Shown piece after piece: positions 1 to 32,009 of a stretch of 32,009 nucleotides of DNA. This stretch comes from a virus. The translations under genes and the position numbers were made by a program. Where the stretch lies: positions 1-32,009 of the IMG/VR virus record IMGVR_UViG_3300049827_000166. One strand, 5' to 3'. Numbering within the stretch: position 1 is the first letter of the stretch; every line of letters starts with the position of its first letter. The notes below the pieces were generated by a model, which did not search any database, had not been told where the DNA came from, and saw nothing but the letters and a program-made list of their open reading frames with translations.

Positions 1-11
1 GAGATACCCGC

Positions 12-1586
12 ATGACTCTCGCCCTGTCGCCCTCACAGAACCGCTCACGCCCGTCCAGGACGGCCGCTGCGGGGCGCAAGCGCAAGCCCGTGGAGTTGGT
101 GCCGTTCACGCTGCCCCACTTCCGTGCGTGGGCGTCGCAACTGACCTTCGACAGCGGCGAACCGGTCGTCATCGAGCCGTTCCAGGCCGACTTCCTTGCC
201 GATGTGTTCGCCGGCGTGCCCGAGGTCTGGTTCGTGGTGCCCGAGGAGAACGGGAAGACGACCATCGTGGCCCTGCTGGCCCTCTACCACGCCGAGTTCC
301 GGCCCCGAGCGTCCGTTCCGGTCGCTGCATCGTCGCGCGACCAGGCCGAGACGCTGTACCGGCAGGCCGAGGGGTTCGTCCTCCGCGACGGGTCGCCGCT
401 GCACCGCCCGATCTACTCCGAGATCCAGGCAGCGAAGGGCAAGACGAAGACGGACGTGCCCCGGTTCACGTGCCTCGAGGGCTACCGGCGCATCAACCAC
501 TACACGGGCGCCCGCATCCAGATCTTCGCGGCCGACGACGCGACCGGCGACGGCGTGATCCCCACACTCGCCATCCTCGACGAGCTGCACCGCCACCGCA
601 GCCTCGCGCTGTACCGGACGTGGGCGGGCAAGCTCCGCAAGCGGGGCGGGCAGATCGTCACGATCTCCACGGCGGGCGAGCCGGGCAGCGAGTTCGAGGT
701 CACCCGAGAGAAGATCCGGCGAGAGGCGGCCGAGGTCGTCCGGACCGGCTCGCACGTCAGGGCTGCTGGCGGCCGCGTCGTGCTCCACGAGTGGGCGCTG
801 CCCGAGAAGGTCGATCACGAGGACATGGCCGCCGTCAAGGCCGCCAACCCGTTCAGCGGGATCACCGTCGAGAGCCTGCGCGAGAAGTACTCCAGCCCGA
901 CGATGACGCTCCCGCACTGGCTGCGGCTCACCTGCAACCGCCCGACGCGCGCCGAGAACAGCGCGATCACGGAGACGGAGTGGGCGAAGCAGCGCACCGA
1001 CGAGCGCATCCCCGAGGGCGTCCCGGTCTATCTCGGGCTGGATGTTGCATGGAAATGGGATACGACGGCGGCCGTACCACTGTGGATGCGCGAGCCGACG
1101 TTCCGCCTCCTGGGCGCGGCCGAGGTGCTGACGCCACCGCGTGACGGCTCGTCGCTCGACCCGGCCAAGGTCGAGGCGATGCTGCTCGGTATCCATGCCC
1201 GGAACCCGATCCACACCGTCGTGATGGACATGAGCCGCGCCGAGCAGCTCGCGTCGTGGATCGAGGCCGAGATCGGTGCCGTGGTCATCGACCGCTCGCA
1301 GACGAACACGTTCGCCGTCCAGGACTTCGACAGGTTCATGGAGGCGCTGCGCAAGGGCTGGCTCTGGCACACCGGAGACGAGGCCCTGACCCGACACGCC
1401 CTCAACGCCATCGCGCGCGCACTGCCGCAGGGAGACACCCGGTTCGACCGGCCCTCGCAGACGCGCATGAGCGCCGAGCAGGACCGCCGAGTGATCGACG
1501 CCCTATCGGCCGCTTCGATGGTTCATTCGCTGGCTGCGGGGCCGGCACCCGACTCTGAACCGGAGGCCTTCGCAGCATGGGCATGA
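12..1586 (+). CDS. terL: Terminase large subunit (packaging ATPase and nuclease)
   Basis: A 524-residue protein of normal large-terminase length. It would drive DNA into the prohead and cut the concatemer. The ATPase half shows a Walker A-like PEENGKTT around residues 77-84, atypical in lacking the first glycine, as is common in phage terminases. Walker B is LAILDE, ending at D190-E191. The RNase H-like nuclease half has spaced acidic residues: D344 and D350 in LGLDVAWKWD, D406 in VVMDMS, and D496 near the C-terminus. The start is 11 nt from the window edge, so its upstream context is not visible. It overlaps the portal gene by 10 nt, the usual terminase-portal order. The small terminase subunit is not in the window. 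Confidence 0.96.
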   Translation: MTLALSPSQNRSRPSRTAAAGRKRKPVELVPFTLPHFRAWASQLTFDSGEPVVIEPFQADFLADVFAGVPEVWFVVPEENGKTTIVALLALYHAEFRPRASVPVAASSRDQAETLYRQAEGFVLRDGSPLHRPIYSEIQAAKGKTKTDVPRFTCLEGYRRINHYTGARIQIFAADDATGDGVIPTLAILDELHRHRSLALYRTWAGKLRKRGGQIVTISTAGEPGSEFEVTREKIRREAAEVVRTGSHVRAAGGRVVLHEWALPEKVDHEDMAAVKAANPFSGITVESLREKYSSPTMTLPHWLRLTCNRPTRAENSAITETEWAKQRTDERIPEGVPVYLGLDVAWKWDTTAAVPLWMREPTFRLLGAAEVLTPPRDGSSLDPAKVEAMLLGIHARNPIHTVVMDMSRAEQLASWIEAEIGAVVIDRSQTNTFAVQDFDRFMEALRKGWLWHTGDEALTRHALNAIARALPQGDTRFDRPSQTRMSAEQDRRVIDALSAASMVHSLAAGPAPDSEPEAFAAWA

Positions 1587-3166
1587 TCGACCGCCTCCGC
1601 ACGCTCTTCTCCCCCGTCCCCGTCGAGGAGCGGGACTACTGGCCGTACGTCAACTTCGGCGGCAACACCTACCCGGTTCCGTTCCTCAACCAGACGCTCC
1701 AGGGCACCAAGGAGGAGATCGGCTCGGACTTCCTCGGCCTCGGCAACGGCGCGCTCAAGGCCAATCCCGTCGTGTACGCCTGTATGCAGGCCCGCTCGTC
1801 GCTGTTCAGCGAGGCCCGGTTCATGTACCGGCAGGTCCGCAGCGGGACGCCGGGCGAGCTGTTCTCCAAGCCCGAGCTGGAGATCCTGCGCCACCCTTGG
1901 CCGGGCGGCACGACGGGCGACCTGCTGGCGCGGACGATGCAGGACGCCGACCTCGCTGGCAACGCCTTCTGGGTCCGCAAGCCGGGCCGCCTCGTGCGCC
2001 TGCGCCCCGACTGGGTGACGTTCATCCACGGCTCGTACAACGAACCGCAGATGGATATGTGGGACCCGGACGCCGAGCTGCTGGGCTACGCCTACCAGCC
2101 GGGCGGCCCCGGCAACGGCGACCCCGTGTTCTACCAGGCGACCGAGGTCGCACACTTCGCCCCGATGCCCGACCCGATCGCGCCGGCTCGCGGCATGTCC
2201 TGGCTCACGCCCCTCATCCGCGAGGTGACCGCGGACAGCCAGATGACGACGTTCAAGAACGCCTACCTCGTCAACGGCGCCACGCCCAACCTCGTCCTGA
2301 CGGGTGTGCCCGGTTCCTCGCAGGAGGCGTTCAAGGAGTGGGTGGCGGCCTTTGAGAAGGGCCACAAGGGCGTGGCCAACTCGTTCAAGTCCCTGTACCT
2401 GACGGCCACGATGGACGCCAAGGTCATCGGCTCGAACATGGGCAACGCGGGCCTCGACTTCAAGGCCGTGCAGGGGCTCGGTGAGACGCGCATCGCCGCC
2501 GCGGCTGGCGTGCCGGCAGCCGTTGTCGGCATCTCCGAAGGCCTGGCCGGATCGTCGCTCAACGCGGGCAACTTCGCCGCGTCCATGCGCCGCTTCGCCG
2601 ACCTGACGATGCGCCCCGCCTGGCGTAACGCCTGCGGCTCGTTCGAGCGGATCGTGGCCGTCCCCGGCGACGCCGAGCTCTGGTATGACGACCGCGACAT
2701 CCCCGCGCTCAAGGACGACATCAAGGACTACGCCGAGGTTCAGAGCCTCCAGGCGCAGGCCGTGCGCGGGTACGTCGATGCCGGGTTCGAGCCGGATGCC
2801 GTGATCGACGCTATCAACGCGGGCGACCTGAAGCGGCTCATCGGCAAGCACACCGGCCTCTACTCCGTCCAGCTCCAGCCGCCGATGCCCGAGCAGCCGG
2901 AGCCTGAGCCTGCGCCAGAGGACACGACCGAGGACGACACCGAGGACGTCGCGGAGGAGCAGCCCGCCCGGGACCTCGCATTCGAGGCCCTGTCCGTGAT
3001 GCGCACGATGGCCGAGCGGGAGCAGCCGGTGCCGGTCATCAACAACTACGTGACGATGCCTGAGCCGCCACCCGTTCCCGATCCGCCCGAGGTCCGAGAC
3101 ACGGTGACCGACCTGCAGTACGACGACCTCGGCCGCATCGTCCGCATCAGCGAGGTGCCGGTGTGA
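1577..3166 (+). CDS. Portal protein, HK97-type
   Basis: A 529-residue protein directly after the terminase, of the expected size and position for the dodecameric portal through which DNA enters and leaves the head. Recognisable portal features are the N-terminal ANPVVYACMQARSSLFSEA helix region, the ILRHPWPGGTTGDLL segment, the AGNAFWV strand, and the AGVPAAVVGISEGLAGSSLN region followed by a long helical crown. The last 90 residues are Pro/Glu/Asp-rich (PEQPEPEPAPEDTTEDDTED), then a short tail ending in [15 protein letters not shown]. That tail resembles the C-terminus of the next gene. The stop overlaps the next GTG start by 4 nt. Confidence 0.95.
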   Translation: MGMIDRLRTLFSPVPVEERDYWPYVNFGGNTYPVPFLNQTLQGTKEEIGSDFLGLGNGALKANPVVYACMQARSSLFSEARFMYRQVRSGTPGELFSKPELEILRHPWPGGTTGDLLARTMQDADLAGNAFWVRKPGRLVRLRPDWVTFIHGSYNEPQMDMWDPDAELLGYAYQPGGPGNGDPVFYQATEVAHFAPMPDPIAPARGMSWLTPLIREVTADSQMTTFKNAYLVNGATPNLVLTGVPGSSQEAFKEWVAAFEKGHKGVANSFKSLYLTATMDAKVIGSNMGNAGLDFKAVQGLGETRIAAAAGVPAAVVGISEGLAGSSLNAGNFAASMRRFADLTMRPAWRNACGSFERIVAVPGDAELWYDDRDIPALKDDIKDYAEVQSLQAQAVRGYVDAGFEPDAVIDAINAGDLKRLIGKHTGLYSVQLQPPMPEQPEPEPAPEDTTEDDTEDVAEEQPARDLAFEALSVMRTMAEREQPVPVINNYVTMPEPPPVPDPPEVRDTVTDLQYDDLGRIVRISEVPV

Positions 3167-3549
3167 GCGCTCGGGACGAAGCCCTCCGGGCGGCGCTCGC
3201 GGCCACGCCGCGGGCTGGTATCGCCATCGACCCGGCTGACGTCCTCGCCACAATCCGCGGCCCTCAGGGTCCTCAGGGGCCGCAGGGCGATCGTGGGCCC
3301 GAGGGCCAGCAGGGAGAGCCGGGCCCGAAGGGCGAGCCCGGACCGCAGGGGCCGCGTGGCGCACAGGGCATCCCCGGCACGCCCGGCCCGGCAGGGATGG
3401 GCGCGCCGATCGTTCTGCGGGCAGCCATCGTCCGCGATGCCGGCGGCTACATCAAGGAGATCCGCCAGGAGTTCTCTGACGGCTCGATGGTCACTCAGAC
3501 GGTGCGGCGCGACTCGGCCGGCCGCGTAACGCAGATCGTAAGGAGCTGA
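3163..3549 (+). CDS. Collagen-like virion protein
   Basis: A 128-residue protein starting at GTG in a GTGA overlap with the portal stop. Residues 33-75 are an almost uninterrupted run of Gly-X-Y triplets (about 14, for example [16 protein letters not shown] and [16 protein letters not shown]), the signature of a collagen-like triple helix. A 47-residue C-terminal part follows that could trimerise or anchor it. Collagen-like repeats are known in phage fibres and head decorations. Its place beside the portal suggests a head or neck fibre, which is inference. The C-terminal [12 protein letters not shown] echoes the DDLGRIVRIS ending of the portal. Confidence 0.8.
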
Positions 3550-3550
3550 T

Positions 3551-3994
3551 ATGGCCGCTGACCCCTGGGCGCTGACCAACGGTGCCGCCAAACTCATCGC
3601 GGACGGCTCGATCCCGATCGACTCAGGATCGTTCAAGTGCGCGCTGTACACCGTGTGGAACCAGATCACCGCGGCCTCGACCGTGTACGCCGCGACCAAC
3701 GAGGTCGGCACGACGAACACGGGCTACACCACGGGCGGCGCCGCGGTCGACCTCGTGTCCACGACCGTCACCACGAACGATGTCGGGATCACGCAGGCGG
3801 CGGTCATCGAGTGGACGGCTGGCAGTGCGAACCTCGTGGCACAGCAGGCCGTCATCTACTACGACGGCGCGACGAAGTACATCCTGTGCTACGCCGCGCT
3901 CGACACGGGCCACGGCAACGTCACCGCCACCAGCGGTAACAAGCTCCAGATCGGCGGTACCTCCGCCGCCGTCATCAACATCACCGTGACCTGA
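3551..3994 (+). CDS. Virion-associated structural protein (hypothetical)
   Basis: A 147-residue protein preceded by a good AAGGAG Shine-Dalgarno site 5 nt before the ATG. It is rich in Thr, Ala, Val and Gly with alternating short strands, so mainly beta structure. It opens MAADPWALTNGAAKLIADG and has a FKCALYTVWNQ segment, resembling a recurrent group of small phage structural proteins that carry a similar FKxALY strand near the N-terminus. The exact role is not known. Its place in the portal-to-capsid cassette suggests a decoration or fibre-type component. There is no signal peptide or membrane segment. Confidence 0.6.
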   Translation: MAADPWALTNGAAKLIADGSIPIDSGSFKCALYTVWNQITAASTVYAATNEVGTTNTGYTTGGAAVDLVSTTVTTNDVGITQAAVIEWTAGSANLVAQQAVIYYDGATKYILCYAALDTGHGNVTATSGNKLQIGGTSAAVINITVT

Positions 3995-3998
3995 TCCG

Positions 3999-4376
3999 AT
4001 GGCTGACAACATCGCCATCACGGCGGGCTCCGGCACCACGGTCGGCACGGACGAGCGGACCATCAACTCGGTGGCCGTCCAGGTCCAACGCGTCGACGAG
4101 CAGGGCGGGACGGGCTGGGTCACGGGCCAGTCGGCAGTGACGGCCTCGGCGGCCACGCTCATCGCCGCCCGCGAGACGCGTAAGTACGCCACGATCCTCA
4201 ACGGCTGCAACGTGACGATCTACGTCGGGCCGGCCACCGTCACGACGGCCAACGGCTTCGCGCTCGCGCCGGGTGCCGCGCTCACCGTCCCGACCACCGT
4301 CCTCATCCAGCAGATCGCCGCCTCGATCACGGGCCTCACGGGCACGACGTACTACCAGGAGGTGTACGACGCGTGA
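3999..4376 (+). CDS. Small beta-rich virion protein (hypothetical)
   Basis: A 125-residue protein with no catalytic motif. It is a sequence of short Thr/Val/Ala strands (QSAVTASAATLIAARETRKYATILNGCNVTIYVGPATVTTANGFAL). The ARETRKYATILNG...VTIYVGP...LAPGAALTV pattern matches a widespread class of small phage structural proteins with a single compact beta-sandwich, often next to head or fibre genes. I infer a virion decoration or adaptor role. The start ATG lies 4 nt after the previous stop, and the stop overlaps the next start. Confidence 0.55.
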   Translation: MADNIAITAGSGTTVGTDERTINSVAVQVQRVDEQGGTGWVTGQSAVTASAATLIAARETRKYATILNGCNVTIYVGPATVTTANGFALAPGAALTVPTTVLIQQIAASITGLTGTTYYQEVYDA

Positions 4377-4912
4377 TGACCTATGACGAAGCGATCCAAG
4401 CGCTGCACACGCCCAACGTCATCAGCACCGCCAGCCGGTGCGCGGGATCGTGGTGCCTCGTGGCCGCGGGCGCGTCGTATGCCTCCGCGACCTCCGTCAC
4501 CACGACCGCGGTGTTCGTCCCGTTCTACGTCACCGAGGCGTACACCTGGACGCGCGGCTACGTGTCCAACGGCTCGGGCACGATGACCGGCAACGTGGAT
4601 ATCGGCGTCTATGACGAGGCCGGGACGCGTCTGGCGTCCACCGGCAACACCGCGCTCGCGGGCGTCTCGGCGGTGCAGGTCATCGCGTTCACGGCGTCGG
4701 TCGTGCTCAACCCCGGCAAGTACTACATGGCGATCAGCTACAGCGCGGGCACGGCCAACAACGTGGTCGCCATCGCCAACACCGTGACCTTCGGGCGCTA
4801 CGCCGGGCTGTACCGGCAGACCAGTGCCAACCCGCTCCCGGCCACGGCCACCTTCGCGACGTGGGCCAGCCAGGTCCTGCCGGCCTTCGGCATCAGCCAG
4901 TACGGCTTCTGA
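4376..4912 (+). CDS. Virion surface protein, first of two tandem paralogues
   Basis: A 178-residue protein starting at ATG 4376; a GTG in the same frame at 4373 is the alternative. The predicted fold is all beta: FVPFYVTEAYTWTRGYV, VDIGVYDEAGTRLASTG, and LNPGKYYMAISYS. This is the pattern of jelly-roll or carbohydrate-binding-like modules on phage surfaces. The gene just downstream shows the same order of elements (FVPFY, a strand ending in DIGI, a GKYY/DEYF turn), so the pair most likely arose by tandem duplication. Function is inferred as a head decoration or host-surface adhesin. Confidence 0.6.
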   Translation: MTYDEAIQALHTPNVISTASRCAGSWCLVAAGASYASATSVTTTAVFVPFYVTEAYTWTRGYVSNGSGTMTGNVDIGVYDEAGTRLASTGNTALAGVSAVQVIAFTASVVLNPGKYYMAISYSAGTANNVVAIANTVTFGRYAGLYRQTSANPLPATATFATWASQVLPAFGISQYGF

Positions 4913-5445
4913 TGAGCTACGCCGCCGCCGACTTCGGCCCCTACCACCTGCCGATCATCACGACGCTCGCGATGGAGTCCATCGGCGACGTGCTGGCGAA
5001 CGTCCGCAGCGCTCCCGCGAGCACCGCGTGGGGCACCGCCAACATGGTCCGCTTCGTACCGTTCTACATCACCCGGACGGTCACGGTCGTCAAGCTGCTG
5101 ACGTACAACGGCGCGACGGCGGCGGGTGCCAGCGACATCGGCATCTTCACCAAGACGGGCGTCCGCATCGTGGCCGGTGCCAACCCGGCGCAGTCGGGCA
5201 CCTCGACGTGGCAGGAGTACAACATCACGGACACGGCGCTGGTGCCGGACGAGTACTTCCTCGGCCTCAAGAACGACGGCACCACGGGCACCTACTTCTC
5301 GGTCGCGTCCCTGCCGTGGGGCAAGCTCGCGGGTGTCTGCTCCGCAGCCGGCGCCGCGGGCGGTCTCGCGAGCTCGTACACCCTCGCCACCCTGGACGCC
5401 GCGGTGATCCCGGTCGTCGCCATGGCGCTGCGCGTGACCATCTGA
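4912..5445 (+). CDS. Virion surface protein, second tandem paralogue
   Basis: A 177-residue protein starting in a TGATG overlap with its paralogue. Shared elements in the same order include FVPFYITRTVTV (versus FVPFYVTEAYTW), ASDIGIFTKTGVRIVAG (versus VDIGVYDEAGTRLASTG), and VPDEYFLGLKNDG (versus LNPGKYYMAISYS). The divergence is large, so the duplication is old, or both copies were acquired. It has no enzyme motif. It probably occupies a related position on the virion. The stop is followed 2 nt later by the next ATG. Confidence 0.6.
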   Translation: MSYAAADFGPYHLPIITTLAMESIGDVLANVRSAPASTAWGTANMVRFVPFYITRTVTVVKLLTYNGATAAGASDIGIFTKTGVRIVAGANPAQSGTSTWQEYNITDTALVPDEYFLGLKNDGTTGTYFSVASLPWGKLAGVCSAAGAAGGLASSYTLATLDAAVIPVVAMALRVTI

Positions 5446-5446
5446 T

Positions 5447-6157
5447 ATGAGCGTGCTGCTGCTCTACGGCGGATCGCTGGACATCCTCGTCCAGCCAGCG
5501 GCAGCAGCCGTCACCATCGCGGGCGCGACGCCTGCCGTCGTCGCCCAGAACTACATCCTCGTCCAGCCGGCGGCGGCTACGGTCGCCATCGCGGGAGCGA
5601 CGCCCGCCGTCGGCACGCCGGTCAGCATCGCACCGAGCGCCGCGGCGGTCATGATCGGCACCGCAACGCCCGCCATCGTCGCCCAGAACTGGCCCAAGGC
5701 CCTGCCAGCGGCAGCGGCCGTCGCTATCACCACGGCCACGCCAGCCATCGTGGCACAGAACTGGCCGAAGGCGCTGCCAGCCGCAGCCGCCGTCACGATC
5801 GCGGGTGCGACCCCGACGATCACGACGAACGTCCTGGTCTTGCCGTCCGCAGCGGCCATCACCATCGCAGGTGCTACCCCGACGATCACCAGCTGGGTGC
5901 TCACCCAGCCCGCCGCCGCGGCGATGTCGATTGCGGGTGTCGCCCCGACCATCACCGTCGAGGCGAACGTCTACATCACGCCCGAAGCGGTCGGACTGAC
6001 GATCACGGGCGCGGTGCCGCTGGTGGACGACGGCGAGGAGCTGGTCCAGCTGGTGCAGTACGGCCACGGCCCCCGGCGCCAGCCATTCGTCCGACCGTTC
6101 GTCGTGGACGTGTTCACCGACGACGAGGAAGTCCTGCTGATGCTCTATGCCGCATGA
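5447..6157 (+). CDS. Tandem-repeat beta protein, about eight 22-24-residue repeats
   Basis: A 236-residue protein whose residues 14-195 are about eight imperfect tandem repeats. The consensus is roughly LPAAAAVTIAGATPAIVAQN with a short variable linker (NYIL, GTPVS, NWPKA, TNVLV, SWVLT, EANVY). Each repeat would form two short beta strands joined at the conserved T/A-P turn, suggesting an extended beta-solenoid or a string of small domains. The C-terminal 40 residues are different and acidic (DDGEELVQLV; VDVFTDDEEVLLMLYAA) and may be the attachment part. Function unknown. It lies directly before the protease-capsid gene and overlaps a possible early start of it, which suggests virion association. 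Confidence 0.65.
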   Translation: MSVLLLYGGSLDILVQPAAAAVTIAGATPAVVAQNYILVQPAAATVAIAGATPAVGTPVSIAPSAAAVMIGTATPAIVAQNWPKALPAAAAVAITTATPAIVAQNWPKALPAAAAVTIAGATPTITTNVLVLPSAAAITIAGATPTITSWVLTQPAAAAMSIAGVAPTITVEANVYITPEAVGLTITGAVPLVDDGEELVQLVQYGHGPRRQPFVRPFVVDVFTDDEEVLLMLYAA

Positions 6158-6167
6158 GGTGTCCCCG

Positions 6168-8288
6168 ATGACCGATCCGCAGCACCCGCCCGCCGACGGA
6201 TGGCGCGGGCTCGCTTGGCCGTCCGAGTACCGGGCCGAGGGCGACAAGCCGCCCAAGCTCGTCGGGCACTTCGCCCGCTTCGGCGTGTTCAATGAGATCG
6301 ACTCCGTGATCGAGGGCCGGTTCCTCGAGCGCATCGAGCCGGGCGCCTTCCGCAAGACGTTCGCCGAGAACCGCGACCGCATCCGGCTGCTGTTCCAGCA
6401 CGGCCGCGACCAGACGGTCGGCGAGCAGCCGATCGGCAAGATCACCGAGCTGCGGAGCGACAAGGCTGGCCCCTACTACGAGGCCGAGCTGTTCCCGAGC
6501 GTGCCGCCCCTCGTCATGGACGGCTTGCGCGCCGGCGCCTACGGCGTGTCCTACCGCTTCAGCGTTGTGACCGAGGACTGGAACCCCAAGCCTGCGCGAA
6601 GCCCGGAGAACCCCAAGGGCCTCCCCGAGCGAACGATCCGCGAGGCCAAGGTCTACGAGTTCGGCCCCGTCACCTTTCCCGCCGACGCGGGTGCGGACAT
6701 CGCCGTCCGGTCCCTCACCGACCAGATGACACCCCCACCGGAGGCACCCACCGACGAGGCCGCGGAGACGCACCTCGAGCCAGTGGGCCGCGATGAGCCG
6801 GAGCCCATCGAAGCACCCGTCAAGGAGAACCGCACCGTGGAATACGTCACCCGCGAGGAGAAGGCCTCCCGCGCAACCGAGCTGAAGGAGTCGCTCCGGG
6901 CGCTCGCCGTCGAGCATCCGGGCGTCCTCCCGGCCGATGCACAGTCCCGCTGGGACAACGAGAGCGCCGAGCTCGAGACGCTCGAGCGCGACATCGCCGC
7001 GTGGGACAGCCGGCAGGCCCGCCTCGCCGCCTACGCCAACGACCCCGCCAAGGTGGAGCCCGTGTACCAGCCGGTCGCGTCCTTCACCCGCAAGACCGAA
7101 GAGGACATCTACGACGTGTCCTCGATCTACCGCAGCGCGGGCACTCCCGAGCAGCGGAACCAGAAGCTCCGCGACAACGCGATGCGCGCCGCCGAGCAGC
7201 TCCGGGTCCCCGGCGACCGCTACGACCAGGATGCGTCCCGCCAGCGGCTCACCGAGCTGCTCGACTACCGCGACTCCGACAACAAGGAGCTCGCCCGCCT
7301 CGTGCTCGGGACCAATAGCCCGCAGTACCGCGAGGCGTTCAACCGCTACGTCGCCTCCGGCGGCAACGAGCGCGGCACGGCCCTCGCGGTCGGCGTCGAC
7401 GCCACAGGCGGCTACTCCGTCCCGGTGGCGTTCGATCCGACCATCGTGGCGATCGGCGCTCACACCGCCGTCAACCCCTACCGGGCATCCTGCCGCATCG
7501 AGACGATCGTCGGCACGGACACCTGGCAGGCCCTCACCGCCACGGCCATCACGGCCGCGTGGGCATCGGAGGCCGCGGCGGCCGACGAGCAGGGCCCGAC
7601 GTTCGCCCGGCCCGAGTTCGTCGCCAAGCGGGCGCACGCCTTCGTCACCGCCTCGTACGAGATGGTGCAGGACCGCCCGAGCCTGCCGTCTGACCTCGGC
7701 GTCCTGTTCGGCGAGGCCAAGGACAACCTCGAGGAGAACTCCTTCACCCTCGGCGTCGGGACCACGGTCTATCCGCAGGGCATCGGCCTCAAGGACGCCT
7801 TCACCCGCGTCGACTCCATCACCAACGACACCTTCGCCGTCGGCGACGTGTACGCCGTAGCGGCGGCGCTCCCGATCCGCGAGCGGATGAACGCCGCGTG
7901 GTACCTGAGCCGGGCAGCCATCATGGCGATCCAGGCGCTGGAAACCACGGGCGGCCAGCTCTTCAGCGGCGTCAACTACGCCGCGACCCCGCCGCCGGCC
8001 ACCCGCGCCAACGGCAACACCGGGCTCACCCTCCTCGGTTTCCCGGTGTACGAGACGCCCTCGATGACCTGGACCCCGACCGTCGACGACTCGACGTGGG
8101 GCGTCCTGATGAACCCCCGCAACTATGTGATCCTCGATCGCGTGGGCATGAGCATCAAGGTCATTCCGGACATGCTCAACGGGGCGACCCCGAGCTTCCC
8201 GACCGGCGAGGTCGGCATCTACTGCTTCTGGAGGGGCACCGCGCGCGTCCTGTACGCGAACGGCGGCCGCCAGGGCGCCATCCAGTAG
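6168..8288 (+). CDS. Prohead protease fused to HK97-fold major capsid protein
   Basis: A single 706-residue reading frame. Residues 25-185 look like an S78-type prohead protease: LVGHFARFGVFNEI, a His in LLFQHGRD (H78), a Ser in AYGVSYRFSV (S128) and an acidic residue in REAKVYEFGPVTFPAD. Residues 190-400 are a charged linker/coiled-coil region, like the scaffolding delta domain. From about residue 405 (TALAVGVDATGGYSVPVAF) comes an HK97-fold capsid domain with a typical C-terminus. The protease would release the mature capsid after assembly. I chose ATG 6168 because GAGGTG sits 6 nt upstream; an in-frame ATG at 6147 adds 7 residues. Protease and capsid are usually separate genes, and no separate capsid gene is present. 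Confidence 0.93.
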   Translation: MTDPQHPPADGWRGLAWPSEYRAEGDKPPKLVGHFARFGVFNEIDSVIEGRFLERIEPGAFRKTFAENRDRIRLLFQHGRDQTVGEQPIGKITELRSDKAGPYYEAELFPSVPPLVMDGLRAGAYGVSYRFSVVTEDWNPKPARSPENPKGLPERTIREAKVYEFGPVTFPADAGADIAVRSLTDQMTPPPEAPTDEAAETHLEPVGRDEPEPIEAPVKENRTVEYVTREEKASRATELKESLRALAVEHPGVLPADAQSRWDNESAELETLERDIAAWDSRQARLAAYANDPAKVEPVYQPVASFTRKTEEDIYDVSSIYRSAGTPEQRNQKLRDNAMRAAEQLRVPGDRYDQDASRQRLTELLDYRDSDNKELARLVLGTNSPQYREAFNRYVASGGNERGTALAVGVDATGGYSVPVAFDPTIVAIGAHTAVNPYRASCRIETIVGTDTWQALTATAITAAWASEAAAADEQGPTFARPEFVAKRAHAFVTASYEMVQDRPSLPSDLGVLFGEAKDNLEENSFTLGVGTTVYPQGIGLKDAFTRVDSITNDTFAVGDVYAVAAALPIRERMNAAWYLSRAAIMAIQALETTGGQLFSGVNYAATPPPATRANGNTGLTLLGFPVYETPSMTWTPTVDDSTWGVLMNPRNYVILDRVGMSIKVIPDMLNGATPSFPTGEVGIYCFWRGTARVLYANGGRQGAIQ

Positions 8289-8294
8289 TCCACC

Positions 8295-8326
8295 AGCGGG
8301 GCCGGGTGCTCTCTCCCGGCCCCGCT
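8295..8326 (+). promoter_or_regulatory. Strong hairpin after the capsid gene
   Basis: A perfect 12-bp inverted repeat (AGCGGGGCCGGG / CCCGGCCCCGCT) with an 8-nt loop starts 7 nt after the capsid stop. No T-run follows, so it is not a classic intrinsic terminator. It could protect the 3' end of capsid mRNA, be a processing site, or partly terminate transcription so that capsid is made in excess over downstream genes. The next gene's AAGGAG site lies just beyond. Confidence 0.7.
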
Positions 8327-8344
8327 ACCACCAAGGAGCACCGC

Positions 8345-8563
8345 ATGGCAGCCAAGGCGGCAGAGCCGCAGATCGTGATGGCGCTGACGTCCTTTGTCGG
8401 CGGCGCCGGGCTCACGGTCATCAAGGGCGACCTGTTCGCCGCCGATGACCCGATCGTCAAGAAGCATCCCACGCTGTTCGGCCCCGTGGCGCTCCGCCGA
8501 TCCGGCTCCGAGCCGCGCATCGAGCAGGCCACGGCAGCACCCGGCGAGAAGCGAGGCGCCTGA
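8345..8563 (+). CDS. Small head-region protein (hypothetical)
   Basis: A 72-residue protein with an AAGGAG site 7 nt before its ATG. It contains VMALTSFVGGAGLTVIKGDLFAADDPIVKKHPTLFGPVAL, a short beta-type motif common in small proteins placed right after phage capsid genes, where the segment GDxxxADDPxVKKHPxLF is recurrent. The C-terminus is disordered and basic. The role is not established; capsid decoration or a head-tail interface protein is the best inference from position. It ends 1 nt before the next gene's leader. Confidence 0.65.
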   Translation: MAAKAAEPQIVMALTSFVGGAGLTVIKGDLFAADDPIVKKHPTLFGPVALRRSGSEPRIEQATAAPGEKRGA

Positions 8564-8564
8564 G

Positions 8565-9161
8565 ATGGAGTACACCCACCTTGACGCCGCCGTCGCGGGC
8601 GACGCCGACCGCTTCGTGGCCTCGGCCGACATGAAGGTCGGCCTCTACACCCTGCTCGTCTCGGGCGCGATGCCGACACCCGGCACGGCTCGCCGCGTCA
8701 CCTGCACCCGCACCGTCGTCGGCGGCGCGGACACCGCTGGGACCATCGACATCGTCGGCAAGAACCTGGCCGGCCAGACGATCACCGAGTCCCTGACGCC
8801 GGGAGCCAACGGCATCCTCGTCACGGGCACCAAGTGGTTCGCCAGCATCACGTCTGTCACTGGCGTGGGCTGGGTCACCAACACGGGCAACGACACGATC
8901 GTGGTCGGCGTTGATGGCAACTACGTCGTGGTCGCCGAGGGCACCGGCACGCTGGAGTCGATCACCGTCAACACGACAGCGGCCGGGTCCATCACGCTCG
9001 CCGACGCCAAGGGCACCATCGGCGTCCTGCCGGCCAACGTGGCCGTCGGCAATTACGAGTACGGCTGCAACTTCAGCGGGTACCTCCGCGTCGAGCTCGT
9101 GGCCGCTTCGGACGTCACGGTCATCCATTCCGGGTCCAACGCCCTCGCGTGGTCGATGTAG
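8565..9161 (+). CDS. Beta-rich head or decoration protein (hypothetical)
   Basis: A 198-residue protein beginning 1 nt after the previous stop. It is almost entirely short beta strands with Gly/Thr turns (RRVTCTRTVVGGADTAGTIDIVGKNLAGQTITESLTPGANG, and ESITVNTTAAGSITLADAKGTIGVLPA). The TIDIVGKNLAGQTITE stretch is typical of a compact phage beta-sandwich found near capsid and connector genes. No membrane segment or enzyme motif is visible. A capsid decoration or stabilising protein is the most likely role, which is inference from gene order. Confidence 0.55.
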   Translation: MEYTHLDAAVAGDADRFVASADMKVGLYTLLVSGAMPTPGTARRVTCTRTVVGGADTAGTIDIVGKNLAGQTITESLTPGANGILVTGTKWFASITSVTGVGWVTNTGNDTIVVGVDGNYVVVAEGTGTLESITVNTTAAGSITLADAKGTIGVLPANVAVGNYEYGCNFSGYLRVELVAASDVTVIHSGSNALAWSM

Positions 9162-9163
9162 CC

Positions 9164-9982
9164 ATGCACGTCTACGCCTGCCTCCAAGAGTTCAAGGACT
9201 TCCTGCGCGAGCAGGGCTCGACATCGCTGGGCACCAACCAGGACGCCACGATGCTGGGCGTCCTCGAGTCGGCGAGCCGGCGTATCGACGAGTGGTGCGG
9301 CCGGGGCTCCGGCTTCGGCCCACGCACCGGAACCAACACCTACGACGGCGACGGCTCAGACGTCCTGTGGCTCGAGGACGACCTCAACACCGCGACGCCC
9401 ACTGTCACCGTCAACGGCTCCACGCTCACGGTTGACGTGGACTACTACCTGCAGCGCACGGGCGGCGCCTACGGTGATCCGCCCTACCGCCGGATCGCGC
9501 TCGTGTCCATGACCCTCCCCGTCGATCGCAAGATGGCGACGGTGGCGGGCGCCTGGGGATATCCCGCCATCACCCGCGACCTCACGATCACCACGGCCGA
9601 GGCGCTGGACGCGACCGAGCAGGTGTGCGACGTGTCGGGCGTCACGGGCCTCTCACCCGGCATGACGCTCCTCATCGAGTCCGAGCAGGTCTACGTCTCG
9701 GCCGTCACGCCCGGCACCACCAACACCATCACCATCGACCGCGGCGTCAACGGCACCACGGCCGCCACCCACGACACGGGCAAGACGCTCAAGCGGATCA
9801 TCTACAACGCCGCCGTCGTGGACGCCTGCAACCGCGTGGCGCTGCGCCGCTGGCGCTCCCGCGACGCCGGAGCGGACGGCATGGACGGCGGCGGCCAGGT
9901 CGGCGTGATCGCGCCGCGCGAGGGGGAGGACCTGATCCTCGCCCGGACGGTCGGGCACCTGCGGATCGAGCGGGTGGCCTGA
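9164..9982 (+). CDS. Head-tail connector (adaptor)
   Basis: A 272-residue protein starting at ATG 9164, 2 nt after the previous stop; an in-frame GTG at 9149 would overlap that gene. The N-terminal part (LQEFKDFLREQG...LGVLESASRRIDEWCGR) is the helical start seen in phage head-tail adaptors of the gp6/gp15 type that bind below the portal. A middle insertion of about 50 residues (VCDVSGVTGLSPGMTLLIESEQVYVSAV) is a small beta domain. The C-terminal part is helical and then basic. It would form a ring joining the portal to the tail. The stop overlaps the next start in a TGATG. Confidence 0.72.
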   Translation: MHVYACLQEFKDFLREQGSTSLGTNQDATMLGVLESASRRIDEWCGRGSGFGPRTGTNTYDGDGSDVLWLEDDLNTATPTVTVNGSTLTVDVDYYLQRTGGAYGDPPYRRIALVSMTLPVDRKMATVAGAWGYPAITRDLTITTAEALDATEQVCDVSGVTGLSPGMTLLIESEQVYVSAVTPGTTNTITIDRGVNGTTAATHDTGKTLKRIIYNAAVVDACNRVALRRWRSRDAGADGMDGGGQVGVIAPREGEDLILARTVGHLRIERVA

Positions 9983-10425
9983 TGGCTCGACGGCCCAAGG
10001 GCTACCGCTACGCCTCGACGGCGACGGACTCGCACGCGAAGGTCCAGCTGTCGGGACCGCTGTTCGAGCCGCAGGCAGACGCCACCCTGCGGCAGAACAT
10101 CCGGCGGATGATCGGGGCCGTCGCGGCCGAGGGCGAGGCGACCGTCAAGGCCCGCTCCCCGCGCAAGAGCGGCGACCTGGCAGGCGGCATCGTCGGGCGC
10201 GTCCGGTCGGAGCGTGGCGGGCAGTGGGCGCTCACGGGCGTCATCTCGGCCACCCACGTCTATCCGTGGAAGAACAAGGGCGCCCGCGGCTACGTCGGGC
10301 GCGCCGAGGCCGAGTACCGCGGCGGCAAGGCGGAGAAGCGGTACCGCATGTTCGCGGCCACGACCTCCCAGATGCGGGCGGCCCGCGCCGTCATGGCCGC
10401 CAACCTCACGAAGGGGCTCGAGTAA
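9982..10425 (+). CDS. Tail-completion or minor head-tail protein (HK97 gp10-like)
   Basis: A 147-residue basic protein. The NIRRMIGAVAAEGEATVKARSPRKSGDLAGGIVGRVRSE segment has the ARSPxxSGxLxxGI signature of the gp10/minor-tail family, whose members join head and tail or complete the tail. The ATHVYPWKNKGARGYVGR segment with a conserved aromatic follows. Length and order (connector, this gene, tail terminator, tail tube) match siphovirus head-tail modules. Translation is coupled to both neighbours by stop/start overlaps. Confidence 0.7.
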   Translation: MARRPKGYRYASTATDSHAKVQLSGPLFEPQADATLRQNIRRMIGAVAAEGEATVKARSPRKSGDLAGGIVGRVRSERGGQWALTGVISATHVYPWKNKGARGYVGRAEAEYRGGKAEKRYRMFAATTSQMRAARAVMAANLTKGLE

Positions 10426-10886
10426 TGGTCGCGCCGTACATCGCCCAGCGAGACGCGATCCTCGTCCACGCCGCGGCGGCTGCCGCGGCGGTCAACGCGC
10501 AGTGGAAGGACGTCGCCATCGGGGCGCCGATCCCGCGCGGCAACCGCTGCGTGCGGCTGTTCTACACGGGCGAGGCCGAGCCGCAGCGGATGGGCGCCAG
10601 CCGTGTCCTCAACGGCGAGCTGGTGGCCGAGACGTGCGCCCTCGTGGCGTTCTGGGCGATGTCCACGCTCGATGAGACGAGCGTCAAGTCGATTGATGAC
10701 GAGATGGTCGGCTTCAAGCACGAACTCCGCGCGCGCATCCTCGCCGACTCGCAGCTCGGCGGCCAGTCAACGGACCTCGAGATGGGCTACGCCGAGCCCG
10801 ACTTCCTCGTGATCGGCGGCGGGCGATGGGCCGTGCTCGAAGTCGCCTTCACGCTCGACTACACCGAATACCCCCTGGCGCCGTAG
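10425..10886 (+). CDS. Tail terminator-like protein
   Basis: A 153-residue protein overlapping the previous stop by one base (TAATG). It has an N-terminal helix (AQRDAILVHAAAAAAAVNAQWKDVAIGAPI), strands, a central MSTLDETSVKSIDDEMVGFKHELRARI helix, and closing strands (RWAVLEVAFTLDYTEYP). This alpha/beta layout and length fit the tail terminator family that caps the tail tube and binds the head connector. The assignment rests mainly on position immediately before the tail tube gene. No alternative function is suggested by motifs. Confidence 0.62.
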   Translation: MVAPYIAQRDAILVHAAAAAAAVNAQWKDVAIGAPIPRGNRCVRLFYTGEAEPQRMGASRVLNGELVAETCALVAFWAMSTLDETSVKSIDDEMVGFKHELRARILADSQLGGQSTDLEMGYAEPDFLVIGGGRWAVLEVAFTLDYTEYPLAP

Positions 10887-10895
10887 GAGGCCCGC

Positions 10896-11639
10896 ATGGC
10901 AAAGCAGACAGGCATCGGGTCCCGGCTCTACTGGGGGACCGTGGATCTCAGCGGCGACGTCGGCGCCATCAACACGCTGGAGACGGTGCGCGGCGTCCTC
11001 GACGTCACCGCGATCAACCAGGACGCGCCCGAACGCATCCCCGGCCTGCGGGACGGCTCGCTGTCCTTCACGGCGTTCCACAACAACGCCGTCGGGGCGG
11101 CGCACCTGACGCTCTCGCCGATGCCCACGACGGACGTCATGGCGACGGTGGCGATCGGCGTCCCCGCGGTCGGCTCGGCCGCCGCGTCCTCGATCGTCAA
11201 ACAGACCAGCATGGCCGAGGCGCGCGGACAGGACGGCTCGCTCGCCGTGACCCTCGCGGCATCGGCCAACGGCTACGGCCTCGAGTGGGGCGAGCTGCTG
11301 ACCGTCGGCGCGCAGACGTTCGCCTCGGGCACCGTCAACGGCACCAGCATCGACCTTGGCGCGACGGACACGGCGTTCGGCGCGGCGGCCTACCTCCACG
11401 TCATCAGTCTCGGCTCGGGTACCCCGACCGTGACGGTCGCCGACTCGGCCAACAACTCCACCTTCGCGGCCCTCTCGCCGACCTCGCTCGCCTTCACGCC
11501 CACCGTGGCCGGCGTCGAACGGAAGGTGACGGGCCTCACCGCGACCGTGCGCCAGTACGTCCGCGTCCAGGTCACCGGCACGTACACGAACCTCGTGTGC
11601 GTCCTCAACTTCGTGCGCTACACCGAGAGCGCCGCCTAG
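10896..11639 (+). CDS. Major tail (tube) protein
   Basis: A 247-residue protein with a strong TAGGAGG ribosome binding site. The N-terminal half shows a tail-tube pattern: GSRLYWGTVDLSGDVGAINTLETVRGVLDVTAINQDAPERIPGLRDGSLSFTAFHNN, where a small beta-barrel subunit and the DGSLSF strand are common in siphovirus tube proteins. The C-terminal half adds a second beta domain (TPTVTVADSANNSTFAALS...YVRVQVTGTYTNLVCVLNFVRY), likely exposed on the tail surface. It would polymerise into hexameric rings around the tape measure. It is followed by a GC-rich hairpin. Confidence 0.82.
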   Translation: MAKQTGIGSRLYWGTVDLSGDVGAINTLETVRGVLDVTAINQDAPERIPGLRDGSLSFTAFHNNAVGAAHLTLSPMPTTDVMATVAIGVPAVGSAAASSIVKQTSMAEARGQDGSLAVTLAASANGYGLEWGELLTVGAQTFASGTVNGTSIDLGATDTAFGAAAYLHVISLGSGTPTVTVADSANNSTFAALSPTSLAFTPTVAGVERKVTGLTATVRQYVRVQVTGTYTNLVCVLNFVRYTESAA

Positions 11640-11647
11640 CCAAGCAC

Positions 11648-11664
11648 CCCGCCGGCTGGGCGGG
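11648..11664 (+). promoter_or_regulatory. GC hairpin after the tail tube gene
   Basis: CCCGCC, then a 5-nt loop, then GGCGGG, lie 8 nt after the tail tube stop, in one of the few gaps of the late operon. There is no T-run. Like the capsid hairpin, it may stabilise the upstream mRNA or lower read-through. Confidence 0.45.
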
Positions 11665-11685
11665 CAAGCACAAGGAGCGCATCAA

Positions 11686-12066
11686 GTGGCTAAGGTCTCA
11701 GGCATCACCACCTCGCTCACCGTGGCGAGCAACAACATCAGCAACGACGTGACCTCGCTCACCGTCGACACCCCGTACGGCGTCCAGGATGTCACCGGCC
11801 TCGACAAGGCGGCGATGGAGCGGCTGCTCCTGCGGGCCGACTGCACGGGCTCGGCGACGGGCGTGTTCAACACGACCGCCTCCATGTCCCACGCGACGCT
11901 CAAGACGCCGGGCTCCAAGACGACCGTCATCGTGTTCCCCGGTCCCGCGACCCTGACGTTCACGGCCCTCTGGACGAACTACGCCCTGTCGATGGCGGCT
12001 GACGGCTCGCTCACCTGGTCGGCCAACTGGTCCCTGTCCTCCGGCACCGCTGCCGCCTGGACCTAG
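11686..12066 (+). CDS. Second tail-tube-like or minor tail protein
   Basis: A 126-residue protein starting at GTG, with AAGGAG placed 8 nt upstream. Its short beta strands (KVSGITTSLTVASNNISNDVTSLTVDTPYGVQDVTGLDKAAMERLLL, then FPGPATLTFTALWTNYALSMAADGSLTWSANWSLS) have the DGSLTWSANW strand typical of the tail-tube fold. It could be a minor tube component or a tube-associated decoration. Two tube-like genes before the chaperone pair is a less usual arrangement, and which one forms the main tube cannot be told from sequence alone. Confidence 0.62.
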   Translation: MAKVSGITTSLTVASNNISNDVTSLTVDTPYGVQDVTGLDKAAMERLLLRADCTGSATGVFNTTASMSHATLKTPGSKTTVIVFPGPATLTFTALWTNYALSMAADGSLTWSANWSLSSGTAAAWT

Positions 12067-12068
12067 CC

Positions 12069-12392
12069 GTGGGCTACCGGGTGGACACCACGGCCACGCT
12101 CGTCCTCGAGGGGATGGACGGGGCCGAGGTGACGGTCTGCATTGGTGTCCCGCTCTCCGCGCTGCGGGAGTGGGACACCACCACGACGATTACCGAGGAG
12201 TGGGGCGTGTTCCTGCGCGCTGCTCGCCCGGTGTGGAACCTCGAGGACGCCGACGGGCCGATCCCCGTCGAGGAGGCATCGCTCGACCGCCTGCCGCTCC
12301 CGGTCACGCGGGCGATGATGCGGGGATGGCGGGATGCCGCGGTGCAACCGCCCGCCCCTTTGCCGCAGCCGTCTTCCGCTACCGAGCCGTGA
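12069..12392 (+). CDS. Tail assembly chaperone, short (G-type) product
   Basis: A 107-residue protein starting at GTG 2 nt after the previous stop. It lies between tail tube and tape measure, the place of the G/GT chaperones that keep the tape measure soluble during tail assembly. Residues 40-96 are helix-rich and acidic (TITEEWGVFLRAARPVWNLEDADGPIPVEEASL). Codons 97-98 read CCT TTG within a C CCT TTG slippery heptamer, allowing a -1 shift into the T frame. Termination in the zero frame comes 10 codons later. Confidence 0.8.
   Translation: MGYRVDTTATLVLEGMDGAEVTVCIGVPLSALREWDTTTTITEEWGVFLRAARPVWNLEDADGPIPVEEASLDRLPLPVTRAMMRGWRDAAVQPPAPLPQPSSATEP
12356..12362 (+). promoter_or_regulatory. -1 ribosomal frameshift site CCCTTTG
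   Basis: The heptamer C CCT TTG fits X XXY YYZ exactly in the reading phase of the upstream chaperone. Slipping back one base gives CCC TTT, then enters an open frame that ends at 12547. It lies in the last 12 codons of the short product, exactly where tail chaperone genes of long-tailed phages place such sites. Confidence 0.82.
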
Positions 12393-12547
12393 AGGTGGGC
12401 AAGCCGGTGGAGCTGACGTGGGCCGAGACGACGATCGCCCTGTGCGAGCGGTTCGGCGTGCTCCCGTCCGCCCTGCTGGCCGAGGACGCCGACCTGCTGC
12501 GGATGCTCAACCTCCTCGACCCCGACTGCGGGAAGGCTGACGACTGA
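12389..12547 (+). CDS. T-frame extension of the tail assembly chaperone (GT product)
   Basis: This is the -1 frame downstream of the chaperone slippery site. By frameshifting from the 12069 gene, the joint product would be about 159 residues, with the T part reading AAAVFRYRAVKVGKPVELTWAETTIALCERFG and then a leucine-rich tail (LPSALLAEDADLLRMLNLLD). A GTG at 12389 overlaps the stop of the short frame and could allow independent initiation, but frameshifting is the established mechanism for this gene pair. Its stop overlaps the tape measure ATG by one base. Confidence 0.75.
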   Translation: MKVGKPVELTWAETTIALCERFGVLPSALLAEDADLLRMLNLLDPDCGKADD

Positions 12548-14385
12548 TGGCGAACACCGTCCGCATCCTCATCACCGCGAAGGACGAGGTCAGCGGGCAG
12601 CTCGACAAGATCCGCGACAAGGCGTCCCTGCTGTCCAAGACGGACATCGGCAAGGGCATGGCGCAGGGCGCGGGCATTGCGGCGTTCAACGTGATGAAGG
12701 GCGCGGCCCTCGGCGCGCTCGATGCGGTGGGCTCGTTCGCCATCGGCTCCGTCAAGGCCGCGTCCGACTCCCGCGAGGCGATGGCCCTCACGTCACAGGT
12801 GTTCGAGGGCAGCGCCAAGTCGATCGAGGAGTGGTCAAAGAACAGCAGGGACGCCTTTTCGTCCACCGAGGCGATGGCGTTTGCGGCGTCGTTCGGGACG
12901 GCATTCAAGAACGTCGGGATGAGCCTGGACGAGACGACAGCCAAGGCCAAGGTGATGACGACCGTGGCCGGAGACCTCGGCTCGGCGTTCAACACGTCCT
13001 CCGAGGAGGCCGCCACCGCGCTCCGCTCCGGCCTGCTCGGCGAGTCCGAGCCGATGCGCCGCTTCGGCGTGTTCATGGACGAGGCCAAGACCAAGGCCAA
13101 GGCCCTCGCGATGGGCATGACGCCACTCAACGGCGCGTTCACGGACGGCCAGAAGGTCGCCGCACGGTACGCGCTCATCATGGAGCAGACCGCCGACAGC
13201 CAGGGCATGTTCGGACGCGACACGGGCTCGCTCGCCGACAAGCAGAAGCTGCTCGGCACGGCGATCGATGACCTGCAGGTCAAGATCGGGACGGGCCTCG
13301 TCGGCCCGCTGGGCGATGTGGTGACGGCTGCGAGCGATACGATCGCCGTCCTTGACGACCTCGGCGAGGCGCTCGCTGGTGTGGGCGAGGCCATGCCCGA
13401 CGGCTGGGCAGACGACATTATCCACGACCTCGGCCCGGAGTCGAACGTCGGCTCTTCGATCAAGGGTCTGCTCGACCTGATCGGAACCGTGCCGACCAAG
13501 TTCCGCCTGGCGTTCGACTCCGAGAACATCACGCGCGAGTCGCTGCTGGCATACCGCGCATCCGAGCGGCTGGGCGAGTCCTACGAGGGCCTGACCGGGA
13601 CGGCGCCCAAGGCCGCCGACGCGGTGGCCGAGGTGGGGAAGGCAGCGAAGACAACGCGGCCCGCGGTCCAGCGGCTGGCGGAGCCCGTGTTCGACCTTGC
13701 GGGCGCGTACAAGGACGTGGATCGCTGGGCGTCCGAGGCCGCCGAGACGCTGCTGCAGAACGATCCCAAGCAGCTCACCCTCGCCTATAAGGGAACCGTC
13801 CTCGCGCTCAAGGACGAGAAGTCGGAGCTGAAGGACGTCCAGGGCGAGATCGAGAAGCGGCACAAGAAGGGGCTCCACGCCACTCGCGAGCAGCGCATCG
13901 AGGAGAACCTCCTCAAGCAGTCCATCGAGGAGACGAAGGACGAGACGGTCACGCTTGGCCTCAAGCTCGTGGCCTCGGGGAAGATGACGTATGACCAACT
14001 CCGGAAGGAGCTGGCGAAGCTCGGCATCGTCCTCGACAAGGACGCCGACGAGGCGGCCCGCCTCGCGTACCACCTCAAGCGGGCCGATGACCTGTATCGG
14101 GCTCCGTCGCAGCGCGGCAATCAGCCCCGCAACCGACCCGACGCCGCTGGCGGACCCGTCGCTCCGTACGAGTCTGCCATTGTCGGCGAGTACCGCCCCG
14201 AGACGATCCGCATGGGCGCCGTGGGCGGGATGGTCAACCCGTCGGCCTCGGGCGGCTCGGGCGGTGGCAGCGTGTCTGTCAACCTCAACGTCTCGACGCC
14301 CGTGATGACGCCCGGAGCGGCGCAGGCGCTGGCCGACGCCATCGCCCCGGCGATCACCCGCTGGCAGCAGGCACGAGGCGTCTGA
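12547..14385 (+). CDS. Tape measure protein
   Basis: A 612-residue alpha-helical protein starting in a TGATG overlap. It determines tail length and is carried inside the tube until DNA ejection. Evidence: position after the chaperone pair, the N-terminal VRILITAKDEVSGQLDKIRDKASLLSK coiled coil, a hydrophobic stretch at about residues 40-72 (GAGIAAFNVMKGAALGALDAVGSFAIGSV), repeated helical segments with TSSEEAATALRSGLLGESEPMRRFGVFM (typical of phage tape measures), and a Gly/Ser-rich stretch before the C-terminus. The length is modest, suggesting a tail of about 90 nm by the usual 1.5 angstrom per residue scaling, which is a rough inference. Confidence 0.9.
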   Translation: MANTVRILITAKDEVSGQLDKIRDKASLLSKTDIGKGMAQGAGIAAFNVMKGAALGALDAVGSFAIGSVKAASDSREAMALTSQVFEGSAKSIEEWSKNSRDAFSSTEAMAFAASFGTAFKNVGMSLDETTAKAKVMTTVAGDLGSAFNTSSEEAATALRSGLLGESEPMRRFGVFMDEAKTKAKALAMGMTPLNGAFTDGQKVAARYALIMEQTADSQGMFGRDTGSLADKQKLLGTAIDDLQVKIGTGLVGPLGDVVTAASDTIAVLDDLGEALAGVGEAMPDGWADDIIHDLGPESNVGSSIKGLLDLIGTVPTKFRLAFDSENITRESLLAYRASERLGESYEGLTGTAPKAADAVAEVGKAAKTTRPAVQRLAEPVFDLAGAYKDVDRWASEAAETLLQNDPKQLTLAYKGTVLALKDEKSELKDVQGEIEKRHKKGLHATREQRIEENLLKQSIEETKDETVTLGLKLVASGKMTYDQLRKELAKLGIVLDKDADEAARLAYHLKRADDLYRAPSQRGNQPRNRPDAAGGPVAPYESAIVGEYRPETIRMGAVGGMVNPSASGGSGGGSVSVNLNVSTPVMTPGAAQALADAIAPAITRWQQARGV

Positions 14386-16313
14386 TGGCAGGGCGCGCCT
14401 GGAATACATCCATCGCCTACGGCGCAACGGTAACGGGCTGGTGCGACTACACGCATAGCCCCTACCTGCCGTCGTCGCCCGAGTGTGTGACGGACGGAAC
14501 CTCGGCCGGGTCGCCCTACGGTGCGGGCGTATTCACGGCGGGCACGTACAACCGGGGGTGGGAGATCGACCTCGGGGCGGGCTACATCCTATGGGACGTC
14601 GTGCTGGTCCACGCAACCGGAAACGGCACATTGAGCGGGCGGCCCAACAATGTCAGTTACAGCACGGACGGGTCCAGTTGGACGACTGTCCTTGATGCGT
14701 TCACCAACATCGACCCGGACCCGGACTGGGCCACCGGCGACGCACATTGGCGATGGGATCCGGCCGACGCTCAGGCCAGGTACCTCCGCTTCTACGAGAC
14801 GGTGTACCTCTCCGGCTACCACGTCGGTTCCAACATCGTCGATCTGCTCATCGACGGCGACCCTGTGCCCTCCCCGTTCGTCCTGGCCGACTGGGACGGT
14901 GACGGGTTCGGCGGTTGGGGTTCGACCGACGACCTGACGGGCGACACCGAGTCCTGGCGGATCACCCGTGGGGCCAGCGCCGAGATCACGGGCGGTGCCA
15001 CGCCGGGCACAGCGACCGTCATCCTCAACAACCCGAGCGATGACCGGTATAACCCGCTGAACACGGGCGGGCCGCTGTACGGCAAGCTGCGCGACGGCGT
15101 TTCGTTCTGGATCGGCGTCAACCCGGACGGGTCCGTCACCGGCACCGAGCAGCGCGGCCTGTTCGGCGGGCGCATCAAGGACATCACGCCCGTCCCGTCC
15201 GATGGCGGGGGCCGGGCGCTCAAGGTGGAGATCACCTGCGAGGACGCCCTGAGCTGGCTGGACAGGACGCCCGTCACGCTGGCCGATGCGCTGTCCCGCA
15301 GCCAGGGCGCGATCCGCTCGGCGATCCTCACCGCAGCGGGCGAGACGAGCGTCGTCCTGCCGAGCGAGACGGCGACCGTCACCCTCTCCTCGTGGGACGG
15401 GTCGGCCCTTGGTGCCTTGGAGACGCTGAACAGGGCCAACGGGTCGCGCCACTTCATCCGCCCCGCCGACGTCCCCGACGATTGGTACGACTACGTCTGC
15501 CGCAATCGCCAGTGGAACCTCGACGGCACGACGGACGCCAGCGTCGACGCGGGCGCCGACTACCTGACGGGCACGGACGGCTGGCGCCTGTCGGCCGACA
15601 CGGTTATCAACCAGCAGCGAGCGACCGTGACGCCGATCACCTTCACGTCGGGCCAGGTCAGCGTCTGGGAGGCCGACGGACTGCCGTTCACGTTCGGCGG
15701 GACACGAATCATCTGGCCCGAGTTCGATGACTTCGTGGACAGCCCAGTGGTGGACATCAACTACACCGGGACCGCCCCGACGGTGACGCTGGAGTCGTTC
15801 GGGTCAACGGCGAAGGTGACGCTCGTGTCGGCGGGCAGCACGACCGTGACAAGTCTGTCCATCGAGGGCCGGCTGGCACGGCGGGCAACAGCCGAGTCCT
15901 ACATCGCCGATGACCTGACCAGCCAGGCCGGTCCCCGCGGTATCCGCGCCGGGTCGGACATCTCCGGCGACTGGGTCGGCGGAATTGCCACGGCGGGCGG
16001 GATCGCCGAGCACGTCGTCTGGCGCTACGGCTCACCGCAGTACCGGCCCTCGGTGACGATCCATAACTGGCTCCCCGAGATGTTCGAGGTGGACCTGTTC
16101 GACGTGATAACGGTCACGATCGCGCAACTCGGCATGACCGCGCGCCACTTCGAGGTCGTCGGGCTGACGCTCGAGGGCAGGATCGCCGCGAGCGCGGCCG
16201 TCTGCCATCACATCCTGACGCTCGTCCTCCAGGAGTGCCGCGTCCAGGCCGACCCCGGCTGGTTCATCCTCGACACGTCCCTGCTCAACGGCACCGACAT
16301 CCTCGCCTACTAG
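14385..16313 (+). CDS. Baseplate hub or distal tail protein with F5/8C-like N-terminus
   Basis: A 642-residue protein just after the tape measure. Residues 1-160 look like an F5/8 type C (discoidin) carbohydrate-binding domain: GWEIDLGAGYILWDVVLVHATGN, NVSYSTDGSSWTTV, QARYLRFYETV. Residues 185-300 contain ITRGASAEITGGATPGTATVILNNPSDDRYNPLN and VEITCEDALSWL, typical of a tail-tip hub protein family in which a tail-associated hub domain follows. The rest is beta-rich (TVTLESFGSTAKVTLVSAG; PQYRPSVTIHNWLPEMFEVDLFDVITVTI). It would link tube to fibres and perhaps bind host glycans. No separate distal-tail gene lies between this and the tape measure. Confidence 0.78.
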   Translation: MAGRAWNTSIAYGATVTGWCDYTHSPYLPSSPECVTDGTSAGSPYGAGVFTAGTYNRGWEIDLGAGYILWDVVLVHATGNGTLSGRPNNVSYSTDGSSWTTVLDAFTNIDPDPDWATGDAHWRWDPADAQARYLRFYETVYLSGYHVGSNIVDLLIDGDPVPSPFVLADWDGDGFGGWGSTDDLTGDTESWRITRGASAEITGGATPGTATVILNNPSDDRYNPLNTGGPLYGKLRDGVSFWIGVNPDGSVTGTEQRGLFGGRIKDITPVPSDGGGRALKVEITCEDALSWLDRTPVTLADALSRSQGAIRSAILTAAGETSVVLPSETATVTLSSWDGSALGALETLNRANGSRHFIRPADVPDDWYDYVCRNRQWNLDGTTDASVDAGADYLTGTDGWRLSADTVINQQRATVTPITFTSGQVSVWEADGLPFTFGGTRIIWPEFDDFVDSPVVDINYTGTAPTVTLESFGSTAKVTLVSAGSTTVTSLSIEGRLARRATAESYIADDLTSQAGPRGIRAGSDISGDWVGGIATAGGIAEHVVWRYGSPQYRPSVTIHNWLPEMFEVDLFDVITVTIAQLGMTARHFEVVGLTLEGRIAASAAVCHHILTLVLQECRVQADPGWFILDTSLLNGTDILAY

Positions 16314-16322
16314 GAGCGCCCG

Positions 16323-16862
16323 ATGGCCTACACCGCACCGCCCACGTTCGTTTCCGGGGACCCGCTCACGGCCGCCGAGATGAACGTGCTGGGCGACGAC
16401 ATCGCCTACCTGTATGGCGTGAACCAGGGGCTCACGTTCTCGGGCACGATGGTCAGCCGGGCCGCGGCGACCAGCATCCCGAACGGTAGCTGGACAGCCA
16501 TCACGTTCAGCGCCGAGACGTTCGACTATGGGGCATGGTGGGGGTCAGGCGCGACCGTCATCGTTCCTGCCGGAGCCATCCCGTCCGGGTTCACGACCAT
16601 CGCGCTGCTCATCATCGCGCGCACGAAGTTCGCCGGCGACAATGCAGGCTTCCGCGGCATCGCCGTGCAGCAGAATGGCTCGGACCTGATCGGCTCGACG
16701 GTCGGCGCTGTCGATGGCGGCGACACGGAGATCGTGGTGACCGGCTTCACCGTGGCGGAAGCCGCTGACACGATCGGCCTCAACCTCTACCAGACGTCCG
16801 GGGCCGCCCTCAACGCAGCGGGCACTACGCTGACCGTCGTCCGTTACGCTCCCGCGGGCTGA
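16323..16862 (+). CDS. Tail-tip or fibre protein with conserved N-terminal anchor
   Basis: A 179-residue protein with TAGGAG 6 nt before its ATG. The N-terminus (AYTAPPTFVSGDPLTAAEMNVLGDDIAYLY) is a motif widely seen at the start of phage tail-fibre or tail-collar-like proteins. The remainder is a beta-sandwich (VSRAAATSIPNGSWTAITFSAETFDYG; VIVPAGAIPSGFTTIALLIIARTKFAG; GFRGIAVQQNGSDLIGSTVGAV), resembling C1q/TNF-like trimeric receptor-binding domains. It probably forms a trimeric fibre tip that binds the host surface. Exact receptor unknown. Confidence 0.68.
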   Translation: MAYTAPPTFVSGDPLTAAEMNVLGDDIAYLYGVNQGLTFSGTMVSRAAATSIPNGSWTAITFSAETFDYGAWWGSGATVIVPAGAIPSGFTTIALLIIARTKFAGDNAGFRGIAVQQNGSDLIGSTVGAVDGGDTEIVVTGFTVAEAADTIGLNLYQTSGAALNAAGTTLTVVRYAPAG

Positions 16863-16863
16863 G

Positions 16864-17565
16864 ATGCGACCGCGAGAGCGTATCCCGCTCCACGACCACA
16901 GTGACCGCAACAGCGGTGGCATTGTCGCGTCTTCGACGGTCGTGCAGCAGATCATCACCACCGGAGGTGGCGCTACCGCTGGCGGCTCTACGACAGCGTC
17001 GGCCGTTTCCGTCCTGGACGGCGCTGGTTACTTCACCGGGACGAACGTCGAGGCTGTGCTGGCCGAGCTCGGCGCGGCCCCCGCGGCCCTAGCCCTCGAT
17101 GACCTCACCGACGTCAACGCAGCGGCCCCGAGCGACAACGACGTGCTCACTTGGGACACCGGGACGAGCCGATGGATCGCCCAGGCGCCCCCTGGGGCGA
17201 GCGGCGGCGACACGTCCGGCCAGTTCATCGCCGGCTGGGACGGGGGCGGCTCGGCGCTGGCGTCCGGGGCCATCGTGGACATCGTCGCCCCGTTCACGGG
17301 CACGATCACGAGCTGGACGCTGTTGCCAGACCAGTCCGGGTCGGCAGCCGTGGACATCGCCACCGACACCTACGCGGGCTATCCGACGTTCACCAGCATC
17401 GTGGCCGCCGCACCACCGACGCTGACCAGCGCAACCAAGGCTACCTCGTCAACGCTCACCGGCTGGACGACCGGCGTGACGGCTGGCGACATCCTCCGCT
17501 TCACGCTCTCGTCTGCATCCACCGTGACGCGCCTCCTGTGCGTCGTCGCCTACTCACGACCGTAG
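16864..17565 (+). CDS. Tail fibre or tail-tip adhesin
   Basis: A 233-residue protein starting 1 nt after the previous stop. It begins with ERIPLHDHSDRNSGGIV, a His/Asp-rich motif common in phage fibre proteins. It carries a Gly/Thr-rich linker and a LDDLTDVNAAAPSDNDVLTWDTGTSRWIAQ segment, a sequence style found repeatedly in phage tail fibres and thought to form trimeric beta repeats. The C-terminal 110 residues form another beta domain. A receptor-binding or linker role in the tail tip is inferred from this and from its fibre-gene neighbours. Confidence 0.7.
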   Translation: MRPRERIPLHDHSDRNSGGIVASSTVVQQIITTGGGATAGGSTTASAVSVLDGAGYFTGTNVEAVLAELGAAPAALALDDLTDVNAAAPSDNDVLTWDTGTSRWIAQAPPGASGGDTSGQFIAGWDGGGSALASGAIVDIVAPFTGTITSWTLLPDQSGSAAVDIATDTYAGYPTFTSIVAAAPPTLTSATKATSSTLTGWTTGVTAGDILRFTLSSASTVTRLLCVVAYSRP

Positions 17566-17575
17566 GAGGGATCGC

Positions 17576-18577
17576 ATGGCCGTCATCTTCATGGACGGGT
17601 TCGATTGGTATACGACAGCGGACTATCTGAAGCGATGGACCGGCGTCAGCTCCGTGACGCCCACGATCTCAGCCCAGTATGGCCGGAACGGTCAGGGGCT
17701 GATGATGAACGCGCAGAGCGGGTACGTCTACAAGTCGTTCGGGACGAACTACACCGCCGGACTCATGGGCGTGGCCGTCTATCTGGGGGCGACGCAGCAG
17801 GCCCAGCTTTTCTCGATCTTCGACGGGACTACCGAGCAGTGCAGCATCCGGCTCAACGGGTCGAACGTCATCACCGTCAACCAGGGCAGCACGGTCAAGG
17901 CAACCGGATCCACCGTTCTCTCGCTCAATACTTGGTACTACATCGAGTTCAAGTTCACCATCAACGGCTCGACGGGCGTCGCGCAGGTGAAACTCAACGG
18001 GGCCGCCGAGATCGCGTCCACCTCATCCCTCGACCTCACCGGCACGGCCAACAACTACTTCAACGGAATCGCGCTCAACCGACCAAACGCAGGGTCGCCG
18101 CAGTTCGATGACATCTACGTGCTCGACACCACGACCGGCTCGAACACCGACTTCCTCGGGCCCATCCAGGTTGTCGCTCGCTATCCCAACGGCAACGGCA
18201 ACAGCAGCTCGTGGACACCCAATGGCGGGACCAACATGGGCTGCGTGTCGGAGCAGTTCCAGGATGGCAACGGGTCGTTCGTCCAGAGCAGCACGGCCAA
18301 CCAGATCGACACCTACACGATGCAAGACCTGCCGGTGGCTTCCGGCAGCGTCTACGCGCTCGCGCAGCACACGGTGGCGGCACAGGACGGTGGCGCGACG
18401 CGGTCCATTGCGCCGGTCTACCGCATCAGCGGCACCGACTATGTGGGGACCTCGGTCAACACGTCGGCGTCGTACCAGTTCCTGAGCGAGATCAAGGACG
18501 CCTCGCCGGCGTCGTCCTCCGCGTGGACCGTCTCCGAGGTCAACGGCCTTGAGAGCGGCTTCAAGCTGATCGCCTGA
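17576..18577 (+). CDS. LamG/concanavalin-like tail adhesin
   Basis: A 333-residue protein with AGGAGG 8 nt before its ATG. The first 190 residues have the order of a concanavalin A/LamG-like lectin sandwich: MDGFDWYTTADYLKRWTG, GLMGVAVYLGATQQAQLFSIFD, CSIRLNGSNVITVNQGS, LNTWYYIEFKFTING and FDDIYVLDT. The C-terminal part is a second beta domain (WTVSEVNGLESGFKLIA), a type often present in phage and host surface proteins. It most likely binds sugar or another surface ligand. It follows two other fibre-like genes and shares the tail-tip neighbourhood. Confidence 0.75.
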   Translation: MAVIFMDGFDWYTTADYLKRWTGVSSVTPTISAQYGRNGQGLMMNAQSGYVYKSFGTNYTAGLMGVAVYLGATQQAQLFSIFDGTTEQCSIRLNGSNVITVNQGSTVKATGSTVLSLNTWYYIEFKFTINGSTGVAQVKLNGAAEIASTSSLDLTGTANNYFNGIALNRPNAGSPQFDDIYVLDTTTGSNTDFLGPIQVVARYPNGNGNSSSWTPNGGTNMGCVSEQFQDGNGSFVQSSTANQIDTYTMQDLPVASGSVYALAQHTVAAQDGGATRSIAPVYRISGTDYVGTSVNTSASYQFLSEIKDASPASSSAWTVSEVNGLESGFKLIA

Positions 18578-18828
18578 TGGCTGCCCGCGTCACGCAGGTC
18601 GTCGTAGAGGCGATCATCCCTCTCATAACTCGCAGCCCGACTACTCCTACCGGAGCCGGCGTCACGCAGGTCGTCGTAGAGGCTATGGTCGACAACCTCG
18701 GCTCGGCGCGCGTGACGCAGGTGGTGCTGGAGGCGATCGTCTCGTTCAACCCCGACGGGTCGCACGGCGACCCCGGCGGCGGCGGGTCACCCTCGGCGAC
18801 CACCCACGCATTCGGCTACGCAGTCTAG
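18577..18828 (+). CDS. Small protein with three copies of RVTQVVVEAI
   Basis: An 83-residue protein starting in a TGATG overlap. It contains three copies of an 11-residue unit: RVTQVVVEAII, GVTQVVVEAMV and RVTQVVLEAIV, separated by Pro/Thr or Gly/Asp linkers. The C-terminus is glycine-rich. Such xxTQxVVExL units recur in small structural proteins near phage fibre genes, where function is unknown. Copies 1 and 2 share an identical 25-bp DNA stretch, so recent repeat copying or gene conversion is likely. Confidence 0.65.
   Translation: MAARVTQVVVEAIIPLITRSPTTPTGAGVTQVVVEAMVDNLGSARVTQVVLEAIVSFNPDGSHGDPGGGGSPSATTHAFGYAV
18587..18734 (+). repeat. Three direct repeats of a 25-bp unit
   Basis: Units at 18587-18611 and 18659-18683 are identical over 25 bp; a third diverged copy is at 18710-18734. 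Spacings of 72 and 51 bp keep the reading frame. They encode the repeated RVTQVVVEA unit. Confidence 0.85.
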
Positions 18829-18841
18829 GAAGGAGCACATC

Positions 18842-19108
18842 GTGGCAGCCATGAACACGCAGCAGAAAGCGCCCGTCCTCATCGCGGACTTCACGGGCCA
18901 GCCGGTCTCGATCACGGGCTCCCACATCACGATCAACCCGGCGGGCGTCGTGACCTACCAGGTGGTCGAGCAGACCTACTGGCTCACGGCTCTCGCGCCC
19001 GGCGAGGCGACCGTGACCATCGACAAGGCGGGCAGCGTCGGCGTCCTGCCGGTCACCGTTACCGCCGCCCCGCTCACGCTCACGTTGGGGCCGCTCGAGC
19101 TGAAGTAA
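18842..19108 (+). CDS. Small Ig-like beta protein at the end of the late operon
   Basis: An 88-residue protein starting at GTG with AAGGAG 6 nt upstream. Beta strands (VLIADFTGQPVSITGSHITINPAGVVTYQVVEQTYWL, ATVTIDKAGSVGVLPVTVT) form a compact domain resembling BIG/Ig-like modules that decorate phage virions and adhesins. It lies just before a terminator, closing the structural operon. It could be a fibre decoration or a small adhesin. No catalytic residues are seen. Confidence 0.6.
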   Translation: MAAMNTQQKAPVLIADFTGQPVSITGSHITINPAGVVTYQVVEQTYWLTALAPGEATVTIDKAGSVGVLPVTVTAAPLTLTLGPLELK

Positions 19109-19120
19109 CCAGACCACCTG

Positions 19121-19153
19121 ACGCCCTCGTCCCTCGCCGGGCGGGGGCGTTTG
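19121..19153 (+). terminator. Intrinsic terminator of the late structural operon
   Basis: ACGCCCTC pairs with GGGGGCGT (one G-T pair), enclosing a smaller CCC/GGG stem; TTTG follows the stem. It lies 12 nt after the last structural gene and before the lysogeny region, so it most likely ends late transcription. Confidence 0.7.
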
Positions 19154-19197
19154 ACTGTGTCTGCCAACCTGTCACGCCCTGCCGCCACCCTGTCGCC

Positions 19198-19314
19198 ATG
19201 ACAGCAGACGAGCGGGCGATCCTGGACGAGATGCACGCGGAGATCAAGGCGGCGATGGAGCGGGCTAGGGCGCGCCTAGCGGACCTCGAACGGCGTCGTA
19301 CGCCGCGATCCTGA
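19198..19314 (+). CDS. Possible 38-residue helical peptide
   Basis: A small ORF of 38 residues starting at ATG, highly charged (TADERAILDEMHAEIKAAMERARARLADLE). It could form one amphipathic helix or coiled coil. It overlaps the 3' end of the convergent repressor gene by 50 nt and has no clear Shine-Dalgarno site. A TTGACT at 19151 might be a -35 element, but no good -10 follows. Low-confidence gene; it may be only a chance ORF. Confidence 0.3.
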   Translation: MTADERAILDEMHAEIKAAMERARARLADLERRRTPRS

Positions 19315-19579
19315 CCAGCGTCTCCGAGCGGGTGGCCGGCGGATCCAGCAGGAGATCCGCCGGTAGTCGCAGCGCGTCCGCCAGCCGGGCGAGCGAGTGC
19401 CCGCGCAGGTCGACGTTGGCGCGCTCCCAGCGGGCAACCGTCTCGCCGTCGACCCCGCACAGGGCGCCAACCTCGTCGCGCGTCATCTCCCTGACGTAGC
19501 GCGCCGTCCGCAGCACGAGGCCCAGGCGCGTCGCGTACTCGTCGTCGGTGCCCACCCCCGGATGGTAGGCGGTTGTCAT
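19265..19579 (-). CDS. XRE-family repressor, probable lysogeny regulator
   Basis: A 104-residue protein and the only convincing gene on the - strand. Residues 17-75 form a XRE/Cro-cI helix-turn-helix: LGLVLRTARYVREMTRDEVGALCGVDGETVARWERANVDL, where TRDEVGALCGVDGETVARWE is the recognition unit. The C-terminal 35 residues are basic/Ala-rich with no peptidase domain, so it would not be cleaved like cI. It diverges from the HTH gene at 19673 across a 93-nt promoter region, the classic arrangement of a lysogeny switch. It probably represses the rightward early promoter. The start has no strong ribosome site. Confidence 0.82.
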   Translation of the reverse strand: MTTAYHPGVGTDDEYATRLGLVLRTARYVREMTRDEVGALCGVDGETVARWERANVDLRGHSLARLADALRLPADLLLDPPATRSETLVRIAAYDAVRGPLGAP

Positions 19580-19615
19580 GGCGCGTGCAACGCTGCACCG
19601 CCGAACGTCACACCG

Positions 19616-19625
19616 ATAGTGCTAT
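19616..19625. promoter_or_regulatory. Short inverted repeat, possible operator
   Basis: ATAG-TG-CTAT lies in the divergent gap between the repressor and the rightward HTH gene, where operators would be expected. It is short, so this is only suggestive. Confidence 0.3.
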
Positions 19626-19635
19626 TCGGCAGGGG

Positions 19636-19663
19636 TTGACGTGTAGCACCACACGCGTGTAGT
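19636..19663 (+). promoter_or_regulatory. Rightward early promoter with overlapping operator
   Basis: TTGACG (-35, five of six consensus bases) is followed after 16 bp by TGTAGT (-10, four of six). The predicted start is within a few nt of the ATG at 19673, so the first transcript may be leaderless, as is common in high-GC hosts. An imperfect 18-bp palindrome CACCACACGCGTGTAGTG (19647-19664) covers the spacer and -10, and GTGTAG occurs twice, 16 bp apart. These are good repressor-site candidates. Confidence 0.6.
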
Positions 19664-19672
19664 GTTGCGGGC

Positions 19673-19897
19673 ATGGAACAGACACCCGGCACCACACGCG
19701 GGATGGCGCAGGTCGAGGCGACCCTCGGCCAGCCCCTCCAGATGTACCTCCAGGACGCCTACAACGACCGTCGCCTCTCGATGGCCGAGATCGGCGCCGA
19801 GCTGGGCGTGGACAAGGCGACCGTCAGCCGGTGGATGCGCCAGCTCGGCGTCCGGGGCATCCGGTACGTCGGCTACACGGGAAGGAAGTCGGCATGA
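19673..19897 (+). CDS. HTH regulator (Cro-like position)
   Basis: A 74-residue protein, first gene of the rightward early operon. Residues 20-60 are a helix-turn-helix: QDAYNDRRLSMAEIGAELGVDKATVSRWMRQLGV, with MAEIGAELGVDKATVSRWM as the HTH core. The family is of the homeodomain-like or HTH_23 type seen in resolvases and phage regulators. Its position opposite the repressor suggests a Cro-like antagonist or an activator. The absence of a leader upstream means it may be read from a leaderless mRNA. The stop overlaps the next ATG by 4 nt. Confidence 0.75.
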   Translation: MEQTPGTTRGMAQVEATLGQPLQMYLQDAYNDRRLSMAEIGAELGVDKATVSRWMRQLGVRGIRYVGYTGRKSA

Positions 19898-19977
19898 CGA
19901 TCGAGCTCCTCGCCATCCTGCTGGTCGCCGCGTTCCTCGCGCTGGCGATCGTCCAGGTCCGGGCGTCCCTCCGATGA
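19894..19977 (+). CDS. 27-residue membrane peptide
   Basis: A very short ORF in an ATGA overlap with the HTH gene. It encodes one hydrophobic helix (ELLAILLVAAFLALAIVQV) with a basic end (RASLR). Its stop overlaps the next start by 4 nt, keeping the coupled pattern of the operon, which is the main support for its being translated. Such small membrane peptides in phage early operons can affect superinfection or host membrane state, but nothing here shows which. Confidence 0.5.
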   Translation: MTIELLAILLVAAFLALAIVQVRASLR

Positions 19978-20090
19978 CCTGCTCGACGCCCGGCTGCGAC
20001 CGCTCGCGCCTGCCGTCCTGCGCCGTCTGCGAGGCGTGCCTGCGGCGGCTGCTGTCGGCGGCGTTCGGGAAGGCCGCGCCCAAGTCCTAG
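19974..20090 (+). CDS. 38-residue cysteine-rich (zinc-binding) peptide
   Basis: A small ORF in an ATGA overlap with the membrane peptide. Its five cysteines (C3, C8, C17, C20, C23) include a CxxC pair, so it could be a zinc ribbon or knuckle. The rest is basic. No function is recognised. The stop precedes the next gene's ATG by about 20 nt. Confidence 0.45.
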   Translation: MTCSTPGCDRSRLPSCAVCEACLRRLLSAAFGKAAPKS

Positions 20091-20110
20091 TCACGCAAGA
20101 GGGACACGCG

Positions 20111-20302
20111 ATGACAACGGCCACCAAGGTCCGCATCCGCTGGGCGGCTGCACGCGACCAGATCGCCCACGGGCACACCAGGGGGACGGGCACCAGGACG
20201 CTCTGCGGCCAGCCCGAGGTCCGCGACCGCGATGCCTGGCCGACCTTCCGCCGCTGCCTCGCCTGCTCCCATCTCGCGGCCGAGCTGGAGGCGGGACGGT
20301 GA
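20111..20302 (+). CDS. Small zinc-binding protein
   Basis: A 63-residue protein starting at ATG 20111 with AAGAGGG upstream. It has HGHTRGTGTRTLCGQP followed by FRRCLACSHL, that is an H-x-H...C...CxxC pattern (C32, C49, C52) typical of small phage zinc-finger proteins. It may bind DNA or a host protein. An upstream in-frame start would reach back into the preceding gene and is less likely. The stop overlaps the next GTG. Confidence 0.6.
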   Translation: MTTATKVRIRWAAARDQIAHGHTRGTGTRTLCGQPEVRDRDAWPTFRRCLACSHLAAELEAGR

Positions 20303-20415
20303 CCTTCTTCCTCGCCGGCGTCGCCACCTTCCTCGTCCTGCTGGTCGTCCTCGGCCTCATCGCCGACTGGATCGACGGCGACGAGCGTCGCGACAGCCGC
20401 AGGCGCAACCGGTGA
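20299..20415 (+). CDS. 38-residue single-pass membrane peptide
   Basis: Starts at GTG in a 4-nt overlap with the preceding gene. It has a long hydrophobic helix (FFLAGVATFLVLLVVLGLIA) followed by a basic/acidic tail (DWIDGDERRDSRRRNR), so an N-out or N-in single-pass membrane peptide. The next gene starts inside its stop. No known family is recognised. Confidence 0.55.
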   Translation: MTFFLAGVATFLVLLVVLGLIADWIDGDERRDSRRRNR

Positions 20416-20624
20416 GCGACCGGGACAAGGCCGTCCGGCAGGCCCTCGAGCGCGCCTACCACTTCGCGATCTCGGCCGAGAACTGCATCGAGGCACAGCA
20501 GCACGACGTCCGCGTCGGCCGCCTCTACCACGACGCCAAGGCCGTCCGGAAGTCGATCGGCGCGGCGCTGGCCGAGCTGATCGTCGCTGAAGAGACGGAG
20601 GTGCTGTTCACCGCGCAGCGATAG
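20412..20624 (+). CDS. 70-residue helical protein (hypothetical)
   Basis: Starts at GTG in a GTGA overlap. It is entirely helical and charged (SDRDKAVRQALERAYHFAISAENC; LYHDAKAVRKSIGAALAELIVAEE), possibly a two- or three-helix bundle. It lies just upstream of the SSB-like gene, and a 40-nt leader separates the two. No family is recognised. It might be an early regulatory or adaptor protein. Confidence 0.55.
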   Translation: MSDRDKAVRQALERAYHFAISAENCIEAQQHDVRVGRLYHDAKAVRKSIGAALAELIVAEETEVLFTAQR

Positions 20625-20664
20625 ACGACCCATCCAGCCCGACAACCCGCAAGGAACGACCGAC

Positions 20665-21153
20665 ATGACCGAAGACAGCATCACCATCAGCGCAGGGGCG
20701 CAAGTCGCCAACATCGAACCCGGCACCTACCTCGTCACCCTCATCGAGATCGGCGAGATCCGCACGATCCTTCCGCAGACCGGGCCCAACGCCGGCAAGG
20801 AGGTCAACCTCCGCGACTGGACGTTCGCCCTGGAGGACGGCACCGAGATCCGGGGTAGCGCCTCGGTCGCCTCGGGGCCCAAGTCCAAGCAGTTCGCCTG
20901 GATCACCGCCCTGCTCGGGGGCACGCCCCCGTCCATCGGGCAGAACATCCAGTTCTCCCAGCTCGTCGGCCGGGAGGCCCACGCGGCGATTGCCGTGGAC
21001 GAGGGCGGCTGGCCGAAGATCACTGGCCTGACAGCGATCCCGAAGGCGCGTCTCGCGGCCCCGGCTGCGGTTGCCGCCCCGCCGCCCACCAAGGCGACGG
21101 CCCGCGTCGTTGCCCCGGTCGCGCTGGGCGCGGCAGACGATCTGCCGTTCTGA
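20665..21153 (+). CDS. Single-strand DNA-binding-like OB-fold protein
   Basis: A 162-residue protein. The core (EPGTYLVTLIEIGEIRT, VNLRDWTFALEDGTEIRG, SKQFAWITALLGG, AHAAIAVDEGG) is beta-rich like a DUF669/OB-fold phage protein. The last residues, AADDLPF, match the acidic amphipathic tip DDDIPF of bacterial SSB that recruits repair and replication proteins, after a disordered Ala/Pro linker. It likely coats single-stranded DNA during phage replication and recruits partners. It sits directly before nuclease and primase-helicase genes, which supports a replication role. The leader contains AAGGAACG. Confidence 0.7.
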   Translation: MTEDSITISAGAQVANIEPGTYLVTLIEIGEIRTILPQTGPNAGKEVNLRDWTFALEDGTEIRGSASVASGPKSKQFAWITALLGGTPPSIGQNIQFSQLVGREAHAAIAVDEGGWPKITGLTAIPKARLAAPAAVAAPPPTKATARVVAPVALGAADDLPF

Positions 21154-21154
21154 C

Positions 21155-21760
21155 GTGACAGCCCCGACCAGGTCGGCGATTCCGACCACCTACCGAGGCA
21201 CCAACTTCCGCAGCCGCCTCGAGGCGCGGTGGGCGGCGTTCTTCGACCTGGTCGGCTGGCGTGTCGTTTACGAAGTCGGGGAGGGTGACCGATACCTCCC
21301 CGACTTCCTCGTGCTGGGTGATTGGCCGTTCTTTGTCGAGGTCGGCCCTTGTGTCACTCGGTCCGAATACGCCGCAAAGAGCAGGGACGCCGACAGGAGC
21401 GCAAGTCAGCTTGGCCGTGACGTGCTCGTCGTCGGCGTGTCGCCGGTCGCGTGGCGCGAGCCGGATCCGCTCGAACACGCTGCCGCTGGCTTGTTCGGCG
21501 AGCTACTGCGCGATCCAGAGGATGGCAGCGTCCTAGATTGGTCGGCGGGGATGTGGGGCAGATGCTTCACCTGCCGGGCGGTCGGCGTTGTCCATGACTA
21601 CCAGACGTTCGCGCTCCGGCCATGTGGGCACCACCAGGGCGGATCGTGGGGCGACCACATTCGCTCCGACGAGCTGGAAGCCCTCTGGCGCCATGCCGGC
21701 AACGATACCCAGTGGCAGCCGGAGTCCGTCGGCAGCATCATCCGTCGGCTCGGTCGATGA
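21155..21760 (+). CDS. PD-(D/E)XK nuclease-like protein with altered active site
   Basis: A 201-residue protein starting at GTG 1 nt after the SSB-like stop. The N-terminal half matches the phage PD-(D/E)XK endonuclease pattern: FRSRLEARWAAFFDLVGW, RYLPDFLVL (D50) and FFVEVGP (E62). In related proteins the E is usually followed by x-Lys (EVK); here Gly takes the Lys place, so catalysis may be impaired or use another residue. The C-terminal part has a CFTC...CGHH zinc-like motif. Its codon use has noticeably more A/T at third positions than neighbouring genes, hinting at later acquisition. Confidence 0.68.
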   Translation: MTAPTRSAIPTTYRGTNFRSRLEARWAAFFDLVGWRVVYEVGEGDRYLPDFLVLGDWPFFVEVGPCVTRSEYAAKSRDADRSASQLGRDVLVVGVSPVAWREPDPLEHAAAGLFGELLRDPEDGSVLDWSAGMWGRCFTCRAVGVVHDYQTFALRPCGHHQGGSWGDHIRSDELEALWRHAGNDTQWQPESVGSIIRRLGR

Positions 21761-23904
21761 CCGCGATGCCCGCTGCCGCACTCCCGCGTCCAACGACGGA
21801 GGACCGCATCCGCGCGGCGCTGTGGTTTGCCGCGCGCGGGTTCGGGGTGTTCTCCGTCTGGAGCACCGACCCCGACGGCGTGTGTCGCTGCAAGGACCGC
21901 GCGAAGTGTGAGCAGCCGGGCAAGCACCCCGTGCCCGGCATCGGGTTCAAGGCCGCGACGACGGACCCGGGCCGCATCCGCGCGATGCTCGACACGCGGA
22001 TGGAGCCCAACTGGGGGATGCTCCCGCCGGAGGGCGTGTTCGTCCTCGACGTGGACGGTGACGGCGTCGCCCGCCTGGACGACCTAGAGGCCCAGTACGG
22101 TCCGCTCCCTCCGACCCTGCGCACCAACACGGCGCACGGTCAGCACGTCTTCCTCCGCTGGCCGGCCGACATGCCCCGGCCCATCGGGCAGATGTTCGGG
22201 TACGTCACCCGCTGGGGCACGGGAGCGACCACGGGCTATGTCATCGGCCCCCGCAGTGTCCACGCGACGGGCGCGGTGTACGCGCCGGTCGAGCCCCTGT
22301 GCGAGATCGCCGAGCTGCCCGAGGCATGGGCACAGGCAACGATCGCGCCTGCGCACGAGGAGGCGATCGTCATCGGCCGGGGCGCGTACGAGCTGCCCGA
22401 GCCCGGCTACAGCGGCGGGCGGTACAACGAGATCCTGCGCTACGTCGGCAGCCGCTACATGCGCGGCGACTCCGAGGAGGAGGTCTGGGCCGGCGTCCTG
22501 ATGGTGCTCGCCCCGCGGTTCGCCGACGGGCTCTCCGAGCCCGAGTTGCGGAGCCGGTTCGAGCGGGCGTGGAAGACCACGCCAGGGAAGTTCGGACCTC
22601 CCAACGCCCGCGTGGCCGCGGAGCCGCTGATCGTCGCTCCTGATGCCCCTGCGGAGCCCGTGGTGAGCCTGGACTGGCCCGCCCCGCCAACCGACATCGT
22701 GTACCGCGGGGCGGTGGGCGAAATTGTGCGGCTGGTGGCCGACCGGACGGAGGCCGACCCCGTCGGCATCCTCGGCTCCGTGCTGGCCGCAGCCGGCGTG
22801 TGCATGGGCCGCTACCGGACGATCTACCAGGGCAGCGACCAGGGGGCCAACCTGTTCGTCGTCCTCGTCGGCGACAGCAGCAGCGGGCGCAAGGGCACCG
22901 CGGGCAGCATCGCCCGCGACATCATGGCGGGCGCGTGGCCCGACTGGGAGCAGCTCGTGGTCGCCGGGCTGGGCTCGGGCGAGGGGCTGATCTCGCACCT
23001 CAAGAAGGTCGAGGACAGCGAGTACCGGGCGCTCGTCATGGAGAGCGAGCTCGGCCGGCTGCTCACCGTCATGGCCCGCGACGGATCGACCCTGTCGCCC
23101 GTCGTGCGCGATGCGTGGGACGGCGTCCCGATGGGCCGCTTCCTCGCCCGCGAGTCGGCCCTGGTCCGCTGGCACCACGTCGGCGTCATCGCCCACATCA
23201 CGCCGGTCGAGCTGCGCGAGAAGCTCACGAACACCGACGCCGCCAACGGCTTCGGCAACCGCTTCCTGTGGCTGGCTGTGCGGCGCACCCGGCTGGTGCC
23301 GTTCCCCGAATCGCCCAAGAACCTCATCCCGTCGGACCTGTCCAACTCGATCAGCCGGGCGATCGAGGCCGCCCAGGTGCCGGGCGAGGTCGCGCTGTCG
23401 CCCACGGCTCGCGACCACTGGGAGGCCCTGTACGCCGAGCTGGCGATGCGCCCGCGGCTCGGGCTGCGCGGCGCGATGGTCGCCCGCATCGAGGCCCAGA
23501 TCATCCGGCTCGCCCTGGTGTATGCGCTGCTGGACCGGTCCGAGTTCATCGAGGTCGCGCACCTCGAGGCTGCCCGCGCCCTGTGGGACTACAGCGAGCG
23601 GAGCGTGACCCACGTCTTCGGCGAGTCCACCGGCAACCGCAACGCCGACGAGCTCCGGTCGCGGCTCGCCGACGGCCCGCTGGAGTGGGAGGAGGCCCGC
23701 AAGGCGCTGGGCGTCCGCAGTGGCGCCGACCTGACAGATGCCGTCGATCTGCTGGCCTCGCTCGGCCTCGCCGAGGTCGTCAAGGCCGAGCGCCGCGGCG
23801 GCGGCCGCCGGGGCCGCGTCATCAGAACCCCGGTCCGAAACCCTGCAAACCCTGCAAACCGCGCTAGAGCCCGCGCGCACGAAACGGCCGAAACGGAGGG
23901 ATAG
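21757..23904 (+). CDS. Primase-polymerase fused to a helicase-like ATPase domain
   Basis: A 715-residue replication protein starting in an ATGA overlap. Residues 15-180 are a bifunctional prim-pol: a zinc-type CRCKDRAKCEQPGKHP motif (C43, C45, C51, H57), DVDGD with D98 and D100, AHGQHVFLRW (H130), and GYVIGPRSVH. Residues 310-640 resemble a DUF3987/SF3-type ATPase with Walker A GDSSSGRKGT (372-381) and ALVMESELGR as a Walker B candidate. It would prime and unwind phage DNA. The last 60 residues (RRGGGRRGRVIRT...) are basic and disordered. Its 3' end forms one arm of a large inverted repeat. Confidence 0.85.
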   Translation: MTAMPAAALPRPTTEDRIRAALWFAARGFGVFSVWSTDPDGVCRCKDRAKCEQPGKHPVPGIGFKAATTDPGRIRAMLDTRMEPNWGMLPPEGVFVLDVDGDGVARLDDLEAQYGPLPPTLRTNTAHGQHVFLRWPADMPRPIGQMFGYVTRWGTGATTGYVIGPRSVHATGAVYAPVEPLCEIAELPEAWAQATIAPAHEEAIVIGRGAYELPEPGYSGGRYNEILRYVGSRYMRGDSEEEVWAGVLMVLAPRFADGLSEPELRSRFERAWKTTPGKFGPPNARVAAEPLIVAPDAPAEPVVSLDWPAPPTDIVYRGAVGEIVRLVADRTEADPVGILGSVLAAAGVCMGRYRTIYQGSDQGANLFVVLVGDSSSGRKGTAGSIARDIMAGAWPDWEQLVVAGLGSGEGLISHLKKVEDSEYRALVMESELGRLLTVMARDGSTLSPVVRDAWDGVPMGRFLARESALVRWHHVGVIAHITPVELREKLTNTDAANGFGNRFLWLAVRRTRLVPFPESPKNLIPSDLSNSISRAIEAAQVPGEVALSPTARDHWEALYAELAMRPRLGLRGAMVARIEAQIIRLALVYALLDRSEFIEVAHLEAARALWDYSERSVTHVFGESTGNRNADELRSRLADGPLEWEEARKALGVRSGADLTDAVDLLASLGLAEVVKAERRGGGRRGRVIRTPVRNPANPANRARARAHETAETEG

Positions 23905-24011
23905 AACGACATGACTAGTGATCTGTTTACAGAGTTTCAGAATATTGCAGGGCTGCGCGCGTACGTGCGCGGGTCCCTGCGCGGTTTGCAGGGTTTGCAT
24001 AGTTTCGGATC
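23832..24011. repeat. Long inverted repeat with tandem 9-mers, possible replication origin or RNA structure
   Basis: Arms 23832-23864 and 23979-24011 are inverted copies, 30 of 33 bases identical. Each arm holds two tandem copies of CCTGCAAAC (one copy imperfect in the right arm). Further inward, CCCGCGC-type blocks also pair. The 114-bp centre includes an unusually A/T-rich tract at about 23909-23950. It spans the last coding bases of the prim-pol gene and the gap before the nuclease gene. Iteron-like repeats plus an A/T-rich tract beside a primase fit an origin; a long RNA hairpin or regulator site is the alternative. Confidence 0.6.
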
Positions 24012-24026
24012 AGCCGGGTCGGTTCG

Positions 24027-24791
24027 ATGACTACCGCCACGGCGCCGAAGCGCACGCCGCTGGCCGGACCGCGCCGGACGAAGAACCACCAGTACTACTT
24101 CAACGGCGAGGGGCCGTGGCCGGGGGTGACGACGATCACCGGCGTCCTCGACAAGCCGCCGCTCGTCAACTGGAAGATGAACCAGGTCGCACTCGCCGCG
24201 ATCGAGCAGGCCGAGCGGCTCATCGAGGATCGCGAGTCGGGCAAGACCGAAGCCGCGGTCAAGTACCTCACGACCCTGTCTACCACGGCGATGGACCGTG
24301 GCTCGCGCATCCACGGCAGCATCGAGCAGATCCTCCGCCGCGAGCCGGTCGAGGTCGACCCCCGTGACGAGGCCGCGGTCCAGGGTGCCCGTGCCTGGCT
24401 GAACCAGCAGGCCACCGAGCACGCCCTCCGGCCGCTGCACGTCGAGGCGTACCTCATCCACGCGACGCTCCGCTACGGCGGGACGCTCGACCTCATCGCC
24501 GAGATCGACGGCGAGGTCTGGCTGCTCGACTGGAAGACGGGCAAGTCCGTGGCGCGGCCGTCGGGCGACGTGTACTCCGACCACCGGCTCCAGCTCGCGG
24601 CCTATGCCCACGCCGAGTTCATCGCGAAGCCGGGGGACCCCAAGGAGTACCCGCTTCCCACGATCAACCGCTTCGGCATCGTCCACGTCACCGACGGCGG
24701 CACGCGGCTGTACGAGGCCGACGTCACCGAACGCGACTGGATCGCCTTTCGGGCGTGTCTGAACCTGTGGGACTGGCGGAGGGGCAGGTGA
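24027..24791 (+). CDS. RecB/Cas4-like PD-(D/E)XK exonuclease
   Basis: A 254-residue protein. Motifs are in the expected order: helix with RGSRIHGSIEQ (H96), GGTLDLIAEI (D155), WLLDWKTGKS (D168-x-K170), and the QLAAY motif (Q189, Y193), which is the QxxxY signature of RecB/lambda-exonuclease-type nucleases. It would resect or process DNA ends for phage recombination or replication, working with the SSB-like protein. There are no cysteines for a Cas4 iron-sulfur cluster, so the name refers only to nuclease fold. Start ATG follows the inverted repeat after 15 nt. Confidence 0.85.
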   Translation: MTTATAPKRTPLAGPRRTKNHQYYFNGEGPWPGVTTITGVLDKPPLVNWKMNQVALAAIEQAERLIEDRESGKTEAAVKYLTTLSTTAMDRGSRIHGSIEQILRREPVEVDPRDEAAVQGARAWLNQQATEHALRPLHVEAYLIHATLRYGGTLDLIAEIDGEVWLLDWKTGKSVARPSGDVYSDHRLQLAAYAHAEFIAKPGDPKEYPLPTINRFGIVHVTDGGTRLYEADVTERDWIAFRACLNLWDWRRGR

Positions 24792-25360
24792 TGCACCGCC
24801 ACCGCTGGGTCCGTGGCTACTACGACCAGGCGAGTCGCTGCGACTACGTCGGCTGCGATGCCATCGATGCCGACGTGCTGCGCATCCTTGCCATCGACCC
24901 CGGCACCGAGTCGTCGGCATGGATGCACCTCGAGGACGGGATGCCGGTGGACTTCGGCATCGTCCCCAACGGTGCGCTGATCGGGATGCTCGAGGACGAG
25001 TGGCGCTACCGCGAGGGCCAGGCGCCGTCCGTCGTGGTGATCGAGCAGGTCGCGTCCTACGGGATGCCCGTCGGGCGCGAGGTGTTCGAGACGGTGCGCT
25101 GGTCGGGCCGCTTCGAGCAGGCGTGCCAGCCGGCGGCGGTCGTGCAGCTCACGCGCAAGGCGGTCGTCACCCACCTCTGCGGCTCGTCCCGCGCCAAGGA
25201 CGCCAACGTGCGCGCCGCCCTCATCGACCGCTACGGCGGCAAGGCGGCGGCCATTGGCACGAAGGCCGAGCCCGGACCGCTCCACGGCATCGCGAAGGAC
25301 GTGTGGTCGGCACTCGCCATCGCGTGTGTCTACGCCGACCGGAAGGAGGCTGCCGCGTGA
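24791..25360 (+). CDS. RuvC-like Holliday-junction resolvase with a zinc-type N-terminus
   Basis: A 189-residue protein. Residues 1-25 (MHRHRWVRGYYDQASRCDYVGCD) have His and Cys residues spaced like a small zinc finger. From residue 30 an RNase H/RuvC fold follows: LRILAIDPGTESSAWMHL (D36), VVVIEQVASYGMPVG (E85), and the C-terminal HGIAKDVWSALAIA. The pattern matches phage RuvC-like resolvases that cut Holliday junctions before packaging. ATG 24791 lies inside the previous stop; GTG 24788 in the same frame is the alternative. The stop overlaps the next GTG. Confidence 0.8.
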   Translation: MHRHRWVRGYYDQASRCDYVGCDAIDADVLRILAIDPGTESSAWMHLEDGMPVDFGIVPNGALIGMLEDEWRYREGQAPSVVVIEQVASYGMPVGREVFETVRWSGRFEQACQPAAVVQLTRKAVVTHLCGSSRAKDANVRAALIDRYGGKAAAIGTKAEPGPLHGIAKDVWSALAIACVYADRKEAAA

Positions 25361-25566
25361 CCCGCGACAACATCGTCACCTGGCGCACCTATGCCGACGA
25401 GGAGTGGTCGCGGCTGACCGCTGCCGACCCGCTCACCGTTGACGACGACGAGCCCTGGCCAAACGAGCTGCCCGAGCTGCCCCGCAACCGCGACGGCCTG
25501 CTGCTGGGCCTCGGCGTCCTGCTCATCGTCGCCGTGCTCGCCTACCTCCTTGGACGTGCGTCGTGA
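25357..25566 (+). CDS. 69-residue protein with C-terminal membrane anchor
   Basis: Starts at GTG in a GTGA overlap. The N-terminal 45 residues are acidic/polar (TAADPLTVDDDEPWPNELPELP), then one hydrophobic segment (GLLLGLGVLLIVAVLAYLLG) ends the protein, so a tail-anchored membrane protein is likely. It is one of four consecutive small proteins here, three with a membrane segment. No known family. Stop overlaps the next ATG by one base. Confidence 0.6.
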   Translation: MTRDNIVTWRTYADEEWSRLTAADPLTVDDDEPWPNELPELPRNRDGLLLGLGVLLIVAVLAYLLGRAS

Positions 25567-25667
25567 TGACCCGCGCCGCCGGCCTCCTCGGCGCCCTCCT
25601 GTTCAGCCTCGCCGCCTGGGCGCTCATCCTCGCCATCGCGGTGTTCGTCCTGCCGGGGCCGTGGTGA
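25566..25667 (+). CDS. 33-residue membrane peptide
   Basis: ATG overlaps the preceding stop. Almost the whole peptide is hydrophobic (GLLGALLFSLAAWALILAIAVFVLPGPW), fitting one transmembrane helix. Its stop shares a base with the next ATG, so it belongs to a coupled string of genes. Support for translation comes only from this overlap pattern. Confidence 0.5.
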   Translation: MTRAAGLLGALLFSLAAWALILAIAVFVLPGPW

Positions 25668-25888
25668 TGGCGAACGTGCTGTTGAGCCCGCACGTCGTCC
25701 AGCACGAGCGGTGGGTCCGATCGCGTGACGAGTTGGCCGTGATCGTCTCTGATCTGGTAGCCGCAGAGTGCTGGTTCAGCGTCACGCCCAAGCCCGATGG
25801 CTGGTACCGGGTCAGGGCCAAGATGGCGACCACGGACTATTGCGCATCCCCGCTTGACTTGATTGTCCAAGGGGCGCGGGTCCGATGA
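25667..25888 (+). CDS. 73-residue protein (hypothetical)
   Basis: Starts in a TGATG overlap. A soluble alpha/beta sequence: VVQHERWVRSRDELAVIVSDLVAAECWFSVTPKPDGWYRVRAKMA. The order suggests a small beta-sheet with two helices. It has no recognised motif, and its codon third positions are less GC-biased than its neighbours. The stop overlaps the next ATG. Confidence 0.55.
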   Translation: MANVLLSPHVVQHERWVRSRDELAVIVSDLVAAECWFSVTPKPDGWYRVRAKMATTDYCASPLDLIVQGARVR

Positions 25889-26064
25889 GCTGCGTCGGCC
25901 AGCCGCCCGCCACGCTCGACGCCTTCTGGGGCGCCATCGACCGCTGCGCCACCGCGGCGGGCGGCGCCGACTGGCCGTCGCTCGCGCTCACCGGGCTGGC
26001 CACCGTCGTCGTGCTCGTGGTCGCCGTGCTCCTGGTGGGCGCGGCGGCGGTGCGGCTGCGATGA
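25885..26064 (+). CDS. 59-residue membrane protein
   Basis: ATG is in a 4-nt overlap with the previous stop. The C-terminal half is a hydrophobic helix (LALTGLATVVVLVVAVLLVGAAAV) ending in RLR. The N-terminal half contains two cysteines (C3, C22). It is likely a tail-anchored protein. The stop overlaps the RlpA-like gene's start. No family is recognised. Confidence 0.55.
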   Translation: MSCVGQPPATLDAFWGAIDRCATAAGGADWPSLALTGLATVVVLVVAVLLVGAAAVRLR

Positions 26065-26618
26065 GGCACGTCGCCACCTTCGCCGCTGGCCTCGTCCTCG
26101 GCGCCCTGCTCGCCGTCCTGCTCACGTCCAACGTCACCAGCCGGCAGCCATCGGCTCCCCGGCCCGCGCAGGCCGACCTACGGCGAGTCGAAGCTCCTGC
26201 GCGGACCGAGGTGCCACGGCGAACCAGCGTGCAGCCCGGTGCAAGTCGGGCCTCCTCTGCCACGCCGACGACCAGCTCCGGGGCTGCGTCGGCTACTGCC
26301 GCCACGGACCCGGTTCCCACCGTGGCACCCACCAAGCGCCCCAAGGCCACCACGCGCCCCGCACACGGCCTCAGGGGCGTCGCGACGTGGTATGCCTACC
26401 GCCGGGGCCAAGCCGCAGCCGGCCCGCGCCTACGGGCGGCGTTGGGCGCGGGCTGGCGCGGCAGGACGGTGTACGTCAACGGCGTGGCCGTGCGCCTCAC
26501 CGACTACATGGGCACCAAGAACCGCGCCAAGGTGATCGACCTGGACGACGGACTGTTCCGGCGCATCTGCGGGCCGCTAACTCTGGGGATATGCGACGTC
26601 GTTGTGACGTGGCGGTAG
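26061..26618 (+). CDS. Secreted RlpA-like double-psi beta-barrel protein
   Basis: A 185-residue protein. Residues 1-22 form an N-terminal hydrophobic segment (signal or anchor). Residues 25-105 are Ser/Thr/Pro/Ala-rich (TSSGAASATAATDPVPTVAPTKRP), a typical exported linker. Residues 110-185 match a double-psi beta-barrel of the RlpA type: GVATWYAYRRGQAAAGPRLRAALG, VRLTDYMG, KVIDLDDGLFRRICG. RlpA proteins act on or bind peptidoglycan. It lies in the early operon, not the lysis cassette, suggesting envelope modification or superinfection exclusion. Whether the enzymatic residues are complete is uncertain: the usual AAH motif has no His here. Confidence 0.75.
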   Translation: MRHVATFAAGLVLGALLAVLLTSNVTSRQPSAPRPAQADLRRVEAPARTEVPRRTSVQPGASRASSATPTTSSGAASATAATDPVPTVAPTKRPKATTRPAHGLRGVATWYAYRRGQAAAGPRLRAALGAGWRGRTVYVNGVAVRLTDYMGTKNRAKVIDLDDGLFRRICGPLTLGICDVVVTWR

Positions 26619-26631
26619 AAGGGAGACGATC

Positions 26632-27510
26632 GTGAAGATCGAGGAAACCGAGCTGACGCCGGAACTGGCCGCGAGGCTTCTCGCGCACCAACATCCGAAC
26701 CAGAGGCGCCCATCGACGCTCGTCGTTGCGACGTACGCACGGGCAATCAAGGAGGGTCGGTGGCGGCTCATCGCTGACCCGCTCCAGGTTGATGCCAATG
26801 GGCTCATGTTCAACGGCGCCCATCGCTGCGCGGCGGTTATTTCCGCGAACCGGGCGATCCCGGTGATGATCTGTTGGGACGCCGATGCGTCCACATTCGA
26901 CCTGATCGACGTAGGCCGCAAGCGCAGCGCGTATCAGTTCATCACCGACGGCGAGGCATCCTTGCGTGCGTCCGCGGCGCGGACGACGCTCTGGTACCGA
27001 CTCCGATTCGATAGGCCGCTTCAGCCGCGACACATCGGCTTCGATGTCCACGAGATCATGGCCGAGGCTGATGCTCAGGGTCCGGCTTTCGACGCCATGC
27101 TCAGGTGCGCCAAGACGACGTACGAATACACCGGGCTCACCCCGTCTGTCGTGCTTGGAGCTTATGCCATCGCCTTCGGCATGGGCTACGTGTCCGAGGT
27201 CGAGGCGTTCGTCGATGGCATCGTCAACCCGAGCGACCTCCCGCCGGGCGATCCCGCGAGACTTCTATCCGATCGGTTCCGCAGGCAGGATCACCGCGGC
27301 CGTCGGCGAGAGTTGGTACAGGACTGGTCGGTGCTTGTGAGGGCACTCAACCTCCACCTAGAGGGCCGAACGACGACTAGGCTCGTGATGAGCGAGTTCT
27401 GGCCGCGTGTGGCTGAGTCCGAGGCCGAGTTCAGCCGCCGCCGATCCCTCGCGTCGAAGGCCAACGCTCGTCGCATCGACGGTGTTCGTCGCGACAGGAT
27501 CGCCAGCTAA
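26632..27510 (+). CDS. ParB/Srx-like protein
   Basis: A 292-residue protein starting at GTG with GGGAG upstream. The N-terminal half has the ParB-like signature: RPSTLVVATYARAIKEGRWRLIADPLQVD, then GAHRCAAVISANRAIPVMICWD (GAHR at 62-65) and LIDVGRKRSAYQFI. In ParB-type phage proteins the GxHR box binds nucleotide and sometimes gives nuclease activity. The C-terminal half is helical and basic. It may regulate or process DNA. Its codon use is less GC3-rich than its neighbours, hinting at later acquisition. It is separated from the RlpA-like gene by 13 nt and from the next by 8 nt. Confidence 0.72.
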   Translation: MKIEETELTPELAARLLAHQHPNQRRPSTLVVATYARAIKEGRWRLIADPLQVDANGLMFNGAHRCAAVISANRAIPVMICWDADASTFDLIDVGRKRSAYQFITDGEASLRASAARTTLWYRLRFDRPLQPRHIGFDVHEIMAEADAQGPAFDAMLRCAKTTYEYTGLTPSVVLGAYAIAFGMGYVSEVEAFVDGIVNPSDLPPGDPARLLSDRFRRQDHRGRRRELVQDWSVLVRALNLHLEGRTTTRLVMSEFWPRVAESEAEFSRRRSLASKANARRIDGVRRDRIAS

Positions 27511-27518
27511 CTCCCCCG

Positions 27519-27878
27519 ATGACCGCCTCCTCTCGCCCGGTGAGGCAGCCCGCCATGCGCCTCCGCGTCGCGCTGGGCCAGGAGCCCGAGCTGCGCTGCC
27601 CGTGGTGCGACGAGTGGTGGCCGATCACCGCCGACTTCTGGCGCCTCAACGACTGGGACAAGTGCCTCGCCTGCAACCGCGAGCGGGCCCGCCTGTACCA
27701 GCAGCTCCGCTGCCGCGATGCGCAGTACCGCACCGCCAACGCCGAGAAGTCGCGCCGGTACCGCGCCTGGCTGGCCGCGACGTGTCCCGAGTACCTCCCA
27801 GCCTACGAGCGGGAGCGCAAGGCATATCGCCGCGAGTACGCCCGCCAGCGCCGGGCGCGGCTGCGGGATGCGGCATGA
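27519..27878 (+). CDS. Zinc-finger protein of the phage CxxC...CxxC type
   Basis: A 119-residue protein with CPWC (C27, C30) and CLAC (C49, C52) around DEWWPITADFWRLNDWDK, the pattern of small phage zinc-ribbon proteins often lying near HNH nucleases. The rest is a strongly basic helix (RAWLAATCPEYLPAYERERKAYRREYARQRRARLRD), so nucleic-acid binding is likely. No HNH catalytic motif is present. A second ATG at 27555 would begin just before the zinc ribbon. The stop overlaps the next ATG by 4 nt. Confidence 0.65.
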   Translation: MTASSRPVRQPAMRLRVALGQEPELRCPWCDEWWPITADFWRLNDWDKCLACNRERARLYQQLRCRDAQYRTANAEKSRRYRAWLAATCPEYLPAYERERKAYRREYARQRRARLRDAA

Positions 27879-28093
27879 CGCCGCTCCTGCCCGAGCTCAC
27901 CGCCCGTGAGGAACAGGTGCTGCTCCTGCTGGGCGAGGGGTTCGGCCTGCGGGAGATCGCGCGCAGCCTCGGCCTGTCCGTCTGGACCGTCCGCGACCAC
28001 CGCGACAACGGCAAGCGCAAGCTCTGCGCGACCACGACGACGCACGCCGTGGCGATCGTCGTCCGCACGCGCAACGGGACGCCGGTCGCGTGA
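27875..28093 (+). CDS. LuxR-type HTH protein
   Basis: A 72-residue protein. Residues 8-55 form a LuxR/sigma-70-like helix-turn-helix: LTAREEQVLLLLGEGFGLREIARSLGLSVWTVRDHRDNGKRKL. The C-terminal part is short. It is a DNA-binding regulator with no sensor domain, so it may act as a transcription factor for late or lysogeny genes. It lies immediately before excisionase and integrase, a suggestive place. Start and stop both overlap neighbouring genes by 4 nt. Confidence 0.75.
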   Translation: MTPLLPELTAREEQVLLLLGEGFGLREIARSLGLSVWTVRDHRDNGKRKLCATTTTHAVAIVVRTRNGTPVA

Positions 28094-28485
28094 CGGAGCG
28101 CATCGCCTACCGGGCCGACGAGGCCGCCGCCGCGCTCGGCGTGGACATCGAGACGGTGCGCCGTGCCCTGGTCCGCGGCGAGATGCCCGGGCGCAAGCTG
28201 GGCTCGACGTGGCTCATCCCGGTCGATGCATTGTCGGAGTGGCTACGATGTGGACGTGACACGACGCTACGGAGCGGGGACGGTCTACCAGCGGCCGGAC
28301 GGCAAGTGGTCGGGGCAGTGGAGCGCCGGCCGCGACGAGTACGGCAACCGCGTCCGGGGGACGGTGACGGCCGAGACGGAGGCCGCGGCGTGGAAGGCCT
28401 TGGCAGCAGCTCGGGGGAAGTCCTCTACGAGGCGCCGCCGCGGGGGCGAAACCGTCGCCGCGTTCCTCGAGCGCTGGCTGGCTGA
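28090..28485 (+). CDS. Excisionase-like MerR/HTH_17 protein with long overlapping C-terminus
   Basis: A 131-residue ORF starting at GTG in a GTGA overlap. Residues 3-52 form a compact winged-helix/HTH_17 domain: RIAYRADEAAAALGVDIETVRRALV and KLGSTWLIPVDALSEWL, matching phage excisionases that bend attachment-site DNA. Xis-type proteins usually end about here, but this frame stays open for another 76 residues, overlapping integrase by 236 nt with an Arg/Gly/Pro-rich sequence that looks like a shadow of the integrase frame. It may be translated as written, or the natural protein may be shorter; a sequencing frameshift is also possible. Confidence 0.68.
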   Translation: MTERIAYRADEAAAALGVDIETVRRALVRGEMPGRKLGSTWLIPVDALSEWLRCGRDTTLRSGDGLPAAGRQVVGAVERRPRRVRQPRPGDGDGRDGGRGVEGLGSSSGEVLYEAPPRGRNRRRVPRALAG

Positions 28486-29368
28486 GGTCGTCCGCCCGAC
28501 CCGTCGCGAGCGGACGCTGGTCGGTTACCGCAGCATCGTGGACAACCAGCTCGTGCCCGAGTTCGGCGACCGGATCCTGCGCAGCCTCACCCGCCGCGAC
28601 GTCCAGGCGTGGGTCAACCTCCAGACGGCTGCGCCCCTGACCGTCCATCACCGGGTGGACTGCCTCCGTGCCGCCCTGTCCTACGCTGTCCGCTGGGGGC
28701 TGGTGGATGCCAACCCGGCCACCGACCTCGATCTCCCGGCCGTGCCACGGCGCACCGTCCACGCGATGAGCCCCGACGATGCCCGAGCCATCCTCGCCGC
28801 GACGTCCGGGACGTGGTTCGCGCCGCTCGTCACGATGGCGCTCTGGACGGGTCTGCGGCAGGGCGAGCTCCTCGGGCTGCGCTGGGCTGACGTCGACATC
28901 AAGGGGGGCAGCCTCACCGTTCACACGAGCCTCGCCCGCCTGCCCGGCAGGCACGGCACCCGCTACGTCCTCGACGCCCCCAAGTCGGCCGCCAGCCGGC
29001 GCACCGTCCCGATCGCCGCGCCCGCCCTCGATGTCCTGCGCGAGCACCAGAAGGACCAGTTGCGCAAGGGCGGCTCGTGGAAGGGCCTCGTGTACGCCTA
29101 TGCCGACCGGCCCATCGACGGCACGCGGCTGACCAAGGACTTCCAGGCTGCGCTCAAGGCGGCCAAGCTGCCGGAGATGCGCTGGCACGACCTACGCCAC
29201 GGCACGGCCTCACTGCTCATCGCCTCGGGCGTCCCGCTGGCCGTCGTGTCGAGCATCCTCGGGCACTCCGGCATCGCCATCACGGTGGACGTCTACGGGC
29301 ACCTGACGGAGGACACCAAGCGCTCCGCGATGGACCGGATGGCAGCAGACATGGCAGCGGACGCCTGA
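28250..29368 (+). CDS. int: Tyrosine integrase
   Basis: A 372-residue tyrosine recombinase. I chose GTG 28250 because GGAG lies 10 nt upstream; GTG 28256 is another option. The N-terminus (RRYGAGTVYQRPDGKWSGQWSAG) is an arm-binding domain. The core-binding part follows (TLVGYRSIVDNQLVPEFGDRIL). The catalytic domain shows R203 in LWTGLRQGELL, K245 in the PKSAASRRTV region, H313 and R316 in HDLRHG, H339 in LGHSG, and Y349 in VDVYGH. It would recombine the phage attP with a host tRNA gene; a matching tRNA 3' half follows 17 nt after its stop. Confidence 0.95.
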   Translation: MDVTRRYGAGTVYQRPDGKWSGQWSAGRDEYGNRVRGTVTAETEAAAWKALAAARGKSSTRRRRGGETVAAFLERWLAEVVRPTRRERTLVGYRSIVDNQLVPEFGDRILRSLTRRDVQAWVNLQTAAPLTVHHRVDCLRAALSYAVRWGLVDANPATDLDLPAVPRRTVHAMSPDDARAILAATSGTWFAPLVTMALWTGLRQGELLGLRWADVDIKGGSLTVHTSLARLPGRHGTRYVLDAPKSAASRRTVPIAAPALDVLREHQKDQLRKGGSWKGLVYAYADRPIDGTRLTKDFQAALKAAKLPEMRWHDLRHGTASLLIASGVPLAVVSSILGHSGIAITVDVYGHLTEDTKRSAMDRMAADMAADA

Positions 29369-29385
29369 TCCACGCTCAGGGCAGC

Positions 29386-29443
29386 GGACTCAAACACCGC
29401 TGAGGGCAACCTCGTGTGGGTTCGAATCCCACCTTCGCTACCA
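29386..29443 (+). other. attP core candidate: 3' half of a tRNA-Leu (CAA)
   Basis: From the anticodon loop CTCAAAC (anticodon CAA), through a long variable arm (GAGG-GCAA-CCTC), a T arm (GTGGG-TTCGAAT-CCCAC), acceptor strand CTTCGCT, discriminator A and CCA, it matches a tRNA-Leu 3' half. The long variable arm and discriminator A fit leucine rather than serine. No 5' half exists upstream. Integrases of this type commonly use the tRNA 3' half as the crossover site, so this is most likely attP. The A-A mismatch at the top of the anticodon stem suggests that host identity begins in the loop. Confidence 0.78.
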
Positions 29444-29754
29444 CGTTTCACGCACCAGGCACCACCCCGGCCGACTGGCACATGGCAGCAGGGATGGCAG
29501 CGCAGCGGTATCGGACCCCCGTCAACTGACGGATACCGCAAGGGGTGGCGAGCCGCCACCCTTGGAGCGTGACGGCGCATGTCTTTCCCGTGGCTGCGCG
29601 TCTCGCCGACCTCCCTCCGGCGAGACGCGGCCCCGGCAGCGCCAACGACTACTCGCAAGCGGCACCTTGCACCAGGCTTGCGCGGCCTGAGCCCGTCCGA
29701 TATCGGGCTCACCACTCCCGTACCCATGCTCACCCGTGACCGCGTCCGTGTGCG
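29444..29754. other. 311-nt noncoding segment with four hairpins
   Basis: No convincing gene. Four inverted repeats in a row: 29505-29539 (GCGGTATC/GATACCGC plus an inner stem), 29540-29563 (AAGGGGTGGC/GCCACCCTT with one bulge), 29597-29629 (12-bp perfect stem CGCGTCTCGCCG/CGGCGAGACGCG), and 29688-29711 (TGAGCCCG/CGGGCTCA). None has a T-run. Possible roles: integrase/excisionase arm sites, a structured RNA, or transcription barriers between the lysogeny and lysis modules. Only weak promoter-like elements are seen before the next gene. Confidence 0.6.
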
Positions 29755-29961
29755 ATGGCTGAGGGGCGGGACGGCGGCGATGGCTGGCGCGACCCCTACC
29801 TCCGGCGGGTCCGCACCGTGGCGGTCATCGTCATCTGCATCCTCATGGTCTGGGTCGTCGTGGCCGAGCCCGGCCCGAATGACATCGCGACCACCGGCAC
29901 CCTCGGCGGGATGCTCCTCGTCCTCCTCGGCTTCGAAGCCCTCACCCGGTGGCCGAAGTGA
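29755..29961 (+). CDS. Two-helix membrane protein, possible holin
   Basis: A 68-residue protein with hydrophobic segments at about residues 21-37 (TVAVIVICILMVWVVVA) and 46-62 (TTGTLGGMLLVLLGFEA), and basic ends. The size and two-helix layout suit a class II holin-like protein. The neighbouring small membrane proteins and the peptidase support a lysis role, although this is context only. The stop overlaps the next gene's start by 4 nt. It is the first gene after the attP-side noncoding stretch. Confidence 0.55.
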   Translation: MAEGRDGGDGWRDPYLRRVRTVAVIVICILMVWVVVAEPGPNDIATTGTLGGMLLVLLGFEALTRWPK

Positions 29962-30284
29962 CTAACCAGCTCCCGGTCACCGTCGGCCTGCTGGTCGGCG
30001 CGCTTGCCGTCGTCATCTGGGCGATCGTCCTGGTCCGCGCGCTGCTCGAATGGCGCCACCAGGAGGAGCGCCGGATCAGCTGGGTGATGATGGCCGGGAC
30101 GGCCTTCCTCGCCTCGGTCGGCACGCTGTCGAGCTCCATCGGCTTCGGCATCCAGTCGGGCGTCCTCGACGTCAATCTGTCGCAGCCGATGCTCTCGTTC
30201 GTCGCGAGCGTTGGCCGCGGCGCGCTCGTGATGGGCGGCCTGATCGTCCTGACCCATGCCCGCCCGCCGAAGGTACGCCCGTGA
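29958..30284 (+). CDS. Three-helix membrane protein, possible holin or lysis accessory
   Basis: A 108-residue protein. I chose GTG 29958 because it makes a 4-nt GTGA overlap; GTG 29949 is an in-frame alternative. It has hydrophobic segments at about residues 8-28 (VGLLVGALAVVIWAIVLVRAL), 42-62, and 78-99, with a basic loop EWRHQEERR after the first. This fits a three-pass membrane protein, the layout of many class I holins. No family name is certain. It lies between another small membrane gene and the Cys-rich gene upstream of the peptidase. Confidence 0.55.
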   Translation: MTNQLPVTVGLLVGALAVVIWAIVLVRALLEWRHQEERRISWVMMAGTAFLASVGTLSSSIGFGIQSGVLDVNLSQPMLSFVASVGRGALVMGGLIVLTHARPPKVRP

Positions 30285-30582
30285 GCGACGAGTGGAGAAC
30301 CGCCTACCTGTCGGACCCGGCAGCCGCGGTGGCCGCTGGCACGACCCCGAGTACCGACGCGTCTACCACCGCGCATGGCGCGCGGCGCATCCCGAGTACC
30401 GGGAGCGCGAGCGACTGCGGCGGGCGCGGGCGAAGCGATACGACCCGGCTGGCACTGCGGACGCACCGCGGTTCCCGCGCCCGCTGCCGGTCGCTGCCGT
30501 CGCCTGCATCTGCCCGTGCGGCTGCGTTGAGCCGGTTCCGGTTGTGGCCTGCGGGTTCTGCCTGATGGGAGAGTGCGAGTGA
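30256..30582 (+). CDS. Basic, cysteine-rich small protein
   Basis: A 108-residue protein overlapping the preceding gene's 3' end by 29 nt. The central part (HDPEYRRVYHRAWRAAHPEYRERERLRRARAKRYD) is a strongly basic helix often seen in small phage proteins with zinc or HNH neighbours. The C-terminus has seven cysteines (C84, C86, C88, C90, C99, C102, C107), suggesting metal binding. A GTGA overlap at the end couples it to the peptidase gene, which supports this frame. A GTG at 30281 in another frame also overlaps the upstream stop but lacks these features. Confidence 0.5.
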   Translation: MPARRRYARERRVENRLPVGPGSRGGRWHDPEYRRVYHRAWRAAHPEYRERERLRRARAKRYDPAGTADAPRFPRPLPVAAVACICPCGCVEPVPVVACGFCLMGECE

Positions 30583-31502
30583 CCGACGAGATCCTGCCCT
30601 ACGGCCTCGGGGCGATCCCCGACGAGCCCGACGCCCGCGACTACCCCATTGACGCCCTGTACGCCGCCGAGGACATCGAGCCCACCGAGCCCGACGCCCT
30701 GCCGGCGTCCTACACCGCGACCGGGATGCCCGCCGTCCTCGACCAGCACGCTACCCCGATGTGCGTGGCCTACAGCACCAGCGCCATGAAGGGCTGGCAG
30801 GACCGGCGCGACCAGGAGCGGTACTTCGACTTCAACGAGCCCGCGTTCTTCGCCCAGATCGGCGGCACCGCCGAGGGCGCCCGTGTCCGTGACGCGATGG
30901 CCTCGCTGCTCGCGGTTGGCTACCCGCCCGACCCCGGACGCCACAGGATCGCCGCCTACTTCGCGGTGCCGACCACGGCAGCCGCCATCAAGGCCGCCAT
31001 CCTCGACCTCGGCCCCATCGTGCTGTCCACGCCGTGGTACCGCTCGTGGTTCCGTCCAACGCGCGACGGCATCCTGCCTACGCCCGACGTGAAGGTCGGC
31101 GGGCACGCCATCGTGGCCTACGGCTGGGACAACCGGGGCATCCGGCTCCGCAACTCGTGGGGCACCGACTACGGCATCAACGGCGACTGCTGGATGCCCA
31201 TCGGGGATCTGGCGCACCTCAACGGCGCATGGAAGTCGGCCGACCAGGTCGTCCACCCGATCCCGTGGGTCAAGACGATCCTCGTCACGGCGAGACCCAC
31301 GCTGCGGATGCGCCGCACGCCCAGCGTCAAGGCGCCCGTCGTGGGCTCGCTCCCGCACAACCACAAGCAGCCCACGCGCCAGCTGGAGAAGTACGGCGGC
31401 GCCTACCGCACGGCCAGCGGCAAGACGCGCACCGACTGGCTCCAGGTCAACCACGGCGGCAAGACGGGCTGGATCGCCCGCGGCTACACGAGGACAGTGT
31501 GA
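30579..31502 (+). CDS. Papain-like cysteine peptidase with SH3-type C-terminal domain (putative endolysin)
   Basis: A 307-residue protein starting at GTG in a 4-nt overlap. Residues 50-215 follow the papain (C1) order: oxyanion Gln in LDQHATPMC (Q56), nucleophile C62, GGHAIVAYGWD (H176), and LRNSWGTDYG (N192). Residues 233-307 (PTLRMRRTPSVKAPVVGSL...WLQVNHGGKTGWIARGYTR) are SH3b-like, typical of cell-wall binding. It has no signal peptide, so release by a holin is expected. In a phage lysis cassette with small membrane proteins it is the best endolysin candidate, cleaving peptide bonds of the wall or surface protein. C1 peptidases are unusual for this role. Confidence 0.8.
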   Translation: MTDEILPYGLGAIPDEPDARDYPIDALYAAEDIEPTEPDALPASYTATGMPAVLDQHATPMCVAYSTSAMKGWQDRRDQERYFDFNEPAFFAQIGGTAEGARVRDAMASLLAVGYPPDPGRHRIAAYFAVPTTAAAIKAAILDLGPIVLSTPWYRSWFRPTRDGILPTPDVKVGGHAIVAYGWDNRGIRLRNSWGTDYGINGDCWMPIGDLAHLNGAWKSADQVVHPIPWVKTILVTARPTLRMRRTPSVKAPVVGSLPHNHKQPTRQLEKYGGAYRTASGKTRTDWLQVNHGGKTGWIARGYTRTV

Positions 31503-31684
31503 TGGGTGGACTAGGAACGCTGTGGGGACGCGAGCCTGCGATGGTGCTCGCCCTCGTCCAGTGCGTGATCGTGCTGGGCGTGTCCTTCGGCCTGCGCCTC
31601 ACGCCTGAGCAGACAGGCGCCATCCTTGCGCTCACTGCTGTGGTGCTCGGGCTGATCACGCGCACCAAGGTCACGCCGGTCTGA
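31502..31684 (+). CDS. Two-helix holin-like membrane protein
   Basis: A 60-residue protein whose ATG overlaps the peptidase stop by one base. Hydrophobic segments are at about residues 11-31 (EPAMVLALVQCVIVLGVSFGL) and 36-53 (EQTGAILALTAVVLGLIT), followed by the polar tail RTKVTPV. Small proteins with this WGREPA...TPEQ...LGLITR pattern are common just after endolysins in phages of high-GC hosts, and are often annotated as holins or membrane proteins. Role inferred from position and shape. Confidence 0.65.
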   Translation: MGGLGTLWGREPAMVLALVQCVIVLGVSFGLRLTPEQTGAILALTAVVLGLITRTKVTPV

Positions 31685-32009
31685 TGCCCGTGCGTCCCTG
31701 TCTCGACTGCGGCCGGCTCGGCAACACGACGCGCTGCGCGTCATGTGCCCGGGTGCATAAGCCCAGCCCGTCACGTCGTGGCTATGGGACGCAGCATCAG
31801 AGCGCACGCGAGGAGCTGTCGGCCATGCTCCCCGCCCCCTGCTGGTACTGCGGCGAGGTCATCGGCATCGGTCAGCGCTTCGATGCAGCCCACGTGGTGG
31901 ATGGCAGGGCAGACGCAGGCTGGGTGATCGCCCATCCGACGTGCAACCAGCGTGCCAAGGTGCGTGCGGGTAGTGGGGGGGATGGTTGCGCACGCAATCG
32001 ACGCTCGTC
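31684..32009 (+). CDS. HNH endonuclease, 3' end beyond the window
   Basis: At least 108 residues; the frame stays open at the window edge. It has a zinc-type N-terminus (C6, C9, C18, C21), a second CWYCG (C53, C56), the HNH pattern DAAHVVDG (A69-H70) and AHPTCNQR (H84, N88). HNH nucleases next to phage terminase genes commonly help packaging cut DNA. Its place at the window end, with the large terminase at the start, is consistent with a circular map or one in which the small terminase is just outside. A run of seven G at 31975-31981 may cause a frameshift artefact near the end. Confidence 0.75.
   Translation, partial: MPVRPCLDCGRLGNTTRCASCARVHKPSPSRRGYGTQHQSAREELSAMLPAPCWYCGEVIGIGQRFDAAHVVDGRADAGWVIAHPTCNQRAKVRAGSGGDGCARNRRS

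Follow-up and report, generated by a model that had tools for sequence, protein, structure and literature searches.

A candidate replication origin of inverted 9-bp iterons at the 3′ end of a phage primase-helicase gene

Inverted sets of 9-bp iterons flank an A/T-rich core at the 3′ end of a primase-helicase gene in an IMG/VR virus record. Comparison with related loci and analogy with known origins indicate that this element is very probably the site at which the phage starts replication, because relatives keep it in the same place and the letters of the repeat differ on both sides. The window, that is, the whole stretch of DNA analysed, is the 32,009-base record IMGVR_UViG_3300049827_000166, which carries terminase and tail genes and an integrase. 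Its replication and recombination block comprises genes for an SSB-like small protein with a DDLPF tail (20665–21153, + strand), for which no family match was found; the proposed initiator (21757–23904, + strand; start picked by comparison with relatives), in which prim-pol (PF09250) is joined to DUF3987 (PF13148), a P-loop helicase-like domain; a PD-(D/E)XK exonuclease (24027–24791, + strand), downstream of the element; and a RuvC-like resolvase (24755–25360). Elsewhere in the window, tandem 66–72 bp repeats at 5481–5972, among the structural genes, encode AAAAVTIAGATP-like units in a protein of 236 aa, and a small protein of the structural region (3163–3549) has a collagen-like Gly-X-Y run.

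A sequence-only reading had described a 33-bp inverted repeat with tandem 9-mers and an A/T-rich centre in a GC-rich genome, starting inside the coding end of the prim-pol gene, and all of these features were recovered. The arms (23832–23864 and 23979–24011) pair at exactly 30 of 33 positions; they extend without gaps to 43 nt (23834–23876 and 23967–24009, 86%), and their core of 31 nt has 29 pairs. In a scan that presumes gapless arms and covered 317 windows of 400 nt, no other inverted repeat of the record scores as high: this one reaches 25, the runner-up 17, and 25 dinucleotide shuffles give at most 12. CCTGCAAAC has three exact copies in the window, all within the element and arranged in tandem on the left at a 9-nt step. 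The left arm (23834–23864, + strand) carries forward iterons CTGCAAACC at 23843–23851 and 23852–23860, preceded by a weaker AAACC unit, and lies among the final codons of prim-pol, ahead of the stop at 23904. A conserved inner block, TAGAGCCCGCGC (23865–23876, + strand), follows and together with the arm end makes up ACCGCGCTRGMGCCCGCGC. The A/T-rich tract (23911–23945), the likely strand-opening site, has the highest A+T content in the window at lengths of 25, 35 and 45 nt (72, 69 and 62% vs 31% overall) and encloses a degenerate reversed iteron, TGTTTACAG (23924–23932, − strand, 7/9). Beyond an alternating G/C palindrome-like block, GCGCGCGTACGTGCGCG (23955–23971), the right arm (23979–24009, − strand) holds the reversed iterons GGTTTGCAG (23983–23991) and GGTTTGCAT (23992–24000), and the exonuclease gene starts 18 nt past it. 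The gap between the two genes is filled by a 39-codon ORF (23911–24029) with a Shine-Dalgarno-like AGGGA upstream and an ATGA overlap with the exonuclease start; similar small ORFs are present in two related contigs, L091 and L092, and since their frames shift between loci, the ORF probably reflects translational coupling or chance.

Prim-Pol–DUF3987 relatives were found by protein-based scans, and in every case the DNA 3′ of the helicase part was inspected. The same type of protein is encoded by L136, a contig of the closest phage (64% identical across 696 residues), by two Chloroflexota MAG contigs (L091 and L092) and by further genomes of the same class as these MAGs (L111, L113, L115, L117, L118, and L114); a Chloroflexota host is thus probable for the window. 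Loss of the repeats in relatives had been named as an outcome that would speak against an origin. Instead, the architecture is kept in all six relatives whose helicase is at least 49% identical and whose 3′ flank is intact (one phage contig and five loci in bacterial genomes), both arms having changed in concert. The window and these six (L136, L091, L092, L111, L113, and L115) have forward iterons on the left, reversed iterons on the right and one reversed iteron in the centre, 55–72 nt beyond the left iterons; each element contains 5–7 iteron matches against ~0.5–0.6 expected. The iteron cores are related yet distinct: CTGCAAACC in the window, CATGCAAAC in L136, CGCAAACCA in L111, CGACAACCA in L091/L092, GTGCAAAAG in L113, and GGTGCTAAC in L115. 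At 40% identity, L118 carries TATGCGAA as a 9-bp iteron in either orientation but lacks a single long gapless arm, and the L117 contig stops too soon past the helicase gene. No such element was found 3′ of the helicase in L114 (32%) and L137 (46%), which are more distant relatives, nor, by eye, downstream of the distant DUF3987 proteins of Streptomyces and Thermobifida phages.

The two arms of an element resemble each other more than they resemble arms elsewhere. Among six Prim-Pol–DUF3987 loci, mean arm identity is 0.86 within a locus vs 0.57 between loci, and only 2 of 720 left–right arm pairings do as well as the true one, a figure to be taken as a count and not as a probability, given how few the loci are and that they share ancestry. 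The conserved block ACCGCGCTRGMGCCCGCGC is common to the window and L091/L092 but is read in different frames (NRARAR vs TALAPA), and the L136 element, with arms of 41 nt at 95%, is wholly intergenic (4210–4354, between a stop at 4173 and a start at 4373). The change of frame and the intergenic copy show that selection acts on the DNA of the element, which bears out the earlier suggestion that this sequence is selected for more than protein; the overlap with coding sequence seen in the window is thus incidental.

Six phage contigs (L065–L070) share the prim-pol N-terminus and/or the exonuclease with the window at 55–80% and differ in their helicase parts. The window-type element is absent from the same place in all six. 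A significant inverted repeat was found in L067 alone among them, and this one differs in sequence and is built of GACTTCTTC units; the element thus goes with the helicase part and is not tied to the prim-pol N-terminus or the exonuclease. In L002/L067, L003/L070, L066, L068, and L069, the prim-pol N-terminus and the exonuclease are shared while the helicase part between them varies, a pattern of modular exchange, partly inside a gene.

The iteron-binding part of the protein may be a predicted winged-helix domain at its C-terminus (23620–23838, + strand). The 78 residues before the repeat were modelled as a winged helix (pLDDT 78; Z 9–10 to winged helices); the prediction for the whole helicase part reached a pLDDT of 40 and was set aside, and a sequence search against solved structures gave no match. 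DUF3987 domains have been predicted to be the helicases of mobile-element primases (PMC5862659). From the position of the element, its linkage to the helicase part and the co-variation of its arms, we infer that the Prim-Pol–DUF3987 protein recognises the iterons; its domains suggest that it also unwinds and primes.

Taken together, we consider it likely that 23834–24009 is an origin that is bound, opened, loaded and primed by the upstream protein with its primase, DUF3987 helicase and winged helix. The C-terminal winged helix would bind both inverted sets of 9-bp iterons, the bound protein probably forming two oligomers that face opposite ways. The A/T-rich core, with its further reversed iteron, would be opened between these oligomers, the protein would load its own helicase on each strand, and the prim-pol domain would prime bidirectional theta replication. 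An origin recognised by the neighbouring protein was also what the sequence-only reading had favoured, and conservation, DNA-level selection and the precedents of pWTY27 and SaPI/SCCmec support it; from these we infer both the contact and the start of replication. GC skew, proposed then as a check, shows no turn at the element and is uninformative.

An exact scan of viral contigs for CCTGCAAACCCTGCAAAC returned 56 matches, of which only those in L036 and L055 were useful; about half were rejected as another conserved element in other phages, and many as coding or low-complexity repeats. The inner block yielded four chance matches and is thus no marker by itself. That other element, GGGGTGCAAACCTGCAAACCCTGCAAACCTCGGTTTGCAG...CGCTAGCG...CCCCCCGCATG, is highly conserved and occurs in L009, L012, L024–L028, L030, L031, and ~20 more phage loci; the proteins flanking it in L049 have no family match, and it is possibly a packaging or regulatory site. 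In four contigs of unknown origin (L014, L016, L041, and L060), CCCTGCAAACCCTGCAAACCCTACAC flanks a poly-T/A-rich tract, in inverted arrangement in L016 and L060.

L036 and L055 carry the identical iteron CCCTGCAAA beside a helicase unrelated to that of the window, and a scan from these two contigs yielded nine phage loci of a second primase-associated helicase family. Inverted iterons are located 3′ of the helicase gene in all nine, and the repeat exceeds every control window in eight; L102 is the exception because of indels, and both it and L118 score low since their iterons are spaced with indels and the scan is gapless. Arm identity in this family is 0.96 within a locus vs 0.69 between loci. 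The arms match at 25/27 positions in register vs 9/18 when slid by one iteron (9 nt) in L103, and at 26/26 vs 8/17 in L105. Mirroring of variant iterons to this degree exceeds the needs of a list of binding sites and points to fold-back or to exchange between the arms.

RepA of the Streptomyces plasmid pWTY27 belongs to this second family (32% identity). Replication of pWTY27 needs repAB and 300 bp 3′ of repA, the latter in cis; this region has inverted GTGGGAAC iterons, and the RepA footprint spans 405–509 (PMC3583192). A 30-nt inverted repeat at L128 3610–3707 falls inside that footprint, and pCM32 and two further Streptomyces plasmids have inverted repeats at the same place. In a Streptomyces rubiginosohelvolus plasmid (L131, 3577–3860), the DNA 3′ of the RepA-like gene holds two perfect inverted repeats, one nested in the other (31 and 26 nt), which present this origin anatomy in very regular form. 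The window helicase has no detectable sequence similarity to pWTY27 RepA or the second family by BLASTP or profile comparison; hence pWTY27 is a precedent by anatomy and not by descent, and membership of the window element in the pWTY27 RepA replicon family was rejected for want of a homologous RepA. A wider proposal, to which we give somewhat less than an even chance, is that mirror-symmetric iteron origins form a shared, fast-diversifying class in prim-pol phages and plasmids that arose with two or more mutually unrelated families of helicase (DUF3987 and RepA-like). The iteron "key" of each element would be held identical on both arms by fold-back, through hairpin or cruciform recognition or arm exchange, and the helicase C-terminus and origin would be swapped between phages as one cassette.

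The element could instead be an operator for autoregulation and no origin, if the protein or a repressor switched the replication/recombination operon by binding to the inverted iterons. Inverted sites of 9 bp close to an A/T tract are typical of operators, plasmid Rep proteins often autoregulate via iterons, and the next gene begins just beyond the right arm. However, the element is internal to an operon, where it follows the initiator gene rather than preceding it, no promoter-like site was found, and its anatomy equals that of the proven pWTY27 origin, which makes an operator unlikely. The very stable fold (−99.6 kcal/mol, z −9.2) might suggest that the element acts as RNA, with a long hairpin in the mRNA terminating transcription or governing translation between the primase and exonuclease genes. 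This we find very unlikely: single-stranded DNA folds too (z −7.5), the stem mismatches in 16 loci comprise 8 G-U vs 12 A-C and thus no excess of RNA-only wobble pairs, and the element has neither a terminator-like T-run nor an Rfam match. An intrinsic terminator was rejected, as a short GC stem with a T-run was not found.

Fold-back could also be the signal in itself, if a cruciform or single-strand hairpin, and not the linear iterons, were recognised as a priming or recombination site, e.g. by the nearby Holliday-junction resolvase. Variant iterons are mirrored where the 9-nt shift fails (L103 and L105), symmetry exceeds the iterons in L104 and L136, and the pWTY27 authors propose stem-loop recognition (PMC3583192). 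Yet a loop of ~90–115 nt makes extrusion costly, the arms in L091 and L102 are just 74–78% paired and their iterons persist, and sequence exchange from arm to arm could yield the same mirroring. As a separate explanation this is very unlikely; fold-back recognition is compatible with an origin. That the repeat merely reflects NPANPAN codons and the 39-codon ORF, or chance, has practically nothing in its favour beyond a coding left arm and an ORF whose ATGA-overlapping frame spans the rest: frames differ in relatives, no shuffle or control window comes close, and the intergenic L136 copy already refutes it.

An origin at 23834–24009 thus remains our preferred reading. No described origin for DUF3987 primase-helicase phages was found in the literature searched, and the element offers a concrete candidate, testable by one plasmid experiment. 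The co-varying arms constitute a natural series for a winged-helix recognition code, and inverted 9-mers 3′ of a helicase gene may serve as a sequence rule for origins in uncultured phages.

Phage lambda ori likewise has iterons beside an A/T tract within the coding region of the initiator (gene O); the lambda iterons are located mid-gene on one side of the tract and rely on a host helicase, whereas in the window the arms flank the core and the initiator has its own helicase domain. Closer in layout is pWTY27, in which a prim-pol and a helicase-like protein act as initiator and a long inverted repeat of short iterons lies directly 3′ of the initiator gene, is needed in cis, is bound by RepA and supports bidirectional replication (PMC3583192); by analogy, the window would have counterparts of the last three features. 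The pWTY27 initiator is split over two genes (RepB, the prim-pol, and RepA) whereas that of the window is one fused protein, and the plasmid element, with GTGGGAAC as iteron, is wholly outside the gene and covers ~300 bp. The C-terminal domains of two helicases, SaPI Rep and SCCmec Cch2, bind iterons that immediately follow the respective helicase gene (PMC7581432, which cites Ubeda 2007), and by this description the SaPI ori of Staphylococcus islands and the putative Cch2 origin resemble the layout proposed for the window in pairing a self-loading helicase with iterons directly downstream of its gene; they differ in their DUF927 or D5/Primase_Cterm helicases and short iterons (AAGTG in Cch2). 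Binding of Cch2 is unaffected by deletion of an inverted repeat and affected only by deletion of direct repeats (PMC7581432), which counts against our reading. Iteron origins 3′ of a self-loading initiator helicase gene, of the SaPI/pWTY27 kind, are marked by tandem short iterons, an A/T-rich region beside or between them and a position adjoining or overlapping the 3′ end of the helicase gene; the window has all three, and its relatives share the position. By this analogy, the window element would be a variant of a known design, the iteron origin 3′ of an initiator helicase gene.
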